Assembly (NCBI GenBank): GCA_029243025.1 | Contig: JAQWSU010000018.1 | Location: forward strand, 89,558 to 153,557 | Reading direction: 5' to 3' | From: Pirellulaceae bacterium | Lineage (GTDB): Bacteria; Planctomycetota; Planctomycetia; Pirellulales; Pirellulaceae | DNA length: 64,000 nt | Part shown: piece after piece, positions 1 to 64,000 of the stretch | How the letters are laid out: each line of letters starts with the position of its first letter | Numbering within the stretch: the stretch's first letter is position 1 | Made by a program: the position numbers and the translations under genes | The notes under the pieces: model-generated | The model's database searches: none | What the model was told of the DNA's origin: nothing | The model's input: the letters and a program-made list of their open reading frames with translations, nothing else

Positions 1-2
1 CC

Positions 3-1265
3 CAGACAGATGCTTTAGCGCTCGCTAAATTCATCGAACAGCATCACCTGCCCGAGATCCCGAATTTCTCACAGCTATCGGTACGAACAGCACAGGACAT
101 CCATCACGCGCTCCAACCGATCGCAGCCCGTCCAATTGATGCAGATGCCTGGGGACAATTGGGTCGAGTTTTTCATAGCCACGAATATTCGGCTAAAGCT
201 CTGGAGTGTTACTCGCAGGCCAGCGTGCTGGCACCGAACGACTTCCAGTGGCCCTATTACCAGGGTCGAATTCATGCAGACGCTTTCGAATATGAGCCAG
301 CCATCGAGGCCTATAACAGATCCGCGGAACTTAATACCGATTACGCTCCCACCTTTCTCGCACTAGGCAACGCTTATGCCCAACTCGGCAAAAACAGGCA
401 AGCGAAACAAGCCTACCAGCGATTTGTCACACTGCGGCCCACATCAAGTCATGGATACTTCGGTCTAGCACAAATTGCTTTCGACGAAGAAAACTATCCC
501 GTTGCAATTGAATTGCTGAGTCGTGTGGTCGCCGGCCATCCAAGAGACTTTCGTGCACACAATTTGCTTGGACAGATTTATCAGCGCATTGGGTTCACCG
601 AAAAAGCGAGTTTTCATCTCGCACAGTTAAAGAATCTAGATCAACAAGACCAAATCACGAAGCATGTCTTCTATGATGATCCGCTCTACCATCAGGTGTT
701 GAGTTCAAATACGACAGACGCCGCGATCAGCGAACGCTTGAGAGCTGCGATGAAGTTCAAACAGGAGGAGGTCGCAATCCGACTTGCACTGGAATTGTGC
801 AAACGCCATCCAGACGATGCGGCGAGGATGCACAGCCTCAGCGTGGCATACAAGCTCAGTAAGCAATTCCAGCAGGCACTCATTCACGCAGAAAAGGCAA
901 TCAGCTTGGATGAGGATCTACTGGAAGCCCACCTAACAAGGGCTCAAATCCTGATGATTCTTCGTCGCAACGAGGAAGCGCTAAAACTGCTTGAATGGGT
1001 AGTCACTCAAGATCCAGATTCTTTCGAAGGCCAATACTATCGCGGAACCGCACTCGTACTATCCAAACAATACAGAAGTGCGGTGGAGGCGTTTCAACAA
1101 TCGATCCGAATCAATGGAGTATCGGCGCGAGCACACGTCGCTTTGGCGGAAGCGTTGAATCAGACAAATCAAAGTGCAGAGGCGATGAAAGAATATCGCC
1201 GAGCCCTCGATCTTGACCCGACAAATTCGCGCGCTATTCAGAAGTTACGTGCCAATCAACCGTGA
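3..1265 (+). CDS. TPR-repeat protein, 5' end cut by window edge
   Basis: The frame is open from the first bases of the window to a TGA at 1263-1265, so the start lies outside. The only in-window start in this frame upstream of the repeats would be a TTG at 159, but codons before it already read as TPR-type sequence. The protein consists of tetratricopeptide repeats of about 34 residues. Typical helix pairs with the A-x-x-x-Y/F and D/P turn pattern recur along the whole length (for example SAKALECYSQASVLAPND and NEEALKLLEWVVTQDPD). TPRs are protein-protein interaction scaffolds. No signal peptide or enzymatic domain is visible in this part, so the role is unknown. A CRTAC1 or sulfotransferase domain could lie upstream, but that cannot be seen. 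Confidence 0.85.
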   Translation, partial: QTDALALAKFIEQHHLPEIPNFSQLSVRTAQDIHHALQPIAARPIDADAWGQLGRVFHSHEYSAKALECYSQASVLAPNDFQWPYYQGRIHADAFEYEPAIEAYNRSAELNTDYAPTFLALGNAYAQLGKNRQAKQAYQRFVTLRPTSSHGYFGLAQIAFDEENYPVAIELLSRVVAGHPRDFRAHNLLGQIYQRIGFTEKASFHLAQLKNLDQQDQITKHVFYDDPLYHQVLSSNTTDAAISERLRAAMKFKQEEVAIRLALELCKRHPDDAARMHSLSVAYKLSKQFQQALIHAEKAISLDEDLLEAHLTRAQILMILRRNEEALKLLEWVVTQDPDSFEGQYYRGTALVLSKQYRSAVEAFQQSIRINGVSARAHVALAEALNQTNQSAEAMKEYRRALDLDPTNSRAIQKLRANQP

Positions 1266-1682
1266 CGCTCGACAAAAAATTTACAGCGGTCGAGGATAAA
1301 AACAATCTACGATCGGCAATAGGTTGGAACGTATTGAGTCCCAAAACAATTGATCCTATCTTCAGCCACACAATTGGCACCTGCTGTAAAAAAGGCCTTC
1401 CCCCGTGGCCGACCGTGTCACTGCCGTTCCTGCCAGAAAACAACGCAACTTGGCAAAACAGGCGGACTACCAACTTACCCGATCCCCCAAGTCCTAGCGG
1501 GATCAAGCGGCTTTTCACCTGATTTCGATCACGGATTTAATCGCCGTTCGGCTCGAACAGCAACAATCCCCTCATAAAAGTCGCCCACTTCGCTTATCGT
1601 GTTAGCTTCTAATTATAATTGGGTCTCGCTGTCGAGGCTGAAACGCCTTACCTAACCGTTCAATCGCAGGTCGGATTAAATC
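1266..1682. other. intergenic region, nothing recognised
   Basis: This stretch lies between the TPR gene and the permease. Short open frames on both strands overlap one another and show no recognisable protein. The A+T-rich part around 1600-1622 may hold the permease promoter, but no confident -35/-10 pair was found. Confidence 0.4.
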
Positions 1683-3122
1683 GTGAACTCCCCATCCTCC
1701 AAGCCGAAAAAAGCGTTAGGCCCCATGTTACTCGTGGCCATGAACGCCTCCGTGATCATCGGACTGGAGGGTTTACCAGACATGGCGCTTTACGGAGTTC
1801 CGCTGATCTTCCTGTTTCTCGTGGGTGCGATCACCTTCCTGATTCCAGTCGGTCTGGTGTCGAGTGAACTGGCTGTCGGCTGGCCCGGTGGCGGCGGTGT
1901 TTATGGCTGGGTGGATTCAGCGTTCGGCAGGCGACCGGCAGTACTTGCGGTCTGGTGCCAATGGGTTCAGATTTTGGTTTGGTATCCTACCGGGCTCTCC
2001 TTTAGCGCAGCCACCTTCGCCTATATTTTCAATCCGAAGCTGGCAGAAAATCCCACCTTTGTGATGATCGTGGTGACGATCATTTTTTGGACTGTCACGT
2101 TGATGAATTTCCGCGGGCTGCGAACCAGTGGTGTCGTCGCAACAATCGGGCTTGTACTGGGTACAATTCTGCCAACCTTGTTGGTAATCCTTTTCGCAGC
2201 AATCTGGTGGATGAGTGACCATCCGATTGCGATTCCAGAACACAATCGCGGATTCTTCCCGAAGCTGGAAGGCATTCGAGGTCTAGCGATTGCAGCCGGG
2301 ATGATCACCTTTTATTCCGGCCTCGAAGTGAATGCGGTGCATGGGTCCCGCATTAACAAGCCGCGTAGCAGCATTCCGTTTGCGATGATCCTGTCAGCTG
2401 GAATTGTGCTCACGATTTACATCTTCGGTTCGCTAGGAATCGCCATGATCCTTCCACCGGAAAAGATCAGAGCGGATTTGAATGTCGGCCCGATGGAGAT
2501 GTTTCGCGTATTCCTGGAAACACACAATTTGGGAATGCTTTCTCCCGTTCTCGCCGCATGCGTTTGCATTGGGGTTTTAGGGCACATTTCCACTTGGGTG
2601 ATCGGCCCCACCGAAGCCATTCGACGAGCTGCACAACGAAGAGACCTCCCTGCCATCTTTGGTAAAACCAATCGCCACGGCGTTCCGACACCGTTGCTCA
2701 TCATTCAGGCAGTGATCGTTACCGCGATGACGCTCCCATTCCTATTCCTGAAAGATGTATCGACCGCCTTCTTGATTCTCACGGCGTTATCAGGCACGGT
2801 CTATTTGGTGATGTACATCATGATGTTTGCGGCAGCAATCCGACTCCGATATTCCAAGCCTCATATCAAACGGCATTTCGAAGTGCCCGGTGGCGTAGCG
2901 GGTATTTGGTTAGTCAGTGGAGTCGGTATTCTCATTAGCGTGGTCGCCTTAATTCTGTCATTTATTCCGCCGGCAGCTGACCAGGTCGATGTAGGGAACC
3001 CCTACGTATACGTGGGATTAGAAGTGGGTATCTTCTGCGTGATTGTGCTGATCGGTCTCTTCATGCCGATGCATCCGGATCGGTTACCGGATGAGGATCA
3101 ATCCGAAGGCCAGTCTGACTAG
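1683..3122 (+). CDS. APC-family amino-acid permease
   Basis: The protein has 479 residues and about 12 hydrophobic segments, the usual size and layout of the amino acid-polyamine-organocation superfamily of inner-membrane amino-acid carriers. The first helices carry the glycine-rich unwound segment of this fold (around residues 20-30), followed by the stretch WPGGGGVYGWV near residue 80. That stretch is typical of the GadC/YjeM glutamate:GABA-antiporter-like branch. The start is GTG, because no ATG fits before the first helix. The next gene, an MFS carrier on the same strand, begins about 120 bp downstream, so the two may be co-transcribed. The substrate cannot be assigned from sequence alone. 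Amino-acid uptake or antiport is the family role. Confidence 0.9.
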   Translation: MNSPSSKPKKALGPMLLVAMNASVIIGLEGLPDMALYGVPLIFLFLVGAITFLIPVGLVSSELAVGWPGGGGVYGWVDSAFGRRPAVLAVWCQWVQILVWYPTGLSFSAATFAYIFNPKLAENPTFVMIVVTIIFWTVTLMNFRGLRTSGVVATIGLVLGTILPTLLVILFAAIWWMSDHPIAIPEHNRGFFPKLEGIRGLAIAAGMITFYSGLEVNAVHGSRINKPRSSIPFAMILSAGIVLTIYIFGSLGIAMILPPEKIRADLNVGPMEMFRVFLETHNLGMLSPVLAACVCIGVLGHISTWVIGPTEAIRRAAQRRDLPAIFGKTNRHGVPTPLLIIQAVIVTAMTLPFLFLKDVSTAFLILTALSGTVYLVMYIMMFAAAIRLRYSKPHIKRHFEVPGGVAGIWLVSGVGILISVVALILSFIPPAADQVDVGNPYVYVGLEVGIFCVIVLIGLFMPMHPDRLPDEDQSEGQSD

Positions 3123-3243
3123 AAAATGGTGATCGAGTGAACCACGACCGGCCCGGGCTGTGTTATCATCCCTGGCTTGTCAAAGCTCCACCGACCATCA
3201 TTTCGGTCCCTTCGGGGACGCAGGCTCAGTATAGATCCGCTCC

Positions 3244-4578
3244 ATGACTCGAACATGCCCACCCCAACAAGCAAAACGTTTCTATTGGTTCATCGTGCTA
3301 CCGATTCAGTCGCTCTGCCTGACTCCAATAGCGGCTCCGCTGTATGGCTTCAATGCTTTAGTCCGACCGATCAACGAAGTCTTTTCCCAGGACAACATTA
3401 ACAACGGTTGGGCCGGTGCGCTGATTGGCGGCACTCTCTTCCTGTCACTCGGCTTCGGTGGCTTAACCCACAATCGCTTTCTCAAGTTGGCAGGCAATCG
3501 CACAAAACTTTTTGTCGCGATGAATGCCGCGCTGGTCCTCAGCTTCGTAATAGCAGCGATTGCCTGTCATTACCGACTTTACTGGTTGTTGATGTTTGGC
3601 TTTGCAGTTCCCGCCGGCGTTAGTATCGTTAACCTTTTTTTTATCGGACTCGTCTTTCTCGTGTCATGGGGTCATGCGATGGGCAAAGTCGGTCTCTCAT
3701 CGGGAACGTTCGGCATGCTGCTTGGATTTTGGGGAGCTGTTTATAGTGTCCTCAGCCCGATTGTTCGATCGCATGTTGGCTTCTTGTGGATGTTGATTTT
3801 ATTAGGATTCGCCGTCGCTGCGGTCGAACTGCTGGGCTTGCTATTGATGATTGACCCGCCTGAATCGACCACTGAAAAGACCAGCTCGGAAAAAGACGAC
3901 ACACCCATCTTGGCCTTTCGCAACATCGTTCAATTTCCATCGTTTTGGGTTTTTGGTTTTTTCATTTTGTTGTTCCTGTTGCCAGGTTTTGGATTCAAGC
4001 TCATCGTTTCGGCTCTCAGCGATGAAGTTTTCCACACGACTGAATCTGTTGCTTCCAGCATGGCGGCCATCTTTCTGGTCTGCTATGGAGCTTCCAGACT
4101 TGGATTTGGAATCCTGTCAGACAGTTTACCTATCAAACCGATGTACTTTATCTTTTCGTTAGTGCAAGCCGTCGCTCTTTTGATCGCAGCCGTATCGCTC
4201 CCCTATATGAAAGGCGTTGTCTTCTTTACATTCCTAATGTGCCTGACGGGAACCATGTTTGCCGCAGGTAAATGTCTTTGGTCGGTCACGATGGTCAGAA
4301 TGTTTGGACAAAAAAACTTCCACACCCCGATGATGCTAACGCAACCGTTTGTTGGCATTGCAGCTTTTCTCGGCCCGGTCTCTCTCACCTGGGCGCTGCG
4401 TGCGGAAGATGTAAGAACTTCAGTAGGCTGGTGGTTGTATGCCTCATCCGGTGCGCTGGCCGTGGCCACTTTTCTGTTTCAGATACTTCGCAGATTCAAT
4501 TACGAACGGTTTGCGAAGCATCAAAGGCAAGGGCTTAATTTCCATTGGCGATCCAAGGATGAATTTGACCGGTTTTAG
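3244..4578 (+). CDS. MFS transporter
   Basis: A 444-residue polytopic membrane protein with roughly 12 transmembrane segments and a central hydrophilic loop around residues 200-220 (rich in E, K and D). This is the classic 6+6 arrangement of the major facilitator superfamily. The N-terminus (around AAPLYGFNALVRPI) and the overall pattern resemble the oxalate/formate-antiporter-like and monocarboxylate-like branch, but no substrate motif is decisive. ATG start at 3244. It lies downstream of the APC permease on the same strand, so the pair may serve uptake of a shared nutrient. That link is inference from position only. Confidence 0.85.
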   Translation: MTRTCPPQQAKRFYWFIVLPIQSLCLTPIAAPLYGFNALVRPINEVFSQDNINNGWAGALIGGTLFLSLGFGGLTHNRFLKLAGNRTKLFVAMNAALVLSFVIAAIACHYRLYWLLMFGFAVPAGVSIVNLFFIGLVFLVSWGHAMGKVGLSSGTFGMLLGFWGAVYSVLSPIVRSHVGFLWMLILLGFAVAAVELLGLLLMIDPPESTTEKTSSEKDDTPILAFRNIVQFPSFWVFGFFILLFLLPGFGFKLIVSALSDEVFHTTESVASSMAAIFLVCYGASRLGFGILSDSLPIKPMYFIFSLVQAVALLIAAVSLPYMKGVVFFTFLMCLTGTMFAAGKCLWSVTMVRMFGQKNFHTPMMLTQPFVGIAAFLGPVSLTWALRAEDVRTSVGWWLYASSGALAVATFLFQILRRFNYERFAKHQRQGLNFHWRSKDEFDRF

Positions 4579-4966
4579 CGCATCTTCTACCGGGACAACA
4601 TTGCAAGAGCCGGGTGCAGTCAAATCCGCCAGCAACAACAGACGGTCAGCGTTCTTTCTATCAGAGTCTTGCACGCTAATTCAAACGCACGGTCACGAGA
4701 CTCATCCCGAAAGCCATTTTTCAACTTAACAATGCACAAGCATTGCCGAGAATCACTATCCGATCGATTGCGCCCAATTGGGCATGACACGAAAGACAAT
4801 CACAACACGGCGTTAACCACCCACCAAAACGATCAAGATCAAAGATTACTCTTCGAGAAATCACGAACGCAAACCCAAGGAACCGCTTTTATTTTTCTGG
4901 CAACAGAAACTTGTTTACGTTAATCGTATCAATCCTCGCGATTCGACATACTCGAGGCACACCAAC
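4579..4966. other. intergenic region, nothing recognised
   Basis: No frame here resembles a protein. The region separates the intact transporter pair from two decayed genes. Confidence 0.4.
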
Positions 4967-5275
4967 GTGAAACTGTTTGACACGACTTTACGAGCTGGGG
5001 AACAAAGTGCAGGGGTGCACTTAACCCCTGCTGAGAAAGCGAGTTTCGCTAGTCGACTCGAAGCAGCAGGCGTCGACGCAATCGACGCCGGTTTCCCCGA
5101 TGCTTCTCGTGTTGATTGGGAAGACGTTCAGGCGGTCGCAGAAGCGACGAATACGGCCACCCTTTCATTTACTCTCAGAGTCGGGAAGCCTCGACCGATC
5201 CGTCATTCCCAATCTGCGATCCAACGTGCGTTGCTAAAGGTGAACATCCCGTCAATGAAATCCAGTTCGACCTAA
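4967..5275 (+). pseudogene. truncated HMG-CoA-lyase/isopropylmalate-synthase-like gene
   Basis: The 102-codon frame starts at GTG 4967. It begins with the conserved opening of HMGL-like TIM-barrel enzymes, KLFDTTLRAGEQSAGVHLT, followed by DAIDAGFP. The family consensus is FDTTLRDGEQ, and here the catalytic-loop Asp is Ala. These are the N-terminal strands of 2-isopropylmalate, homocitrate or citramalate synthases and related lyases, which use an acyl-CoA or cleave one. Only about a quarter of the usual 350-500 residues remains. The frame drifts off consensus after residue 70, stops at 5275, and is followed almost at once by a dinucleotide repeat. Truncation plus the R-A-G substitution indicate a dead remnant. 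Confidence 0.7.
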
Positions 5276-5312
5276 GCTGCAAATACAAAACCGCTATTGA
5301 TCACACAAATTG

Positions 5313-5339
5313 GTGTGTGTGTGTGTGTGTGTGTGTGTG
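5313..5339. repeat. (GT)n microsatellite
   Basis: An uninterrupted run of 13.5 GT units (27 bases). Dinucleotide tracts this long are rare in bacterial genomes and are prone to slippage. It lies exactly at the junction between the truncated HMGL-like gene and the decayed phosphodiesterase gene, so it probably marks a rearrangement or deletion point. Confidence 0.95.
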
Positions 5340-5417
5340 CTGCTACCGGCGAGGCATTCTGGATCTGTTATTCCAAAGTGCTCATCTACATCTCTTCGAA
5401 TAAACATCATACTGGCA

Positions 5418-6758
5418 TTGATCATTATCGACTCGGCAAATCCTGCAATTTTAGAAACGCGAATCGCAGACGGCTCGATGCCTGTTCTATCATCACTTAC
5501 CAAACGCGGTATCACGGTTCCGTTATTGAGTGACAGCGACGCTCTGGACGGCAGTGTATTCAAACCTTTTTAACGGATGTCAGTCCAGGAAAACACGACA
5601 TCCACAAGGAGCGATCATTGGTAAGCGGCCCTTATGCTGATGAATGATCAAAGGCTGAAAATTCACCGGCAGGATCACCGGAGAGTGTCCCGAGCAGCTT
5701 ATATGGCGAAGTCGAGAAGAAGTTTGGCTCGCATCCCATGAAAGTTCAAAACGCTCTTCCGTTAACCGTCACAGGTTATCAAGAAGCAGAAGAAAATCTG
5801 ATTGCCGCTTTGCGAATACGCAGTGATGTATGCAGCTGGCTGTTGCAGCAAGGTCCCTGGAATTTCTTTACGACAACCTTCAGCGAAACACATGTAGCAG
5901 CGCATCAATTCTGGCAATTGCGAGATCCGCAACATCCGCTTTGGGATTCGAAATCGGCGCAAGCGTGCGGCGATACTTTGGAAAACATTTACCGCAGCAT
6001 CGATGTAAATCTCGCGAACTTATTAGAGGCCCTCCCTGCAGATGCGAATGTGGTGTTCATGACACCACAAGGCGTGTCAAACAATTACTCTGGCTCTCAC
6101 CGGTTGCCGAAATGGCGTGCGATGCGCGAAGGACGCACTCCGCAACTTATTTCGACGTAGTATCTCCGAAAGTCTCGTCAACCGCCTGGCATCTCGCAAG
6201 TTCCCGCCAGGCGGCAAGGTATTTCTATGACCCGGATCTGATTATGGCGCTTTGTTACGCGTGAACCTACGAGGAGGTGAACCCCAAGGCGTCGTCGATC
6301 CCGGTGACGATCAAGCAACCCTGCATGCCTTGGTGGATGATTTGAAGAAATCACGAAACTCCAAAACCGGAAAACCAGCGCTAGGCAAGATCTTATTGAC
6401 CCAGGAAAAATATGATGGCCCCTGCGTCAATGACCTACCGGATGCAGTCGCATGCTGGCGAAACGGATTGGCCCATCGGCTCACTGGAATGTCCCCAGCA
6501 CGGCCTGCTAACGGAAGGGACATCCTTCACCGATATCACTACACATCACAAGGACTGGCTGGGATCAGGGGTCCGTTGATCCGCAACGGACGACTCTCAA
6601 AACAACACGACATCCGAGATAGGACTGCCACACTCTATGAACTCGCCAACGAAACTCCACCAGAGGATCTTGACGGAACCTCTTTCATGCCTCAACTCTT
6701 TCACAACGCCAACGAGGCGAGCGATTTTTCTGGATCCAGTTTCTTCAGCGAATCATGA
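5418..6758 (+). pseudogene. decayed alkaline-phosphatase-superfamily phosphodiesterase
   Basis: Three blocks in different frames resemble consecutive parts of a type I phosphodiesterase/nucleotide pyrophosphatase-like protein. Around 5418-5570 there is an N-terminal block with NPAILETRIADGSMPVLSSL. At 5738-6100 there is a middle block ending in NVVFMTPQGVSNNYSGSH. At 6252-6758 there is a C-terminal block opening with VNLRGGEPQGVVDPGDD and containing YDGPCVNDLPD. In intact members these parts form one cytosolic or secreted metal-dependent hydrolase of about 500 residues that cleaves phosphodiesters or phosphonates. Several frameshifts and stops separate the blocks, so no functional product is expected. 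The upstream microsatellite and truncated lyase suggest the whole stretch is decaying. Confidence 0.65.
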
Positions 6759-6934
6759 ATCCTGATCACTCGATGATTCTCGACCCGTTCGTTGACGGGA
6801 AGATTGCAACAAGCAGCTGATACCTTACGGCTACCAGCGTTGGATCCACAATTGAATGACCAATGCATCCGACGCGATGCTAACGGCTCAGCCAAAAACG
6901 TAGCTGACGTTTTTTTCCAGCATTCGGTGCTTAT

Positions 6935-9814
6935 TCATTTTGCCAGCTTGGCCATCTCGATGGAAATCTCTTTCAAGCTTTTTGGCCAACGGTTGAAGGT
7001 CACGCGTTTGGCGTCCGATATTTTGGGAATGGTGATATTTTCGACAAGTGAATCGGCGGGCTGAGCATAAATCAATTGCACTCGATCCAATCCGTAAGTA
7101 CGAGGCAAACTCTTTGCGAAAATTTCCATTTCAGCAGCGTAAAGCGTTGGTTCGTATCCGACATTGTTTTCCGAAGGAACCCAGATCACGCCAGCAACGG
7201 CCATCGGTGTCATGGGGCTAACGCACCAGTTGTAAACATAAGTCGGGATCGTATCTGACGGGATCTCACCGCCCTTCCCCGCCTCAGGAAAAGGCGGTGC
7301 CGCCAGCGGCGCTGCCTTGGAAAGATCATCGCCCCGCTGGCTGGCTGCGACGATCGTCGAGACGAATTGCTTCACTTGCCCTACGTGTTCGTCAACCGCG
7401 TTTCTCGCGACCTCTGTGTTGGGATATTGCATAAACAGCTCATTCAAACGAGCTCGAAACGCCGGCTGATCGACCTCTTTAACGCCCTCAAAAGAAGTCC
7501 ATGAAAGAGGCGAGGCCATTTGCCTTGCCCGTCCGCCTTGTCCCGAGGACATCGTAATGAACCCTTGAGGAATTCCCTTACGATCTAAAGTCTTCGCAAA
7601 GTAATACGCAAACATCGTCACACCCCGATCGCCTTCCCAGGAGTCGGTGCCCATCCATGAGGAACGATATTTGCCACCACCGGTCTCGAACTTCCGTTTC
7701 CGTGGAGTCGGAAAACTGCTGGCGCTGGTCTTTCGCCTGAACTCACGCACCAGCGGCATTGCAACCGGAGGCTTCGCCCCCTTGTCTCGTGCGTTGTATG
7801 CCATTTCACCGTTCAGGAGCGTCGAGCCGGTAAGATACCAAACGTCACCCACAAGAATATCATTGACCGTTCGTTGATGTCCGTGGCTCGAAACGACGGA
7901 CAGAGTAATCGGATTGGCGGAAGCCTCGAGCGCCGGAAAATCGACCGACCATTGCTGAAGCTCATTAGCGATCGCAGTTCGAGTGACATCTCCCAGCGTA
8001 ACAGTCACCTTGACACCCTTGTTCGCGTGACCCCAGACGGGAATTGGCTTGTCCCGTTGAATAATCGCGCCGTCCCGAAAATACTCAACAACTTGCAGGA
8101 TGGGATAATCCGGGTCGGTGTATTGGGCGTATTTCGCCTTGAGCGCCGCTGCTTTTTCCAAATCGTCTTCCTCAAAAATCAATTTGCCATGAATCGAAGC
8201 AAATGGAGTCGCCGGCAAGCCGGCTTGGTTATACAAGTTAGAGTTTTCCGGAACCGCGTTGTAGGCATATTGAACGCCAATAGGCTCGGGCACACTTCCC
8301 GAAGTCACAACAACGGTGTCACCGACAATCACCGCGTTGGCAGCGTGCCAAACTTTGTCGGGACCGCAAAGTCGAAAATGGTTTAATTTGTCATTGGGAG
8401 TCGGCTTGGCTGGCTCAACATACTTGTCCGCTTCCCGGTAGTCTTTGGCCATTCCTTTGTTACCAATCATCAGACCACCAAAGAGACTTTCCTTTTCAAA
8501 AGAAACGATCACTTCATCGCCTCGAACTTCGTACCCGGTGTAAATCGGACCGGTGTAGGCAATGTCACTGCCATACTGCTTTGCCAAAGCCCAGCGCGCC
8601 AACCGCATTCCCGGGTGAAGTTTGTTGTAGTAATGAATCCCTTGCGGTCGAGCTGAATTTAAGTCTGACTGAACAACCATCCCAACGTGATCTCGGTTGT
8701 TCATGAAAAACATGTGCTGGACTTGCCGGATGTCTGCGAATGCAACGGAATCCGAATTGGGAGATCCATAACACTGCATTTGGGTAAAATAGAATGGCAT
8801 CTCGGGCATCCCCCAAGCATCTCTCCAGCCGTTCACAAGAGCTTCCATTCTTGCGGCGTAAATCCTGCCATCTCCCGAATTGCTTGTGCCCTGGCACCAG
8901 ATTGCTCCGCGAACCGCGAAGGGAATCACTGGATTAATTTTCCCATTGAAGAACTGGGATGGGCCCCGCCACATCCCGGCGATCCCAGGCAGGTTGGGAT
9001 GAGCAGCAACTCTGCCACCTGCGTCGGCGGCGTCACCGGCAACTGTTTGCCAAGCCTTTAAATCCGCGTAGTACTTTTCAAACGCCCGGTGCCCCTGCTC
9101 AATCCTCGGATCCGCATCATGAATCAAATCGACGTCGCTCTCCAGTTGAGCATGCTGCTCGATTGCCTCGCGCTGAGTAAACGCTTCAATCCTGGTATTG
9201 CTATGGGCACTCAACAGAATACCGATCGGCACGTCCAATTCCTTGTAAAGTTCGTAGGCAAACGACAATGACAGTGCGGAGAAACTGCCGGCATTTCCGC
9301 GTGTCTTCCATCCCCCCTCCGACGTGGCTGATTTTTGAGGAAACAAAGCAGACACCGTATTGATATTGATTTCGCGTATCGGAATGTCGGTCTCCGAACT
9401 GGCGATATCGCGGGCGATTCCGCTGCACATGCTTTTACCGGCCGTCCAGACCATGTTGGATTGTCCCGAAGAGAACCAAACCTCACCCACCAGCACACGA
9501 TCAAGCACAATCGACTCTTGTCGATCGTTCGCTACCTTCAAGGTGCGTTCTTCACGCGATGCGGTGAGCGGATCAAGCTTGATCATCCAATCGCCATCTT
9601 GGTCAGCAACAGCACGCCGTTTTTGGCCGGCAAATTCGACGGTGACTTCACTGCCAGGTAGGTCAAATCCCCAAACCGGTACCTGCATCTGTCTTTGCAG
9701 GACCATATTACTTGTGAATGGAACTGCTAACTCAAGCTTTTGATCGGCGATCGCAACCGCAGAACCAGAGAGGAAGAAAAACGAGACAAGAACAGTCATT
9801 TTGTTTCGGGTCAT
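6935..9814 (-). CDS. sialate O-acetylesterase-like protein, two domains
   Basis: A secreted carbohydrate esterase of about 959 residues. The ATG at 9814 gives a clean signal peptide (MTRNKMTVLVSFFFLSGSA, processed near AIA-DQ). The frame is open to a start at 9871, but that would add a polar leader. The first half is a SASA/DUF303-type SGNH esterase with the nucleophile motif SSGQSNM (Ser about residue 119) after the LVGEVWF strand. Family members remove O-acetyl groups from sialic acids or plant and algal polysaccharides. The second half (from about residue 600) repeats the leading beta-domain (FRDGAIIQRDKPIPVWGHA, then ILVGDVWYLTG), but at the nucleophile position it reads TGSTLLN. It therefore looks like a degenerate second copy, about doubling the usual 450-650 residue length. 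It faces a PEP-CTERM gene divergently. A small decayed fragment of a related gene lies at 41.0-41.3 kb. Confidence 0.85.
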   Translation of the reverse strand: MTRNKMTVLVSFFFLSGSAVAIADQKLELAVPFTSNMVLQRQMQVPVWGFDLPGSEVTVEFAGQKRRAVADQDGDWMIKLDPLTASREERTLKVANDRQESIVLDRVLVGEVWFSSGQSNMVWTAGKSMCSGIARDIASSETDIPIREININTVSALFPQKSATSEGGWKTRGNAGSFSALSLSFAYELYKELDVPIGILLSAHSNTRIEAFTQREAIEQHAQLESDVDLIHDADPRIEQGHRAFEKYYADLKAWQTVAGDAADAGGRVAAHPNLPGIAGMWRGPSQFFNGKINPVIPFAVRGAIWCQGTSNSGDGRIYAARMEALVNGWRDAWGMPEMPFYFTQMQCYGSPNSDSVAFADIRQVQHMFFMNNRDHVGMVVQSDLNSARPQGIHYYNKLHPGMRLARWALAKQYGSDIAYTGPIYTGYEVRGDEVIVSFEKESLFGGLMIGNKGMAKDYREADKYVEPAKPTPNDKLNHFRLCGPDKVWHAANAVIVGDTVVVTSGSVPEPIGVQYAYNAVPENSNLYNQAGLPATPFASIHGKLIFEEDDLEKAAALKAKYAQYTDPDYPILQVVEYFRDGAIIQRDKPIPVWGHANKGVKVTVTLGDVTRTAIANELQQWSVDFPALEASANPITLSVVSSHGHQRTVNDILVGDVWYLTGSTLLNGEMAYNARDKGAKPPVAMPLVREFRRKTSASSFPTPRKRKFETGGGKYRSSWMGTDSWEGDRGVTMFAYYFAKTLDRKGIPQGFITMSSGQGGRARQMASPLSWTSFEGVKEVDQPAFRARLNELFMQYPNTEVARNAVDEHVGQVKQFVSTIVAASQRGDDLSKAAPLAAPPFPEAGKGGEIPSDTIPTYVYNWCVSPMTPMAVAGVIWVPSENNVGYEPTLYAAEMEIFAKSLPRTYGLDRVQLIYAQPADSLVENITIPKISDAKRVTFNRWPKSLKEISIEMAKLAK

Positions 9815-10396
9815 AGCTGTCACTTCGCGCGAAGAGTGGAGAGAATGAAGCCGCCTGGAATAGAGTTTCAATATTCTATGTCACGAGTTGTCACCGCTCT
9901 AGTCTTTTTCGGTGATCATGAAATGTTCGTAAAAGGTACAGTGATTCCCTACCGGCTGATTTGCCGATCCGAAAACTAACAGCAAGGGCTTGTCAAAGAC
10001 ACTCTTGCGATTCCGACTTCAACCAATTAGCTGCCATCCGTGAGGGTACGGCTAATCTCCTACCGGTATTTAATGGGTGCGGACACTCCGCTTTTCCGTT
10101 CCCAACCTGCAAGTCGTTGACCTCCTTAAGAGGTAACTGCCCAGCTGATTTCCGCGGGGAACCTCCAACTGGCAGATCGCCACGGTCCTTGAAAGGATCG
10201 ACATAAAAGTCCACCGATTCATTTACAAAGCCCTCGCGAGCATATTTGTTCAGCCTCATAGCTGACAGCAGAAGTGCCCGAAACAACATGGACCACCACC
10301 AGACATTTGACTGAAAATTCTGGCAATGAGTGTTAACAACGATTAAAGTGATGAGCACTTTCCTAAGAATGCGCTCCTTCTCAAAAAGGGTGGAAC
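9815..10396. other. divergent intergenic region
   Basis: This region separates the divergently transcribed esterase and the CBM9-like gene and must contain both promoters. The only long frame (121 codons, minus strand, 9993-10358) has no recognisable domain and no ribosome-binding site, and is probably not a gene. The last bases, AAAAAGGGTGG about 7-15 nt before the ATG at 10397, serve as a plausible ribosome-binding site. Confidence 0.4.
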
Positions 10397-11785
10397 ATGA
10401 AAGTCTTGACGATATCTTTTATTGCGGTTGTAAGTTTCAACTTTGCCGCTGCGCAACTTTTTGCTGGCCCTAAGGGCACGATCAGTGTCCCTCGCATTTC
10501 GTCACCGATAACCGTTGACGGCGATTTCAGCGACTGGCCGTTGGCAGCCTATACAACGATTGCTCAGCAGCCAGAGTTTCCCGACGCACAGGGCGTGGGA
10601 ATTCCTACGGGCGCAAATGGCGACCACCTTGTTTGGGATGTCGATCGTGTTGGACCGTTTAACGGGACCGACTTAGAGATTTGGGAGCCAGACAATGCAT
10701 CGGAGTTTGGGGCGTCTATGTACTTCGCCTACGATGACAACTTCCTCTACATTCTAGGCGTCTTCATTGATGAAGAACTCAACGGTGTTCGATCAGAAGG
10801 TGGACTCACGAATTTCCTCAACGATGGATTCGAAATCTACATCGATGCGTTGGGTGACAGCGAAGAAGATGGCCTGATCGCGGAATTCGGATTCCCGACC
10901 ATCGACGACGAGGAACCCAATACCGACGATTTCCAACTAACGTTCGGTCTCAACGAATCATTCCCACCCGCTCAACCGCAGCCTGGCGATGTGGGCGCGG
11001 AGCTTCATATGGAACGTGCTGGCAACCCAGATATCGTCGGATTAGCTTACTTAGAGGACGTGCGAGAGGAAACCGATTTCTCCGCTGTCGGTGGGCACGA
11101 TGTGGCTGCGAAATCGTATGATGACCTAGGCGCTGCAGGCGCGCAAAATCCTGAAGTCTTGGCCAATCCTAACGAAACTTTCACAGGCTATGCGGCCGAA
11201 CTGGTCTTACCATTTGGATTCAATGAAGGGTTCACACCAGACCAGAACATGGGTTTCGCTTTGTTTTGGCGAGATGTTGATGATCATGAAGATCCACAGC
11301 CTGGATTTGGTGGAGGAAATATCTTTTGGACCGACTGGTCTCAAAACGTCACGACCAGCGGCACCGGTGAAGATGGCAACTTATTCCACGCAGGTAACTG
11401 GGGAGAACTCCAATTCGTGGGAAGTCTGGACCCAACTCTTCGCCTCGATGATGGATCGCTAACGGATCCTAGCGAGCGTGCCGATTACGTGCACGATGTT
11501 CTCGGTACTTGGATTGGTGACTCGAACTTTGACGGCGAGTTCAATTCGACTGACTTCGTTGTGGTCTTTACGGCTGGCGAGTATGAGGACGAGTTAAACG
11601 ACAATTCGACCTGGTCCGAAGGCGATTGGAATGGCGACGGCGAGTTCAATTCAAGCGATTTTGTCTCAGCCTTCACAGACGGTGGCTACGAAGCGGGGGT
11701 CCGTGCGGCAGCTGCCGTTCCGGAACCGAGTAGTGTTGTACTTCTTTTGCTAGGTGCCCTGGCGTTTGTTCGTCGTCGTCGCTGA
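10397..11785 (+). CDS. CBM9/DOMON-like PEP-CTERM secreted protein
   Basis: 462 residues, with an N-terminal signal peptide (MKVLTISFIAVVSFNFAAAQ). From about residue 30 to 330 there is a beta-sandwich of the CBM9/DOMON type, with the typical opening ITVDGDFSDWP and the strand DDNFLYILGVFIDEE. Such domains bind sugars or haem in extracellular enzymes and surface proteins. Residues about 370-440 hold two calcium-loop repeats (DSNFDGEFNSTD and DWNGDGEFNSSD), a dockerin-like module. The C-terminus VPEPSSVVLLLLGALAF plus RRRR is a textbook PEP-CTERM exosortase signal: PEP motif, transmembrane helix, basic cluster. The protein should therefore be exported and anchored or processed at the outer surface. 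No catalytic domain is visible. Confidence 0.9.
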   Translation: MKVLTISFIAVVSFNFAAAQLFAGPKGTISVPRISSPITVDGDFSDWPLAAYTTIAQQPEFPDAQGVGIPTGANGDHLVWDVDRVGPFNGTDLEIWEPDNASEFGASMYFAYDDNFLYILGVFIDEELNGVRSEGGLTNFLNDGFEIYIDALGDSEEDGLIAEFGFPTIDDEEPNTDDFQLTFGLNESFPPAQPQPGDVGAELHMERAGNPDIVGLAYLEDVREETDFSAVGGHDVAAKSYDDLGAAGAQNPEVLANPNETFTGYAAELVLPFGFNEGFTPDQNMGFALFWRDVDDHEDPQPGFGGGNIFWTDWSQNVTTSGTGEDGNLFHAGNWGELQFVGSLDPTLRLDDGSLTDPSERADYVHDVLGTWIGDSNFDGEFNSTDFVVVFTAGEYEDELNDNSTWSEGDWNGDGEFNSSDFVSAFTDGGYEAGVRAAAAVPEPSSVVLLLLGALAFVRRRR

Positions 11786-11870
11786 ATGCCTTGTGCCAAT
11801 AATCATCGCCCCGATAAAGGGGGCGATGCTCGTCGTCGATTGAATCAGAAAGAAGCACACCTTACGTGGC

Positions 11871-11986
11871 CGAAAAAGGTGTCAGCTACCTTTCTGGCGA
11901 ATTAGATGGTTTGAGATGGGAGAGGCGTGCTCGTTCTTGTGCGAAGCAGACGCGGTCACAAAAAGGTAGCTGACACCTTTTTCAGC
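11871..11986. repeat. dispersed inverted-repeat element, copy A
   Basis: An element of about 115 bp bounded by near-perfect inverted arms: AAAAAGGTGTCAGCTACCTT at 11873-11892 and its complement at 11961-11982. The core contains CGTGCTCGTTCTTGTGCGAA and CAGACGCGGTCACA. The same core and arms recur at 20.7 kb and 24.4 kb, and a weaker version at 27.2 kb. It sits just past the 3' end of the minus-strand gene at 12015. It may act as a terminator-like hairpin or be a small non-autonomous mobile element (REP/MITE-like). Confidence 0.8.
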
Positions 11987-12014
11987 CTGCACCGTTGCAG
12001 CCACCGAGCGATGA

Positions 12015-12560
12015 TCACACTCCCGGCACGTGCTTGTTTTCACGAACATCGTTGAGCGTATCGTCATCTTCAATATGAAGAAACGTCTCAATTTGGCGTT
12101 CAATCTGGCTCGCCACATCGGCATCGTCGAGCTCGCCAAGATCAAGCAATTCCAACGAGTCTCCGTTCTTGAACAACACCCAAATCTCATAGGATGAAGT
12201 TGTGCCTGCTACCGTTCGGACGATGACTTGTTTGATGTTGGCGGTCCAAGCAGTCCACCCAAGTGGCAACGGCATTGGAATTGGACGTTGACGAAGGGAA
12301 ATCTTATCGCGGGTGACATGCAATACCGTTCGATTCAGCCAAGCCGCAGCAACAAGATAAATCATCGCCAGCATGATCAGCATGTTGAAGGCAACCACGA
12401 TAGGATCGGAAATACGGGCTAGAATCGTCGGAATCGTTATCCACGCCATCACGATCGCCGCAGCCGAGAAAAAGAATCGCCCGCTAGGCTGAAGGGTGTC
12501 GACTGCATAGAACAGATTGCAATGGTCGGATTTGCTTGTGAAGCTCATCAATGACTCCAA
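12015..12560 (-). CDS. small membrane protein with a cytosolic PH-like tail
   Basis: 181 residues. Two hydrophobic helices near residues 28-50 and 55-72 are followed by a hydrophilic tail (RTVLHVTRDKISLRQRPIPM...EIWVLFKNGDSLELL). The layout resembles bacterial PH/YcxB-like membrane proteins, but no family is certain. A truncated paralogue lies at 24.5-24.85 kb and shares the stretch NRTV-x-x-VTRDKIS, the KNGDSLE block and the IERQIETFLH end. ATG at 12560, or possibly at the Met four codons on. The dispersed repeat follows its 3' end in both copies. Function unknown. Confidence 0.65.
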   Translation of the reverse strand: MESLMSFTSKSDHCNLFYAVDTLQPSGRFFFSAAAIVMAWITIPTILARISDPIVVAFNMLIMLAMIYLVAAAWLNRTVLHVTRDKISLRQRPIPMPLPLGWTAWTANIKQVIVRTVAGTTSSYEIWVLFKNGDSLELLDLGELDDADVASQIERQIETFLHIEDDDTLNDVRENKHVPGV

Positions 12561-12633
12561 TCGGTCACCATTTAGGATGGTGTTTGTGAAGGCAGCCTCA
12601 AACGTATCGCAAAAAAAACATCCGGCTCCCGTT

Positions 12634-13407
12634 TTAATCGGATCCGATACTCCTGATCGCTGTCTTCACCATGCCGCTGAGAACCAGGTCCTCGTGATTC
12701 AACATTTCGGTCAGAGCCGGTATCGCAGCTGATCCCATTATTCGGCTAAGCGCCCGAATGGATGCCACGCGGACCTCCATATTTTCGTCCGCCAAGGCGA
12801 CCTTTAGATCAGGCACAGCGTCCCCCGCTTCCATGCCTCGACTCTCCAGGAGACGAACAGCGACCAAGCGGACATCCGAATCTTCATGCTTCAAAACGTC
12901 AGTGACAGCCGGTATCAACGTCGAAAAATCGACCTCCATACTCCCCAGGAGCTGAACGGCCGCCGAGCGAACATTTCTGTTCTCGCCCTGCAATGCTTCG
13001 ATCAAAGCCGGCAGTGCAAGCTTGACTTCGAACCCCATTAATGAAGGTGCTACCCGGCTCAATGAAACGACGGCCTGACAACGAATTTCTCGATCGGGAT
13101 TTGTCAATGCTTCCGTCAGAGCCGCCTTCGCCTTCGGGCCTATATGCCGCATTCCATTCTTAGCCGCCGAGCGAACATTTCTGTTCTCGCCCTGCAATGT
13201 TTCTACCAGATCCCGCTTCGGCTTTTTCCGCCCCTGGTGCCAAGCTAAAATCGCCTGCTCGGTAGCGTCTTCAAAAGCTTTTCTCGCCGCTGCTATTCTT
13301 TCTATGCACGCCTCGACATCATACGGCTCCCCAATCTTTCTTGCCTTAGCCCTCAAATCAGCTTCGTGCTTTGCGACCTGTACCCAATTTCCACGAGCGG
13401 CTTCCAT
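12634..13407 (-). CDS. HEAT-repeat protein
   Basis: About 257 residues from the ATG at 13407. The frame is open further up to a TTG at 13470, which would read through the 8-bp tandem repeat. After an N-terminal helical region (residues 1-70, rich in A, K, R and E), HEAT/PBS-lyase-like repeats of about 35 residues follow, such as ALIEALQGENRNVRSAAV, LKHEDSDVRLVAVRLL and LADENMEVRVASIRAL. HEAT repeats form protein-binding superhelical scaffolds. There is no signal peptide. The upstream membrane-protein gene ends 7 bp before this ATG, so the two are probably one transcript. One extra 8-bp unit would put them in a single frame (see findings). Confidence 0.8.
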   Translation of the reverse strand: MEAARGNWVQVAKHEADLRAKARKIGEPYDVEACIERIAAARKAFEDATEQAILAWHQGRKKPKRDLVETLQGENRNVRSAAKNGMRHIGPKAKAALTEALTNPDREIRCQAVVSLSRVAPSLMGFEVKLALPALIEALQGENRNVRSAAVQLLGSMEVDFSTLIPAVTDVLKHEDSDVRLVAVRLLESRGMEAGDAVPDLKVALADENMEVRVASIRALSRIMGSAAIPALTEMLNHEDLVLSGMVKTAIRSIGSD

Positions 13408-13414
13408 CGCGCTA

Positions 13415-13870
13415 TCACTGTCCAGGGGTCCAGGGGTCCAGGGGTCCAGCGTCTGGGAGGGGTTGAGCAACCAACTGTTGCTCGTTCTCCAACCTCATTT
13501 CCAACCACTCATCGGATCGGTTTTGCAATGCATTTCTAATTTCGCCAGTAGTGTCGATTAGCAGGGCAAATCCAAGTAGAGCAAACAGCATTACGCCAAT
13601 CTTACTCCCAAATCTACGGTTGATACCGTGTGTGGTTTGCATCCACCCGTACGTGACCGCCACAGAATTTACGATCCAAACCGTAAGTGCAATCATGACT
13701 AACTTGGGCAGGTGCCCTTGAAATCCGTACACGTAAACGTCAATGTAGCCCACCAATGAGATCACAAACAAAACGAAAATATTGAGCCTGTTCTTTTTCT
13801 TTTGAGGCACCGCCCCTAAATCTTCTCGCGGAGGCAGCAACATCTCGCGTTGGTAATGGAACCTCTTCAT
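13415..13870 (-). CDS. small membrane protein upstream of the HEAT gene
   Basis: About 151 residues from the ATG at 13870. A TTG at 13897 is possible but poor. A basic N-terminal segment (PQKKKNRLN) is followed by four hydrophobic helices: IFVLFVISLVGYIDVYVYGF, LVMIALTVWIVNSVAVTYGW, and IGVMLFALLGFALLI, which is preceded by a polar loop. Then comes a hydrophilic tail that ends PLDPWTPGQ inside the 8-bp tandem repeat. No family was recognised. Its stop (13415-13417) almost abuts the HEAT gene's ATG, suggesting translational coupling and a membrane anchor plus scaffold pairing. Confidence 0.65.
   Translation of the reverse strand: MKRFHYQREMLLPPREDLGAVPQKKKNRLNIFVLFVISLVGYIDVYVYGFQGHLPKLVMIALTVWIVNSVAVTYGWMQTTHGINRRFGSKIGVMLFALLGFALLIDTTGEIRNALQNRSDEWLEMRLENEQQLVAQPLPDAGPLDPWTPGQ
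13421..13449. repeat. 8-bp tandem repeat (TCCAGGGG)
   Basis: Three full TCCAGGGG units plus TCCAG. On the minus strand both overlapping frames read it as D-P-W-T-P-G. The unit is not a multiple of three, so copy-number change shifts the frame between the two flanking genes. Confidence 0.95.
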
Positions 13871-13912
13871 TGGGGGACTAAACGCCCAAAAAAACAAGAA
13901 ATTCCATAAGGC

Positions 13913-14134
13913 CTAATAGCCCACTTGCGGCCAGGAACGGCGGTTCAGCAGGGCGCAAACGAAAAACACGATTGTTAGGCTTAAGCCGCCAGGCTCGGGA
14001 ATAATCGTGAATCGGATGGGCTCTAGCTCCAGCCCACCCTTAAGCAGACCGCTGCCAAATACCGGTTCACCACGAAAGACAAACCGAGTGTCGTCATCTC
14101 GCAGATTTTCAATCGTGAGCGTAAAGTTCAGTGT
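13913..14134 (-). pseudogene. PEP-CTERM tail cut off from the hydrolase gene by an in-frame TAA
   Basis: Directly after the TAA at 14135-14137, the same frame stays open for 73 codons and reads like a normal protein end. A strand-rich segment (NFTLTIENLRDDDTRFVFRG) is followed by TIIPEPGGLSLTIVFFVCAL and NRRSW, a typical PEP-CTERM sorting signal, with a TAG at 13913-13915. The sorting signal therefore belonged to the upstream hydrolase and is now separated by a single stop codon. Confidence 0.75.
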
Positions 14135-15364
14135 TTATTCCAGCAGCTGCGTGTCACCGGTCCCCGTCAGTACGTATTCGCCCGGGACTAAATCCTCGGC
14201 CGGCAAAATAAACGTCGTAGCCCGCCGCCCCCTCCTGAATCTCGCTTGATCTCCAAGGTCGTTGACGATTTCTGACAATGGACCGGCGCCAAGTTGTCTT
14301 CCATCTGGATCGGTCAATAGTAGGCTCGCGAGTCGGCCATTGCCGTCGACTAGCACCTCAAGCAACACGCTTCCTTCCGATGAGTCAGCTCGAATAAATG
14401 GCTCGTGCGAACGATCGTCCTTCAAAACCGTGTCAAGAAAGGCGACGCTTTGACGCGACATCGTCGGTTGAATGTGTTGGAAGTCCGGATTGCAGGGTGA
14501 CTGCAGGTTCCATTCACTTCGGTCTGGCAACACATCAAGAAACTCCTGCGGAGGATCAGCCGCCAGAATCTGGTCGCCAATCTGGCAGATCGAAGTACGG
14601 AAGGACACGTTATCCACTTCGCTAAAATCTAAGCCGTAGAAGGGCTGCACCGATGGAAGACGATCCAAAACGGTCGTCGTGCGGGCATGCCCCCCCGCCA
14701 TCGCGAGTGTGGGCAAATCGATAACTTCATTGTTTGGGACCAGGCTATCCAATAACAAGATTGCCCGAACGCGATCGTCGGCTGGCACTTCATCATTGCC
14801 GGTAATCGCTAACACGGTGACGTCCCCGCCATGCGAATAGCCTCCCATTGCGGTCGCCGCCAGATCAATCGCACCAAAGAACGCGTCGTCAGGGTTCTCG
14901 TTCTTGGCCGTTACGGAGTCGAGCAGAAACTGCATCTCCGCCGCGGGCGGTCGTTCGTATTTGTGTTGGGGAGCTACGACGACGTATCCGTGGCTGGCGA
15001 GTGACTCGGCGAGCATTGTGTAGCCGCCAGGGTTTCCCTCATGCCCGTGCGAAAGCGCCACCAGGGGGAATGGGCCGGCTGTAGACACCGGCACATCATG
15101 AAATCCACCGAGAAGTGTCCGCGGATACAAGAATCGCCCTCCGCTATGGTCAAAATACCCTTGGCTCGGCTCGCCGGACGCGTTTTCTGGATCGACCGGA
15201 TACCAAAAAAGGTTTGTGAACGAATGATCGCCCCCAACGGCCTCGACAATTTGTGAACCAATTGCGAAGTCGCCTAATAAATCCGGTCCCTCGTTACCGT
15301 GGACATGCTGGCAGGCTGAGAGAAAAACGAGTAACCCGGTAAAACGGAGAGACAATTGAGTCAT
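14135..15364 (-). CDS. secreted alpha/beta hydrolase, truncated before its PEP-CTERM tail
   Basis: 409 residues. A signal peptide with a possible lipobox (LSAC around residues 15-18) is followed by an alpha/beta-hydrolase of the dienelactone-hydrolase or PAF-acetylhydrolase-like type. The oxyanion strand is FPLVALSHGHEGNPG. The nucleophile elbow reads GGYSHGGD (GxSxG), and a later His lies in the helical part (NPDFQHIQP). A C-terminal beta-rich segment from about residue 335 resembles the pre-anchor domain of PEP-CTERM proteins. The gene ends at a TAA, yet the frame continues to a sorting tail. The present product should be secreted but lack exosortase anchoring, unless the stop is read through. 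If the lipobox is real, the protein would be a lipoprotein instead. Confidence 0.8.
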   Translation of the reverse strand: MTQLSLRFTGLLVFLSACQHVHGNEGPDLLGDFAIGSQIVEAVGGDHSFTNLFWYPVDPENASGEPSQGYFDHSGGRFLYPRTLLGGFHDVPVSTAGPFPLVALSHGHEGNPGGYTMLAESLASHGYVVVAPQHKYERPPAAEMQFLLDSVTAKNENPDDAFFGAIDLAATAMGGYSHGGDVTVLAITGNDEVPADDRVRAILLLDSLVPNNEVIDLPTLAMAGGHARTTTVLDRLPSVQPFYGLDFSEVDNVSFRTSICQIGDQILAADPPQEFLDVLPDRSEWNLQSPCNPDFQHIQPTMSRQSVAFLDTVLKDDRSHEPFIRADSSEGSVLLEVLVDGNGRLASLLLTDPDGRQLGAGPLSEIVNDLGDQARFRRGRRATTFILPAEDLVPGEYVLTGTGDTQLLE

Positions 15365-15470
15365 GCCATTTTTCTTTCTATGCGATCATTCATATCGTCA
15401 AGTTCGCGCCCGAAAGCGCACATACTCGAACGTTATCCGACGTTGCCTTCCAATACGGCATCGCCCGATC

Positions 15471-15519
15471 AACAAAAAAGGCACGAAGCGTCCGCGACCA
15501 CCGCTGGAAACTTCGTGCC
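15471..15519 (-). terminator. Rho-independent terminator, minus strand
   Basis: A perfect 9-bp stem, GGCACGAAG (15480-15488) and CTTCGTGCC (15511-15519), with a 22-nt loop. Read on the minus strand it is followed by TTTTTTGTT. It would end a minus-strand transcript coming from higher coordinates, such as the small frame at 15770-15913. Confidence 0.6.
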
Positions 15520-15769
15520 GTCTTTGTTGGAATTAGCGCTCTCCGCCTTTTGATTGACTGCATCAACCTACCATGGCCGACCTAAACTGCAACGTAAATT
15601 CCGGGGCATTCTTTGTTGCATCGCCGAATCCACCGTCGGACAGTGTTTAATATGTTCGACCACCTTGACAACTTTGGCGGCAACTCCCGCTGCCTATTCT
15701 TGTCTGGGATGCGAGTTAGTTCGCGAAAAGGGCGCTCGGACCAGGTTTGTATACTACTGGTAGGCAGTC

Positions 15770-15913
15770 TCATTCGTCGATGCCACGCTCGACCATTTCC
15801 AATTCGGGCAATCCGTCGCCGATGTCGGCAACGGTGTACAACAACCGGTCTGGATTCTTCGCAGTCCAATCTGCGGCCTTATCCCGCAAAAACTTCCGTA
15901 GTGATAGTTTCAT
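15770..15913 (-). CDS. small ORF of 47 codons, unknown
   Basis: ATG at 15913. The product reads MKLSLRKFLRDKAADWTAKN followed by an acidic end (ADIGDGLPELEMVERGIDE). It has a balanced, protein-like composition, unlike the Arg-rich shadow frames around it. A minus-strand terminator lies about 250 bp downstream. An overlapping ATGA leads into a second, less convincing 63-codon frame. No family was recognised. It could be the end of a decayed gene. Confidence 0.3.
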   Translation of the reverse strand: MKLSLRKFLRDKAADWTAKNPDRLLYTVADIGDGLPELEMVERGIDE

Positions 15914-16088
15914 TATTATTCCTGGTAGTTTGGTCAGTGCGCCGGTGCGGTCAAATTATTCAGCCGAACGGCATCTCAAGTCCTGTTCACGAGTTTTGGC
16001 TAGTCAGATTCTCAAATCTGGGTCGGTTGATTTCAGGCCAAAGGTGCGAGATGCTGTGGATTTTGCGAGTTGAGAATCTGGTGACGCC

Positions 16089-17173
16089 ATGGAGTTCGTA
16101 CTGCAGCCCTGGCACGTTGCTTTCGTCTTCGTTTCTGCTTGGGTGAATCAGCGTCAGCAACAGATCATCGAGTTTCAAAATGTACAGATCGAGGCCCTGC
16201 TCAAGAAATTTGGCAAACAACGAGTGCTTTTGACTGATGGGCAACGGCGGCTGTTGGCCGTCAAAGGGAAGGCACTCGGCCGCCAGGCGCTGACCGATAC
16301 TGACCACGATCGTAACGCCAGATACGATTCTCTGCTGGCATCGACAACTCGTAGCGCAGAAATGGGATTACTCTGATCGTCGGAAGAAGCCAGGTCGGCC
16401 GCGTGTCCGTCAGGTCATCGTAGACCTCGTGCTGCGGTTCGCGAAAGAAAACCCAAGTTGGGGTTTTGATAGAATCCAAGGTGCGCTGGCAAATGTCGGT
16501 TATCGGATCAGCGACACGACGGTTCGTAGTATTTTCAAAGCCCACGGCGTGGACCCCCGCACCGGATCGTCAGCGCACAGGGTCCTGGAGTACTTTTCTG
16601 AAAGCGCATTGGAATGTGTTGGCCGCCATCGACTTCACCACCATCGAAGTCTGGACCAAGGGCGGACTGGTGACGTTTTACTTGCTGTTTGTCATGGAGC
16701 TCAAGACGCGACGCGTCCACTTTGTCGGATGCACACCAAATCCCAATGAAGCCTGAATGAAACAGAACGCCCGTGAATTGACCAATTTCGAAGATGGATT
16801 TCTCAGTGGCAAGCAGTACATTCTCATGGACCGTAACGGCAAGTTCTGGCCGACGTTCCGTGACTTCCTGAATACCGAAGGCACTCAGCCACTGAGGCTG
16901 CCTCCGCGAAGTCCCGATTTGCACGCGCACATCGAGCGGTTCATGAGAAGCATCAAATCGGAATGTCTTTCACGCATGATCTTCTTCGGCGAGACGTCGC
17001 TACGGCGAGCTATGAATGCTTACATCCGCCATTACCATCTCGAGAGGAATCATCAGGGATTGGACAACCAGATCATTGACCCCAGCAGCGAGATCGGGCA
17101 TTCGGTCGGCAAGATCGAATGTCGCGAGCGGCTCGGAGGACTGCTGAAGTATTACTATTGTGATGCGGCCTGA
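16089..17173 (+). pseudogene. integrase-core (DDE) transposase of planctomycete type, broken
   Basis: Pieces in three frames form one transposase. Residues like VNQRQQQIIEF and LLTDGQRRLLAVKGKALGR start it (16089-16330). The next block contains HRQLVAQKWDYSDRRKKPGR and AKENPSWGFDRIQGALANVG in a second frame (to about 16570). The catalytic rve core follows in a third frame, with VLAAIDFTTIEVWTKGG, YILMDRNGKFWPTFRDFL, LPPRSPDLHAHIERFMRS and the end CRERLGGLLKYYYCDAA. In the third frame a TGA at 16754-16756 replaces the expected Trp. Two frameshifts plus this nonsense codon make it inactive. No terminal inverted repeats were confidently located. The same C-terminal end occurs fused to another gene at 39.8 kb. 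Confidence 0.85.
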
Positions 17174-17184
17174 GCGAGTCAGTA

Positions 17185-17454
17185 ATGTTTCGTTGGTTCA
17201 AGACACAGTTGGTTACCTGGTTGGACGAAAAGCAGCGAGGCGAGGTCGCCAGGTTGCAGCAGAAAGCGATGCGATTGAAAACAGAGGTGGAACGGAAAAC
17301 CGGGAAACCGATTCAGTTGACACCGGAGCAACGACGTCTCTTGGCCGAGAAAGCGAAAGGACTCGATCCAGAGACAATCAAGCAGATCTCCGTTTTTGAT
17401 CCCGAGCATCTCTCACTGTCGGATCACGATACCGATCCGGCCGAGAATCACTGA
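17185..17454 (+). CDS. short transposon-associated coiled-coil protein
   Basis: 89 residues beginning MFRWFKTQLVTWLDEKQRGE, with ATG 12 bp after the transposase remnant's stop. A basic coiled-coil-like helix (ARLQQKAMRLKTEVER) leads into GKPIQLTPEQRRLLAEKAKG and a short acidic end. The middle closely parallels the N-terminal block of the neighbouring transposase (LLTDGQRRLLAVKGKALGR), so it probably is the N-terminal or accessory ORF of a second, related insertion element whose catalytic part is missing here. It is intact as a frame, but its function is inferred only from this similarity. Confidence 0.5.
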   Translation: MFRWFKTQLVTWLDEKQRGEVARLQQKAMRLKTEVERKTGKPIQLTPEQRRLLAEKAKGLDPETIKQISVFDPEHLSLSDHDTDPAENH

Positions 17455-17483
17455 TGTCAAACACTCTAACTTGAGTCAGCCTA

Positions 17484-18446
17484 TCAGGTTTTCTGTTCGG
17501 TCGAGTTTTTTCGCCCTACGGCGAGAAGACCGAGGGCACCCATTGCCAGCATAATGACGGTGGAGGGTTCGGGGACCGGCGTGAAATCCAAGGCGATAAG
17601 CCGGACAGAAGCATAATGCCCTTGAGTCGCTAGCGGCTCGGCATCTGAGCCATCGAGATTCGCGCGCGTGATTGTGCTTGTGTTCCGAGCTTCATCATTC
17701 TCCGCAAAGTACATCTGCCCTGCGGCAAGGTCCAAAGCTAGTCCCTGCGGAAAGCCAATTCCAGACAAGACGGTCTGAACATTTTCGCCAGAAAGTGATG
17801 CGGACATAATGCTATTGTGGGTTGCCGAATGCAGATTGAAGTACATCTTGTCGTGGGCCGTATCCAATGCGAAACCATTGGTAATGTATTCGTGTGGAGG
17901 TGAGAGAGTTACAAGATCCTCGACTTGTGTTCCGTCCAGGTTCGCCCGTTGGATCTTCCGTGTATGTCGATCAACCCAGTAGACCTTTTCGGCCCGCACG
18001 TCGAGCCTGACCGTGTACGGGTATTTCAATCCGGTTGTAACCAGATCTTCGATATTGGTGCCGTCCAAATTCGCCCGTTGGATCTTATCCGTATCCTTGT
18101 CGCTCCAGTACATCTTCCCGTTTTCCGAATCCAGTGCGAGCCCTCGTGGCCCCAATATGCCTGTGGTCACCAGATCCTCGACTTCAGATCCATCGAGGTT
18201 CGCTCGCTGGATCTTGTCCGAGCCGTAGTCAGCCCAGTAGATCTTGTCAGCGGTCGTGTCGAGTGCCACGCCCCTGGCCTTTGTCAGACCGGATACCAGA
18301 ATCTCGCTGTTGCTCCCATCCAAATCAGCACGCCAAATTTCGTGTTTCTGGGTCCAATAGATACCATCTGCAAACGCCACACGCGGGGTGAAAGTAGCCT
18401 GCGACCATAAGGCCAGCAGCAGGCCCGCTAGGATTGCCTTTCGCAT
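17484..18446 (-). CDS. YWTD beta-propeller PEP-CTERM protein
   Basis: About 320 residues from the ATG at 18446, which has GGAG upstream and yields a signal peptide (MRKAILAGLLLALWSQATF). The annotated frame also extends to 18506. Six-fold repeats of about 42 residues contain YW-x-D and IQRANLDG (KIYWADYGSDKIQRANLDG, KMYWSDKDTDKIQRANLDG and others), the pattern of LDL-receptor YWTD propellers. Planctomycetes use such domains in many extracellular proteins. The C-terminus VPEPSTVIMLAMGALGLLAV plus GRK is a PEP-CTERM sorting signal. The repeats are nearly identical at several positions, so the DNA may be prone to recombination. Ligand unknown. Confidence 0.85.
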   Translation of the reverse strand: MRKAILAGLLLALWSQATFTPRVAFADGIYWTQKHEIWRADLDGSNSEILVSGLTKARGVALDTTADKIYWADYGSDKIQRANLDGSEVEDLVTTGILGPRGLALDSENGKMYWSDKDTDKIQRANLDGTNIEDLVTTGLKYPYTVRLDVRAEKVYWVDRHTRKIQRANLDGTQVEDLVTLSPPHEYITNGFALDTAHDKMYFNLHSATHNSIMSASLSGENVQTVLSGIGFPQGLALDLAAGQMYFAENDEARNTSTITRANLDGSDAEPLATQGHYASVRLIALDFTPVPEPSTVIMLAMGALGLLAVGRKNSTEQKT

Positions 18447-18920
18447 TTCACTTGCTCCACAGAATCGAGAAAAGTGCCGAGCGTCAATTAGATCTGAAAG
18501 TCTCACCTAAAACTCGCATTTTACCTTAACTACCTTTCCTCACCCATAACACCCCCGCTCGCTGGGGGGATATTACCTTCCCCTCCGCAGAGAGAAAGGC
18601 GATTTCCAGCGGCCCCCCGAAAACACGCTCTCGCTCAGGCCGCGTTGTATCCACCCCTTCGGTTCCGTAGGCCAGTCCACGAAATCCGCGGACCTTCTCC
18701 TCGGGGCGACTCAACTGTTTTAGAATTGGGAACTTAGAACTTCCGTCCCTGCACGCCGGTCAGCGTGTCGAATTCCAGTTTTTAGTGTCGTTTAGCATCT
18801 TTTGACATGTATTCTGTCCCGGATTCTGTCCCGAAAACGACCATCGGTCTTTCCGTGAACTTGCTCGAATTCGCGGCATTCAGTGGGGTTCCAATAATGT
18901 GCAACCCCGACAGAAACTAA
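18447..18920. other. intergenic region, nothing recognised
   Basis: The region holds an unconvincing 62-codon minus frame over a G+C-rich stretch (18540-18714) and a short direct repeat of TTCTGTCCCG at about 18811-18833. No gene could be supported. Confidence 0.35.
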
Positions 18921-19406
18921 CTACAACGAGCCTATCGCCGTGACGAAAATATTCCATCCCCTACTCGCCTTAGTCGCCTCAGCGCCCATTAGCAAATTCA
19001 ACGCATCGATCGCCGCAAGACGAATATCCGCGTCCTCATCCTTCAGCATGTCGACCAACTTCGGAATCGCAGACGCTGCCTCGGCCCCCATATTCTCTCG
19101 GGAATGAATTGCTGCCTCACGAACCTCCACGGTCTCGTCGTTCAACGCCTCGATTAGCTTCGACACCGTCGTCTTGGTCGGCAATCCTAAATTCGTAATC
19201 GCATCCATAGACGCAACGTGGACATCCGTATTCTCATCAATTGTTGCTTCAATCAGAGCCGATATTGTCGCTGGTTCCGACGCTCGCATCCGATCAAGTG
19301 CAACGGCAGCCTCCCGACGAACAGCCCAATGACTGTCCTTCATCGCCGTTGCCACAGCGGCACGCGCCGCCGATCCTAAGCCACTGAGGGAGTTGATAGC
19401 CGCCAC
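18921..19406 (-). CDS. HEAT-repeat protein, short and possibly N-truncated
   Basis: 161 residues from a GTG at 19406. The frame is open only back to the stop of the upstream haem-domain gene (19440-19442), so no better start exists. Four HEAT-type repeats are visible, such as MKDSHWAVRREAAVALDRM, LNDETVEVREAAIHSRENMG and LKDEDADIRLAAIDALNLLM. There is no signal peptide. The fold would start mid-repeat, which suggests that the N-terminal part is missing, or that it once formed the C-terminus of a longer protein. It lies directly downstream of two broken genes. Confidence 0.55.
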   Translation of the reverse strand: MAAINSLSGLGSAARAAVATAMKDSHWAVRREAAVALDRMRASEPATISALIEATIDENTDVHVASMDAITNLGLPTKTTVSKLIEALNDETVEVREAAIHSRENMGAEAASAIPKLVDMLKDEDADIRLAAIDALNLLMGAEATKASRGWNIFVTAIGSL

Positions 19407-19439
19407 TGAGCGGGACTGACCTGCCGACCGTGTTTTTCT

Positions 19440-19996
19440 CTATTCGTCGATAGGTACCTTGTAGGTAAGGGCACCAATAACGAGGCCCTTCTTGTCCATG
19501 TCGTAGTTGTCGTGGCACATCGTGCACTTTTCCAGACGACAGGGATCGGCGTCGCGGCGAGCAAGTAGCGTTTACCATCGGCTTTGATCACCTTTTCGAC
19601 GAATGGCTTGCCGGTCTTAAGTTGCTTAACGGCCTGCTTTTCGAAATCGGACTTCGCGACGTTTTCATCGCCGTAAGGCTCGCCGGTCGCGTCGACGAGA
19701 CGCACTTCGTGCCACCCGTTCTTCTTTGCGATCTCGAAAAGCTTCTTGAAGGCAGTGCCTGCGGGCACGTCTTCGTCGCCTTCGACATAGTGTTTTGTGA
19801 CGAGCACGATGCTGTCCTTATAGATACCATCGAGCATCTGTACTTGCCGACGAGTTCGGTCAACGGCTTTGACGGTACTTGATTTGCTTTTTGCTGCTTC
19901 AGTTGAAGGGGCCTTTTGGGCCAAGAGATTTTCGCAATAAGATCCAAGAAGCACGACACTGAGACCTACCAATACAAACGAAATCCTTGCAAACAT
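19440..19996 (-). pseudogene. Tll0287-like (DUF3365) haem-domain protein with a frameshift before CxxCH
   Basis: ATG 19996, signal peptide (MFARISFVLVGLSVVLLGSY) and a Tll0287-like sensor fold (DGIYKDSIVLVTKHYVEGDE, AFKKLFEIAKKNGWHEVRLV, GKRYLLAATPIPVV). In this family a c-type haem is attached at a CxxCH near the end. Here the running frame gives a meaningless tail, but the frame shifted by one base reads KCTMCHDNYDMDKKG and ends LTYKVPIDE with a TAG at 19440-19442. A single missing base at about 19535/19536 (CTGG read as TGG) explains the break. The haem site is therefore lost unless translation slips. Redox or NO sensing in the periplasm is the family idea. The broken Rrf2 regulator lies just upstream. 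Confidence 0.75.
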
Positions 19997-19998
19997 AG

Positions 19999-20442
19999 CT
20001 ATACGCCTCCAATCTCAATCTCGAGAATTGAAAGCCCACCCTTTCTGCGACCTCGATAGAGTTGCGCGATCGAGGTAGAACCCAGCACCTCGTAAAACGC
20101 ACTTTCCGCATGCATCAGTAAGCGTCGAAGGTGACAACCTGGTTCCATCGGGCAGAACGAGGCATCTTGAAAACAATCCAAGACACCCACACTTCCTTCC
20201 ATTGCTTCAATGACCTCACGAACCGTGATCGCCGACGCATCCTTTGCCAGTGCAATGCCGCCGCCACGTCCAGGATACGTTCGCACGTAGCCAAGTCGCG
20301 CCAACTGCTGAAGTACTTTCACCAAATGGTCTTAGGAAAAACCAAATGCGTTGGATATTTCTTCCGCAGTCGACTTCCGGTCAGCATGGCCCAGAAAAAT
20401 TCATGCTCGTAGTGCATAGTCCGTTTGTAATCGAAGCTTCAT
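19999..20442 (-). pseudogene. Rrf2-family (NsrR/IscR-like) regulator with two in-frame stops
   Basis: The natural start is the ATG at 20442 (MKLRLQTDYALRA). The frame then meets TGA at 20401-20403 and TAA at 20332-20334, before continuing open for 111 codons. All parts align with an Rrf2 winged-helix regulator: TAEEISNAFGFS, then LVKVLQQLARLGYVRTYPGR, GGGIALAKD, and a three-cysteine Fe-S ligand region CFQDASFCPMEPGCH. Family members sense nitric oxide, iron-sulfur status or oxidants through this cluster. With two stops in the DNA-binding domain the gene should be dead. Reinitiation downstream would remove the helix-turn-helix. The adjacent haem-domain gene, 2 bp away, is also broken, so the pair seems to be decaying together. 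Confidence 0.8.
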
Positions 20443-20690
20443 GGTTAAGGTGGGCTCGATGACACCAAATTGGATCGCAAAGCAGTCAAACAAGTATTAC
20501 TTTACCACTTTCGATGCTGTGCGGGTCTTTTTGTGGTTGCGTCTTTCGATCATACGCACCTTCGCCTTCGAATTCAAAGTGCAACCAAGCCCAGCGCAAG
20601 GTCCGAAAAGTGTGTCAGCACGACCTCAGAAGCGCGACAATTCAGAGAACTCCGACTAGCGATGCATGATGTCGTTGCCGGGGCGTGAGC

Positions 20691-20870
20691 GAAAAAGGTG
20701 TCAGGTACCTTTTTGGCGAATTAGAAACTTTGAAATTTGATAGGCGTGCTCGTTCTTGTGCAAAGCAGACGCGGTCACAAAAAGGTGCCTGCACTGTTTC
20801 AGCTCGTTGTTCACGGCCTCGTGTTTCCTCAAGGCATGTGCTTGTTTTCACGATCCCGATAGCCGTTACA
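20691..20870. repeat. dispersed inverted-repeat element, copy B
   Basis: The element starts GAAAAAGGTGTCAGGTACCT and keeps the core CGTGCTCGTTCTTGTGCAAA and CAGACGCGGTCACA. Its right arm is weaker (AAAAAGGTGCCTGCAC). The following bases to about 20870 (GGCATGTGCTTGTTTTCACG) match the 3' end of the membrane-protein gene seen next to copies A and C, but the rest of that gene is absent. This copy therefore marks a third, almost fully deleted paralogue. Confidence 0.75.
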
Positions 20871-21026
20871 CCTCGACAAAACGCGAAAATCTACTACTGT
20901 CCAAACAGTGATTACGCCGAATCGGATTAGGCACCGATGGTGGAATGCACGCCAGTATGAACGCTTACGCAATCGCCGAGACACGGCCATCAGCAAAAAC
21001 AAACGCCTTACCATTGCCACATTTGC
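20871..21026. other. short spacer before a membrane protein
   Basis: No gene was recognised. Together with the bases at 20443-20690 it forms the non-coding surroundings of repeat copy B. No promoter motif could be fixed. Confidence 0.3.
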
Positions 21027-21491
21027 ATGACGAAGAAGCGCATGATCATTACAATAGTTCTCGCGGTTTGGTTCGCAATGACTATCGCGGTGCTTGCCAT
21101 CAGCCAGCGCCCTCTACGTAGCGTAGACACTGTCCGAGCGATCCGAGGTGAAGGGGTAGCGCGTGGCATGGGGTGGGCGACGCTCTGCTTCGGCTGGTGG
21201 GTCGCCATACCTCAGTGTGAACAAGTCTTTTTAGATTTCGATACGACGCTTCCAGCTCAGACACTATGGTTGGTAAAAACAAGTCACCTGGCGTCGCAGT
21301 ACTCTTACTTCCTAATTCCTTCCTTCGTATTTGCGATTGCCCTAGGTGTGAGTATTTTTGGAGCGTTGCATCGCAACGAGAAATCTAAGTTGGGTGCGAA
21401 AACGTTCTCAGCTTCAATCACTGGAGCTCTCATGCTTGGCATTCTGATTTCCATGTGGGCGGCCACACTGCCACTTATCGGAACTTTTTGA
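21027..21491 (+). CDS. small integral membrane protein, unknown
   Basis: 154 residues with three or four hydrophobic segments: MIITIVLAVWFAMTIAVLAI at the N-terminus, a moderately hydrophobic stretch around residues 45-62, YFLIPSFVFAIALGVSIFGA near residue 95, and ITGALMLGILISMWAATLPL at the end. A polar loop with a lone Cys separates the first two. ATG at 21027. No clear Shine-Dalgarno was found. No family was recognised and the neighbours do not help. It lies in a decaying stretch, but its own frame is intact and its composition is normal. Confidence 0.55.
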   Translation: MTKKRMIITIVLAVWFAMTIAVLAISQRPLRSVDTVRAIRGEGVARGMGWATLCFGWWVAIPQCEQVFLDFDTTLPAQTLWLVKTSHLASQYSYFLIPSFVFAIALGVSIFGALHRNEKSKLGAKTFSASITGALMLGILISMWAATLPLIGTF

Positions 21492-21714
21492 CTTCTCTTC
21501 TGACCCGGATCCAATTGGCATGCCGGCGCGAATGGTTAACGTTGAATTGCTCTCGCTCACTATGCGCACCCATTCGCCAACGAGGTCAATTCGCAGGGAT
21601 CATCGAAGCGCAAGAACTTGAGAATCTTAATCGACGTAGTACATTCTTGACCTTTAGCAGTTCCCATCTTCATTTGGGATCGACTAAAGATTATTACTGC
21701 ATGGGTCGTGTAAT

Positions 21715-21873
21715 GTGGCGCAAATAGCCGTCGCGTTTGTGGTTGCCCTCGCGATTTACGGCGTACTGTTCGCGCTGGCCATTAAAGCATCAAAACGTGC
21801 TTCGAACCCAATCAGTGCAGTTATCATCAAGGTATTGATCGACCTACTGTCCTTCGGATCACTGCTTGGTTGA
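21715..21873 (+). CDS. single-helix small membrane protein
   Basis: A 52-residue frame from a GTG at 21715 to TGA 21871-21873. It begins MAQIAVAFVVALAIYGVLFA, a transmembrane helix, followed by a basic stretch (IKASKRASN) and a second hydrophobic end (ISAVIIKVLIDLLSFGSLLG). The helix-basic loop-helix pattern is protein-like. No Shine-Dalgarno is evident and no family was recognised. Confidence 0.4.
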   Translation: MAQIAVAFVVALAIYGVLFALAIKASKRASNPISAVIIKVLIDLLSFGSLLG

Positions 21874-22156
21874 TTCGCCCATGAGCTCGATTAGTGGTAA
21901 ACAAAATGCGATGCCAGGACGCGAAATCGACCCGATCGCTTCGGCAGGGCGGATATGATCCCATCCATGCCCAGGAAGATCGCTAATCGCCCTTACGAGA
22001 GTATCATGCCGCAGACCAGTCGCTGCGTTCAACCGAACTGGTCCTCTGCTCAATTCTAGGCAAGTAACTGAGAACTCCACCTCCAGTCACTTCAGAACTC
22101 GCAAGCCTTGTCTCGATATCACGTAGATAAATTCCAGGTGGAATTGCGAACGAATT

Positions 22157-24097
22157 CTAACGGCTTGGTGGCGTCAGCTTCCTGGGATTCTGAAATGCCT
22201 TGTCTCGAAACATGTCTTCGAGAAGAGGTTTTATTTGCTCCGCTCCCCAACGGCTAAGGTGATGTCGGTCTCGGTACACACCACGTCCTTCGTAGTAATT
22301 GATGGTCATTTGGTTTGAGTCGAACAAGAGCGGAGCAGGGTCGACAAATCGTACGATATCCGGATCAAGTTCACGGAAAAGCTGCTCGATCTTTGCGGTA
22401 CGCGCCTGATGATCAGCGAGAGATGTCTTCTGGCTGGAAACCTCGTTTTTGCTACCGAGAGCAAACTTGAGAATTTCAGCGGCTGCCGCTGGTTCACCAG
22501 TGCTGGGCACCGTCTTTACGATCCATAAGCGGATCGAATTCTTTGAACAAAAGGTAATTATTTCTTGAAAATGCTTTTGCGCAAGAAACGGTTCATAGGC
22601 TGACCAAGCGGCGACAAGGATTAGGTTCGAAGGTCTCAACTCCTCAATACACTTGAGTATTTCCCGTTTCAGCTTTAGCCGATATTTCAAATCAGGTCTT
22701 GCGACACCAGGAAGCGGTGGCGACCCATGCATCAACGCGGCTTTTCCGGTTAAGTTAAATTCATTCGCAATTTCATCGAAGCAGTTGCTCAAAGCCATTC
22801 CGTGGCTATCGCCCCAAATTAAGAAATCGATTTCTTGACCATTGCTTGGCTTTCTGCCAACTGTCGGTAACTCCGCAGGCGAGATCGAGTTGAATCGAAA
22901 CCGCGTTTGCAGTGAATACTCGTCTCCCGTCCATTCCGCATCTTCGACTAAAACAGAGGGGTAATTTGGAAATCTCTGCGGGAATCCCCGCGCACCAATA
23001 ATTAGCAGTCCGATTGCAATCGTCACCCCACTCAAAATAATTGCGGAAGTGAACAGTTTTCGCCTTTGCTTGACGAAGTTTTTTTGACGACATGGCGTTT
23101 CAATGAACATCCATGACAAAATCGCAAGCGAAATCGACACGACAGACGCGAAGGCAATTTGCTTCCAACCGAAGTACCCAAAGTAGATCCGTGTGTAAAC
23201 AATGACCGGCCAGTGCCATAAGTAAAGGGAGTATGAAAAAAGACCAATAAAGACGAATGGCCGGAGAGAGAGGAGCTTGCAAACCCAAATGCTCGGCGAA
23301 TTCGCGGTCGCGAAAATGACTGCCGCGGTGCCAAGAACAGGCGGTGCTGCGGCAAGTCCCGGGAAGGGTATCTCCGAATCGCAGAGAAAGAATGGCAAGA
23401 CAATCGCCAAAACACCAAGCGTGGCGATCGCATTATCACGGCGCGGAGATGACTCACATTGCCAAGGGCATACTGCGAGCAAACAGCCAACCAGCAACTC
23501 CCATGCTCGCGTTGGAAGCAGAAAAAAAGTTGCCTCCTGATAAAAGAACGCCCCAAAGGCACTTCCTACGAAGGAAATCAGAGCGACCGTCATGAGTAGG
23601 GCAAAGAGTTTCTGGTGGCTAAGTCGCCTCAAAAAACACAAGACCAACGGAAAGAACAGATAGAACTGTTCTTCCAAAGCCAACGACCAAGTGTGGGCCA
23701 GAGGCCGAAACACTGCGGAGTCATGAAAATACCCGGGAGCCAGCCAGAAATAGACGTTCGCCATTAGCGAAGCTTGAGCCACTGCGGACATCCCCAATTC
23801 CTCAAGCTGGTTTGGAACGAGCAGCCAACAGCCTCCGGCGAGAGTTGCTGCCACCACCACGAAGAGAGCCGGTAAAATCCGGCGAATTCGCCGCTCCCAG
23901 AACTCCAGCAGAGAAAATGTTTCGTTCTCAAGCCCACGTCGGATAATTCCTGTGATTAGGAAGCCCGAGATGACAAAGAAGACGTCTACGCCAATAAAAC
24001 CACCGGGTAATCCGAGTTCCAAATGAAACATGACGACAGGAACGATCGCGAGTGCCCTTAATCCATCTATTTCCGGTCGATATCGCGTGCCCGACAT
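22157..24097 (-). CDS. OafA/YrhL-type acyltransferase with C-terminal SGNH domain
   Basis: 646 residues. The N-terminal 350 residues form an acyltransferase-3 domain of about ten membrane helices. Its hallmark opening is YRPEIDGLRALAIVPVVMFH (catalytic His at the end), followed by GGFIGVDVFFVISGFLIT and the RIRRILPAL loop. The C-terminal periplasmic part is an SGNH/GDSL-like domain with the block FLIWGDSHG (Gly-Asp-Ser) and the terminal catalytic pair in DRHHLSRWG. Such fused proteins move acetyl groups across the membrane onto extracellular polysaccharide or lipopolysaccharide O-antigen. ATG 24097. The gene stands alone, with no polysaccharide operon visible nearby. It is full length and looks functional. 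Confidence 0.92.
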   Translation of the reverse strand: MSGTRYRPEIDGLRALAIVPVVMFHLELGLPGGFIGVDVFFVISGFLITGIIRRGLENETFSLLEFWERRIRRILPALFVVVAATLAGGCWLLVPNQLEELGMSAVAQASLMANVYFWLAPGYFHDSAVFRPLAHTWSLALEEQFYLFFPLVLCFLRRLSHQKLFALLMTVALISFVGSAFGAFFYQEATFFLLPTRAWELLVGCLLAVCPWQCESSPRRDNAIATLGVLAIVLPFFLCDSEIPFPGLAAAPPVLGTAAVIFATANSPSIWVCKLLSLRPFVFIGLFSYSLYLWHWPVIVYTRIYFGYFGWKQIAFASVVSISLAILSWMFIETPCRQKNFVKQRRKLFTSAIILSGVTIAIGLLIIGARGFPQRFPNYPSVLVEDAEWTGDEYSLQTRFRFNSISPAELPTVGRKPSNGQEIDFLIWGDSHGMALSNCFDEIANEFNLTGKAALMHGSPPLPGVARPDLKYRLKLKREILKCIEELRPSNLILVAAWSAYEPFLAQKHFQEIITFCSKNSIRLWIVKTVPSTGEPAAAAEILKFALGSKNEVSSQKTSLADHQARTAKIEQLFRELDPDIVRFVDPAPLLFDSNQMTINYYEGRGVYRDRHHLSRWGAEQIKPLLEDMFRDKAFQNPRKLTPPSR

Positions 24098-24391
24098 CCA
24101 TCCGCCTTTTTAAACCATCAAGTTATCGTTCACACCACTAGGGAGGCAGTATCCTCATCCTCTTAACATAATCCGAAATATCGGCTCCCATCCCTGCCCA
24201 GCATCTGCCACTGATAGAAAGTGCGACGTGGTTTGCGGGTGGTCCGATTGTGACGCTTATCATGCACTCCAAATCACCGGCTTGGCGACCCAAAACCCAA
24301 GATTACGATTGCGTTCCAGTTCGAGACGTGCTTTGAAAAAGTTAGGGGCTGTGTTGACGGCCCCCATCAGCTTCCGATCCTGGCTGAAACC
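24098..24391. other. intergenic region, nothing recognised
   Basis: Non-coding by appearance. It contains the acyltransferase promoter region on the minus strand and runs into repeat copy C. Confidence 0.35.
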
Positions 24392-24502
24392 TGAAAAGGT
24401 GTCAGTACCTTTTTGGTTGGTTAGATGGTTTTAGATTAGGGAGGCATGCTCGTTCTTGTGCGAAGCAGACGCGGTCACAGAAAGGCACCTGCGCCGTTTC
24501 AG
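24392..24502. repeat. dispersed inverted-repeat element, copy C
   Basis: Left arm GAAAAGGTGTCAGTACCTTT (24392-24411), then the core CATGCTCGTTCTTGTGCGAA with CAGACGCGGTCACA, and a right arm AGAAAGGCACCTGCGCC. As with copy A, the 3' end of a minus-strand membrane-protein paralogue lies immediately to its right. Confidence 0.8.
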
Positions 24503-24849
24503 CTCGTTGTCCACGCTCCCGGCATGTGCTTATGTCCACGAAAATCGTTGAGCATATCGTTATCTTTCACATGAAGAAATGTCTCAATTTGACGCTCAAT
24601 CTGGTTCGCCAGATCGGCATCGTCGAGCTCGCCTCGGTCAAGCCATTCCAACGAGTCTCCGTTTTTGCACAACACCCAAATCTCATCACTGCGTTTTACC
24701 CTTCGGACGATGGCTTGTTTGACGACAGTGGTCCACACGAGACAGCCACGTGGAAACAGTATTGGAATTGGGCGTTGATAAGCGGAAATCTTATCGCGGG
24801 TGACCTGCACTACCGTTCGATTCAGCCAAGCCGCTCTGCCAATCGACAA
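24499..24849 (-). pseudogene. N-truncated paralogue of the 12-kb membrane protein
   Basis: The frame matches the cytosolic tail of the protein at 12015-12560: NRTVVQVTRDKIS, then a block with EIWVLCKNGDSLEWL, and DLANQIERQIETFLH. Both transmembrane helices are missing. The first in-frame start would be a TTG at 24849, in sequence that no longer matches. The 5' part appears to be replaced by the beginning of an unrelated gene (24822-24905). A truncated duplicate is more likely than a functional gene. Confidence 0.65.
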
Positions 24850-24905
24850 TTCGGTGTTGGGTCTTGCTGGATCAGTCCCAACACATAGCGTTGTAGCTCA
24901 TTCAT
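24822..24905 (-). pseudogene. 5' fragment of a possible HTH-regulator gene
   Basis: A strong ribosome-binding site (AAAGGAG, 7 nt upstream) and an ATG at 24905 start a 27-codon frame, MNELQRYVLGLIQQDPTPNC followed by RLAERLG. It then runs into a TGA where the sequence switches to the membrane-protein paralogue. The helical start with a following loop resembles the first helix of a winged-helix regulator, but this cannot be proved. The good start signal without a gene body marks a deletion or insertion junction at about 24830. Confidence 0.4.
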
Positions 24906-24942
24906 CTATATCTCCTTTGCGGCTCTCTATTTAGTACGCTAG

Positions 24943-24953
24943 TGACTTAGTCA
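24943..24953. promoter_or_regulatory. TGACTTAGTCA palindrome upstream of the gene fragment
   Basis: An 11-bp palindrome with perfect 5-bp arms, about 38 bp upstream of the ATG at 24905. Its position fits an operator for the truncated gene. The surrounding A+T-rich sequence (24930-24965) could hold its promoter. Confidence 0.3.
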
Positions 24954-25314
24954 TATTTACAAGAAACCAGAAGAACGTGCCAATAACCTGTCAGTAACAT
25001 GATATTGCATGTGACATGATTTCGTCACAACCAGATGTGGCTTCAATATCTTCTTGGGCCCATGGCTCACGGCCAGCAGCTCGCTATCCGCAGGACCCCG
25101 CGAGGCGGGAGCCAAGAGGTCAGAGCATGGCAATCAGAGACCAAGAAGGCGATGGTCATGAAGCTCGAGACCTACCGAGCGTTTGGCTTCAGCACATTGG
25201 GAGTCAGGTCTGTAGAGATCAGCGGGCTAGCTGGGTGGCTGCGTTTGCAGCTGACAACGTCCTCACTGGCTTTCACGTCAATAATCCTGAAACATTCCCG
25301 ATGACTTCAACTAA
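24954..25314. other. intergenic region, nothing recognised
   Basis: Two overlapping plus-strand frames of about 90-100 codons (25016-25321 and 25035-25304) have no recognisable domain and no ribosome-binding site. I do not call them genes. Confidence 0.3.
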
Positions 25315-25920
25315 TTATTGATTTCGGGAAAACCGAAATTGTTGAAATGTTGCTCCGACAACGGCACCAAGTGCATTAAAGATCAAATCCAGACCCATGT
25401 TATAGATGTCGCCTACCCCGGTCTCCTCCAGGGTGGCAAATGCTAAAAACTCGATGATTTCGTTAACTGCACTTAAACCAAGGCTGCCAATCGCAGCAAA
25501 GAATATAAGCATCCCAGGATGAACCCAATCCACACTGCGTTTCGCGATCAATTGATGCATGACCATCGCCGCTACCATGAATCCGTAAAAGTGGACGACT
25601 TGATCCATTTTCAGGATGAAAAAGTCACCTCCACGATCGATCAGTGGAATGATCCGCCAGCCATACAGAACGGTATCGCCAACCGGCAGGATGCCTCCCA
25701 GCATGTGCAATAATCCCCAGATCGAAAGCATCCAGAGAACCGCGTGATCCAGGCCAGACTTTCGGGCAGTAGCCATCACGATCAGTCCGATGACAATCGT
25801 TACGCCAAGATAAGCGATGAATTCCCAGTTCCCACGAGTTCCATAGAAATACGCTGCTCCCAACAGATAGAAAACCGTGAAGGAAATCAGCCAGCGATAT
25901 TCATCCCATCAATATTTCAT
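25315..25920 (-). pseudogene. DUF2238/YjdF-like membrane protein with a stop at codon 4
   Basis: The frame from the ATG at 25920 reads MKY, TGA (25909-25911), then WDEYRWLISFTVFYLLGAAY and continues open for 197 codons. The protein has about six hydrophobic segments and the conserved membrane block QVVHFYGFMVAAMVMHQLI, followed by NEIIEFLA and VGDIYNMGLDLIFNALGA, typical of YjdF-type membrane proteins of unknown role. An alternative TTG at 25863 would cut the first helix in half. The upstream codons therefore belong to the gene, and the TGA looks like a point mutation (for example from CGA). Expression would need a weak internal start. Confidence 0.6.
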
Positions 25921-26199
25921 CTTGTTAGCGTAGCGAATACCCACATCAATTTGAATCTCTTTCCACAGACAGCGATATTGGTGGCTTTGATGCCACCCTC
26001 CACCTGTGAGAATACGGCCCCGTTTCGTGGAAACGTGCGGAAATGTGGGAATCAGGACACTGTCCCACATCCACCACCCGTAGTGCAAAACACCCTACGG
26101 TGGTGGATGATGTATGTGGACAAGCGATATTGTAGGTTTATCGAACAGGCTGGCACGAAAGCTCTGGCAAGTAATATCTGCCACCTCGCACACGAGAAT
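25921..26199. other. intergenic region, nothing recognised
   Basis: Degenerate sequence between the YjdF-like gene and the recombinase remnant. It includes a small imperfect direct repeat around CCACC...GTAGTG/GTGGTGG (26070-26107). Confidence 0.3.
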
Positions 26200-26394
26200 C
26201 TACCCTCTCGCCCTTTTTGCACTTCAGGCCGCTTCGCCAGCGGTCATGATTTGCGAAGAACGTTTGCAACTACGTTCGAAAATTTAAAAGTTCCTGATTA
26301 TTCTATCTCGACAACGCAAACGTACTATCGAAGGCACGATGCTGAGGCTGTTAACGCCCACATTGAAAAAATCCAGGAAGACTGCGACCGGTAA
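26200..26394 (+). pseudogene. C-terminal remnant of a tyrosine recombinase
   Basis: Near 26248 the frame reads HDLRRTFATTFENLKVPDY, the second catalytic His-x-x-Arg block of phage-type integrases. It is followed by STTQTYYRR, where the catalytic Tyr block (T-x-x-Y) should be, and the usual terminal helix (HIEKIQEDC). Everything N-terminal is missing or unreadable. The intervening helix is shorter than normal, so it is a dead fragment. The regulator gene 250 bp downstream may have come with it as part of a former mobile element. Confidence 0.55.
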
Positions 26395-26641
26395 AGCAAC
26401 GGTTGTCGTTGAAGCAGTATTGGCAGTGGAACCTAGGGAACAGCATGTCGTGGAACGGCCTAACGAACGATTCTTAGTCTGATGCCCCGTCAAATCAGCG
26501 GGCACTGAACGACATCCACGAGCCTTGCTCGTTCGACTCTGCCAATACGGGTGTTTAGATCCCCTGAGACGCCGTTCCCCAATTGGGAATTGTTCGTAGG
26601 GGTATTTCCTGGAACCTCGAACGTGCATCTGGAGATGAACT

Positions 26642-27199
26642 ATGTCGATCGCCCCAGATAACTTGTCAGTCACGCCCATTGTTTCTGATTACCCGCGCAC
26701 CCCGGAATTGCCGGAGAATGACATGAAGCACGGAACACTTCATCGCATCCGAGAGGTGCGGCAACAACAGGGAGTTTCGTTGCGAACCGTGGCAAAACAG
26801 ATGAAGCTCACCATGTCAAAGGTCAGAGAACAAGAAAAACCTGACTCAGATCTGAAGTTGAGCGACTTATTACGATGGCAGAACATCCTTGAGGTACCCC
26901 TTGTCGACCTGCTGCAAGACATCGACTTACCCCTTTCACGTCCGGTGATGGAACGCGCTCAAATGATCAAGCTTATGAAAACGGCTGTTTCCATCGCCGA
27001 GCAACCTGAACAAGCTAAGTCTAACGGCGTTAAACGACTGGCGAAGATGCTCACCGACCAGTTGGTCAACATAATGCCTGAGTTATCGGAAGTCGGCGGC
27101 TGGCATTCGGTTGGCCAACAACGAAGTCGCAATGAATATGGTCGAATCTTTGAGCGCAGACTCTGCGACGACTTCTCCTTACCTTTCCCTGACGAGTGA
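26642..27199 (+). CDS. XRE-type helix-turn-helix regulator
   Basis: 185 residues from the ATG at 26642, preceded by GGAG at 9 nt. After a 28-residue polar leader, residues about 30-95 form a Cro/CI-type HTH: IREVRQQQGVSLRTVAKQMK, then LTMSKVREQE, SDLLRWQNILEVPLVDLL. The rest is helical, with a conserved-looking block (MIKLMKTAVSIAEQ and VKRLAKMLTDQLVNIMPEL). Sequence-specific DNA binding in the cytosol is expected. The target is unknown. It lies next to a recombinase remnant, so it may be a stranded mobile-element regulator or a host gene. Confidence 0.75.
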   Translation: MSIAPDNLSVTPIVSDYPRTPELPENDMKHGTLHRIREVRQQQGVSLRTVAKQMKLTMSKVREQEKPDSDLKLSDLLRWQNILEVPLVDLLQDIDLPLSRPVMERAQMIKLMKTAVSIAEQPEQAKSNGVKRLAKMLTDQLVNIMPELSEVGGWHSVGQQRSRNEYGRIFERRLCDDFSLPFPDE

Positions 27200-27222
27200 T
27201 CGTACAGTTCGACTGTTTTGAG

Positions 27223-27345
27223 TAAAAAACCTGTCAGCTACTTTCTTTGCGAATATCGCTCGATTCACAAACAAAAGGCAGAGTACTGCACGCTCAGACT
27301 GCCAAATGTCAACAATAAGGCACGTGACAACTTTTTAGTTTTGAG
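27223..27345. repeat. degenerate copy D of the dispersed inverted-repeat element
   Basis: Begins AAAAAACCTGTCAGCTACTT and ends AAGGCACGTGACAACTTTTT. The arms resemble the arms of copies A-C in inverted orientation, but the core is not conserved. Weak by itself and supported by the spacing of about 120 bp. Confidence 0.4.
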
Positions 27346-27482
27346 CCAAGCCCCTGGTAACTCAAGGATTCTGGTTGTGGCACTCTAACGGCATAAGCCA
27401 AACAATTCCAAGAGTGTCGTCGGCTGTTCACCAGCAGTATAATCAACGGATCGGTACAACAGCTGAACCAAGGATCAATCGC

Positions 27483-29435
27483 ATGCCGGGGACACCCCTG
27501 AACGAATCGCGACCCATTTTCAAATTAACCGCTCCCTTCCTTTTCGCTTGTGTCGCATTCCTACTAACTCCACTCACCGCATCCCATGCTGCGTCCGAAC
27601 TGGTACTCTCGCGTGAATTCCAGGTCAGTGCACTTCACAATATGCCGGGCCCCGATTCGCATCCTGGCTTACAGTTCCAACAAACAAATCACCTTGAGAA
27701 GAAGGCCTTCGAATGGCAGGTACAACTGCAAGCTCCTGCCGGCCAAGAATCGCCACTCTACCAGAATGTTAACTCCGCCAATTTCAGCGTAAGATTCCCG
27801 TCAACGAAAGGAGTAATCATTCACTGGAACCTGGGAAGCCATTCTCAAACGACAGATTTCCAGCCGCAATCGAAAGCTCTAGCCGTCAGCGAGCCATTCC
27901 TGCTGGAGTCTTTCGGCGGACGGTCCTCGGATGGTGTCATGCCTTATTTCAACCTCGCCACTGACGAGGGTGGACTCATCTTTGCTGTGGGATGGTCCGG
28001 CGACTGGAGAGCATCTTTCACGCTGCAGCCCAATGGAAAAATTCAGATTACAGCAGGACTCAAACGTTCGCGATTCAAACTGGATCGTGAGGAACACGTG
28101 AGGTTGCCCTCGGTACTCGCAATGAGTTACCGAGGATCTTGGATCGACGGACAAAATCAATTCCGCCGCCTCATGTTAAACCATTTCACACCACTGGGCC
28201 GAGCCCCGATGACCTTGATGCCGGTGGCAGCAAGCGTCCACGGCCTGCTTGGCTTCAACCTTACCACCGAGAAAAATCTCACCTTACTCGCTGATCACAT
28301 TGCCACATTAAAACTTCCAATCAATACATTCTGGTTGGATGCCGGATGGAATGAGGGCGGCTTTCCAGGCGGACAAGGTAACCCAAATGCCGATCCCATA
28401 CGATTCCCGCGTGGCTTAACGCCCGTGGGCAAAGCAGTCCGAGAGAAGGGCATGAAATTCCTCGCCTGGTTCGAGCCAGAACGCGTCATGCGAGGCAGTT
28501 GGCTCGACCGCGAACACCCCGATTGGTTACTCTCCCCGAGCAATACTCCTGCCGAACTGCGTTATATGGAAAAAGACGGGTTTCGCCTGCTCGATCTCGG
28601 CAATCCCGCTGCACGCCGATGGGCCATCGATCATATTTCCCAACAGCTCCGTGAGGCAGACATTTCGATTTATCGCCAAGACTTCAATCAATATCCAGCG
28701 TTCTTCTGGCACACCGACGAACGCCCAAATGAAGTCGGTCTTCGCGAAATTCGCTATGTGAACGGACTCTATGATTTCTTGGACACGTTGGCGCGACGAC
28801 ATCCAGAATTAATCATCGACAATTGCGCATCTGGAGGTAGACGCCTGGATTTCGAACTGATGCGTCGATCCGTCGTCTTGTGGCGGAGTGACAGTTGTTG
28901 GGGTGACAACTCGTTCCCTCGCAACGTCCAGGCCATGACGCATGGCTTGTCCCATTGGCTACCACTTCACGGCCTTGGAGCACATACAACCGATCAGATC
29001 GCGTTGCGAAGCGGAATGGGAACGTGTGGATCCTTTCCCGTGAACTTTCATAATCCGGACGCAGTGACAGCTCTGCGCAGACACCTGAAACGCTACCTGA
29101 AAGTACGTGCACTCTTTTCTGCCGACTTCTATCCATTGACCAAGTGGAGCGATGACCCCACAGACTGGCTCGGATTTCAGTTTCACGACTCGGCCAAAGA
29201 AGAAGGTATCATCCAACTTTTTTGTGGACCGAATCCGACCCAGCAAACCTATGAGCTCAAACCCCAAGCGCTCAATGCAAACAAGAATTATACAATCACC
29301 AACTGGGACAGCCCGAACGCGGTAATTAACTTGAGTGGCGATCAACTAAGCCGATCGGGAATACGATTCAGCGGCCGTGATGTCAATCAAGCCATTGTCC
29401 TCCATTACAGATCCCACACTCGCACCGCGAAGTAA
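27483..29435 (+). CDS. GH36-type alpha-galactosidase, secreted
   Basis: About 650 residues. The ATG at 27483 has AAGGA upstream and opens a signal peptide (ending LTPLTASHA). The frame is open to a TTG at 27375, but the extra residues are not signal-like. An N-terminal beta-sandwich (residues 40-240) precedes a TIM barrel with GH36 landmarks: FWLDAGWNEGG, FLAWFEPERVM, then YRQDFNQYP with the nucleophile Asp (about residue 400). Next comes NCASGGRRLD and the acid/base Asp in LWRSDSCWGD (about residue 470). A small C-terminal beta domain follows. The enzyme releases alpha-galactose from raffinose-family sugars or algal and plant galactans. It is exported, as expected for a polysaccharide scavenger, and stands alone. 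Confidence 0.9.
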   Translation: MPGTPLNESRPIFKLTAPFLFACVAFLLTPLTASHAASELVLSREFQVSALHNMPGPDSHPGLQFQQTNHLEKKAFEWQVQLQAPAGQESPLYQNVNSANFSVRFPSTKGVIIHWNLGSHSQTTDFQPQSKALAVSEPFLLESFGGRSSDGVMPYFNLATDEGGLIFAVGWSGDWRASFTLQPNGKIQITAGLKRSRFKLDREEHVRLPSVLAMSYRGSWIDGQNQFRRLMLNHFTPLGRAPMTLMPVAASVHGLLGFNLTTEKNLTLLADHIATLKLPINTFWLDAGWNEGGFPGGQGNPNADPIRFPRGLTPVGKAVREKGMKFLAWFEPERVMRGSWLDREHPDWLLSPSNTPAELRYMEKDGFRLLDLGNPAARRWAIDHISQQLREADISIYRQDFNQYPAFFWHTDERPNEVGLREIRYVNGLYDFLDTLARRHPELIIDNCASGGRRLDFELMRRSVVLWRSDSCWGDNSFPRNVQAMTHGLSHWLPLHGLGAHTTDQIALRSGMGTCGSFPVNFHNPDAVTALRRHLKRYLKVRALFSADFYPLTKWSDDPTDWLGFQFHDSAKEEGIIQLFCGPNPTQQTYELKPQALNANKNYTITNWDSPNAVINLSGDQLSRSGIRFSGRDVNQAIVLHYRSHTRTAK

Positions 29436-29457
29436 TCCTCTGCCGCAACAGAATTTC

Positions 29458-29504
29458 CGAGGCAATGTTTTTTGAAGTCGTACGATTTCAAACAATTCGC
29501 CTCG
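29458..29504 (+). terminator. possible hairpin after the alpha-galactosidase
   Basis: CGAGGC and GCCTCG flank a near-palindrome TTTGAAGTCGTACGATTTCA (29471-29490), about 20 bp past the stop. No clear T tail is present. It could be a terminator or a protein-binding site. Confidence 0.3.
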
Positions 29505-29797
29505 AAGTCACGGAGACACTTCGAAATCCGGCGATCACCGAAACGAAAGCTGCCTTCCCATACCTTCCCAACGGCTAAATAGAGCGATACAGTGCCTGAC
29601 GACACGACATGCTGAGCGTGTGCCCCTCAAGGAGCGCGCCGTAAACCTGTCGCTGGAGAGCCAACGCGCCCCTGCCCCAAATCTTTGGGCAGAAGTACAT
29701 TTCAACAACCTCGCTGCAAGTTAGACAGCCGTTGATTCCCAAAAGGCACGGCTCCCAAACCAATCATCAAAAAAATGGTGCAGTAATTCTGCTGTCT
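29505..29797. other. spacer downstream of two convergent units
   Basis: No gene was recognised. It separates the alpha-galactosidase from the end of the five-gene minus-strand operon. Confidence 0.3.
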
Positions 29798-30967
29798 TCA
29801 ATCCGAACAGGAGAAAAATCGCAAATAGAGTTCGCAGACAAAAATCAGTGCCAAAACCAAAACGACAAGTAAAGCGAGAGTTGAAAAAGGGACCATCGCG
29901 GTCCCTGAGAGAGTCGGCCTGGCAGGAGCAACGGTAATTGTGGAAATAAGATCGCCTTGGATCCACTCGGTCATCTGGTCAAATTGATCGAGCCCACCTG
30001 CGGCTACCTGACGCGGAGGTTCGTTCAAGTTGGTCTCATTAAACTCTAACGCACCGGCTGGAATGTGATAATCGAAGACCGTGTCGTCAACCTGGTTAAC
30101 GGCGCATTCCACGACTCGGGTCCGAGAAGTAATTTCCTCGCTGCCGCTATTTCCAGCTGGATCGTTTGACCTAAAAACCGTGTTTTCAATCACCCCTGGA
30201 ACCCAAATCTGATCTGAAAATTTCTCTTGTTCCAAAAGCCGATAGCGCTGAAGTCGCTGTCCTGTTTGTGCATCCGACAATTCTCGTTGCACCAAGCAAC
30301 CGGCTCGTTCGGTGTCGATCCACAAACAGTCGACACCGGGCTGTTCCAGCACATGACACCAGCGGCCATCGACCTGCTCCAGCTTTAATCGCAAATGAAG
30401 ATGTGTTTGTTTTGACAAGGCAACGTCTCTCAACACATATGGCAAATCTGCGTACCGAGGAGCTTCCCGGTCTGTCATTGGCCAATGTCCTGTCGCTAAA
30501 AAGAAAAATGCCGTCTGCAGACTACCTGGCAGTGGATCCTGCGGTTTAAGCGGTTGGCGAAAGAACATGCGATCCAACGGATATTCGTTGTAAACCTGAC
30601 CTTTTTGGACGTAAGCCCGCTGTCGGTGAGGGTCGAGTTTCCAGTTCATTGAGTCATGGCCGTGCGCCGAATCGTAAAAAAGAAAGTGCGGTGCTTTCGC
30701 ACAGAGCGCAACACGATAAAACGCGTTGGCATCGGCGAGGGCACGGTGTGCATATTCGCCAAGGCAACAGACGCGGATCGATTCGAGTTTTTGAGTCGTT
30801 TCCAGAATCTTTCTCTTCAGTGACTCAACGGTTTCCGTTGCAGAAGGTCTGTTAGAGATTGGCTGGTCTTCTGTCGGCGACCGCCCTTGACCGGCCACTT
30901 GATCAGTGCAGCACGCGACAAACAACAGCGAGACAAATCCGGCAAACAGGACGTTTTGGGCTATCAT
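29798..30967 (-). CDS. operon gene 5: membrane-anchored protein, paralogue of the C-half of gene 4
   Basis: About 389 residues from the ATG at 30967, chosen because GAGGTG lies 8 nt upstream and the product starts with a signal or lipoprotein-like peptide (MIAQNVLFAGFVSLLFVACC). The frame also opens at a TTG at 30994. A large extracytoplasmic part contains strand-like repeats with CLWIDTERAGCLVQRE and RLQRYRLLEQEKFSDQIWVP, and ends in a transmembrane helix (LALLVVLVLALIFVCELYL). The strand pattern YLDPE/LWIDTE...V-R-E...RLQR...W-P is shared with residues about 480-560 of gene 4, so the two are paralogous. The fold may be LolA-like, which is inference only. It lies 23 bp after gene 4. Confidence 0.6.
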   Translation of the reverse strand: MIAQNVLFAGFVSLLFVACCTDQVAGQGRSPTEDQPISNRPSATETVESLKRKILETTQKLESIRVCCLGEYAHRALADANAFYRVALCAKAPHFLFYDSAHGHDSMNWKLDPHRQRAYVQKGQVYNEYPLDRMFFRQPLKPQDPLPGSLQTAFFFLATGHWPMTDREAPRYADLPYVLRDVALSKQTHLHLRLKLEQVDGRWCHVLEQPGVDCLWIDTERAGCLVQRELSDAQTGQRLQRYRLLEQEKFSDQIWVPGVIENTVFRSNDPAGNSGSEEITSRTRVVECAVNQVDDTVFDYHIPAGALEFNETNLNEPPRQVAAGGLDQFDQMTEWIQGDLISTITVAPARPTLSGTAMVPFSTLALLVVLVLALIFVCELYLRFFSCSD

Positions 30968-30990
30968 GAAAATCACCTCGTTGGTGCGAA

Positions 30991-32922
30991 TCAAAAATGC
31001 AGGCTTGTTTTTTGGGTCAAACGTTGCCGTCCCAGGCGGACCAACAAGAGTAGATTGGCGATCACCAAAATCACCATCGCTCCACCCCAGAGGCTTGACG
31101 CCGCTGAAGACGGATTCGCAAATTCCCCCTCGAAACGATCAACCAGTTGGTCGAGCTCTTGCTCTTGCATCGAAACCACGTAATAGGGGATAGGTACATC
31201 TGCAGAGACGTTTGGATAAAGGCGTTCGTCGGCAATGCACAAGCCGCATTGTGAATCATTGAGTCGAAAGGTTTCCTCGGTACGCTCTAGCGCGAACTCA
31301 GCGAGAGTGATTCGCTCGATGTAAACAGGTTCGGCATGACTGTTACGGGTGATCGGCCATGGCGGCGAATGATGGATAATTCTAGCCCGTTGAGGCAACC
31401 AAAGGTCGGTGCCGCCAACCTTCCTGAAATCTGTCGCGAACGTGACTCTTTGCAGGCGATGACCTCGGTCTCGCTCCTCATGACGCACGAGAGCGTATCC
31501 CATTTCAGGATCCAGGTAAAAGCTGGATTGAGACTCGAAATCCTCAACGGAAACGTGAAGGTACGTTTGGCCACCGAGTTGAATGGATTGGCAATCGGTG
31601 TTAGCTGATTCGGAGTCGATCGCCAACAAAACCAAAGATCTGCAACCACTGATTCCGTGATCCGCTTGAAACTCAGGAATTCGAAAACCGGCCGCCCTCG
31701 GAAAGCTGACTTCGATCTCTGAAATGGTTTCTCTCGGATCCATCCGTTCAAGCGGACGAATGTGCAGGAATTTGGGCGGGCTTCCTACCGCCCTTGCTTT
31801 GGCTGTAAATAAACAGAATCCGTCAAACGCAGATTCCCGAAACCGTCTTTCGGGTTTGCCGAACTGCCAAGTATCTTGCTGGAGTTTTGATTCGTGGAAA
31901 AAGGCGGATAAATGATAACAGCCTTCTGCAAAGCGATACTCAAAAAAACTTTCCAGCCAGAAACCGGGATCGACCTGCTGCTTGATCGACTGTTGCAAGT
32001 CGGACTGATTAGTGAGGAGTTCTCGTTGGCAGCTCCACTTCACTTGAAAAACGTCAAGCTGTTTGGCGTTGTGTCTCAATTGATGACCTACAGTGCTCGG
32101 TAGCTCATTACAAAATCCGTCGGCGGGGTCGATCAACAGGAACCCGCTCAAGAAAAGTATGGTAACGAGCGGTTTCCTCTCGGCAATCAAGCCGTTTGGG
32201 AGCGTGGCGGCACGTTTCCCCGAAAACCTTCGAAAACGAAATCCAAGGTAAAGTGCAAAAATGAAACCGCTAAGGGCGACGGCCAGGTAAGTCATTGCAG
32301 GCGACGAATAAGACGAGTCTATTACCAACATATGCCCAGTCCAGTGTCGCAAGAAGTCGTCGAGGCTGACTTCGTTCCATGTCATCTCGCTTCCGCTTGC
32401 CATGCGAACCTGTTGTTGTTCGGTGATGCAATAGACAACGTGGAACCCACTCTGTCGTCCACGGCCATTGTCAAGCAATACGATTGCTGGAAGTTGGAGC
32501 TCCTTAATCGATTCCACCGATGTCATCACTGGCTTTACAATGGCACAAGGTAAGCCTTTGGCGATCGACCGTTTTTTTAGATCTGTGAGGCTTGGCTTTT
32601 CTTTCAGAGAATCTCGTAAGACCTGGTAGTCAGCCGAGACACCATGCAATTTCCAAAATAAAAACAAACTGTTGACGCCATCGTGTTGAGGTGAACGCCA
32701 CGCGGATCGGTCGTCTGAGGAGACGTGGCTTCTGTGTTCATCGGCGTTCGCAAATGATCCACTTTCGTCGTAATGACCTTTCCCAAAGAACACGCTACCG
32801 ATGAAGGCGCAGCTAAAAACGACAAATCGCTGCGCGCGAATTCTCAAGGTTCGAATTCGGACGATCGACGGATGCTGATCTCGCTCAGACCCAAGCTTTT
32901 CTTTTTCATTCGATCCATACAT
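30991..32922 (-). CDS. operon gene 4: degenerate C39-like domain fused to a second domain
   Basis: 643 residues, ATG at 32922 with GGAGG 13 nt upstream, overlapping the end of gene 3 by 17 bp. After a basic N-terminus and a hydrophobic helix (near residues 33-47), residues about 80-210 align with gene 3's C39-like peptidase. HDGVNSLFLFWKLHG corresponds to ACGFNCLYLLLRLSH, and GFHVVYCI to GHYYLLT. The position of the catalytic Cys is Asp here, so the domain cannot act as a thiol peptidase. Next come a helix (PAMTYLAVALSGFIFALYLG), another hydrophobic stretch (TILFLSGFLLI), a long beta-rich extracytoplasmic domain, and a C-terminal membrane helix (MVILVIANLLLLVRLG). The second domain is paralogous to gene 5. 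A binding or chaperone role for the precursor is possible. Confidence 0.6.
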   Translation of the reverse strand: MYGSNEKEKLGSERDQHPSIVRIRTLRIRAQRFVVFSCAFIGSVFFGKGHYDESGSFANADEHRSHVSSDDRSAWRSPQHDGVNSLFLFWKLHGVSADYQVLRDSLKEKPSLTDLKKRSIAKGLPCAIVKPVMTSVESIKELQLPAIVLLDNGRGRQSGFHVVYCITEQQQVRMASGSEMTWNEVSLDDFLRHWTGHMLVIDSSYSSPAMTYLAVALSGFIFALYLGFRFRRFSGKRAATLPNGLIAERKPLVTILFLSGFLLIDPADGFCNELPSTVGHQLRHNAKQLDVFQVKWSCQRELLTNQSDLQQSIKQQVDPGFWLESFFEYRFAEGCYHLSAFFHESKLQQDTWQFGKPERRFRESAFDGFCLFTAKARAVGSPPKFLHIRPLERMDPRETISEIEVSFPRAAGFRIPEFQADHGISGCRSLVLLAIDSESANTDCQSIQLGGQTYLHVSVEDFESQSSFYLDPEMGYALVRHEERDRGHRLQRVTFATDFRKVGGTDLWLPQRARIIHHSPPWPITRNSHAEPVYIERITLAEFALERTEETFRLNDSQCGLCIADERLYPNVSADVPIPYYVVSMQEQELDQLVDRFEGEFANPSSAASSLWGGAMVILVIANLLLLVRLGRQRLTQKTSLHF

Positions 32923-33631
32923 TTACCGATTGATACCTCCAATAAACGGCGACCGTCAGAAGTGTCAAAGAAACCGTCAACGCGATTAATAGCCACCTCC
33001 CCGTCGAGAACGGGCGACTTGGCACAAACACGGCTTGAATCCAATTCGGATTAATGTCAGCTGTCGACAAAAGCACGCATTCCCCTGTCGTTCCATCGAT
33101 CAGTTCGATATTTTCGGAAGAGGCACGGGTCAACAAGTAGTAATGCCCGACTTGGCTGAAATCAGGAGCCGCTCGTCCCATCTCAACGTCGCCTAATTCG
33201 TCAATCACCTGGGAATCGACGAGGAGAATCAGCGGCATTTCAAATTGCTGCAGCTCCGAAGCACTGGCTCGAACAATCGTTCCTGGCACTCCGAATTCCT
33301 GGCTAGCCTGCTTCAGACTCAGAAAGCTGTTACCTGTGTCGGAAATAGTCAAAGAGTGCTCTAACTGTTCGGTGTCAATCTCTTTGTGGGATAACCGCAA
33401 TAGAAGGTAAAGACAATTAAAGCCGCATGCAGCCCGACGGCGCGCTAATTGAGCAGCAGCCTCAGTTGAATTGGCGGTTTTTGTTTCACCAGACGCTTGG
33501 CTGCCCTGCAAAGTGGAGCTCGCGCTTCCCAAACATGGAAGCGCGAGGAGAGTCACTAAAGTGAGGGTCACTCCAGTGAGAGTCCAAATGAAACGGTGCA
33601 ACGAGAAAGAACTTATCATGGTTATGGGCAT
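32906..33631 (-). CDS. operon gene 3: membrane-anchored C39-like cysteine peptidase
   Basis: 241 residues. A signal or anchor helix (residues 14-36) precedes a peptidase C39-type domain. The nucleophile block is RRRAACGFNCLYLLLRL (Cys about 69), the His lies in QVGHYYLLT (His about 163), and the Asp in IELIDGTTG (Asp about 179). This is the order C-H-D of bacteriocin leader peptidases. A C-terminal helix (WLLIALTVSLTLLTVAVYW) follows with only a few residues after it, so the catalytic domain faces the periplasm. In classical systems the C39 domain is cytosolic and fused to an ABC exporter. Here there is neither ATPase nor exporter. The start overlaps gene 2's stop by 10 bp, indicating translational coupling with the small GG-leader protein it probably cleaves. 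An alternative ATG lies 12 bp downstream. Confidence 0.7.
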   Translation of the reverse strand: MPITMISSFSLHRFIWTLTGVTLTLVTLLALPCLGSASSTLQGSQASGETKTANSTEAAAQLARRRAACGFNCLYLLLRLSHKEIDTEQLEHSLTISDTGNSFLSLKQASQEFGVPGTIVRASASELQQFEMPLILLVDSQVIDELGDVEMGRAAPDFSQVGHYYLLTRASSENIELIDGTTGECVLLSTADINPNWIQAVFVPSRPFSTGRWLLIALTVSLTLLTVAVYWRYQSVNVWIE

Positions 33632-34065
33632 GTCGGGACAGGCCGGACCGGGACGACGTTAATATCGCCGACGCAACCCGGAGTTGTGGCGATCTTGATG
33701 CAACGTCCGCCGAAAGCATAGCGGGCTCCGGCAACACGGCAATTGTCAGGAATGGCTCCGCCGCAGGCCGTTACTCCGGCAAAGTATCTTGTGCCACAGT
33801 TGATGCCCGTCATTATGTTAGCCCGTTGCGCGTTGGGACAAACTTGACGGCCCCATTTCCCACCGGGCTTGGCGAAGTAGGCAGAGCACCGTCCCTTTCT
33901 TAATCTGACACAGAGGTCACCACCCACCAGTTGATCGGCGTCTTCGTCTAACACCTGATTCGCCAAGGAGCTACTGACTGCACTGGCATGAATTACCGCA
34001 TAGGACAGCCCGAAGACGGCGAACGATAGAATTGAAACAACGAAGTAACGATTTGTTTTAAACAC
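33622..34065 (-). CDS. operon gene 2: small Cys-rich secreted protein with a double-glycine leader site
   Basis: 147 residues from a GTG at 34065 with AAGGAG 6 nt upstream. Residues 1-29 are a Sec-type signal (YFVVSILSFAVFGLSYAVI, then HASA). Residues 30-49 read VSSSLANQVLDEDADQLVGG, which matches the pattern of double-glycine leaders (hydrophobic and acidic residues ahead of GG) cut by C39 peptidases. The following 98 residues hold nine cysteines and a basic, glycine-rich composition, ending in a short Val/Pro-rich tail. A disulfide-bonded secreted peptide is likely: bacteriocin, signal or structural. No known family was recognised. Its coupling to a C39-like peptidase gene is the main support. 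Confidence 0.65.
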   Translation of the reverse strand: MFKTNRYFVVSILSFAVFGLSYAVIHASAVSSSLANQVLDEDADQLVGGDLCVRLRKGRCSAYFAKPGGKWGRQVCPNAQRANIMTGINCGTRYFAGVTACGGAIPDNCRVAGARYAFGGRCIKIATTPGCVGDINVVPVRPVPTCP

Positions 34066-34101
34066 CTGAAACTCCTTACCAATGAGATTTGAAAAAAGAC
34101 G

Positions 34102-35286
34102 TCATTGCGACAGTGAAGACTGAACGACAAAAATCATGTGAGTGTACGGGCAGACCTCCTCCCAAAAAGTTTGTTCGGTTGCGGTTGCGAGATGTGCCGA
34201 AAGCCAGGTTCCAGCACGACGTAATTGATAATCGGAAGCCAAGAGATCTTCCGGTAAATACATCAGCCATTCGGCCATATGGCCCGTAATCAACACTTGA
34301 CTGCTAACTGAGATTAGCTGTCTGTCATCAGCCGGGCGATCACGCCACCAATCAAGATTCCAAGTACCTTCCAGTTTCTGATTTTTACAGGCAACTCTTA
34401 CAGCATTCTGAATGTATTCGACCAACCTCTGGCGTGTTTTCTCACTTAACACAGGTGTCACTCGGTCAGCCCGAAGCAGCAGGGTTAACGCGTAAAACAC
34501 ATGGGTTCCGCCACAGCTCAGCTGATCAAGCGGGCGATCCATCATGGCCTTAGCTAGATCGTCAAAAGAGAATTCCATTCCATATCGATTTTCCCACCGC
34601 TTCCTGGGCGGGAGATAGGAGGTGTAAGCAACGGTCGTCCAAGCAAGCTCTTGTTGATCCAAATGAAAATTTGCCAGGGAATCTCGTAATACGTCTCGCA
34701 GAGAATAGGTTTTGTCATCAAGAACAAGAGGTTGCGAAAGTTCCGCCCCGAGTTCAGCCAACATGGCCAGGCATTGATCGCGGTGAGACTCATCGGCAGC
34801 ATGCCCGATCGCTCCCTCTTTCGTGGGAAATCGCAAGCCGTAACGCGTGGGTGTAAAACTCGCGTCGCCTAAATACCTTTTGGTCAGATCCCCATTAAAG
34901 ATTAGTTCTCGCAGCAACACCTCCTGTCGTTCCTCCGCCTTGACGATCACGATGGTGCCGTCCCAGCCAAGTAGCTTCAGTAAATGCAAACAGAGGGAAG
35001 GATCTGGAAAACTGTCCGGCGGTAAGACAAAACTCGCCTCGCCTCGAGCGAGCAACGCCAAATCGGAGGACGGTTGAGGCAAGTGAACTCGGTTCACGAC
35101 GTCGAACAATACGGGTGTTTCTCTCGCGTCGTCCGTCAAATTCAGCGTGGCATCCGAGGACGTTTTTGGCGGGGAATCCGGGGACGTCAGCAAGGCTCCG
35201 TCGACGCAACAAAAACGCCAACTCCACCACGCTGCTAAGAATACGAACCCTAGAATTGACGCGTTTCTTACCAACACCACTTCCAC
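34102..35286 (-). CDS. operon gene 1: membrane-anchored alpha/alpha-toroid-like protein
   Basis: 394 residues, starting at a GTG (35286, 35280 or 35277; none is clearly best). An N-terminal helix (ASILGFVFLAAWWSWRF) anchors it to the membrane. The rest is largely helical with repeated small motifs such as SCGGTHVFYALTLLLRAD, RQRLVEYIQNAVRVACKN and VLITGHMAEWLMYLPEDLL. These resemble the helix pairs of six-hairpin or prenyltransferase/squalene-cyclase toroids. No catalytic residue can be named. It is the first gene of the operon, 36 bp ahead of the GG-leader protein. Modification or sensing of the product is conceivable but unproven. Confidence 0.6.
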   Translation of the reverse strand: MEVVLVRNASILGFVFLAAWWSWRFCCVDGALLTSPDSPPKTSSDATLNLTDDARETPVLFDVVNRVHLPQPSSDLALLARGEASFVLPPDSFPDPSLCLHLLKLLGWDGTIVIVKAEERQEVLLRELIFNGDLTKRYLGDASFTPTRYGLRFPTKEGAIGHAADESHRDQCLAMLAELGAELSQPLVLDDKTYSLRDVLRDSLANFHLDQQELAWTTVAYTSYLPPRKRWENRYGMEFSFDDLAKAMMDRPLDQLSCGGTHVFYALTLLLRADRVTPVLSEKTRQRLVEYIQNAVRVACKNQKLEGTWNLDWWRDRPADDRQLISVSSQVLITGHMAEWLMYLPEDLLASDYQLRRAGTWLSAHLATATEQTFWEEVCPYTHMIFVVQSSLSQ

Positions 35287-36577
35287 CTCAACATCGAGTT
35301 GGGATCAGCTGGAAAATCAAAGCTGCCAAATGCATCACGGTGAGGAAAACTTTTGACGCACCGAACTAATGTTCTGCGCACCCACTTTGGACAACTAAGC
35401 TTCCTCTCTTACCAAGGCCCCGGAAAAAGGGACGAGAGAACAAGTGCGTTGCACGAAGAAGTCAATTCTCGTGACGGCGTCCGCCAACAAAAAATAAATT
35501 AAATAGAAATTTCTTCCCTGCGTTGGAAGCGCCCTCGCTTTCCAAAGCTGAAACCGCGACGTAATGTGGCCGGTCGCCATTACTTAACGAAATCGGATTC
35601 GAACGCGTGCTACTTTGCCACCTACCAACTTAAGGGCCTCACAGGACGGAAACAGCGGATAAAGGTTGGCCATGCCTGGCGCGCAGCATAGGTTGTGTTT
35701 TCCAATTACGAATTTGACACAGATACGGTGTTTAAAACGGCTGAATTTCATGAGCCGATTTTTTGGCGGCACGTTCGTTGAACTGATAGAACTTTTGATT
35801 CCCAACCGATGAGTAACGATGCATTCGGTGACCGAGTAAACGTTGCATTTAAGTTGGGCGAAGATATTGCTCAATCGGGAGATATTCGAGTCGGTAAGGC
35901 TGGCTGTGAACAAGCAAAAGCAGAGTCGCTATTTCCCCAAAACACCCAAGTCGAAGGGCCGGTTGTTTCAAGTAAAAGCGGGGTATAACTGGAAATCGAT
36001 ATTCTGCGTTTAACGAGATAAAGGAGGCGTGTTACAAATATCCAAGCCCCACTCAAGCGCGAAAGCCGCCATTTGGGATGCCTCGTCGGCATTCATAGGC
36101 AGCGAGTGATGCCGGCGACGATCAGGGTGATCACGTTGTTGATTCCGGTCGTCTCGTCGATAGGAAATGGTCGCCGTGCTCGCCACTCGTTTTTTTCTCC
36201 GAACAGGCCATTCACAAATAATAAACAAGTCTTATTCATTAAGATTACGTAGCCTGTTTGCGACCGAAAAGGTGTGGATCGTTGGTGTCTGCCAGCCTCT
36301 CCCTGAGACCAGATCGATTTCTGTCCCATTAGGTGCTGCGGCGTACGCCCTCAATCCTCGATATGTTAGAGGGGACAATTTTTTTATCCTTGGGATTAAG
36401 TTCTGTGAACTGTGAGAGATTTATGAGAAAGAATACCTTGTCCGCTATGACCTATAAAATCATGTAATCCTATCATGGGAGACCCACATGTGACCTATTG
36501 GCCACATCTGGCTTAAAACAAAACCAGGCAGCTACCACAAAGTATGCGAGCGTTATCGCCTATTTGCCGAAACCGTA
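35287..36577. other. long non-coding or decayed stretch upstream of the operon
   Basis: Contains the promoter side of the minus-strand operon (near 35290-35380) and then several short frames on the minus strand (35395-36329) with no recognisable domain. The sequence becomes markedly A+T-richer from about 36.2 kb, which fits the border of a foreign island. No confident promoter or gene was found. Confidence 0.35.
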
Positions 36578-36930
36578 ATGGCACATAACAATGATCTTCA
36601 TGACGTCGTTATCATTGGAGACGCCTCTAGAAATGTTATTGAAGGTTTTGGGATCTGGGAACATGCTGCTCATGCATCTAATTTAGAGGACGGACAGGAT
36701 TTTGCTGCATTCATCGCAGATGTAACAGATAACTTAGCAGAACCATTAAATCGAAATGATTTAGAGTTGTTATATCGTATGAACGCCGGTACTTAGTTCT
36801 TAAGATAAAATCACGGCATCAATTAGCAACGGCAAACGGAATTGACGGATCTGTCGATTATCGCCTAGGGCTGGCTGCACCGATCCACAATATTGGAAAG
36901 CTTCTCACGACATGTGGCTGTCGGGAAACT
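36578..36930 (+). pseudogene. unrecognised remnant, possibly HD-type signalling protein
   Basis: A 72-codon frame from ATG 36578 (VVIIGDASRNVIEGFGIWEH, DLELLYRMNAGT) stops at TAG. After a frame change the sequence reads RHQLATANGIDGSVDYRLGL and AAPIHNIGKLL, which recalls the H-D/N-x-G-K helix of HD-domain phosphohydrolases (HDIGK). The catalytic Asp would be Asn. The parts are too short to be sure, and the region has an unusual composition. Confidence 0.3.
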
Positions 36931-37219
36931 GTGTGCCAGTATGAGCGGCCTGCGATGAGACCGAAACACTGAAGCTCGTACCTCAGACTTCAGATCGTGA
37001 ACCGGGGTCGTTTAAAAATCCAGGAGGCTGTCCAACATTGGCCCGACCTGCATCGTGAGTGACCTCGCTTACGGACCGCGCTTACTGACCTCGATCACTG
37101 ACTCAGCGACGACGGCGTGAGCCGTGGATGCGGCGCACCTTACCATCCGCCGACGCAGGGCGAGAGCAGTCGCCGGCATCAGATGCTGAAGAAGCGAATA
37201 TTGACAAGTTTCAAAAATC

Positions 37220-38020
37220 ATGAAAACAGAACAAGTACAGAGTTCTGATTTTGATTCGGGGTTAAAGCTGAAATTTTACGAATCATTTGGAGGCCAAAAC
37301 CAGGAAAGGTGAAAGGCGCGTTTCATGATATACCTGCACTTTCAGAATGGAATGCAGAGTATCTTGATGTGAAGATCGGCAGTGCTAATATCACAGTTCT
37401 GGAGTCCCCAGAGAGTAATGGCGACTATGATAATGCTGTAGAAAAAAAGATGACGGTGTCTGAATACCTGACGACGTTATCAAGGCCGAATAGTGAAAAA
37501 AACACTCGACGGGTTCAAGATTGCCGACCGTGGTAACTTTGGGTCCAACCCAGCACTGGGCGCCGCTAAAAACCCTGAATTAGATGCACTTGTCGATGAT
37601 TTCGAAGCGCCGGCCTTCCACGCGGTTGGACAATCTAGTTTACGTTCAAATCATTCTTGTCAGTAGACGAAACTCAACCAATCTACATGATGATTGGGGA
37701 GGCGAAGGCAAGTTTTATTCCAAGTTTCAGGGCGCAAGAAAATCTACTTTGTCGCACCTAAAGATGGCCGCCGTGTAGGGCTAAACCCCATTCTTTCTGA
37801 GCTGAATCTAGCCTCGACGAAAACAGATTTGTTCAACGAAAGCCCAGCCACGTTTGATGACGATGACGGAACCGTTTATGAAACCGTTTGGGAGCCGCGT
37901 GAAGTCATTTACTGGCCACCTTTCTGGTTGCACAATGTTCAAATCCTTGATGATTTCAACCTTGCCATCAATGTGCGCATCAGTGAGATCAATGTAAACG
38001 GTTTAATGATCAGGCAATAG
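37220..38020 (+). pseudogene. JmjC-like cupin (cupin_8) gene, frameshifted
   Basis: Fragments in different frames give FHDIPALSEWNAEYLDVKIG (37320), a middle block with VEKKMTVSEYLTTLS, then SGRKKIYFVAPKDGRRVGLN (37725). The end reads VIYWPPFWLHNVQILDDFNL and AINVRI. These match the order of cupin-8/JmjC-type Fe(II)/2-oxoglutarate hydroxylases. The last His (LHNV) corresponds to the third metal ligand, and the metal-binding HxD block should lie near 37640-37700. At least two frameshifts separate the pieces. ATG 37220 may be the original start. Likely a dead protein or peptide hydroxylase. Confidence 0.6.
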
Positions 38021-38362
38021 GCTTCACAGATTGTGGCAGAGCTACTGAGTAAACATATCTCACACGGTAAAGAGGCGATTGCACTGTCGAAATTGAAAAG
38101 AGTCTATTCAGAGTTACAAGCAAGACATTTTGAATAGAATTCAATCCGATGGTTTATGGGAATGGGCATCGCAATGCCCTCATTATCAATTTGAGCAGAC
38201 AAAAGCCCCCGGTTGAACTTTGACACTTCGAACCAATACGAGCTGCTTGACCTAAGCGGCCACGCGCAGCGACTTCGCTGCGGGCGAACAGCGGGACGGG
38301 AGGCTCCCGGCCGGGGGAGGTCTGGAGTTGGGGGCTAGAAGGCGATTGGGTCGAAAAGGGCC
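38021..38362. other. intergenic region with a G+C-rich block
   Basis: Contains a possible 33-codon remnant frame to TAG at about 38137, then a G+C-rich block at 38240-38335 (GGGACGGGAGGCTCCCGGCC). The block includes a short palindrome GGGAGGCTCCC that could form a hairpin. No gene is supported. Confidence 0.35.
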
Positions 38363-39043
38363 TTGATGTCTGCTACCGTCAAGTGGTTGAGCACATGCTC
38401 TCGACGACTGATTCCAATGTCGTTGGGCTTAGATCCTTTTTGGGGTGAACTCATGCGCCAGGTAGTCCAAAAGATTGTTCTAGGCACAGTCCAGATATCT
38501 TTACTGAAGAGCATGTACAATTATTGTTGTGTTGGGTTTCGCGCATTGGCCTCAGTCCTTTTGCTCCGACACAAAGACGTACTTCTAGTTCTTGAGCGAG
38601 CTAGCATTGCCGCAGAGGCTTCACCAGGCTTAAGTGACATCGACGTAACCCTTATCGTTTCTCCTTCAATAAGTTCCTCGCCTGAGGATCTGGACTTATG
38701 GGAACACGATGATCGTGTTAAGCGCTGGGTGCCAGTGCTTGGGGAGCTTAGTCTTTTAACTTCGGTGCAATTTGAGCGCTCGCAGCGGTTTACCGCCGGC
38801 GTGATCGATTCTCACAAGAATTGTGTGCTGCTGGCTACAAATAAGCCTGCCGATCGCCTCGGGCAGGCGCCAGCAGCTTCTCGCTGGAGTCGGGCCCGGA
38901 ATGCTCTGGTGCGCTATAATAGTACGCTCCGGCCGCTTGTTTTCGGGCATGAAACCTGGTGGGCTGAGCGAATTCGGCATGCTACAAAAAAATTCGCTGG
39001 AGACTCGATTTGCCCAAGTTCAATGGTGACCCTGTTGCGCTAG
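38363..39043 (+). CDS. nucleotidyltransferase-fold protein, N-terminal part
   Basis: Frame of 226 codons. The real start is uncertain (TTG 38363, ATG 38366, or ATG 38417). Residues around 90-100 read SPGLSDIDVTLIVS, the G-S/L-x-D-x-D block of DNA-polymerase-beta-type nucleotidyltransferases, following a helix LLRHKDVLLVLERA. The frame ends shortly after an A7 tract (38986-38992). One base back, the next frame continues in a protein-like way (KIRWRLDLPKFNGDPVALES) into the following entry. The two probably are one gene interrupted by a one-base homopolymer change, or joined by slippage. The reaction is unknown. NTase members transfer nucleotides to proteins, RNA or antibiotics. Confidence 0.5.
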   Translation: MMSATVKWLSTCSRRLIPMSLGLDPFWGELMRQVVQKIVLGTVQISLLKSMYNYCCVGFRALASVLLLRHKDVLLVLERASIAAEASPGLSDIDVTLIVSPSISSSPEDLDLWEHDDRVKRWVPVLGELSLLTSVQFERSQRFTAGVIDSHKNCVLLATNKPADRLGQAPAASRWSRARNALVRYNSTLRPLVFGHETWWAERIRHATKKFAGDSICPSSMVTLLR

Positions 39044-39831
39044 AATCGCTTGTGGCCAAGGTCATTGTAGACTTTGATTCTACGTGTCTCTTCAATGAAG
39101 AGCTGTCGTCGTCGGCGCTCAGTTTGCGTGGAATTGAATTTGAACTCGGAGAGCAAGAGAGCCTGGTTGCGAAGCGCTATGGTGAGCTCGCGCGTGAATT
39201 CTCATCTGAAATTCGAGTGGCGACCTTTCCCGATCCCACACGCTCGTCCTTGTTCTATCTTGCGATCCTTGTGCCTCCCGAGTTGCTATCTATCCGCGAT
39301 GCCCCACTCTTTCGTTTCATTCGTGAGTTTTGCACCCAGCACTACGATTTCTTCGCGCGTGCGGTGGGCAATGACCCGCAGCATTTCAATCGTGCTACTG
39401 GCTTTCCGCTAGTCCTTACACCGAAACTCTGGAACTTGTGGTACTCTGTTTATCCTCTTAAGAGCCTCACATTTCATTCGGTAGATGCAGTTTTTCGTTT
39501 GGAAATAGAGGCTCCGCTCCCAACAAGAAGAATGCTCTGGGAAAGCGCTGCCGTTTATTACCGCGGTTGGCTCGACAGTAGGATTTGGTGGATTCGAGAA
39601 AGCCCGGAACGAGAGCGAGCTTTGTACGAACCCATGCTACGTAGTATGCAGCTGCACATGAAGCTACTTGAAACCGGTACCGCTACGGTCTCTGAGTCCG
39701 CGTTTTCCCAATTCGAGCCGACTAACGATCTCCTCGAACCTGACGACGGAGTCGGTCGGCCCGATGGCGATGTCGTCTGTCGCGAACGACTCGGCGGACT
39801 GCTGCATTACTACCATCGCAAAGCAGCGTAG
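39010..39831 (+). CDS. continuation of the nucleotidyltransferase-like protein fused to a transposase tail
   Basis: The frame opens after the A7 tract and continues the preceding protein for about 240 residues (LVAKVIVDFDSTCLFNEEL, FIREFCTQHYDFFARAVG, MLWESAAVYYRGWLDSRIWW). It looks helical and similar in composition to the N-terminal part. From about 39727 the sequence changes to LLEPDDGVGRPDGDVVCRER and LGGLLHYYHRKAA, the exact type of end found on the integrase-core transposase at 17173. An insertion-element end has therefore joined this gene in frame and supplied its stop codon. Native C-terminal residues may be lost. Confidence 0.5.
   Translation: MPKFNGDPVALESLVAKVIVDFDSTCLFNEELSSSALSLRGIEFELGEQESLVAKRYGELAREFSSEIRVATFPDPTRSSLFYLAILVPPELLSIRDAPLFRFIREFCTQHYDFFARAVGNDPQHFNRATGFPLVLTPKLWNLWYSVYPLKSLTFHSVDAVFRLEIEAPLPTRRMLWESAAVYYRGWLDSRIWWIRESPERERALYEPMLRSMQLHMKLLETGTATVSESAFSQFEPTNDLLEPDDGVGRPDGDVVCRERLGGLLHYYHRKAA
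39721..39831 (+). mobile_element. 3' end of an integrase-type insertion element
   Basis: About 37 codons with the conserved transposase end (RERLGGLLHYYHRKAA), corresponding to RERLGGLLKYYYCDAA of the element at 16-17 kb. The bases after the stop, to about 39990, may contain the rest of the element's right end, but no inverted terminal repeat was located. Confidence 0.65.
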
Positions 39832-40028
39832 CGCCAAGGCGAAAGCGTCTTGCCAGTCCGTGCTCAACATGCGCACCGACGATAAAAAAACTCGCCATTT
39901 TCACCTGCTAGCCCCGCGCACTGCCCGACTCGCTCTGCAACCTCGGCCTAATCCGATCCGCCCAGCCGCGCCTCGAGCAAGTTTTCAAAGAGCAAATGCG
40001 TCGTTTCAGTTTTTTCACATTACGGCCT

Positions 40029-40973
40029 CTATGAACCGTTTCGCCAAGTGAGGCGAATCTGTTGACCACCGAGCGGATGGTTTGCGGCAATTGTGTGAAG
40101 TGTTAAACGTATTCCGTCGGCCGCCAGGCATCCCTCCACCCACCCTTGAGGTTGTTTGGGATCGAAGATATAAGCGGTGGTGGGAAGATTGATTAAGTGC
40201 AATCCGTCAACCTCGCCAAGTTTCCATACGTGCGTATGTCCGCAGATGTACGCCTTGACGTGCCGGCGCGTTCGCAGAATGTCGACAACGGCGTCATTAT
40301 CTAGCAGGCCTGACAACTTGGACCAAATCGGGTCCCGCTTCGAATTCATCTCCACGTGATGGTGACCAACCACGATTGCCGGTTTGTCGGCGTGTTGGTC
40401 GATCGCGTTGGCCAGCCATCGGACTTGCGGCGCGCCGAGATTGCCTTCCGTAACGGTGCTTTTTGTATTGTAGAGTGAATCGAGCAAGAACCAGTTAGCG
40501 TGTTCGGTCTCGATGATATCCACCCATCTGCCTTCCACGGGCGGATGTTCGGGACTCAAGTCAGCTAATGCCTGAATGCATAGTCCGCGACGATCACAAT
40601 TCCCCATGGTCAAATGAACTCGAATACCCGAGTTGCGCATCGGGGAAATCAGCCGGCCAAATTGTTTGTAGGCTTCTGGCGTCGGCGGTGATCCGTCCGT
40701 CGCGAGATCTCCGTTGACGATCACATGCGCCGGTTGAGTGTCGAGTCGCGTGATCTTGCCCACCACTTGCCGAAGGTGATCGGTCATGTTGATTCCTCGC
40801 GCGGTCGCCGCTGGGTCGGCCATGATATGCGTATCGGAAACCAGCGCAAATCGGTTGGAGTCGACGTCGACGTCCCGAGGATACCCCTTTTGTACCAGGA
40901 CGCAGCTACCGATCACGCCCGCGGTACCTGAGATGAATTGGCGACGTGATATTGCGGGAAGGTGAATTGGCAT
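40029..40973 (-). CDS. Tat-exported metallophosphoesterase
   Basis: 314 residues. The N-terminus ISRRQFISGTAGVIGSCVLV is a twin-arginine signal, so the protein is folded in the cytosol before export. The calcineurin-like phosphoesterase motifs are in order: FALVSDTHI (D-x-H), VIVNGDLA (GD), MGNCDRR (a GNHD variant with C for H), VVGHHHVE, and ICGHTHVW (GH-x-H). These residues bind two metal ions for hydrolysis of phosphomono- or diesters. The GNCD variant is unusual at the catalytic His position. Substrate unknown. It stands alone between eroded elements. Confidence 0.88.
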   Translation of the reverse strand: MPIHLPAISRRQFISGTAGVIGSCVLVQKGYPRDVDVDSNRFALVSDTHIMADPAATARGINMTDHLRQVVGKITRLDTQPAHVIVNGDLATDGSPPTPEAYKQFGRLISPMRNSGIRVHLTMGNCDRRGLCIQALADLSPEHPPVEGRWVDIIETEHANWFLLDSLYNTKSTVTEGNLGAPQVRWLANAIDQHADKPAIVVGHHHVEMNSKRDPIWSKLSGLLDNDAVVDILRTRRHVKAYICGHTHVWKLGEVDGLHLINLPTTAYIFDPKQPQGWVEGCLAADGIRLTLHTIAANHPLGGQQIRLTWRNGS

Positions 40974-41009
40974 TGGGTTAACTCCGGGGTTTTAGCAACA
41001 ACTCCTTAA

Positions 41010-41315
41010 TCAACGTTGCTCATTGTGGTAAAATAAGGGAAGCACGCAATGAAGGTGTTGGTATTCGATGGATAAAATGACACCGCTTGTGACCACACCC
41101 TGGCGTGCGCCCACGTAACAGCTTTGAACAGGCGAGAGCCAGACTTCACCAACCAGCAAACGAGCAACTCGTTCCGAACGTTGGTTACTTTCAAGCTGCA
41201 TTTTTTCGCGTGATGCCGTCAGTGGATCGGGCTTGACCATCCAAGGTTCATGCTGGTCGGCGACGGCAATTCTTCTTTGACCGGTGAATTTGGTCCACGG
41301 TGCGGCGAGGACCAC
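41010..41315 (-). pseudogene. N-terminal fragment of a second sialate O-acetylesterase-like gene
   Basis: The frame aligns with residues about 50-170 of the esterase at 6.9-9.8 kb: TGQRRIAVADQHEPWMVKPD to AGQKRRAVADQDGDWMIKLD, PLTASRE is identical, LLVGEVWLSPVQSCYVGA to VLVGEVWFSSGQSNMVWTAG, and EYQHLHCVLPLF to EININTVSALFP. The nucleophile motif GQSNM has become VQSCY, and nothing of the remaining gene survives. It is a decayed paralogue or a copied fragment. Confidence 0.75.
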
Positions 41316-41529
41316 ACCGGCACAAGCATCGATGTTTTACGCCCTTCGGTTCCGGAGACTGCGACCCGGAAAACGTAACCCCTATAGCTCGCACCGAGTT
41401 AGAACACTCTCGAGAATTGCGTTGCCCTGATAGTTGCCCAGACGGCTGCCAAGAGAAGTCAGCTTGTGGCAACGAGAGTCAACCAAGTCGGCTAAGGCAT
41501 CCGGTGCGAAGGTGATCGCCCTGCCGGTG

Positions 41530-41795
41530 AAATCCCCCACCTAAACGGTCGTTGTGAACGCTTCATCGGCACTCTGAAAGGCGAATGCTTGCACCGGTTT
41601 CTCATCTTCAGCAAACCGCATCTCGACTATTTGGTAAAGGAGTTTTTGACGTACTACAATCACGCGCGGTCGCATTCAAGTCGTGATTGTCTTCCACCGA
41701 TTCGGACCCTTCCTGAGCCCGTCCGATCCTTGTCGGTCAAGGAAGTGGAGATTCATTCGCATCTGGGTCGGATTGTCCAACGGCTGCAGATTTGA
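41530..41795 (+). pseudogene. C-terminal fragment of an integrase-core transposase
   Basis: Reads HLNGRCERFIGTLKGECLHR, then LDYLVKEFLTYYNHARSHSS and a final basic block (HSHLGRIVQRLQI). This is the end of a DDE/rve transposase containing the catalytic Glu region (ERFIGTLKGE). The N-terminal two thirds are missing. It differs from the element at 16 kb, so it is a separate insertion. Confidence 0.7.
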
Positions 41796-42545
41796 CCGAT
41801 TCTGAATTGCAGGCGGTGAGATGACCTCGGTACTTATCCAACCCTTTCGCTATTCAGGCCGACGTAAAAGTATTTGTGACCAGTAAGTGCGTGCTGTCCG
41901 AACACAAATTGTCGTCGTCCTAGCGACAGTCGGCTACGTGCGACCCGCCAACTCTGAGATCGGCTCACTCACCTCCTCGTCATTCCCACCATGAAAACTC
42001 AACACGAAACGTCCGCGTCGCTCCGATGATGGGATTTGCCACCAGGATCGATCCGCTCTGTGAGAATGCGACCTCAACTGACAATGCATTGGATGGATTC
42101 TTCGGGGCGTTCGCAGCAGCAAGTGTCACTGGACGGAATTATTCGGCAATGTGGGTGGAGCAGGCGACAGTTTCGTCGCCACCATTCTCGATGGTGATGC
42201 AATCGTAAACACGACGGCGGGAGGTAGCACCTTTTTCAGGCAATTTCATTTCGCGTTCGATCAATAAATGGTCGGATTGGCCTAGCGCCACCAATGCTAC
42301 ATACTCGATGCTAAGCAGGCTTCAATAAAATATGCTTTTTCTTTGGAAAATCTGGACACAAAACGGGTCCGCACTGAGCGCAACCATTAGGATGCGATCG
42401 GGCGGAAGCTGGAGGAATTTCCAAATTCATTCATCTATCATCTAAGAGACACCCGGTCCGCCGGATGAAACATCGTTTCAAAGCTTCGCCTGACAGCGCT
42501 GTTGACTCACCGCCGAGACCTGTTTGAGATGGAAGGCGTATAGTT
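41796..42545. other. intergenic region with remnants of secreted-protein genes
   Basis: Two protein-like but short frames lie here. A minus frame ends SQSGSILVANPIIGATRTFR (about 41998-42140). A plus frame has GGAGDSFVATILDGDAIVNT (about 42153-42267). Neither has a start or a family. The last 270 bp contain the upstream region of the next gene, with GGAAGG about 12 nt before its ATG. Confidence 0.35.
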
Positions 42546-43760
42546 ATGAACATCAACCGCCATCGAATCGAGACCGTCGTAATTCTGGCCCTGGCGGCTG
42601 GTGTGTTGGCAATTGCCGACTCTCCGGCATCGGCGCAAACCATAATCGCTTCTCAGGATTTTGAGGACAATTCCTTGTCTCGCGGCATTCCTGCCGAAGC
42701 TACGGCCGTCGCTCTCGACATCTATGATGATACGACGGGCGTTTACACCATGCCCGGCCTGGGTTTCGATAGTGGCGTGGGCCTTGGATGGACTTATTCC
42801 ACTGACGCGGCCACTCCCGAAGGGGTTACCCGTGGCAACGACAACGGCGACGTCATCGGCGTCTTCATCGACGATAGCAAAGACTTTGGGACCACAAACG
42901 GGCTCGCCGGCGCCCCCGGACAAACCGGGGCCTTCTACCTCGTCGAGGATGCCGATAGCACCTGGACTGTAGCCTTCGATCCCGTCGACACGACCGGCTT
43001 CACGGACTTGATGCTCAGTTTCACTTGGGGCATCGACAATGATGGCGGCGGCAGCACGGCTGGCTCTAACTTCGAAGGGAGCGATTTCATCGACGTCACC
43101 GTGAACGGGGACTCCGTTTTCAAAGTGGATGGTGTCGGCGATTTCCACCTAGACGACGCGACTGGTGGTCTCGACGACCTTGACGCGGACTACATCAACG
43201 CCTTCACACCGGAAAACATTGATATCTCGGCATTGGATGGCCAGATACTCAACATCAGCTTCGCCATCGCTAATAATGCTGCTGCCGAAGACATCGCGTT
43301 CGACAACGTTATGGTCTCCGGCATGGCCGCCGAATTGCCCGGCGACTTCGACGGTGACAACGTCGTAGACGTCAATGACATCAATCAATTCTGCGGCAAC
43401 TATACGTCCGGCGATTCGGTCTTCGACGTCAATGCCGATGGCTCGGTTGATCTGAATGATCACGCTCACTTGATTCAAAACATCCTTGGGACGAGTGCTG
43501 GAGATGCCGATCTGAATGGCTCGTTCGGGACCAGTGATCTGATCGCGGTGTTCACCGAGGGCAAATACGAGCAAGACGTCTCGGCCGGTTGGCACGAAGG
43601 TGAGTTCAACTGTGACGGCCGCTTCGATACGGGCGATCTGGTCGCCGCCTTCCAAGCCGGAACGTATGACCCGAGTGCTGCAGTACAAGCGGTGCCCGAG
43701 CCAGGTGGATGCCTGCTGCTTGTGTTGGGCTTGTTGATAGTAGGGCGTCGGCAAGTTTAG
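42546..43760 (+). CDS. jelly-roll-like PEP-CTERM protein with dockerin-like repeats
   Basis: 404 residues. Signal peptide (VVILALAAGVLAIADSPASA). Residues about 30-260 form an all-beta domain (TIIASQDFEDNSLSRGIP, DSTWTVAFDPVDTTGFTDLM, ILNISFAIANN) like the lectin-type jelly rolls of planctomycete surface proteins. Residues about 265-310 carry one calcium-loop pair (DFDGDNVVDVND, DVNADGSVDLND). A further pair precedes the end (DADLNGSFGTSD, EFNCDGRFDTGD). The C-terminus VPEPGGCLLLVLGLLIVGRR is a PEP-CTERM signal. It has a close, frameshifted paralogue at 45.8-46.6 kb without the dockerin-like part. The phosphoesterase gene begins 49 bp downstream. Confidence 0.88.
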   Translation: MNINRHRIETVVILALAAGVLAIADSPASAQTIIASQDFEDNSLSRGIPAEATAVALDIYDDTTGVYTMPGLGFDSGVGLGWTYSTDAATPEGVTRGNDNGDVIGVFIDDSKDFGTTNGLAGAPGQTGAFYLVEDADSTWTVAFDPVDTTGFTDLMLSFTWGIDNDGGGSTAGSNFEGSDFIDVTVNGDSVFKVDGVGDFHLDDATGGLDDLDADYINAFTPENIDISALDGQILNISFAIANNAAAEDIAFDNVMVSGMAAELPGDFDGDNVVDVNDINQFCGNYTSGDSVFDVNADGSVDLNDHAHLIQNILGTSAGDADLNGSFGTSDLIAVFTEGKYEQDVSAGWHEGEFNCDGRFDTGDLVAAFQAGTYDPSAAVQAVPEPGGCLLLVLGLLIVGRRQV

Positions 43761-43809
43761 CTCAATAGCGAACAAAAAGCCTGCGCTAGATTGAGAGGCG
43801 GTCCAAGTC

Positions 43810-45672
43810 ATGTATATTGGTTTAGCAACTCGAATCATCGTGAACACTGAAACACAACGTCTCTGGAATCGTCGCGTATCGCGATTGTTCACTCTGCTAC
43901 TATTAGCTGGGCACCTCGATTTTCTCGTCACCGCGAGACATGCAGCCGCCGTTGAACCGTTTATCTTGGCGGTGATTGGCGATCAGCAAAACGCCGTCGA
44001 CCGCGATCGCCATCTTGACAATTACGCGTCGTTCACAAACCAGACAGATTGGCTGGCTGCCAACGCTCAGACCAACAACATTCGCTTTGTGGCGCAGGTT
44101 GGAGATATCGTGAACAACGGTTCCGAGGTGAACGAATTCGAGCGAGCGGCTGCAGCCATGGCGACGTTGGACACCGCCGTGAATGCCGATGGAGGCATAG
44201 GAATTCCGTGGAGTGTTGGCTATGGTAACCACGAGGCGCTGGTTTTCGATCCGTCCGAGGATCCCGCCGGCTCGTTGGCAGACGGGTACCGACAATACTT
44301 CGGCGGCGCCGACATCCAAAACCATCGTTACACCGGTCAGGTCGGCTTTGGCAGTGTCAGCTCCAACGAGTTGAATACGTACCATTTGATCAAGTCTTCT
44401 CAGGCACCCGATGCGCGTGAATACGTGCTGCTCAACCTCGAGTTCGACGTGCCAGGGCACCCGGCCGGTTCGTCGCCACCGGCAGGGGATATCCCGGCAT
44501 TCGATGCGATCGACTGGGCACAGGACGTCATGGACGCCCATCCCGGCAAGCCGACGATCATCAGCACGCACGTGTTCGAAGGGACGCGTGAGGGGCCACC
44601 TTTCTCGCCGGACTGGCCGGGTCCGGGGCGCAACAGCCAAGCTGAGATTTTTGACAAGCTGGTAACGAACAACTCACAGGTCTTCATGGTGCTCAGCGGT
44701 CATACGACCCAGGACACGCATCGAGTGAGATTGAATAACGCTGGGCTTCCGGTACTGCAAATGGTTACTGACTACTCAATGCAGAGATTCGGAGGCGGCG
44801 GCTTCATGCGCCTCATCGAACTGGATGAGGAGGTGGGTGAGCTTCGAGTCGAAACGTTTTCGCCGGGCATTCCCCAGAGTCCCGATCCTCAATACCGCAC
44901 TGAGTGGACGAGCCGGTTTAGCATCCCCATCGACTGGAACTCCCATTTTGACGACATCCCTGAGATAGAGCTCCGAGATCCATGGATCCCGGAGCCGCCG
45001 AACACGACGTTGATTAAGATCCATGCTACGGGCACCGATGACGCCACCGAGGGTGGTTACAGTGTGAGCAGCGGCAATGCGCCTTTCAAAACATTAATAC
45101 TCGACGGTACAAACGCTTCCGGAAATCTGACGGACGCCGTCCTCACGTTTAAGCTTCCCGATTTAGGTGACAAGAAGTTTCTCTCTGCGGATCTAAAATT
45201 CAATCTTTGGAACGGGGACTCGATCCATGGCGATGCTCCCTTATCAGACTTGGTCGGAATTCGCGTGTCGGCATCTAACGTCGTTACTGCGGACGACCAT
45301 CAGGCGAGTGGAACGACACTGTTGGGAGAGATCCTCCATCCTTGGGAGCTCGTGGATAGTTATGACGAGGGCGCTTTGTTAGAGACGGGTAATGATGTGG
45401 CCGCCTTGAATGACTGGCTCAGTGACAACTACGTCGCCGGCGAATATGCAGTGATCGCAGTTCGTGCAAAGACACCGCCGCTCGCACCATTTAGTTGGTT
45501 CGGGATTGACGCTCAAACCGCCGAGTTGACCATCCACACCATACCGGAACCATCGACTCGATGTTTGGCCCTAATTGGGTTGATCAGCTTAGGCAGCATA
45601 AGAACTTGGCTTAAAACGCTTAACGAAAACCCAAAAAATATATCACGCGGTCGCGACTTGAGTCGGCCGTAG
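43810..45672 (+). CDS. PEP-CTERM metallophosphoesterase
   Basis: 620 residues. After a long basic N-region and signal helix (FTLLLLAGHLDFLVTA), a calcineurin-like phosphoesterase occupies residues about 50-340: FILAVIGDQQNAV (the usual D-x-H is D-x-Q here), FVAQVGDIV, VGYGNHEALV (GNHE), TIISTHVFEG, and MVLSGHTTQD (GHT, the last His replaced by Thr). A beta-rich C-terminal domain follows (residues 400-590). The end IPEPSTRCLALIGLISLGSI is a PEP-CTERM-like signal with a longer basic tail. Two metal-ligand positions deviate (Q for H, T for H), so activity is uncertain. Placed between two jelly-roll paralogues, probably one operon. Confidence 0.82.
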   Translation: MYIGLATRIIVNTETQRLWNRRVSRLFTLLLLAGHLDFLVTARHAAAVEPFILAVIGDQQNAVDRDRHLDNYASFTNQTDWLAANAQTNNIRFVAQVGDIVNNGSEVNEFERAAAAMATLDTAVNADGGIGIPWSVGYGNHEALVFDPSEDPAGSLADGYRQYFGGADIQNHRYTGQVGFGSVSSNELNTYHLIKSSQAPDAREYVLLNLEFDVPGHPAGSSPPAGDIPAFDAIDWAQDVMDAHPGKPTIISTHVFEGTREGPPFSPDWPGPGRNSQAEIFDKLVTNNSQVFMVLSGHTTQDTHRVRLNNAGLPVLQMVTDYSMQRFGGGGFMRLIELDEEVGELRVETFSPGIPQSPDPQYRTEWTSRFSIPIDWNSHFDDIPEIELRDPWIPEPPNTTLIKIHATGTDDATEGGYSVSSGNAPFKTLILDGTNASGNLTDAVLTFKLPDLGDKKFLSADLKFNLWNGDSIHGDAPLSDLVGIRVSASNVVTADDHQASGTTLLGEILHPWELVDSYDEGALLETGNDVAALNDWLSDNYVAGEYAVIAVRAKTPPLAPFSWFGIDAQTAELTIHTIPEPSTRCLALIGLISLGSIRTWLKTLNENPKNISRGRDLSRP

Positions 45673-45766
45673 TTCAAATACGCACTGAGTCGGAATCCGT
45701 TCCCGGCTTATTTAATCGAATGCTCGCACTGTTGAACGTACCCCCGAGAACTCGAAGGAGAATGAA

Positions 45767-46619
45767 ATGTACCTGAACAAGCATCGCTGCGGAACCATCG
45801 TAGTTTTTTCACTGGCGGTTGGTGTGCTGGCAATCGCAGGCTCTCCGGCATCGGCCCAAATCATAGTCGCCTATCAAGATTTCGAGGGGAACACTTTGTC
45901 TCGCGGCATACCTGACGAAGCTACGGCTGTCTCGATGGGCTTCTATAATGATACGACAGGCGTTTACACCATGCCTGGCTTAGGTTTCGATAGTGGCACG
46001 GGCCTGGGCTGGGCTCACTCCACCGACGCGGCCACTCCCGAAGGGGGTTACCAAAGGCAGCGATGCCGGAGACGTCATTGGTGTATTCATGGACAATAGC
46101 AGAGACTATGGGACCTCAAACGGGCTCGCCGGAGCCACCGGGCAAACCGGTAACTTCTATGTCGTCGAGGATTCCGATAGCACCTGGACCGTAGCTTTCG
46201 ATCCCGTCGACGCGACCGGCTTCACCGACTTGTTGCTCAATTTCACCTGGGCCATCGATAATGATGGCGGCGGCAGCACAGCTGGCTCTAACTTCGAAGA
46301 GAGCGATTTCATCGAAGTCACCGTAAACGGGGAATCCGTCTTCAAAGTCGATGGTGCAGGCGATTACGACGTTGGAGACGCGGTTGGCGGTCTTGATGAC
46401 CTCGACGCGCCCTACATCAACGCGTTCACGCCAGAAAATATCGATATCTCGGCATATGATGGCCAGATCCTCAATATTAGCTTCGCCATCGCCAACAATT
46501 CGGCTCCCGAAGACATCGCGTTCGACAATGTCATGGTCACCAGTGTTCCCGAACCCGGATCCCTGACACTGCTTGTGCTTGGCAGCCTGTTGTTGTTTTT
46601 TAGGCGCCAACGCACTTGA
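45767..46619 (+). pseudogene. jelly-roll-like PEP-CTERM paralogue with a one-base G-tract frameshift
   Basis: ATG 45767 with AAGGAG upstream. The first 93 codons (VAYQDFEGNTLSRGIPDEAT, GVYTMPGLGFDSG) closely match the protein at 42546. At 46044-46048 there are five G's where the paralogue has four (42822-42825). The frame shifts and ends after 110 codons. The other frame resumes the match (GVTKGSDAGDVIGVFMDNSR, then DSTWTVAFDPVDATGFTDLL, ILNISFAIANN) and ends with the PEP-CTERM signal SVPEPGSLTLLVLGSLLLFF plus RRQRT at TGA 46617-46619. Without the extra G it would be about 284 residues and lack the dockerin-like repeats of its paralogue. Recently inactivated, phase-variable, or a sequencing error. 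Confidence 0.8.
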
Positions 46620-46939
46620 GTGTTGCGGTCGCCTCTCAACTTGATCCAGCAAAAAGGCCAGGGGTCAGGCATTTTCTATGGCGAGATCGGAAAGAAACTT
46701 TTCCGGCTCGCGACCCTTGGCTCTAGCTGGTTACCTGCGTCGGTCCAAATTTCCGCTCGCAGTTCGACAGATTCATTCGTGCTGGCGGTTGCATCAACCG
46801 ATGCAGATAAGCTGCCGAACCAACTCGCACATTTCTCGAAATTTCGATTCAATTTTGGAGAACTGTGCAGATTTGGTTCGTGTTCCATAACATTAATGAC
46901 GCGAAACGATTGGCGCTAACAATCAACGAGTCAAAACAA
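46620..46939. other. intergenic region, nothing recognised
   Basis: Overlapping short frames on both strands without a recognisable product. It separates the PEP-CTERM cluster from the transposase remnant. Confidence 0.3.
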
Positions 46940-47420
46940 TCAAGAGAGAATTTTTTGAATTCTTCGATCGTAGCCAGTTCGTTCGTTGGTCAATCGCCGC
47001 CACGGCGGCCCGAACATCGTTTTCAGAAAGCCGTGCTTTTCAGCCTTTTTCAATGCTGGTCCATCAATGTTCAATTGATCGGCGACCATTCGAACGAATG
47101 GTTCGCCACAGTGCGTGTTTAGATTGTCTACGACGAACAGCCAGCCTGCTTCTGGGGCGGTTGCGATGCTTTGCTTGATGTGCTTGGCAAAGTCCTCATT
47201 GTTGCGAGTTTCTTCAATCGTTGGGCAGGTCATTTGCCTTTTACCACATGCGAATTGTCCATCACGCAGACCGTACCATACCGTGTATATCGAAACTCTT
47301 CTTTCGCAGTTTGGCCCGTCAGCGGTAGTTTTGTTTCCGCCCGGCGCTGTAAACTCGTTATCTTGTCAACGCAAACTGTATGAGTAGGTGGCATGCTCGC
47401 GAAGTACGATTTGATCATGG
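46940..47420 (-). pseudogene. IS630-family transposase remnant
   Basis: Two overlapping minus frames form one decayed IS630-type DDE transposase. The upper one (47230-47420) holds HTVCVDKITSLQRRAETKLP (Asp block) and EEFRYTRYGTVCVMD. The lower one (46940-47233) holds NNEDFAKHIKQSIATAPEAG and WLFVVDNLNTHCGEPFVRMV, the second catalytic block (VDNLNTH). The C-terminal Glu region is missing. The frame change at about 47231 plus missing ends make it inactive. Confidence 0.7.
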
Positions 47421-47499
47421 CTGTCTCATCGATTTTCCGCAAGCCTGTCAATTTTTTCGTATTCTTATGTTTCGTGTACACGAAAGGAGAGAACTCGCC

Positions 47500-49020
47500 A
47501 TGAAATTCTGGTTCCAACAGTTGATGCTGCTCGTATTAGTCGCGCTGGCGTGTGCCGATTCCCCCTCGCGACTCATGGCCGAGTCTCAGCAGGCGAGCGG
47601 ATACGTCTACGATGATCAAAATGCCAACGGCACACGCGACGCAAACGAACCGGGGTTGCCGCAAGTGCGCGTCTCGAATGGTCGAACGGTGGTCGAGACG
47701 GACCCAACAGGCCGCTATCAGCTACCTGTGGACAACGACACCATTGTGTTCGTAATCAAACCTCGCGGATGGATGGTCCCAACTGACAAGAACCAAGTTC
47801 CGCGATTTTATTTCATCCACAAGCCAAATGGATCACCGCAGGGGCTTGCGTATCCAGGCGTGAAACCGACCGGACCCTTGCCTTCTGCGATCGATTTCCC
47901 CTTGATCAAGCAAGACGAACCCGATTGTTTCAAAGTCGTCGCGTTTGGTGATCCGCAACCGAACAACCTGCAAGACATTTATCACTTATCACACGACATC
48001 GTCCCTGAGCTGATTGGAACGGACGCAGCCTTCGGAATCTGTCTTGGCGATGTAATGGCAGATTTGCTCGATCTTTTTCCTGCTTACAATGAAGTCATGA
48101 GCCAAATTGACATTCCGCTTTACAACACAATTGGAAACCACGACATCAATTTCGACGTTTCCGACGATAAGCATTCGGATGAAACTTGGGAGCGCACCTT
48201 TGGACCGCCCACTTTCAGTTTTGACTGGGGCCCCGTCCACTTCATTGTCACCGACAATGTCTACTACCGTGGCGATCGCGGATACCACGGCGAATTCACC
48301 GAACAGGTCCTTACATTTATCGAGAACGATCTGCGATTTGTGTCGTCGGACCAGCTGGTCGTGGTGACAATGCACATCCCGCTAACAGCCTCCAATCACG
48401 ACTCACTTCTGAACTTATTGAAGGGACGACCTGCGGTTTCGCTCTCTGGTCACACACACGACATCGAGCACAAATTCATCCCCATGGATCAAAAAGGCAA
48501 TACACATCATCACGTGATTAATGGGGCGCTGTCCGGAATCCATTGGCTCGGAGATCCGGACGAATATGGGATTCCGCATGCCATGACGCACTGTGGATCG
48601 CCCAACGGGTACACGGTCATTACATTTAACGGCAACAAGTACAAGATGCAGTTCAAAGCCCCACGCCGGCCAGACAGTGACCAAATGCACATCTATACAC
48701 CTTCGGAAATTTCCGTAAAGGAATCGAACAAGCCAGAAGTGCTGGTTAACGTCTATTTTGGTTCCGCCAAAAGCAAGACCGAAATGCGTTTGGACGACGG
48801 ACCTTGGCGCAAACTGAAACGCGAACGGCGTGAAGATCCTTATCTGGCCAATGTCATCACAGTAGGCCATCCCTTGTCACAGGTCACACATATGTGGGTG
48901 GGAGATCTGCCGTCCGAATTGGCACTGGGTGGTCATACCATCCATGTGCGAACGACAGACATGTTTGGCCAAACCTTTACCGCCGCCCGCGTGCTACGAG
49001 TAACGGACGAAGACAAGTAA
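47500..49020 (+). CDS. secreted calcineurin-like phosphoesterase with an N-terminal beta domain
   Basis: 506 residues from the ATG at 47500 (AAAGGAG 11 nt upstream, signal peptide MKFWFQQLMLLVLVALACAD). The frame is open further up, but those codons overlap the transposase remnant. Residues 35-125 form an SdrD-B/carboxypeptidase-like beta domain (GYVYDDQNANGTRDANEPGL). The phosphoesterase follows: FKVVAFGDPQ (D-x-Q), GICLGDVMADL, NTIGNHDIN, VTMHIPL and VSLSGHTHDIEH. A C-terminal domain (residues 390-500) completes the arrangement of calcineurin-like N/C-domain proteins that act on extracytoplasmic phosphate esters. No PEP-CTERM tail is present, so it is probably periplasmic or soluble outside. 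Confidence 0.88.
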   Translation: MKFWFQQLMLLVLVALACADSPSRLMAESQQASGYVYDDQNANGTRDANEPGLPQVRVSNGRTVVETDPTGRYQLPVDNDTIVFVIKPRGWMVPTDKNQVPRFYFIHKPNGSPQGLAYPGVKPTGPLPSAIDFPLIKQDEPDCFKVVAFGDPQPNNLQDIYHLSHDIVPELIGTDAAFGICLGDVMADLLDLFPAYNEVMSQIDIPLYNTIGNHDINFDVSDDKHSDETWERTFGPPTFSFDWGPVHFIVTDNVYYRGDRGYHGEFTEQVLTFIENDLRFVSSDQLVVVTMHIPLTASNHDSLLNLLKGRPAVSLSGHTHDIEHKFIPMDQKGNTHHHVINGALSGIHWLGDPDEYGIPHAMTHCGSPNGYTVITFNGNKYKMQFKAPRRPDSDQMHIYTPSEISVKESNKPEVLVNVYFGSAKSKTEMRLDDGPWRKLKRERREDPYLANVITVGHPLSQVTHMWVGDLPSELALGGHTIHVRTTDMFGQTFTAARVLRVTDEDK

Positions 49021-49306
49021 CGTCTGGTGTTATGCTTTTAGGGAACGAGACGCAATGAGAACGGATTGCCAGCGAGTCGCAGCTGATGGGTAATCATCCC
49101 CGCAAATCCAAGGGTACGAACAAACCGTTTGCGAAGGCAAAGGAAAACGATGGGGTAGCATCCCACCATGGATTGACGAAACTTAAAGGCACCCCATCGC
49201 GATTGCCACCGAACAGTGCCTCAGACCCATTTCTGAAAACCCTGAACCATGAACAAAGCGACACAGTCCAAGCATGCTGTGCACAGCATTTGACAGAAAG
49301 AAGCAC
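49021..49306. other. intergenic region, nothing recognised
   Basis: A plus frame of about 165 codons (49086-49583) overlaps this stretch but has no recognisable content and is preceded by no ribosome-binding site. Confidence 0.3.
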
Positions 49307-49776
49307 ATGCCATCTTCAACCTATTTTTCCTTTTGGCCAGTTGCTTCTACAGTTGCCGGCACTCATTTCCTGCCTGCAACCAGTGAAGACATCGGCAATG
49401 CGGCAAATCTCGGTATCATGGAGATCAACCTCCAAGATGCTCTTCATTTCAAATGGGGTTTTCAAGGTGCGGCGGGGAAAGCAGGTGCTCCTAATCAAGC
49501 AGGCATTGGCAAGTTTTTTTCCTTTCAGTTGGAGCAAACGGCGCACCGTTCGTCGATGCGCGAACCAATGCCAACTTTGCTGATTTCGAGGACGCCTATG
49601 ACTTCACATCGATGTCAGGTAAGCGAATGAGTCCAACGTTCGCTGACGTTTCTAACTTGCCCTTTCGGCGTTCTTGGGTTGTCAAATCGTCGAAAATTTT
49701 GATCGCAGCCCAGCGGACCATGCGGGTCGCACCCGGGGTTGGCCGTAGTTTGTTATTCACTGACCGCAGGAGATAA
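49307..49776 (+). pseudogene. unrecognised protein remnant split at a T7 tract
   Basis: From the ATG at 49307 the frame gives a protein-like stretch: THFLPATSEDIGNAANLGIM, INLQDALHFKWGFQGAAGKA and GAPNQAGIGKF. At a run of seven T's (49514-49520) the sense moves to another frame reading VGANGAPFVDARTNANFADF, EDAYDFTSMSG and on to a TAA at 49774-49776. The two halves look like one extracellular beta-type protein interrupted by a one-base change. No family was recognised, so this is tentative. Confidence 0.35.
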
Positions 49777-49785
49777 GGAGCAGAC

Positions 49786-51225
49786 GTGGACCTGGATCAA
49801 TGGGTAGATGATGCATTGGGGCCGATCGCAGAGAGACTTGCCGCGGTCGTCTTCTTTGCGTTGGAAATCGGCGGCGCCCGCGTACCCCTAATCGTACTCT
49901 GGCTCATCGCAGCCGGTCTTTTCTTTACGTTCTATCTGGGTGGCATCAATTTCCGCGGCTTCGCCGAGGGGTTGCGGATCGTCGGAGGCAAGGGAAAGCA
50001 AGATACGCAAAAAGGTGAAATAAGTCCCTATGCAGCACTATCGACCGCGATCTCGGGTACAGTTGGCATCGGTAATATCGGCGGTGTAGCCATCGCGCTC
50101 TCGGTGGGCGGTCCCGGGGCGACCTTTTGGATGATCGTCGCTGGCTTGCTGGGGATGGCCACGAAATGCGCGGAGTGCGTGCTCAGCGTGCGTTACCGTT
50201 CCGAAAACGAAGACGGCAGCGTTTCGGGCGGGCCCATGTATTCGCTTTCACGCGGTCTGGCTCTTCGTGGCTACCACGGTCTGGGACGGGGACTGGGCAG
50301 TTTCTACGCCCTGGCGATGGTCTTCGGCTGCCTGGGGATCGGCAATATGTTTCAGTCCAACCAAGCCTATCAGCAATTTGTCGTCGTGACCGGAGGAGAT
50401 GCGAGCTTCTTCGAAGACCAAGCGGGACTTTTCGGAATCCTGCTGGCACTCGCGGTGGCACTGGTGATTCTGGGAGGCATCCGAAGCATTGCTCGCGTCG
50501 CCGAACGTCTGGTCCCGGCGATGGCCGCACTCTATCTATTGGGCGGCCTCGCGATCATCGCTCTCAATGCGCCCGCCCTACCGGGAGCGTTAGCCGCCAT
50601 CGTGCGCGGCGCCTTCTCTCCCGAAGGCATCAGCGGCGGTGTGGTAGGTGCGATGATCATCGGTTTCCAACGCGCCGCCTTCTCCAACGAAGCGGGGCTC
50701 GGCTCGGCGGCGATCGCCCACTCCGCAGTGCGCACCCACCATCCAGCGACCGAAGGCTTGGTCGCCCTACTCGAACCGTTCATCGACACCGTGGTGATCT
50801 GTACCGTCACGGCCCTAGTAATCTTGACCACGATCTACGAACCTGGACTGGCAGACCGCGGTCTAGAAGGAGTCGAAATCACATCGGCCGCCTTCGGAAG
50901 CACGATCACTGGATCGCCGCTTGTCGTCGCGATCGCCGCATTGCTTTTCGCCTTCACGACGATAATCAGTTGGTCTTATTACGGTCTCAAGGGATGGACC
51001 TATCTCGTTGGCGAGCATCCCGTCGCGGTACGTGGCTTTCAAATCGTCTTCTGTTTCTTTATCGTGTTGGGCTGCCTGCTCGAACTCGATGCGGTCCTGA
51101 GCCTCTCCGATACACTGATCTTCATCGTAGCGCTGCCTAACGTCATCGGTCTCTACATCATGGCACCCGAAATACGTGCTTTGCTCGAGGAGTACCTCAG
51201 CCAAAACACCCCCCCCTCCTCCTAA
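49786..51225 (+). CDS. sodium:alanine/glycine symporter (AGCS family)
   Basis: 479 residues from a GTG with AAGGAG 7 nt upstream. About ten membrane helices. Family signatures are clear: FRGFAEGLRIVGGK, then SPYAALSTAISGTVGIGNIG and GVAIALSVGGPGATFWM (the region lining the substrate and Na+ site), GMATKCAECVLSVRYR, and AFSNEAGLGSAAIAHSAV. AGCS carriers import alanine or glycine with Na+ across the inner membrane, which fits a marine bacterium. It has no operon partner on the same strand before the ABM gene 340 bp downstream. Confidence 0.93.
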   Translation: MDLDQWVDDALGPIAERLAAVVFFALEIGGARVPLIVLWLIAAGLFFTFYLGGINFRGFAEGLRIVGGKGKQDTQKGEISPYAALSTAISGTVGIGNIGGVAIALSVGGPGATFWMIVAGLLGMATKCAECVLSVRYRSENEDGSVSGGPMYSLSRGLALRGYHGLGRGLGSFYALAMVFGCLGIGNMFQSNQAYQQFVVVTGGDASFFEDQAGLFGILLALAVALVILGGIRSIARVAERLVPAMAALYLLGGLAIIALNAPALPGALAAIVRGAFSPEGISGGVVGAMIIGFQRAAFSNEAGLGSAAIAHSAVRTHHPATEGLVALLEPFIDTVVICTVTALVILTTIYEPGLADRGLEGVEITSAAFGSTITGSPLVVAIAALLFAFTTIISWSYYGLKGWTYLVGEHPVAVRGFQIVFCFFIVLGCLLELDAVLSLSDTLIFIVALPNVIGLYIMAPEIRALLEEYLSQNTPPSS

Positions 51226-51565
51226 TCCGGTCCGACCTACAAGTATTCGGCGGCCGAGTTTGCAATCTTGATATTGAGAATCTATGCTACTTCGATCTCA
51301 GCTTGGGCAAAGAGTGAGTTTCTTGAGACTGGACCACGTGACGGCCCTCCCTTTTGCATCAAGGCGATAACTCCTTTGAGATTCTTTTGGCGCGACCATC
51401 GATACCCAAGAACGATCACGAAATCATCGAGATAAGCGGAGACGAAAAGACGATTCGCCAAGTAGCGAAGCAGGAGCATCTAGTACCGCCGTTGATTAAA
51501 GTGAAACCGCTCCGTCTTCAGTAGATCAACGGATTCATTTCCCACAAGAGAAAGAGAAATAGGAT
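51226..51565. other. intergenic region, nothing recognised
   Basis: A 65-codon minus frame (51282-51479) has no recognisable domain. The last bases, GAGAAAGAGAAATAGGAT, precede the ATG at 51566 and act as a weak ribosome-binding site. Confidence 0.35.
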
Positions 51566-51931
51566 ATGTCTAACTATATTCGAACTGATGTGGAGATTTC
51601 CATCAAGGAAGGAATGCTTGATGATTTCAAAGCGTTAATCAACAAAATGATCCAAAATACCGATGCGAAAGAACCCAACGCATTGGTCTATGAATGGTAT
51701 ATCAGCGAAGATGGTCGCGAGTGTCACTTGCTTGAAACTTTCAAGGACTCGGATGCATTCATCGTCCACCTGAAAAACGTGAGTGACTTTCTTGGACCGC
51801 TTTGGGACTTGTCGACCCTGACCGGATTCAAAACATTCGGCAATCCATCCGCCGAGCTACAACAAGCTCTCGCTTCGTTCCCGGAACCCATTCAGTATTT
51901 CCCGCACTCCAATGGCCTGACTCGCGACTGA
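51566..51931 (+). CDS. ABM-domain (antibiotic biosynthesis monooxygenase-like) protein
   Basis: 121 residues with the alpha-beta dimeric ferredoxin-like pattern of ABM proteins: a first strand IRTDVEISIKEGMLDDFKAL, then ALVYEWYISEDGRECHLLET and FKDSDAFIVHLKNVSDFLGP. The family includes small quinol or haem monooxygenases and stress proteins, usually cytosolic dimers of about 100 residues. The 20-residue C-terminal extension is modestly long. No cofactor residue can be assigned. The gene is on its own, with the YkvI-like transporter gene convergent to it. Confidence 0.8.
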   Translation: MSNYIRTDVEISIKEGMLDDFKALINKMIQNTDAKEPNALVYEWYISEDGRECHLLETFKDSDAFIVHLKNVSDFLGPLWDLSTLTGFKTFGNPSAELQQALASFPEPIQYFPHSNGLTRD

Positions 51932-51958
51932 GAAAAATGGACCGATCGCTGGCTCATC

Positions 51959-52080
51959 AATCGCGGTGGGTAGCTGGCATCAATTAAATGATGGGAATTG
52001 ATGCCACTTGGATTGGCTCAGGCAGTTTAGCTGTCCTGCCTGGCTTGCGGCAAAATCGGCTCCCGTCCCCTTTCCTGCTT
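51959..52080. repeat. direct repeat flanking the YkvI-like gene, copy 1
   Basis: A block of about 122 bp that includes the last codons of the YkvI-like gene. It matches 53347-53469 in the same orientation, with identical stretches such as CAAAATCGGCTCCCGTCCCC. Confidence 0.8.
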
Positions 52081-53202
52081 TTCGAAGAAGATCCGTTTGA
52101 CGCCAACCGTCAGCAGGGGAATTGCCAGTAGCACGATAAATCCCCAGGCCAGGGCGCCATAGCCTTGAGCGACCAATGCGACGATACCGAAATTTGCCAA
52201 AAGGGTTGCCAAAAGAAGAATGCTGACGGACAAGGCAGCACGGTGCCACGGGAGGAACTTGCCAGATTTAGGACGCAAACGAACGGGTAGGTCTCCGATA
52301 TTCTGCTCGATGCGGTCGATCAGGCCATGGATGGATCCCACAGCCGTTTCCAGCAATGTCCAACCGGCGACAATCCCAAAGGCAAAAATCCAGTAATCCG
52401 AAAACCGGCCCGCGGCTGCTTCCAGCATCGGTAACCAGGGAACATCCGCATCGATGACCGCCTTGTCAGGCCAGAACCTCATCAAGCACAAAAATGTGAG
52501 AGCCAAAGGAACGGTCATGAGGAGTCCGGCAAACAGGCCCGACAACATGGTTTGTCGCCGACTACGTTGCCGATAAAGGCAGAACAGAACAAGGGGAAAG
52601 ACTCCGACGTTGTAGCCCACATATTGGATTGCTGACACGACGATGGTTCCCATGCTGCTCGGCTCGACCTCGGCTGTCGTTGCTGAGTCACCGGCACCAC
52701 TCAACAGGATGAGCGCGGAATAGGAGATATATGCCAAGTAGAGAATGACACTGCCGAAGGTCTTGAAACGCTCGATGAATTGCGTACCCTTCCAAGCCAG
52801 CAGTCCGACGGCAACAAAAACGATACCCAGCCCGACGGCATAGGGTAAGCCGGTCGTGCTTTCCAACACACTGCCCATTCCCGCCGACATGACCGCAATG
52901 GTCAACAGCATGGCGACCAGGATCAGCAAGTCGAACAGGGGCCACAACGGCCCAATTAGTAATCGAATCCAACTTTTGTAGTCGTATGCTTTGCCAATCC
53001 TTGCAAGTTCAAAGGCAAGCGCGGAAAGACCACAGAACAAGACCAGAATAATGACGACGCCGACCCAAGCTCGGGGACCGAATCTTCCTGTGTATTGAAC
53101 GATTTCACGGCCCGTCGAGTAGCCTCCGCCAATAATCATGGATTGAGCCACAATGGCTGGCAACAGCAGAGATTCGAAACGATTGTAATCAGAGGATTGC
53201 AT
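52027..53202 (-). CDS. YkvI-like membrane transporter (LeuT fold)
   Basis: 391 residues and about ten hydrophobic helices, ATG 53202. The N-terminus LLLPAIVAQSMIIGGGYSTG, with its glycine-rich break in the first helix, followed by REIVQYTGRFGPRAW, is typical of COG3949/YkvI proteins. These are uncharacterised members of the APC/LeuT-fold transporters and probably amino-acid or cation-coupled carriers. A short, basic C-terminal tail (KQERGREPILPQARQ) is duplicated as a remnant upstream of the gene (53347-53469). Substrate unknown. Confidence 0.85.
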   Translation of the reverse strand: MQSSDYNRFESLLLPAIVAQSMIIGGGYSTGREIVQYTGRFGPRAWVGVVIILVLFCGLSALAFELARIGKAYDYKSWIRLLIGPLWPLFDLLILVAMLLTIAVMSAGMGSVLESTTGLPYAVGLGIVFVAVGLLAWKGTQFIERFKTFGSVILYLAYISYSALILLSGAGDSATTAEVEPSSMGTIVVSAIQYVGYNVGVFPLVLFCLYRQRSRRQTMLSGLFAGLLMTVPLALTFLCLMRFWPDKAVIDADVPWLPMLEAAAGRFSDYWIFAFGIVAGWTLLETAVGSIHGLIDRIEQNIGDLPVRLRPKSGKFLPWHRAALSVSILLLATLLANFGIVALVAQGYGALAWGFIVLLAIPLLTVGVKRIFFEKQERGREPILPQARQDS

Positions 53203-53571
53203 GGACGGTTAAGAGCTTGCGAACTGGCTGGACCTTGCCAATGAGTGCCAAAATCCTACCAGTTGGCGACGGTGCCATCAACGCAGTTGAACAAGCGCTG
53301 TGGTTCGAGCACAAGCGGATTAGAAGCAACGAATAGTCGACTCGTAAATCGCGGTCGGTCGCTGGCGTCAATGAAATGATGCGAACCGTTGCTAACCGGA
53401 CTGGCTCAGGGAGTTTAGCGATCCTGCCTCGCATGCGACAAAATCGGCTCCCGTCCCCTTTTCTCGCTTCAAGCCACCCGTCCTTCCAATCTGCTGTCTA
53501 TTGAATCCGTTCTGTTGGGAAGTTAGCATCAGACCCTCGCCCTTTGAATTACTGGGTCTCCAGGGATTGCC
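53203..53571. other. intergenic region with duplicated transporter end
   Basis: Apart from the direct repeat (53347-53469) nothing is recognised. It contains the promoters of the divergent transporter and LRR genes. There is no strong Shine-Dalgarno before the ATG at 53572. Confidence 0.4.
53347..53469. repeat. direct repeat flanking the YkvI-like gene, copy 2
   Basis: Matches 51959-52080. On the minus strand it still encodes EKRGREPILSHARQDR and a stop, the end of a YkvI-like protein, so it is the relic of a tandem second copy. A shorter related stretch (GCGAAAAAATCAGCTCCCAT) occurs at 56439-56458. Confidence 0.8.
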
Positions 53572-55533
53572 ATGAAACTAGCTCAAATAGTTCTGATCTT
53601 AGCCGTACTCCTCGTACGCTTGTCACCTGTCGCAGCTCAAACAGATACCGACGGCGATGGACTGCTGGATCTAATGGATGTGGCTGGGTTTCATATTTCC
53701 GGAGATAAGGGGGATTACGCCCTGGAGAGTATTCAGGACTTAGACGGCCTCAACCAGTTCGAAAACCTGCGGAGGCTTGACCTATGGAGTAACCAAATCA
53801 CGAGCCTTGAGCAAGGTGACTTCCAGGGGCTCACCAACCTGCAGACGCTTTACCTGCACGACAACCTAATCACAAACATCGAAAGCGGTGACTTTGAGGG
53901 GCTCACCAACCTGCAAGAGCTTTACTTGTACGAAAATGAGATCATAAGCCTTGAGCAGCGTGCCTTCCTGAGGCTCACCAACCTGCGGAAGCTTGAACTG
54001 TACGACAACGAGCTCACAAGCCTTGAGCAGCGTACCTTCCAGGGGCTCACCAACCTGCAGTGGCTTGACCTGTCGCGCAACCGGATCACAAGTCTTAAGC
54101 AAGATGACTTCCAGGGACTCACCAACCTGCGGAAACTTTACCTGAAGGCCACTCGGCTCGAAAACCTTGAGCAGGGAGCCTTTCAGGGACTTACCAATCT
54201 CCAGACGCTTTACCTGCAGGATAACCCAATCAGAAACCTCGGGAGTGGAGCCTTCCAAGGGCTCACCAATCTGCAGGCGCTTCACCTGCAAGACAACCAA
54301 ATCAAAAGCCTTGAGACTGCTGCCTTCCAGGGGCTCACCAACCTGGAGCTGCTTGACCTGCACGACAACCGAATCGCGAGCCTTGAGCAGGGTACCTTCC
54401 AGGGGCTCACCAACCTGCAAGAGCTTTACCTACACCTCAACCAGATCACGAGCCTTGAGCAAGGTGACTTCCAGGGGCTCCCCAATGTGCAGCTGCTTCA
54501 CCTGGCAGGCAACCGAATCACGAGCCTGAAGCAGGGCGCTTTCCAGGGACTCACCAACTTACAGACGCTTCAACTGCACGACAGCCAGATCTTTGGGATT
54601 GAGCCGGGTGCCTTTCAGGGGCTCACCAACCTGCAGGCGCTTCACCTGGGGAACAACCCAATCACAAGCCTTAAGCAGGGTGCCTTTCAGGGGCTCACCA
54701 ATCTGGAAAAGCTTGACCTGTACGAAAGCCAAATCGCGAACCTTGAGCAGGGTGCCTTCCAGGGGCTCACCAACCTGGAGTGGCTTTACCTGAACGGCAA
54801 CGGGATCACGAGTCTTGAAAGCGGTGACTTTGACGGACTCGATAATCTGCAAGCGCTCTACCTGATCGACAACCACATCACGACGATTGAGAACGGAGCC
54901 TTTGAAGGGCTCACCAATCTGGAAATTCTTGTGCTGCGGAAAAACCCACTAGAGAAAGCCAACTTAAGCCGTGGGAAATTCAACAGCCTCCGCGTTCTAG
55001 AAATCGACTACCACAACGATTTGATTCTCAATGACGCTGAATTGAGCGAATCCGGATTACTGATGTTTTTTAGTCAGGTTGCACCGATCAATGCGTCGCT
55101 AATCGGCTTGCGATTCCCTGACGGCAAACCTACCCGCCTTCTTCATGGCTCTCACCGACTTAACTATCTGACTGTCGACCAACATCTCTACAACGCATCC
55201 AGCGATGAGATGGAGTGGTTTGATTCGGAGTGCTGCAACAGGCTAACCATCATCGGTTACGGAGATGCCAACGCGGACGGATTTTTCAACAGCACTGACC
55301 TGGTGCAAGTCTTCCAGGCCGGTGAGTACGAAGACGGCATCGTGGGGAACTCGTACTGGACGACCGGTGACTGGAATAGCGACGGAGATTTCGATGCTTC
55401 GGATTTCGTGATTGCGTTTCAAGCAGGTCAGTATGAAGCAGAGGCTGCAGCTGTTGCGGCACCTGAACCCTCGTCTGTCTTCCTGCTGCTCGGTGCGATG
55501 GCTCTTTTAACACAACGAAGGCGACGCGGTTGA
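53572..55533 (+). CDS. leucine-rich-repeat PEP-CTERM protein
   Basis: 653 residues. Signal peptide (MKLAQIVLILAVLLVRLSPV), a short calcium-loop segment (DTDGDGLLDLMD), then about 17 leucine-rich repeats of 24 residues (consensus FQGLTNLQTLYLHDNQITSL) from residue 63 to 466. LRRs form a solenoid for binding proteins or glycans outside the cell. After a 90-residue linker come two dockerin-like calcium loops (DANADGFFNSTD and DWNSDGDFDASD) and the PEP-CTERM end APEPSSVFLLLGAMALLTQR. The repeats resemble eukaryotic-type LRRs, common in planctomycetes. They are almost identical in DNA, indicating recent expansion. It should be exported and anchored at the surface. Confidence 0.92.
   Translation: MKLAQIVLILAVLLVRLSPVAAQTDTDGDGLLDLMDVAGFHISGDKGDYALESIQDLDGLNQFENLRRLDLWSNQITSLEQGDFQGLTNLQTLYLHDNLITNIESGDFEGLTNLQELYLYENEIISLEQRAFLRLTNLRKLELYDNELTSLEQRTFQGLTNLQWLDLSRNRITSLKQDDFQGLTNLRKLYLKATRLENLEQGAFQGLTNLQTLYLQDNPIRNLGSGAFQGLTNLQALHLQDNQIKSLETAAFQGLTNLELLDLHDNRIASLEQGTFQGLTNLQELYLHLNQITSLEQGDFQGLPNVQLLHLAGNRITSLKQGAFQGLTNLQTLQLHDSQIFGIEPGAFQGLTNLQALHLGNNPITSLKQGAFQGLTNLEKLDLYESQIANLEQGAFQGLTNLEWLYLNGNGITSLESGDFDGLDNLQALYLIDNHITTIENGAFEGLTNLEILVLRKNPLEKANLSRGKFNSLRVLEIDYHNDLILNDAELSESGLLMFFSQVAPINASLIGLRFPDGKPTRLLHGSHRLNYLTVDQHLYNASSDEMEWFDSECCNRLTIIGYGDANADGFFNSTDLVQVFQAGEYEDGIVGNSYWTTGDWNSDGDFDASDFVIAFQAGQYEAEAAAVAAPEPSSVFLLLGAMALLTQRRRRG
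53758..54970 (+). repeat. 72-bp coding tandem repeat (LRR)
   Basis: About 17 units of 72 bp with the shared segment TTCCAGGGGCTCACCAACCT. Synonymous as well as coding positions are conserved between units, which indicates recent duplication or gene conversion. Confidence 0.9.
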
Positions 55534-55600
55534 TCGATGAAACAAGCGTTTCACAATCAAGCGTCTCTGCCCCTCGGTCACCACACTCGTCGCTTGTGAG

Positions 55601-56158
55601 TCACGACGACCCGAAGAAAGTACAGAAAGAACGATCGATGTCCATTGGTTTCATCCTGTTCTCGAGATAAGTCTCCTCGATGTGCGTTTGTCCATCACTC
55701 TCGAATTTTTTGGCAACCAGTTCCAAAGCGTAGTAAGGATCCGCGTCCCCTTTGAGGGGAGGTCCCGTGTTCGTCCCGAAGAAGTCGGGGCTTTGCCTTA
55801 GATGTTCAATAATTCCGTAGACGTACATGGCTATCATGGCGTTCGGTAACTTGTGGAAGTTGACTCTTTTACAAGAAGGAAAGTGACACTTCTTATTTAA
55901 CTTGTCCAGCACATCCTGAATCGTGGTTCTCCTGAACCACGAGTTCGTCGGTAAGTCCGGCGCTGCCCCCGGTTTGAATCTGTTGACTATGCCTTGCAAC
56001 CTCGGCCGAATGCTCGCCTTTTCCATTACGATTAACCATCCTTGGGAGAAATTCTCAGCGGCCCGTTCTGTAATGAGCTGGCCGTACTGTCCGTGATTGT
56101 CATCGCTGATAACAAAATCGTGTAAGGCTTGGTTGAACGTCTTCCCTTCGCCAGTCAT
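55601..56158 (-). CDS. unknown protein, second gene of a coupled pair
   Basis: 185 residues, ATG at 56158 overlapping the stop of the upstream gene (ATGA, 56155-56158), so translation is probably coupled. It is soluble, mixed alpha/beta in look (HDFVISDDNHGQYGQLITER, NFSQGWLIVMEKASIRPRLQ, LPNAMIAMYVYGIIEHLRQS), with no signal peptide or membrane segment. No family was recognised. The small partner gene and isolated position would fit a toxin/immunity-type or regulatory pair, but nothing in the sequence proves that. Confidence 0.65.
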   Translation of the reverse strand: MTGEGKTFNQALHDFVISDDNHGQYGQLITERAAENFSQGWLIVMEKASIRPRLQGIVNRFKPGAAPDLPTNSWFRRTTIQDVLDKLNKKCHFPSCKRVNFHKLPNAMIAMYVYGIIEHLRQSPDFFGTNTGPPLKGDADPYYALELVAKKFESDGQTHIEETYLENRMKPMDIDRSFCTFFGSS

Positions 56159-56352
56159 ATTCTTTTTTTCCAGGCTTCCTTGTGCGCTGCTTTTTCTGCC
56201 TTGGATGCTTTTTTGTCAGTCTTGTGGCCCTCCATTTCCAAGAAGATGCACGGACCCTTTCCACCTTTTGCGGGTTCATGCTGGACCAGCAGTTCCTTGC
56301 CGTTCTTGATGAACTCGAAACCCTCTGAGGCGTTATGACCATAACGTCCCAT
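56155..56352 (-). CDS. small unknown protein, first gene of a coupled pair
   Basis: 65 residues from the ATG at 56352 (AAGG 8 nt upstream). The first half is MGRYGHNASEGFEFIKNGKE, and the rest is strongly basic with a lysine-rich helix (KTDKKASKAEKAAHKEAWKK). The stop overlaps the next start by ATGA. No family was recognised. The basic C-terminal helix could bind nucleic acid or a partner. Confidence 0.5.
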   Translation of the reverse strand: MGRYGHNASEGFEFIKNGKELLVQHEPAKGGKGPCIFLEMEGHKTDKKASKAEKAAHKEAWKKRI

Positions 56353-56448
56353 GACTTGGACCTTGCTGGCGTGACGACATGGCCAAAGCCTGTACAGAAC
56401 CTTGGAAGCTCCGCTGAGATCAACTTGAATGATCAGTATGCGAAAAAA

Positions 56449-57276
56449 TCAGCTCCCATCCCGTTTTCTCCTCGAAGCAAATCCAAACGCAAGAACGATC
56501 AACAAGAGGCTCAGGCTTGCTGGCTCGGGAACTGCCGTCACCCGAACGTTGTCCAATGCGACTTTGTCATAGCCATTTGGCTCTTCATAACTGCCGCCAA
56601 TCGACCACTGAATCAACAGATCATCTCCTGGATTGAGTGCATCGATAAACCCTTCCGTATAAGGGCTAAACTTTGGCAGGAACAGGTCATATTCCTGTTC
56701 GTATTTCTTCCATTCAGCTGGATCATCAGCCTCTGCTGCTGTTTCAAATAAAACAGGATCGAACCAGTTGGTTCCGTCAGAAAACTCGAGATCGAAGTAA
56801 TCGGTACCATCACTGTCATTCAAGACCCATACGTCATAGGTCACTCGCAGTTGATCGACAATCTCGTCAGTCTCATTACGTATTCGCAGCGAAAGGACCG
56901 AGTTTGAGAATTCGATTCCACCCATCTGAAAACCCAGCGCTCGATTACCGTCACCCGTTTCAAAAGCGTAAGTGCCAGCCTCTGATAAGCCGCCACTAGA
57001 AATGCCGCGTCCGAATAAACCAGCTCCCACGGAAGCACCAAGTGCAGTCTCTTGCGTCTCTCCATCGGAACCCAGAAACACCGTCCAGCTGTCAGAATCC
57101 AGCCTGCCGTTCGCCCCACCGGGTTCCAATCCGGCTCCCGCATAGTCTTGAAAATCGACCAGCGCTTCCATCCCAAACTCGTCAAGGATGAGATCCGCTT
57201 GAACCGATGGGTTACTGGCACTGAAGCCAACCCCAACGACAGAAACCACCAGAAACCTGCAGAATTGCCAGATCAT
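56449..57276 (-). CDS. PEP-CTERM secreted protein, unknown domain
   Basis: About 275 residues from the ATG at 57276, which directly precedes a signal helix (MIWQFCRFLVVSVVGVGFSA). A start at 57345 with a run of G's upstream, or at 57429, would add a polar leader. The mature part is an all-beta domain (LVDFQDYAGAGLEPGGANGR, TYAFETGDGNRALGFQMGGI, LRVTYDVWVLNDSDGTDYFD) typical of planctomycete PEP-CTERM surface proteins, with no catalytic residues evident. The C-terminus TAVPEPASLSLLLIVLAFGF plus ASRRKR is the sorting signal. Convergent with the coupled pair on its right-hand side of the map. Confidence 0.8.
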   Translation of the reverse strand: MIWQFCRFLVVSVVGVGFSASNPSVQADLILDEFGMEALVDFQDYAGAGLEPGGANGRLDSDSWTVFLGSDGETQETALGASVGAGLFGRGISSGGLSEAGTYAFETGDGNRALGFQMGGIEFSNSVLSLRIRNETDEIVDQLRVTYDVWVLNDSDGTDYFDLEFSDGTNWFDPVLFETAAEADDPAEWKKYEQEYDLFLPKFSPYTEGFIDALNPGDDLLIQWSIGGSYEEPNGYDKVALDNVRVTAVPEPASLSLLLIVLAFGFASRRKRDGS

Positions 57277-57667
57277 GTGCAATTTCTTCCGGCTGATCCC
57301 ATCATGGCCAGAAGAACCAATAGTTCGAGATTGGCGCGCAGACATACGAAATCCCCCCAGTTGTATCACACCCCCAGTTGCCGTTAAACGAACTACGAGG
57401 CTAACACATACTTCGAAATCGAAAATCAAACGGTCGAAATACTTCCTCTTGGAGCTGTCACGCGTAACCTTCGTGCCATTTTTTTTCTGACAATCGCCGT
57501 ATCACTCCTCCGTAGGCACACCACCGCACAATCGAAAGCGGCGATCCAATCTTGTCTTGCATGAATTCCGGTCGTGTGTGGAGGAAACCCTCGACTCAGC
57601 TGATCTCTGGGAAGAAAGAGAGCCTTAGCAAAGGCTCCCTTGATCACCTACGAGATAGATCTGCTGA
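57277..57667. other. spacer between two PEP-CTERM genes
   Basis: Contains the possible extended 5' end of the previous gene and otherwise no recognised gene. Confidence 0.35.
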
Positions 57668-58634
57668 TCAACCTGCCTTGCGACGACGCTTCCACCACGT
57701 AGCGATACAGCCGACGACGCCTAACAACGTCCACGAGATCACCGAGGCGGGTTCGGGAACGGTCGTCGTATCCTGATCAAATATCGCGTTCCCGAAAAAA
57801 AAGGAAATTGCGGCCCGAAGGTTCCGTGCCGTCAGGGACGATGGTCTCTCCAATACTGAATCTCAACTTGAAGGAATCAGTATCCGTGAAATTGAACAGC
57901 ACCGTCCTGTCTTCTTGCTGGTTCGTCAGGACCAGCGGATCGCTGGGATTGTCGGCACCGGTTCCCGGAGTGCCGGCAGTGAAGAGCGGACTCGAAGGAC
58001 CGAACGGAGGATGCGGCCACCATGCTTGCCGTGGCGTATTTTCAATAGGCGAGTTGATAATCAGCTCGGTCGAGGCAGAAACCGTGTAGCTGAAACCAAA
58101 ATCCGGGTCGATAAGGTGAACGCTTTCAATTTCGCCGCGAGGGTCACCAGAAGTAATGTCTGGTCCGGAATCGATGTCCATGACGGAGAATAAAAAGCTG
58201 GTAGCTACTGGTGCATCGGCGTTAAGGGCATCAACAAGCGCAAAAGTAAACTCTGCACTGTGGTCGTTTGCCAGATTCAATCTGCCAAATTTACCCGAAC
58301 CATTCTTGCCGTTTCCACTTAGATTGTACGAATTGTAGTCTGTCAACGACCCCGAGACCTTCGCAACGAGATCGACCGATACGTCGTCGACCGTGACGAT
58401 GTCAGCCCAGCGGATTTCGCCCGTACCATCCTGGGCAAGCGTTGACATCACGGTGCTGTTTTCGAAATCCAGGAGTGTTATCGAACCGTGAGCGACTTGC
58501 GCAACGCAAAACATCGCAACCATCGCCACTGCGTGTATGCCAGATCTCGTCAAAGTGCCCCCCTGAGCGACAGGAAATGTGACTCGGCCCGGGCACTCGC
58601 CGGCGTGGTGATTTAGTGTTTGTATTTCCCTCAT
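57668..58634 (-). pseudogene. PEP-CTERM protein interrupted at a T8 tract
   Basis: The start is probably the ATG at 58634, with GGGGG upstream. A TTG at 58652 is also open. The signal peptide (HAVAMVAMFCVAQVAHG) and a beta-domain (ITLLDFENSTVMSTLAQDGT, FTFALVDALNADAPVATSFL) run to GRNFLFFRERDI and a stop at 57777. On the minus strand the break is a run of eight T's (plus-strand A's 57795-57802). With seven T's the frame would read NFLFFGNAIFDQDTTTVPEP and ASVISWTLLGVVGCIATWW plus KRRRK, a complete PEP-CTERM tail ending at 57668. The gene is therefore intact apart from one base, and slippage on T8 could still yield some full protein. Confidence 0.8.
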
Positions 58635-58652
58635 GATTTCCCCCAAAACCAA

Positions 58653-59300
58653 AAAAAAAATTTTCTGTAAAAAGATCAGAGTAACAGGGAGCCCCCTACT
58701 TCATTGTCGGGAAGAATACCAACAAACGTTCGTCAACGTGGTTCGCGATGTCAAACCACCAACTCAGGCCAACTCTGTTACGAAACCAATCACAATACCA
58801 TCGACTCAAAACGTGTCATGGTTCTTTTATTTTGTCAACGATTTGGTCAAATCAGTATCCTTGCCCCTTCCAGAACCTTGGGAGCAATCCAGCAATCGAC
58901 TGGAACAAGGAGCCCCCCCCAGCACGTCGTGGCAGCCTGAGTGGGTCACATTGAAGCGATCGCTACAAAGTTCTCCCGACGACCCACGGATGAGGATTTC
59001 GCCAAAGCGACGCAGAAAGTTGCCGCAGCATGCAGCACAGCCTAGAAGTCAGTCCCCCAAAAAGAAAAGCGAAAACCGACTAGGATTTCCGCTTGATGCC
59101 GCTGTTTGCTGGTCTGGGTATGTCGGTGACACGCACGAATTGAATCTCATTAAGGTCAACTCTGCCGAGCAACACCATGTCGGTGGAGGCGAGGTCGTTT
59201 AAATCAAATGCAGTCAATCAGCGGGCGAATTTCGACGTAAACAACCCTGGCCAACCTCCCAAACCCGGTGATCCGCCTGCTCAGCTTTAGCGGCCCGCTG
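58653..59300. other. intergenic region with a minus-strand remnant
   Basis: A run of ten A's then TTTT lies at 58651-58664. On the minus strand around 59100-59210 a protein-like end reads MVLLGRVDLNEIQFVRVTDI and PRPANSGIKRKS before a TAG, but no start or family was found. The overlapping 189-codon plus frame (58633-59202) looks spurious. Confidence 0.35.
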
Positions 59301-60863
59301 CTAATGCGGCTTCGCCACCGTGGGATCAAGCTGGCGAAGCAGGCTTTTCAACTTTGCTCGCGTTGCTTTCAACTCCGCGACATGAGCCAGATTGTTCAAC
59401 TCGCGTGGGTCGTTCTTCTGATCATATAGCTCGACACCCAAATTGCCGTCGTCCCACTCCACATAGCACCATCTTTCTGTGCGGACAGACCGGCCGAGAA
59501 TTCGGCGTGCGAGGCCCGCGTCTTTTTCAAGTGTCATGGGGCGGCCGCTGAAGCCTTTGCCGATCCGGCCGTTCACATTTCGTTTGACGACGGAAATTGC
59601 GCCGGCTCGTGGCGCGGGGCCTCGTGGGTTTTTCAATGAGGCTTGCAGATTGACGCCGTCGAGTTTCGCGGGCGGCTCAAGTCCACAAAGGCCGGCCAGC
59701 GTCGGGAACAAGTCGACGAGTTCGACGGGATGCGGGCAGTTGACACCGGAGACGCCAAAGCCAGACGCGGCGATGATCAATGGCGTGTGCGTGGATTCGT
59801 TAAAGAGGACGTCCTTGTTTCCAATTCCGCCATGTTCACCAAGTTGCCAGCCGTGGTCGCTGTGGAAAACGACAATGGTGTTTTTCCATAGGTCGAGCCG
59901 ATCGAGCGTCTTCAGCAAGTGGCCAACCTGCGCATCGACGAACGAAATATTCGCATAGTAAGCTCGCCAGAGTTGGCGTCGGTCCTCGTCGCTGTAGATT
60001 TTGTAGGCGTGTGACTTGTCAAAATTGAGAGCGAGCGGGGGCACTTTTTTCAGATGCTCAATCGGTTCCCGCGGTGGCTTCGGAATCGATTCGAGTGGGT
60101 AGAGGTCAAAGTATCGCTGCGGCGCGGCGAGGACTTGGTGAGGGCGTCGAAGGCCAGCCGCGACGTAGAACGGCTTTCCTTCGCGGACTGCTTGCTCGAT
60201 GGCTTCAGCCGCGCGGCGGACCACGATGCCGTCGGTTGTTCGTTCATCAGGCAAATCGGTTTCGGCCCACTCTTGCCAAAACCAGCCGCCTTTGAATCCC
60301 TCGGGTCGCAAGCTGCCTCGTGCGAGAACATGCCGGGCCGCTCGCGAATCTTTCTTGCGGAGCGCCACGGAATAGAGATAACCGTATCCGCACGGATCGT
60401 CTTTCGTTGCGCAAAGCTCGGCCACATCCCACGCGCCGGGTGGAGCCTGGACTCGGATGCTCGACTCCGATCGACCGAGAATATGAGTCTGATGAAAGAC
60501 CTTGCCGAACTGAGCGGTGAAGTAACCGTTCTTTCGAAACCACGTCGGCATGAGTGTGACGCCGGGCGGAATTCCCCAACCAAAATAGTCCGTGGTTTGC
60601 GGACGCAGGCCGGAAAGAAACGATGCACGCGATGGCCCGCAAATCGGATACTGCACATACGCGCGGTCAAACTGAACGCCTTTCGCCGCGAGTCGATCAA
60701 TCGCGGGCGTCTTCGCGACGGGATCGTCATAACAGCCCAGCGCCGGTCGCAGATCATCGCTGATGATGTGCAGAACATTAATCGGGCGGCGCACCTCCGC
60801 GCCAAGACGCGAAGAAGCGAACCCGGATATCATGAGGACGATGAGGATGGGATAGCGTTTCAT
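59301..60863 (-). CDS. iduronate-2-sulfatase-like sulfatase
   Basis: 520 residues, ATG 60863, signal peptide (MKRYPILIVLMISGFASSRL). Type I sulfatase hallmarks: NVLHIISDDLRPALGCYDD (metal-binding Asp pair), then PICGPSRASFLSGLRP, in which Cys about 75 of C-x-P-S-R is the residue turned into formylglycine by a separate enzyme. Further metal and catalytic blocks are KPFYVAAGLRRPHQ, FVDAQVGHLLKTLD and VFHSDHGWQLGEHG. The substrate loop resembles iduronate-sulfatase-type members, which cleave sulfate from uronic-acid-containing polysaccharides, fitting an algal or animal glycan scavenger. No sulfatase-maturing enzyme is in the window. Confidence 0.93.
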   Translation of the reverse strand: MKRYPILIVLMISGFASSRLGAEVRRPINVLHIISDDLRPALGCYDDPVAKTPAIDRLAAKGVQFDRAYVQYPICGPSRASFLSGLRPQTTDYFGWGIPPGVTLMPTWFRKNGYFTAQFGKVFHQTHILGRSESSIRVQAPPGAWDVAELCATKDDPCGYGYLYSVALRKKDSRAARHVLARGSLRPEGFKGGWFWQEWAETDLPDERTTDGIVVRRAAEAIEQAVREGKPFYVAAGLRRPHQVLAAPQRYFDLYPLESIPKPPREPIEHLKKVPPLALNFDKSHAYKIYSDEDRRQLWRAYYANISFVDAQVGHLLKTLDRLDLWKNTIVVFHSDHGWQLGEHGGIGNKDVLFNESTHTPLIIAASGFGVSGVNCPHPVELVDLFPTLAGLCGLEPPAKLDGVNLQASLKNPRGPAPRAGAISVVKRNVNGRIGKGFSGRPMTLEKDAGLARRILGRSVRTERWCYVEWDDGNLGVELYDQKNDPRELNNLAHVAELKATRAKLKSLLRQLDPTVAKPH

Positions 60864-62016
60864 GAATTGGCCACCACGAATCTACCTTTCCGGCGAAAAT
60901 GAAATGCGGGTGCATTGGTCAAAATCGCATCCCTTGCATCAACTTCGGCGTGTTGCGTTGAATTCCAACTCGCGTCGGTGAAAAAGACCTCTGCCATTTG
61001 GACAGTGCGAAAGATCGAGGCGGAGTACGTTCAAACGGCATCCAGTCTTACTAACGAGCCTCACGTTCGACGCGAGATACGATCAACGTGGCCAAGTAAA
61101 GTTCAAATCCCGTCAACAGTCGAAGCTGCAACCATCGACGGGATTTGATCTTACAGCAGGCAGTCGGGGCAACCAGACACGGTTAGAACTTTTTCAGGAT
61201 GAATTCGACGGCTGGCCAGCCAAGATTATGCAGTCAATGTTCGACGCTGCGTGACTGTTAACCGAAGCTCCATTTGGTTCGAGTCCTCTACGGCTCCCCG
61301 ATCAGGACTCGAACCAAGCTGACGGACACCGAAAGTGGCGACTGAATTTGAACTCGGTAACTTTCTATGTGACAGCAGGTTACAGCAGTTGTCCTTTTGC
61401 GTGACCCGAAATGTATCACCCGTTTGAACCGACAGTGTTTGGCTTCATGGATTCCGTAACTCACTGGTGACAAACGAGAAACAGCTCGGCGCAATTGAAC
61501 GCGACGAGCTGTTTTGATTTCAAGTCGAGGTGACAAGACGCCTATTGAACTTTTTGGGCGAGGCGTCCGCGGTATGCCTGGCCCCTTAATCGCTATCACA
61601 GAAGCACTTGGGTCGACGCCTCATTGAGATTTAACACCGCTGATATCGTCGGTTTTGGGGGTAAGGCCATGTGGAAAAGCCGAATGAAAACAATGCTGAC
61701 GTTTTGGCACGCTTCAGTTGCTTCGCCTATATTGTCAATGTGGTCCACGGATGTTCGCAGAGGATATAATACCCTCAGATCACTAACCGATCGAAGCGAC
61801 GACATCCACTGGATTCCGTAAACTGCTTTAGGTATCGAGGACTCACTGCCGATCCGCGAGGCCCTTTCGGAGACGCTCGCCGCGGCGGAGATGCACCCCC
61901 TCCAACCCTGTGCCCGACAGGCACCGGGGGACGCCGGGGGCAGAAAAGCGATTTCCTAGCAATCAGCTCAAAAAGAAAAGCTCTTCGTGACGGTTGTTGG
62001 GGCTGAACATAATCTT
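60864..62016. other. long non-coding stretch between sulfatase and island gene
   Basis: Short frames (60915-61148, 61288-61599, 61596-61805, 61624-61821) have no recognisable product. It contains the inverted repeat at 61275-61317 and a G+C-rich patch near 61860-61950. The composition rises toward the right-hand gene, which suggests a foreign border near 61.9 kb. Confidence 0.4.
61275..61317. repeat. 14-bp inverted repeat containing a tRNA T-loop-like sequence
   Basis: TTGGTTCGAGTCCT (61275-61288) and its exact complement AGGACTCGAACCAA (61304-61317), with a 15-nt loop. GGTTCGAGTCC is the T-arm consensus of tRNAs. Upstream CTGTTAA (61249-61255) resembles a tRNA-Asn anticodon loop, and the loop includes GGCTCCCCGA like an acceptor end. 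The stems do not pair into a cloverleaf on either strand, so it is at best a tRNA-derived remnant or a hairpin. Confidence 0.6.
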
Positions 62017-64000
62017 ATGCATGAATCCCAGCCAATCCGCTCGCCGATCGCGCTGAAATGCCGACAATTTTTCCTGATGGCCACCGGTGTGATGGTGTGG
62101 CTTGTAAGCGCCGAACCCGCGCCGGCAGCCTGGGTCATCGCGGCAGCTGCGGACAACGATCTCGTACAGGTGTTGAAAGCATCCGGGGTGACAGCAGCGC
62201 GTTTTGACAGCGCTGCAGTTGCGGTGGCCAGTGCGGCAACCGGCGACGGAGTGTTGGTCCTGGCCGATGCCTATCCGGAAAAGACCACGCCTCTGACTCC
62301 CGCGCTTTTTAAAGAGGCCCGGGCGAAGAAAATTCGCCTCTATGTGGAGTACCCTTCGTTCCTCCCGGACCAGAAATGCGGCACGCCGCAAACCCTGAAG
62401 ACCGGCCGTTGGGGCAATGTTCTGGAGCGCACCGTGGTGGCCAGCGATGCCTTTGGCGATGCCTTGAAGAAGTCGCGCATCCTCATGATCCACGGCTGCC
62501 ATTACCTGCCGGCCGAAGCGCGGAATCCGCACCTCGTCGTGGCGCGGGTCGCCGGTTATGACCAGGCGATCTACGGGCTCCCGAACGAAAACGTCCACCC
62601 GATTCTTTTCGAGCATCCGGCTGGCGAGGTGCTGGTGGCGACGACGAAACTCAGCCAGTTTGTAACCGCGCGCTACGCGCCACTGGATGCTTGGGAACCG
62701 GTGTGGCGCATCATCTTGAAGTGGGCTCAGCCCGACGCCGATCTCCCGGCACTGCGCTGGACGCCACCACTGCGGCCCTCCTACGCGCGCGATGCGGCAT
62801 TGCCGGCGGATGCGGAGCGCAGCGCTCTTCGGCGCGGTGCCGAATGGTATCGCAAATCGGGCCTCTTGGTGCATCCCTCATGGCAGGCGTTCTATGACCG
62901 CCCGGCCAATACCGGACCGCCCACTGCCGACTGGCCGGACGGCCATCGTGCCGGACCAGGACCGGGGCGCAATGCCGCCAGCGGCGACGGCAGCCTAGGT
63001 CTGCTGGAGGGCTTCCGCTCGAATATCTATCACGATGGATCGCAGGCGGTGCTCTGGTGGCGGCGTGCCGACAATCACGGCGAATCGGCGGGAGCGCTGG
63101 CGCTGGCCGGCTCGGTCCTCCAGCAACCGGAGTTTTCCCGCACAGGATCAAACCTCGCCGATTGGCTGACCGGCAAGTCCGTTCTCTACAATGGCGTGTT
63201 TGCAGATCCAAAGCATCCCGCCTTCGGACTTTGCGGGTGGAACGACGTGCCTCGCTACTACGGCGGCGCGAACGGATTCGATCAAGTTTGGGGCGATGAC
63301 AACGCGCGGGCATGGCTCGGCCTCCTTCGCGCCGCCACCGCCCTGCGCTCCCAACACTACGACGAACGCCTCGCCCAGCAACTGCTCGCGATGATGCGCC
63401 TGACAGGAAAAAAGGGATTTATGGTGACCCATCTGGATGTTCCCTCGCTGGCGCGGAATGGATGGGAAGGAAGCTTCCTCGGCGATCACGAGCACCTCGC
63501 ACCGCATTACCAGGCCTACGTGCAGGCTTGTTTTCTCTGGGCCGCGCGTGCCACGGGATTTCCCCTGCTCCGGGAGCGGGCGACCAAAGCAATCGCGCGG
63601 ATGATGGAGGCCTACCCGCAGGGCTGGTCGGCGACCAACGATCAGTTCAACCAGGAACGTGCCCGCATGCTGCTGCCACTGGCATGGCTGGTCCGCCTTG
63701 ACGACACCCCCAAGCATCGTGAGTGGTTGCGGAGAGTGGCTACCGATCTTACCCGCGACATGGACGCTTCCGGTGCCATTCTCACCAAGATCAAACGGGG
63801 TCCTGCCAGCAACGAGGCATATGGCACGGGCGAAACCACTCTCATTCAAGCCAACGGAGACCCCAACACCGACCTCTTCTACACGGCCAACTTCGCCCTC
63901 GCTGGTCTGCACGAAGCCGCGGCCGCAACCGGTGAGGCGTTCTACCGCGACGCCGAGAACAAACTGGTGCGCTTCTTTTGCCGCGTGCAGGTGAAGAGTG
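62017..64000 (+). CDS. large secreted toroid-like protein, cut by the right window edge
   Basis: The frame is open from the ATG at 62017 to the last base (661 codons), so the end lies outside. After a hydrophobic helix (CRQFFLMATGVMVWLVSA) come an alpha/beta segment of about 200 residues (GVLVLADAYPEKTTPLTPAL, ARAKKIRLYVEYPSFLPDQK, GCHYLPAEARNPHLVVARVA), a linker, and from about residue 260 a helical-repeat domain with Trp/Gly-rich turns (GFDQVWGDDNARAWLGLLRA, HYQAYVQACFLWAARATGFP, YGTGETTLIQANGDPNTDLF) resembling six-hairpin glycosidases and lyases. No catalytic residues are assigned. The gene is clearly G+C-richer, with G or C at most third codon positions, unlike its neighbours, so transfer from another high-G+C bacterium is likely. 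Its role in glycan degradation is inferred only from fold and context. Confidence 0.75.
   Translation, partial: MHESQPIRSPIALKCRQFFLMATGVMVWLVSAEPAPAAWVIAAAADNDLVQVLKASGVTAARFDSAAVAVASAATGDGVLVLADAYPEKTTPLTPALFKEARAKKIRLYVEYPSFLPDQKCGTPQTLKTGRWGNVLERTVVASDAFGDALKKSRILMIHGCHYLPAEARNPHLVVARVAGYDQAIYGLPNENVHPILFEHPAGEVLVATTKLSQFVTARYAPLDAWEPVWRIILKWAQPDADLPALRWTPPLRPSYARDAALPADAERSALRRGAEWYRKSGLLVHPSWQAFYDRPANTGPPTADWPDGHRAGPGPGRNAASGDGSLGLLEGFRSNIYHDGSQAVLWWRRADNHGESAGALALAGSVLQQPEFSRTGSNLADWLTGKSVLYNGVFADPKHPAFGLCGWNDVPRYYGGANGFDQVWGDDNARAWLGLLRAATALRSQHYDERLAQQLLAMMRLTGKKGFMVTHLDVPSLARNGWEGSFLGDHEHLAPHYQAYVQACFLWAARATGFPLLRERATKAIARMMEAYPQGWSATNDQFNQERARMLLPLAWLVRLDDTPKHREWLRRVATDLTRDMDASGAILTKIKRGPASNEAYGTGETTLIQANGDPNTDLFYTANFALAGLHEAAAATGEAFYRDAENKLVRFFCRVQVKS

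What the first reader, a model, noticed from the sequence alone, without database searches (positions are those of the whole stretch)
29798..35286. Five-gene operon pairing a GG-leader secreted protein with two C39-like domains but no exporter
Seen: five minus-strand genes are packed with gaps or overlaps of 36, -10, -17 and 23 bp. They encode a membrane toroid-like protein, a Cys-rich protein with a Sec signal plus a double-glycine site, a membrane-anchored C39-like peptidase (C-H-D triad present), a C39-like protein with Cys replaced by Asp fused to a second domain, and a paralogue of that domain. Known: C39 peptidases cut double-glycine leaders, usually as part of an ABC exporter. Inference: here the precursor is exported by Sec and trimmed in the periplasm, with the degenerate C39 domain as a receptor or chaperone. 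I know of no described system with this set of parts.
Basis: partly seen in the sequence, partly recalled or inferred. Interest (0 to 1): 0.88.

Follow-up and report, generated by a model that had tools for sequence, protein, structure and literature searches.

The report
Secreted double-glycine precursor with periplasmic C39 peptidase
A planctomycete bacterium carries a five-gene unit in which a small cysteine-rich protein seems to be exported first and then cut at a double-glycine site by an enzyme domain that is normally part of an ABC export pump, and the same arrangement recurs in relatives whose sequences have diverged strongly.

Summary
Five minus-strand genes (29798-35286) encode an alpha/alpha-toroid protein (g1), a small Cys-rich protein with an N-terminal hydrophobic segment and a double-glycine site (g2), a membrane-anchored C39 peptidase (g3), a C39-like domain without its catalytic residues fused to a LolA-like domain (g4), and a LolA-like paralogue (g5). 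A sister species has the same five-gene order. A diverged version (g1 with a C39 gene) was found in 20 loci of 18 genomes; 19 of the 20 also hold a small Cys-rich precursor, 17 with the strict leader motif. The leaders follow the known C39 consensus, including positions not used to find them: Val/Leu at -12 in 22 of 24, acidic -8 in 19 of 24. In the g1 tree C39-linked rows separate from a paralogue family, about half of whose loci hold Tad-pilus genes. No C39-type ABC exporter was found in the host genome. Most likely mechanism: Sec export, then removal of the GG leader outside the cytoplasm by g3. Cleavage is inferred, not shown. FapD of Pseudomonas is a precedent for a periplasmic C39 peptidase, but its substrate was reported as unknown. 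What the mature protein does is open.

The parts
34102..35286 (-). g1: alpha/alpha-toroid protein with one N-terminal hydrophobic segment; GTG start; invariant His101, His168, Cys258, His262, His336, His383
   Evidence: ORF; fold (GH105 4xuv Z 15.7, rmsd 3.9, 258 aligned); each of these residues invariant in all C39-type rows with a letter there (21 of 21 or 20 of 20, L048 counted with them) and in 31 of 31 paralogue rows
33622..34065 (-). g2: small Cys-rich precursor, 147 aa, GTG start, 9 Cys in the 98-residue core after the double glycine
33979..34065 (-). g2 residues 1-29: hydrophobic export-type N-terminus, AXA-like end (HASA)
   Evidence: sequence; hydropathy; no signal-peptide predictor was run
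33919..33978 (-). g2 residues 30-49: double-glycine leader ending VLDEDADQLVGG; proposed cut after Gly49
32906..33631 (-). g3: membrane-anchored C39 peptidase, 241 aa; Cys69, His163, Asp179
   Evidence: Pfam PF03412 E 3.8e-10; alignment A4; family profile matches ComA/PCAT1 in PDB, best E 2.6e-13; hydrophobic segments at 18 and 213
30991..32922 (-). g4: degenerate C39-like domain (residues 78-202, about 32317-32691) fused to a LolA-like domain (about 288-570, about 31213-32061)
   Evidence: PCAT1 8vp5 Z 15.7, rmsd 2.1, 119 aligned; LolA superfamily 3buu Z 10.3, rmsd 5.1, 167 aligned
29798..30994 (-). g5: LolA-like paralogue of the second g4 domain, with C-terminal hydrophobic segment (start TTG 30994 or ATG 30967)

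Best explanation
This is a Sec-plus-double-glycine maturation unit. The small Cys-rich precursor g2 crosses the inner membrane by its N-terminal signal, so that its second leader, a double-glycine leader, lies in the periplasm. The anchored C39 peptidase g3 recognises the leader through hydrophobic positions -12, -7 and -4 and an acid at -8, and cuts after the GG/GA pair. The Cys-rich core is thereby released for the cell surface or the medium. g4 probably binds leaders without cutting; g4 and g5 probably act as LolA-like chaperones or holders for the precursor. g1 is probably a toroid enzyme or metal-binding accessory acting on the small exported protein, as its paralogues may do beside Tad pilus genes. 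Shown by sequence: the parts, the leader pattern, the linkage, and that no C39-ABC exporter was found. Inferred: Sec export, periplasmic cutting and the roles of g1, g4 and g5.
For: Same five-gene order in the sister species, with GG kept. 20 C39-linked g1 loci in 18 genomes, g1 and C39 on the same strand in 20 of 20, from 132 bases overlap to 2393 bases apart, g5-like genes in 19 of 20; 19 of 20 hold a small Cys-rich precursor (the 20th, L073, ends with its contig), 17 of 20 the strict leader motif. Of the 8 loci among these that were fetched by g1 score alone, 7 have a precursor. Leader positions not used in the search also fit: -12 Val/Leu 22 of 24, -8 Glu/Asp 19 of 24, against the published Leu(-12)-(X)3-Glu(-8)-Leu(-7) and GG/GA/GS (PMC6363468 passages). 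Motif 26 of 49 against shuffle mean 2.9, maximum 9. Cys and His invariant in 15 of 15 C39 rows. Topology: a hydrophobic segment after the C39 domain in 19 of 20, followed by net positive charge in 16 of 20; one before it in 15 of the 18 that can be judged. PF03412 in the own genome: 3 matches, open frames 252, 250 and 643 aa, too short for a C39-ABC exporter; the same search rings in 8 of 14 control genomes. g1 tree separates C39-linked rows from the paralogues with support 99/97, one exception. In L047 a duplicated precursor keeps 41 of 43 residues from Met through GG but 30 of 74 in the core: leader constrained, core free.
Against: No cleavage or localisation data. None of the 15 C39 rows has Gln six residues before the Cys, the place recalled for the Gln of known C39 peptidases, so catalysis could differ. 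Leader-site variants exist: AG in L082 and L116, GQ in L140, GS in one L119 copy. The hydrophobic segment was a filter in gathering candidates, so its presence is not independent support in that set. The tail of the window g3 and of its sister has no net positive charge, L119 lacks the C-terminal segment, and the segment before the domain is weak in L009, L011 and L142. In L047 the only C39 frame lacks the Cys part. g1 and g4 models have low mean confidence (pLDDT 56.7 and 51.1).
Confidence: 0.7

Rival explanations
1. The C39 domain works in the cytoplasm, as in ordinary bacteriocin export: the leader is cut inside, and an unlinked transporter exports the core.
For: GG-leader cutting by C39 domains is described as cytoplasmic, in ABC transporters (PMC5557850 and PMC10885120 passages).
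Against: Precursors have hydrophobic N-termini ahead of the leader; the C39 domain is followed by a hydrophobic segment in 19 of 20 loci, with a net positive tail in 16 of 20; no C39-ABC exporter found in the genome.
Confidence: 0.12
2. g3 is a non-cutting or differently cutting C39 relative (chaperone or FapD-like regulator), and the GG motif is only a binding site.
For: No Gln six residues before the Cys in 15 of 15 rows; some sites are variant; the FapD authors note that it may act on another recognition sequence (PMC5557850 passages).
Against: Cys and His invariant in 15 of 15 rows and Asp nearly so, while g4 in the same operon has lost all three, the contrast expected if g3 is selected for catalysis.
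Confidence: 0.15
3. The unit makes a subunit of a surface structure, in the way of Fap fibres or Tad pili, rather than a free secreted peptide (a rival on the final role, compatible with the same processing step).
For: g1 paralogues lie in loci with Tad genes: of 32 loci without C39, 17 have Flp-like, 15 CpaB, 14 CpaA homologues; FapD serves an extracellular fibre (passages).
Against: None of the five genes matched a pilin, usher, secretin or beta-barrel family in Pfam; cores differ in length and Cys number.
Confidence: 0.3
4. The unit makes a toxin or bacteriocin with LolA-like cognate partners (again a rival on the final role).
For: Tandem precursor copies occur (L047, L075, L140, L151) and in L047 the core has changed far more than the leader; there a precursor and a g5 gene are duplicated together.
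Against: The five precursors tested gave no Pfam match; the L075 copies are nearly identical throughout, so fast change of the core is not general.
Confidence: 0.25

Closest known systems
Peptidase-containing ABC transporters (PCAT/AMS; ComA, PCAT1, LahT)
   Same: C39 fold with Cys-His-Asp; substrates with a Leu(-12), Glu(-8), Leu(-7), GG/GA leader (PMC6363468 passages)
   Different: No ABC transporter fused, and no C39-bearing one found in the genome; peptidase membrane-anchored and probably periplasmic; precursor carries a Sec-type N-terminus ahead of the leader
FapD of the Pseudomonas Fap amyloid system
   Same: C39 peptidase outside the cytoplasm, no exporter, serves Sec-exported products (PMC5557850 and PMC6173800 passages)
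   Different: FapD substrate was unknown and Fap proteins lack canonical C39 sites (same passages); own genome has no FapD-family match; here a precursor with a canonical GG leader is the neighbouring gene
HlyB C39-like domain (catalytically dead C39)
   Same: C39 fold without catalytic Cys, like g4 (3zua Z 13.7, rmsd 2.3, 115 aligned); that the HlyB domain is dead is recalled
   Different: g4 is fused to a LolA-like domain and hydrophobic segments, not to an ABC transporter
Tad pilus loci of planctomycete relatives
   Same: Hold a g1 paralogue with the same invariant Cys and His residues
   Different: There the neighbours are Flp-like pilins, CpaA, CpaB and a 550-aa membrane protein; no C39 gene in the fetched stretch

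Membership tests
Peptidase C39 (PF03412), g3 | Profile match above the curated cut-off | tested here: met
   40.1 bits against 22
Peptidase C39 (PF03412), g3 | Catalytic Cys-His-Asp | tested here: met
   Cys and His 15 of 15, Asp nearly invariant
Peptidase C39 (PF03412), g3 | Cuts after GG/GA | not testable with these tools
   No experiment; leader pattern fits
PCAT/AMS exporter | C39 domain fused to ABC transporter | tested here: not met
   Open frames 252, 250 and 643 aa; the second part of the 643-aa frame is LolA-like
FapD (NF058616) | Match to the family model | tested here: not met
   g3 not matched at E<=1, g4 only E 0.19; own genome no match at E<=0.001
FapD system | FapF outer-membrane channel and Fap amyloid subunits nearby | not tested
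   Only the five genes were scanned with Pfam and NCBIfam; none was named so
LolA superfamily (g4 second domain, g5) | LolA fold | tested here: met
   g4: 3buu Z 10.3 rmsd 5.1, 9tp6 Z 10.2 rmsd 3.6, on a low-confidence model; g5 by paralogy only
LolA proper | Carries lipoproteins to the outer membrane | not testable with these tools
   The g5 profile has no sequence match to any PDB chain at E<=1
Alpha/alpha toroid proteins (g1) | Toroid fold | tested here: met
   GH105, terpene cyclases, transcobalamin, complement C5 among the best rows, Z 12-16; mean pLDDT 56.7; the tool warns that mostly helical models often reach Z 14, so this rests on nearly all best rows being recalled as toroids; a shared fold shows no function

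The most novel reading that the evidence does not exclude
Double-glycine leader recognition has been moved out of the cytoplasm: a two-leader pathway (Sec signal, then GG leader) matures Cys-rich surface proteins, with a dead C39-LolA fusion holding the precursor and a toroid enzyme shared with Tad pilus biogenesis acting on the small exported subunit. Broader C39 loci without the toroid would make this a general envelope-maturation route in this phylum.
Probability: 0.35. Interest if true: 0.88.

Novelty: new variant of a known kind. Interest (0 to 1): 0.72.

Why it matters
C39 peptidases and double-glycine leaders are known mainly as parts of ABC exporters. Here precursor, active peptidase and a dead copy of it sit in one operon without an exporter, so the open question of what periplasmic C39 enzymes such as FapD cut becomes directly testable with a named substrate and site. 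The linked toroid and LolA-like families got no name from Pfam or NCBIfam, and the toroid has paralogues in Tad pilus loci, so the finding gives a handle on two unnamed envelope protein families.

Tried and rejected
Pfam and NCBIfam gave no name to g1, g2 or g5; weak matches (Humanin, His1_capsid, Ac81, PEF-CTERM, all under the curated cut-offs) were dropped as chance. Filing g3 as FapD was rejected: no match of the family in the own genome. Filing the unit as a PCAT exporter was rejected. DUF1559 pseudopilin genes close to three loci (L010 by Pfam; L012 and L013 by eye) were considered as partners but dropped, since this family is recalled as very numerous in planctomycetes. ArnT/PMT-like genes (eight loci by eye; Pfam only in L128), MauE, DUF1573 and HTTM neighbours occur in some loci only and were not seen beside the window operon (ORF listing), so they are not counted as parts. 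A first g5 alignment held two rows out of frame and was redone. A first topology script placed the Cys wrongly in some proteins and was redone from the profile match. The control of small ORFs away from C39 had only 3 members and says nothing. A related-loci scan gave only three loci.

Selection and drops: the C39/no-C39 label in the g1 tree means a C39 match anywhere in the fetched stretch; one search shows g1 and C39 within 2.4 kb on one strand in 20 of 20. Of the 40 loci fetched by g1 score alone, 8 hold C39; the other 12 C39-linked rows came from C39 searches, the window included. The exception L048 lies at a contig end. Searches scored at most 6, 12 and 9 candidates per genome, so members can be missed. 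L073 and L116-L118 are cut by contig ends. L014, with a g1 fragment only, is left out of the 20. L047 was left out of the C39 alignment, and L119 and L139-L142 were found after it was made. In one search the site in variant leaders and in L084 was placed by hand; L116, one of the 24 leaders, has no g1 on its short contig. A second weak C39 match in L141 (32 bits) is not counted as a dead copy. The 49 ORFs include near-copies and some that are probably not precursors. Queries for Tad genes came from L081 and L083, two of the 32 loci counted. The C39 tree planned after one search was not built.

Literature: the set of parts was looked for in eight listings and was not seen; most listings show only the top papers (for example 20 of 32, 12 of 913, 10 of 421), and the library is open-access only. 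Passages, not whole papers, were seen of PMC6173800, PMC5557850, PMC3482391, PMC10318531, PMC4452313, PMC6363468 and PMC10885120.

Full report
What is there. g2 starts with GTG behind an AAGGAG box and reads: hydrophobic N-terminus, HASA, a leader ending VLDEDADQLVGG, then a 98-residue core with nine Cys. g3 is a C39 peptidase by Pfam (E 3.8e-10), and its family profile matches the solved ComA and PCAT1 proteins (best E 2.6e-13). g4 has a C39-like domain with all three triad residues replaced (alignment; a His lies one place beside the Phe), whose model fits PCAT1 (Z 15.7, rmsd 2.1, 119 aligned) and the HlyB C39-like domain (Z 13.7, rmsd 2.3, 115 aligned); its second part fits the LolA superfamily (3buu Z 10.3, rmsd 5.1, 167 aligned) (mean pLDDT 51.1). 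g5 is a diverged paralogue of that second part. g1 models as an alpha/alpha toroid (mean pLDDT 56.7).

Distribution. The sister species G001 (same genus; contig PBNZ01000015.1, a Planctomycetaceae MAG) has the same five genes in the same order, with amino-acid identity to the window of 296 of 393 (g1), 109 of 147 (g2), 146 of 236 (g3), 417 of 643 (g4) and 262 of 386 (g5). In the order, a C39 profile gave matches of 100 bits or more in 14 of 296 genomes (my count from the table). In the phylum sample 4 of 392 genomes reached 100 bits, the window genome among them (my count, whose table is not complete at its weak end); the three others are in the same class. Many of the weaker matches are in frames over 700 aa, as an ABC exporter would have; their ABC part was not tested. 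g1 relatives were found in 257 of 296 genomes of the order, most of them far weaker than g1 itself.

The unit. The 20 C39-linked g1 loci lie in 18 genomes and eight families. In 20 of 20 g1 and C39 are on one strand, between 132 bases of overlap and 2393 bases apart, and 19 of 20 hold a g5-like gene. 19 hold a small Cys-rich precursor; 17 show the strict motif and two only variants (L082 AG, L140 GQ); L073 is cut by its contig end. A dead C39 copy was recognised in four loci only: window, L009, L012, L139. The g1 tree of 52 rows puts 31 paralogues apart with support 99/97; the one odd row, L048, lies at a contig end. Of 32 g1 loci without C39, 25 have a 550-aa membrane protein, 17 Flp-like pilins, 15 CpaB and 14 CpaA homologues; Pfam confirms Peptidase_A24 and RcpC in L081. 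Both g1 groups keep the same His and Cys residues, which suggests one activity in two settings.

The leader. Of 49 small ORFs with a hydrophobic segment and five or more Cys near C39 genes, 26 hold the strict motif, against a mean of 2.9 and a maximum of 9 in 500 shuffles. The hydrophobic segment was a filter here, so only the motif is tested. Among 24 hand-listed precursors of 20 loci, positions outside the search pattern agree with the published C39 consensus (PMC6363468 passages): -12 is Val or Leu in 22, -8 Glu or Asp in 19; within the pattern -7 is Ala in 21, -4 Leu/Val/Ile in 24, -2 Gly in 22, -1 Gly or Ala in 21. The first Cys lies within six residues after the site in 23 of 24 (read; not in L050).

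How it most likely works. The precursor crosses the membrane first and its leader is removed outside. For this speak the N-terminal hydrophobic segments of the precursors; the anchoring of the peptidase, with a hydrophobic segment after the C39 domain in 19 of 20 (not L119), net positive charge in the next 15 residues in 16 of 20 (not in the window protein, its sister, L047 and L119), and a segment of mean hydropathy 1.6 or more before the domain in 15 of the 18 that can be judged; and the failure to find a C39-ABC exporter in the 96%-complete genome, where three PF03412 matches lie in frames of 252, 250 and 643 aa while the same search rings in 8 of 14 control genomes. The roles of g1, g4 and g5 are inference from fold and linkage. 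In L047 the precursor is duplicated with a g5 gene; from Met through GG 41 of 43 residues are kept, in the core 30 of 74, in g5 217 of 412, as expected if the leader is read by a shared machine and the core is free to change. The tandem copies of L075 do not show this; they are alike throughout.

What is known. FapD of Pseudomonas is a C39 peptidase with a Sec signal, active in the periplasm and needed for FapC secretion; its target was unclear and Fap proteins have no canonical C39 site (PMC5557850 passages; PMC6173800 passages). The idea of a periplasmic C39 peptidase is therefore not new. A linked precursor with a canonical GG leader, a dead partner domain, LolA-like proteins and a toroid was not seen in what I could search (listings). 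g3 is not FapD by the tests run. I file it as a new variant of a known kind.

Results against. No Gln stands six residues before the Cys in any of 15 rows (that place is recalled for known C39 domains; PMC6363468 passages doubt its role). Some sites are not GG/GA. The L047 C39 frame lacks its Cys part. Both structure models are of low mean confidence. No biochemical fact supports cleavage yet. The final role of the core (free peptide, toxin, signal or surface subunit) is not decided by any evidence here.

Noticed in passing
L046, L051-L072, L074, L076-L081, L083 (31 loci without C39): A conserved toroid family next to a 550-aa membrane protein (25 of 32 loci, L048 counted) and, in about half of the loci, Flp/CpaA/CpaB genes: a possible unnamed Tad-pilus accessory in this order, with the same invariant Cys and His as g1.
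   Followed up: partly
L123 (own genome G000:C56:6000-18500), 4239-6415: A second stand-alone C39 gene in the same genome with a small Cys-rich protein and a weak g5-like gene, no toroid match in the listed stretch; its site reads GS rather than GG.
   Followed up: partly
L124-L126, L128, L129, L135, L145, L147, L148, L151: A broader set of stand-alone C39 genes with small Cys-rich proteins carrying GG or GA leaders and no toroid match in the listed stretch, some in tandem arrays.
   Followed up: partly
L129 4970-6685; L049 7598-9295; L130, L132, L134, L135: C39 domains fused to DUF1573 (Pfam in L129; by eye in the others).
   Followed up: partly
L126 129-599; L049 9486-10643; also L147, L150, L151, L154, L156, L158: MauE-type membrane proteins beside C39 genes (Pfam in L126 and L049; by eye in the others); MauE is recalled as a disulphide-maturation factor, which would suit Cys-rich products.
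   Followed up: partly
L075 10725-12080: A vitamin K-dependent gamma-carboxylase-like protein (HTTM plus VKGC_lumenal) directly downstream of a C39 unit.
   Followed up: no
L159, L160 (G007, G002): FapD-like proteins (93 and 84 bits, under the cut-off) in two relatives that gave no match to g3.
   Followed up: no
window 42546-43760 and 45767-46619: Two secreted paralogues with similar signal regions; the second is listed as two overlapping frames, perhaps broken.
   Followed up: no
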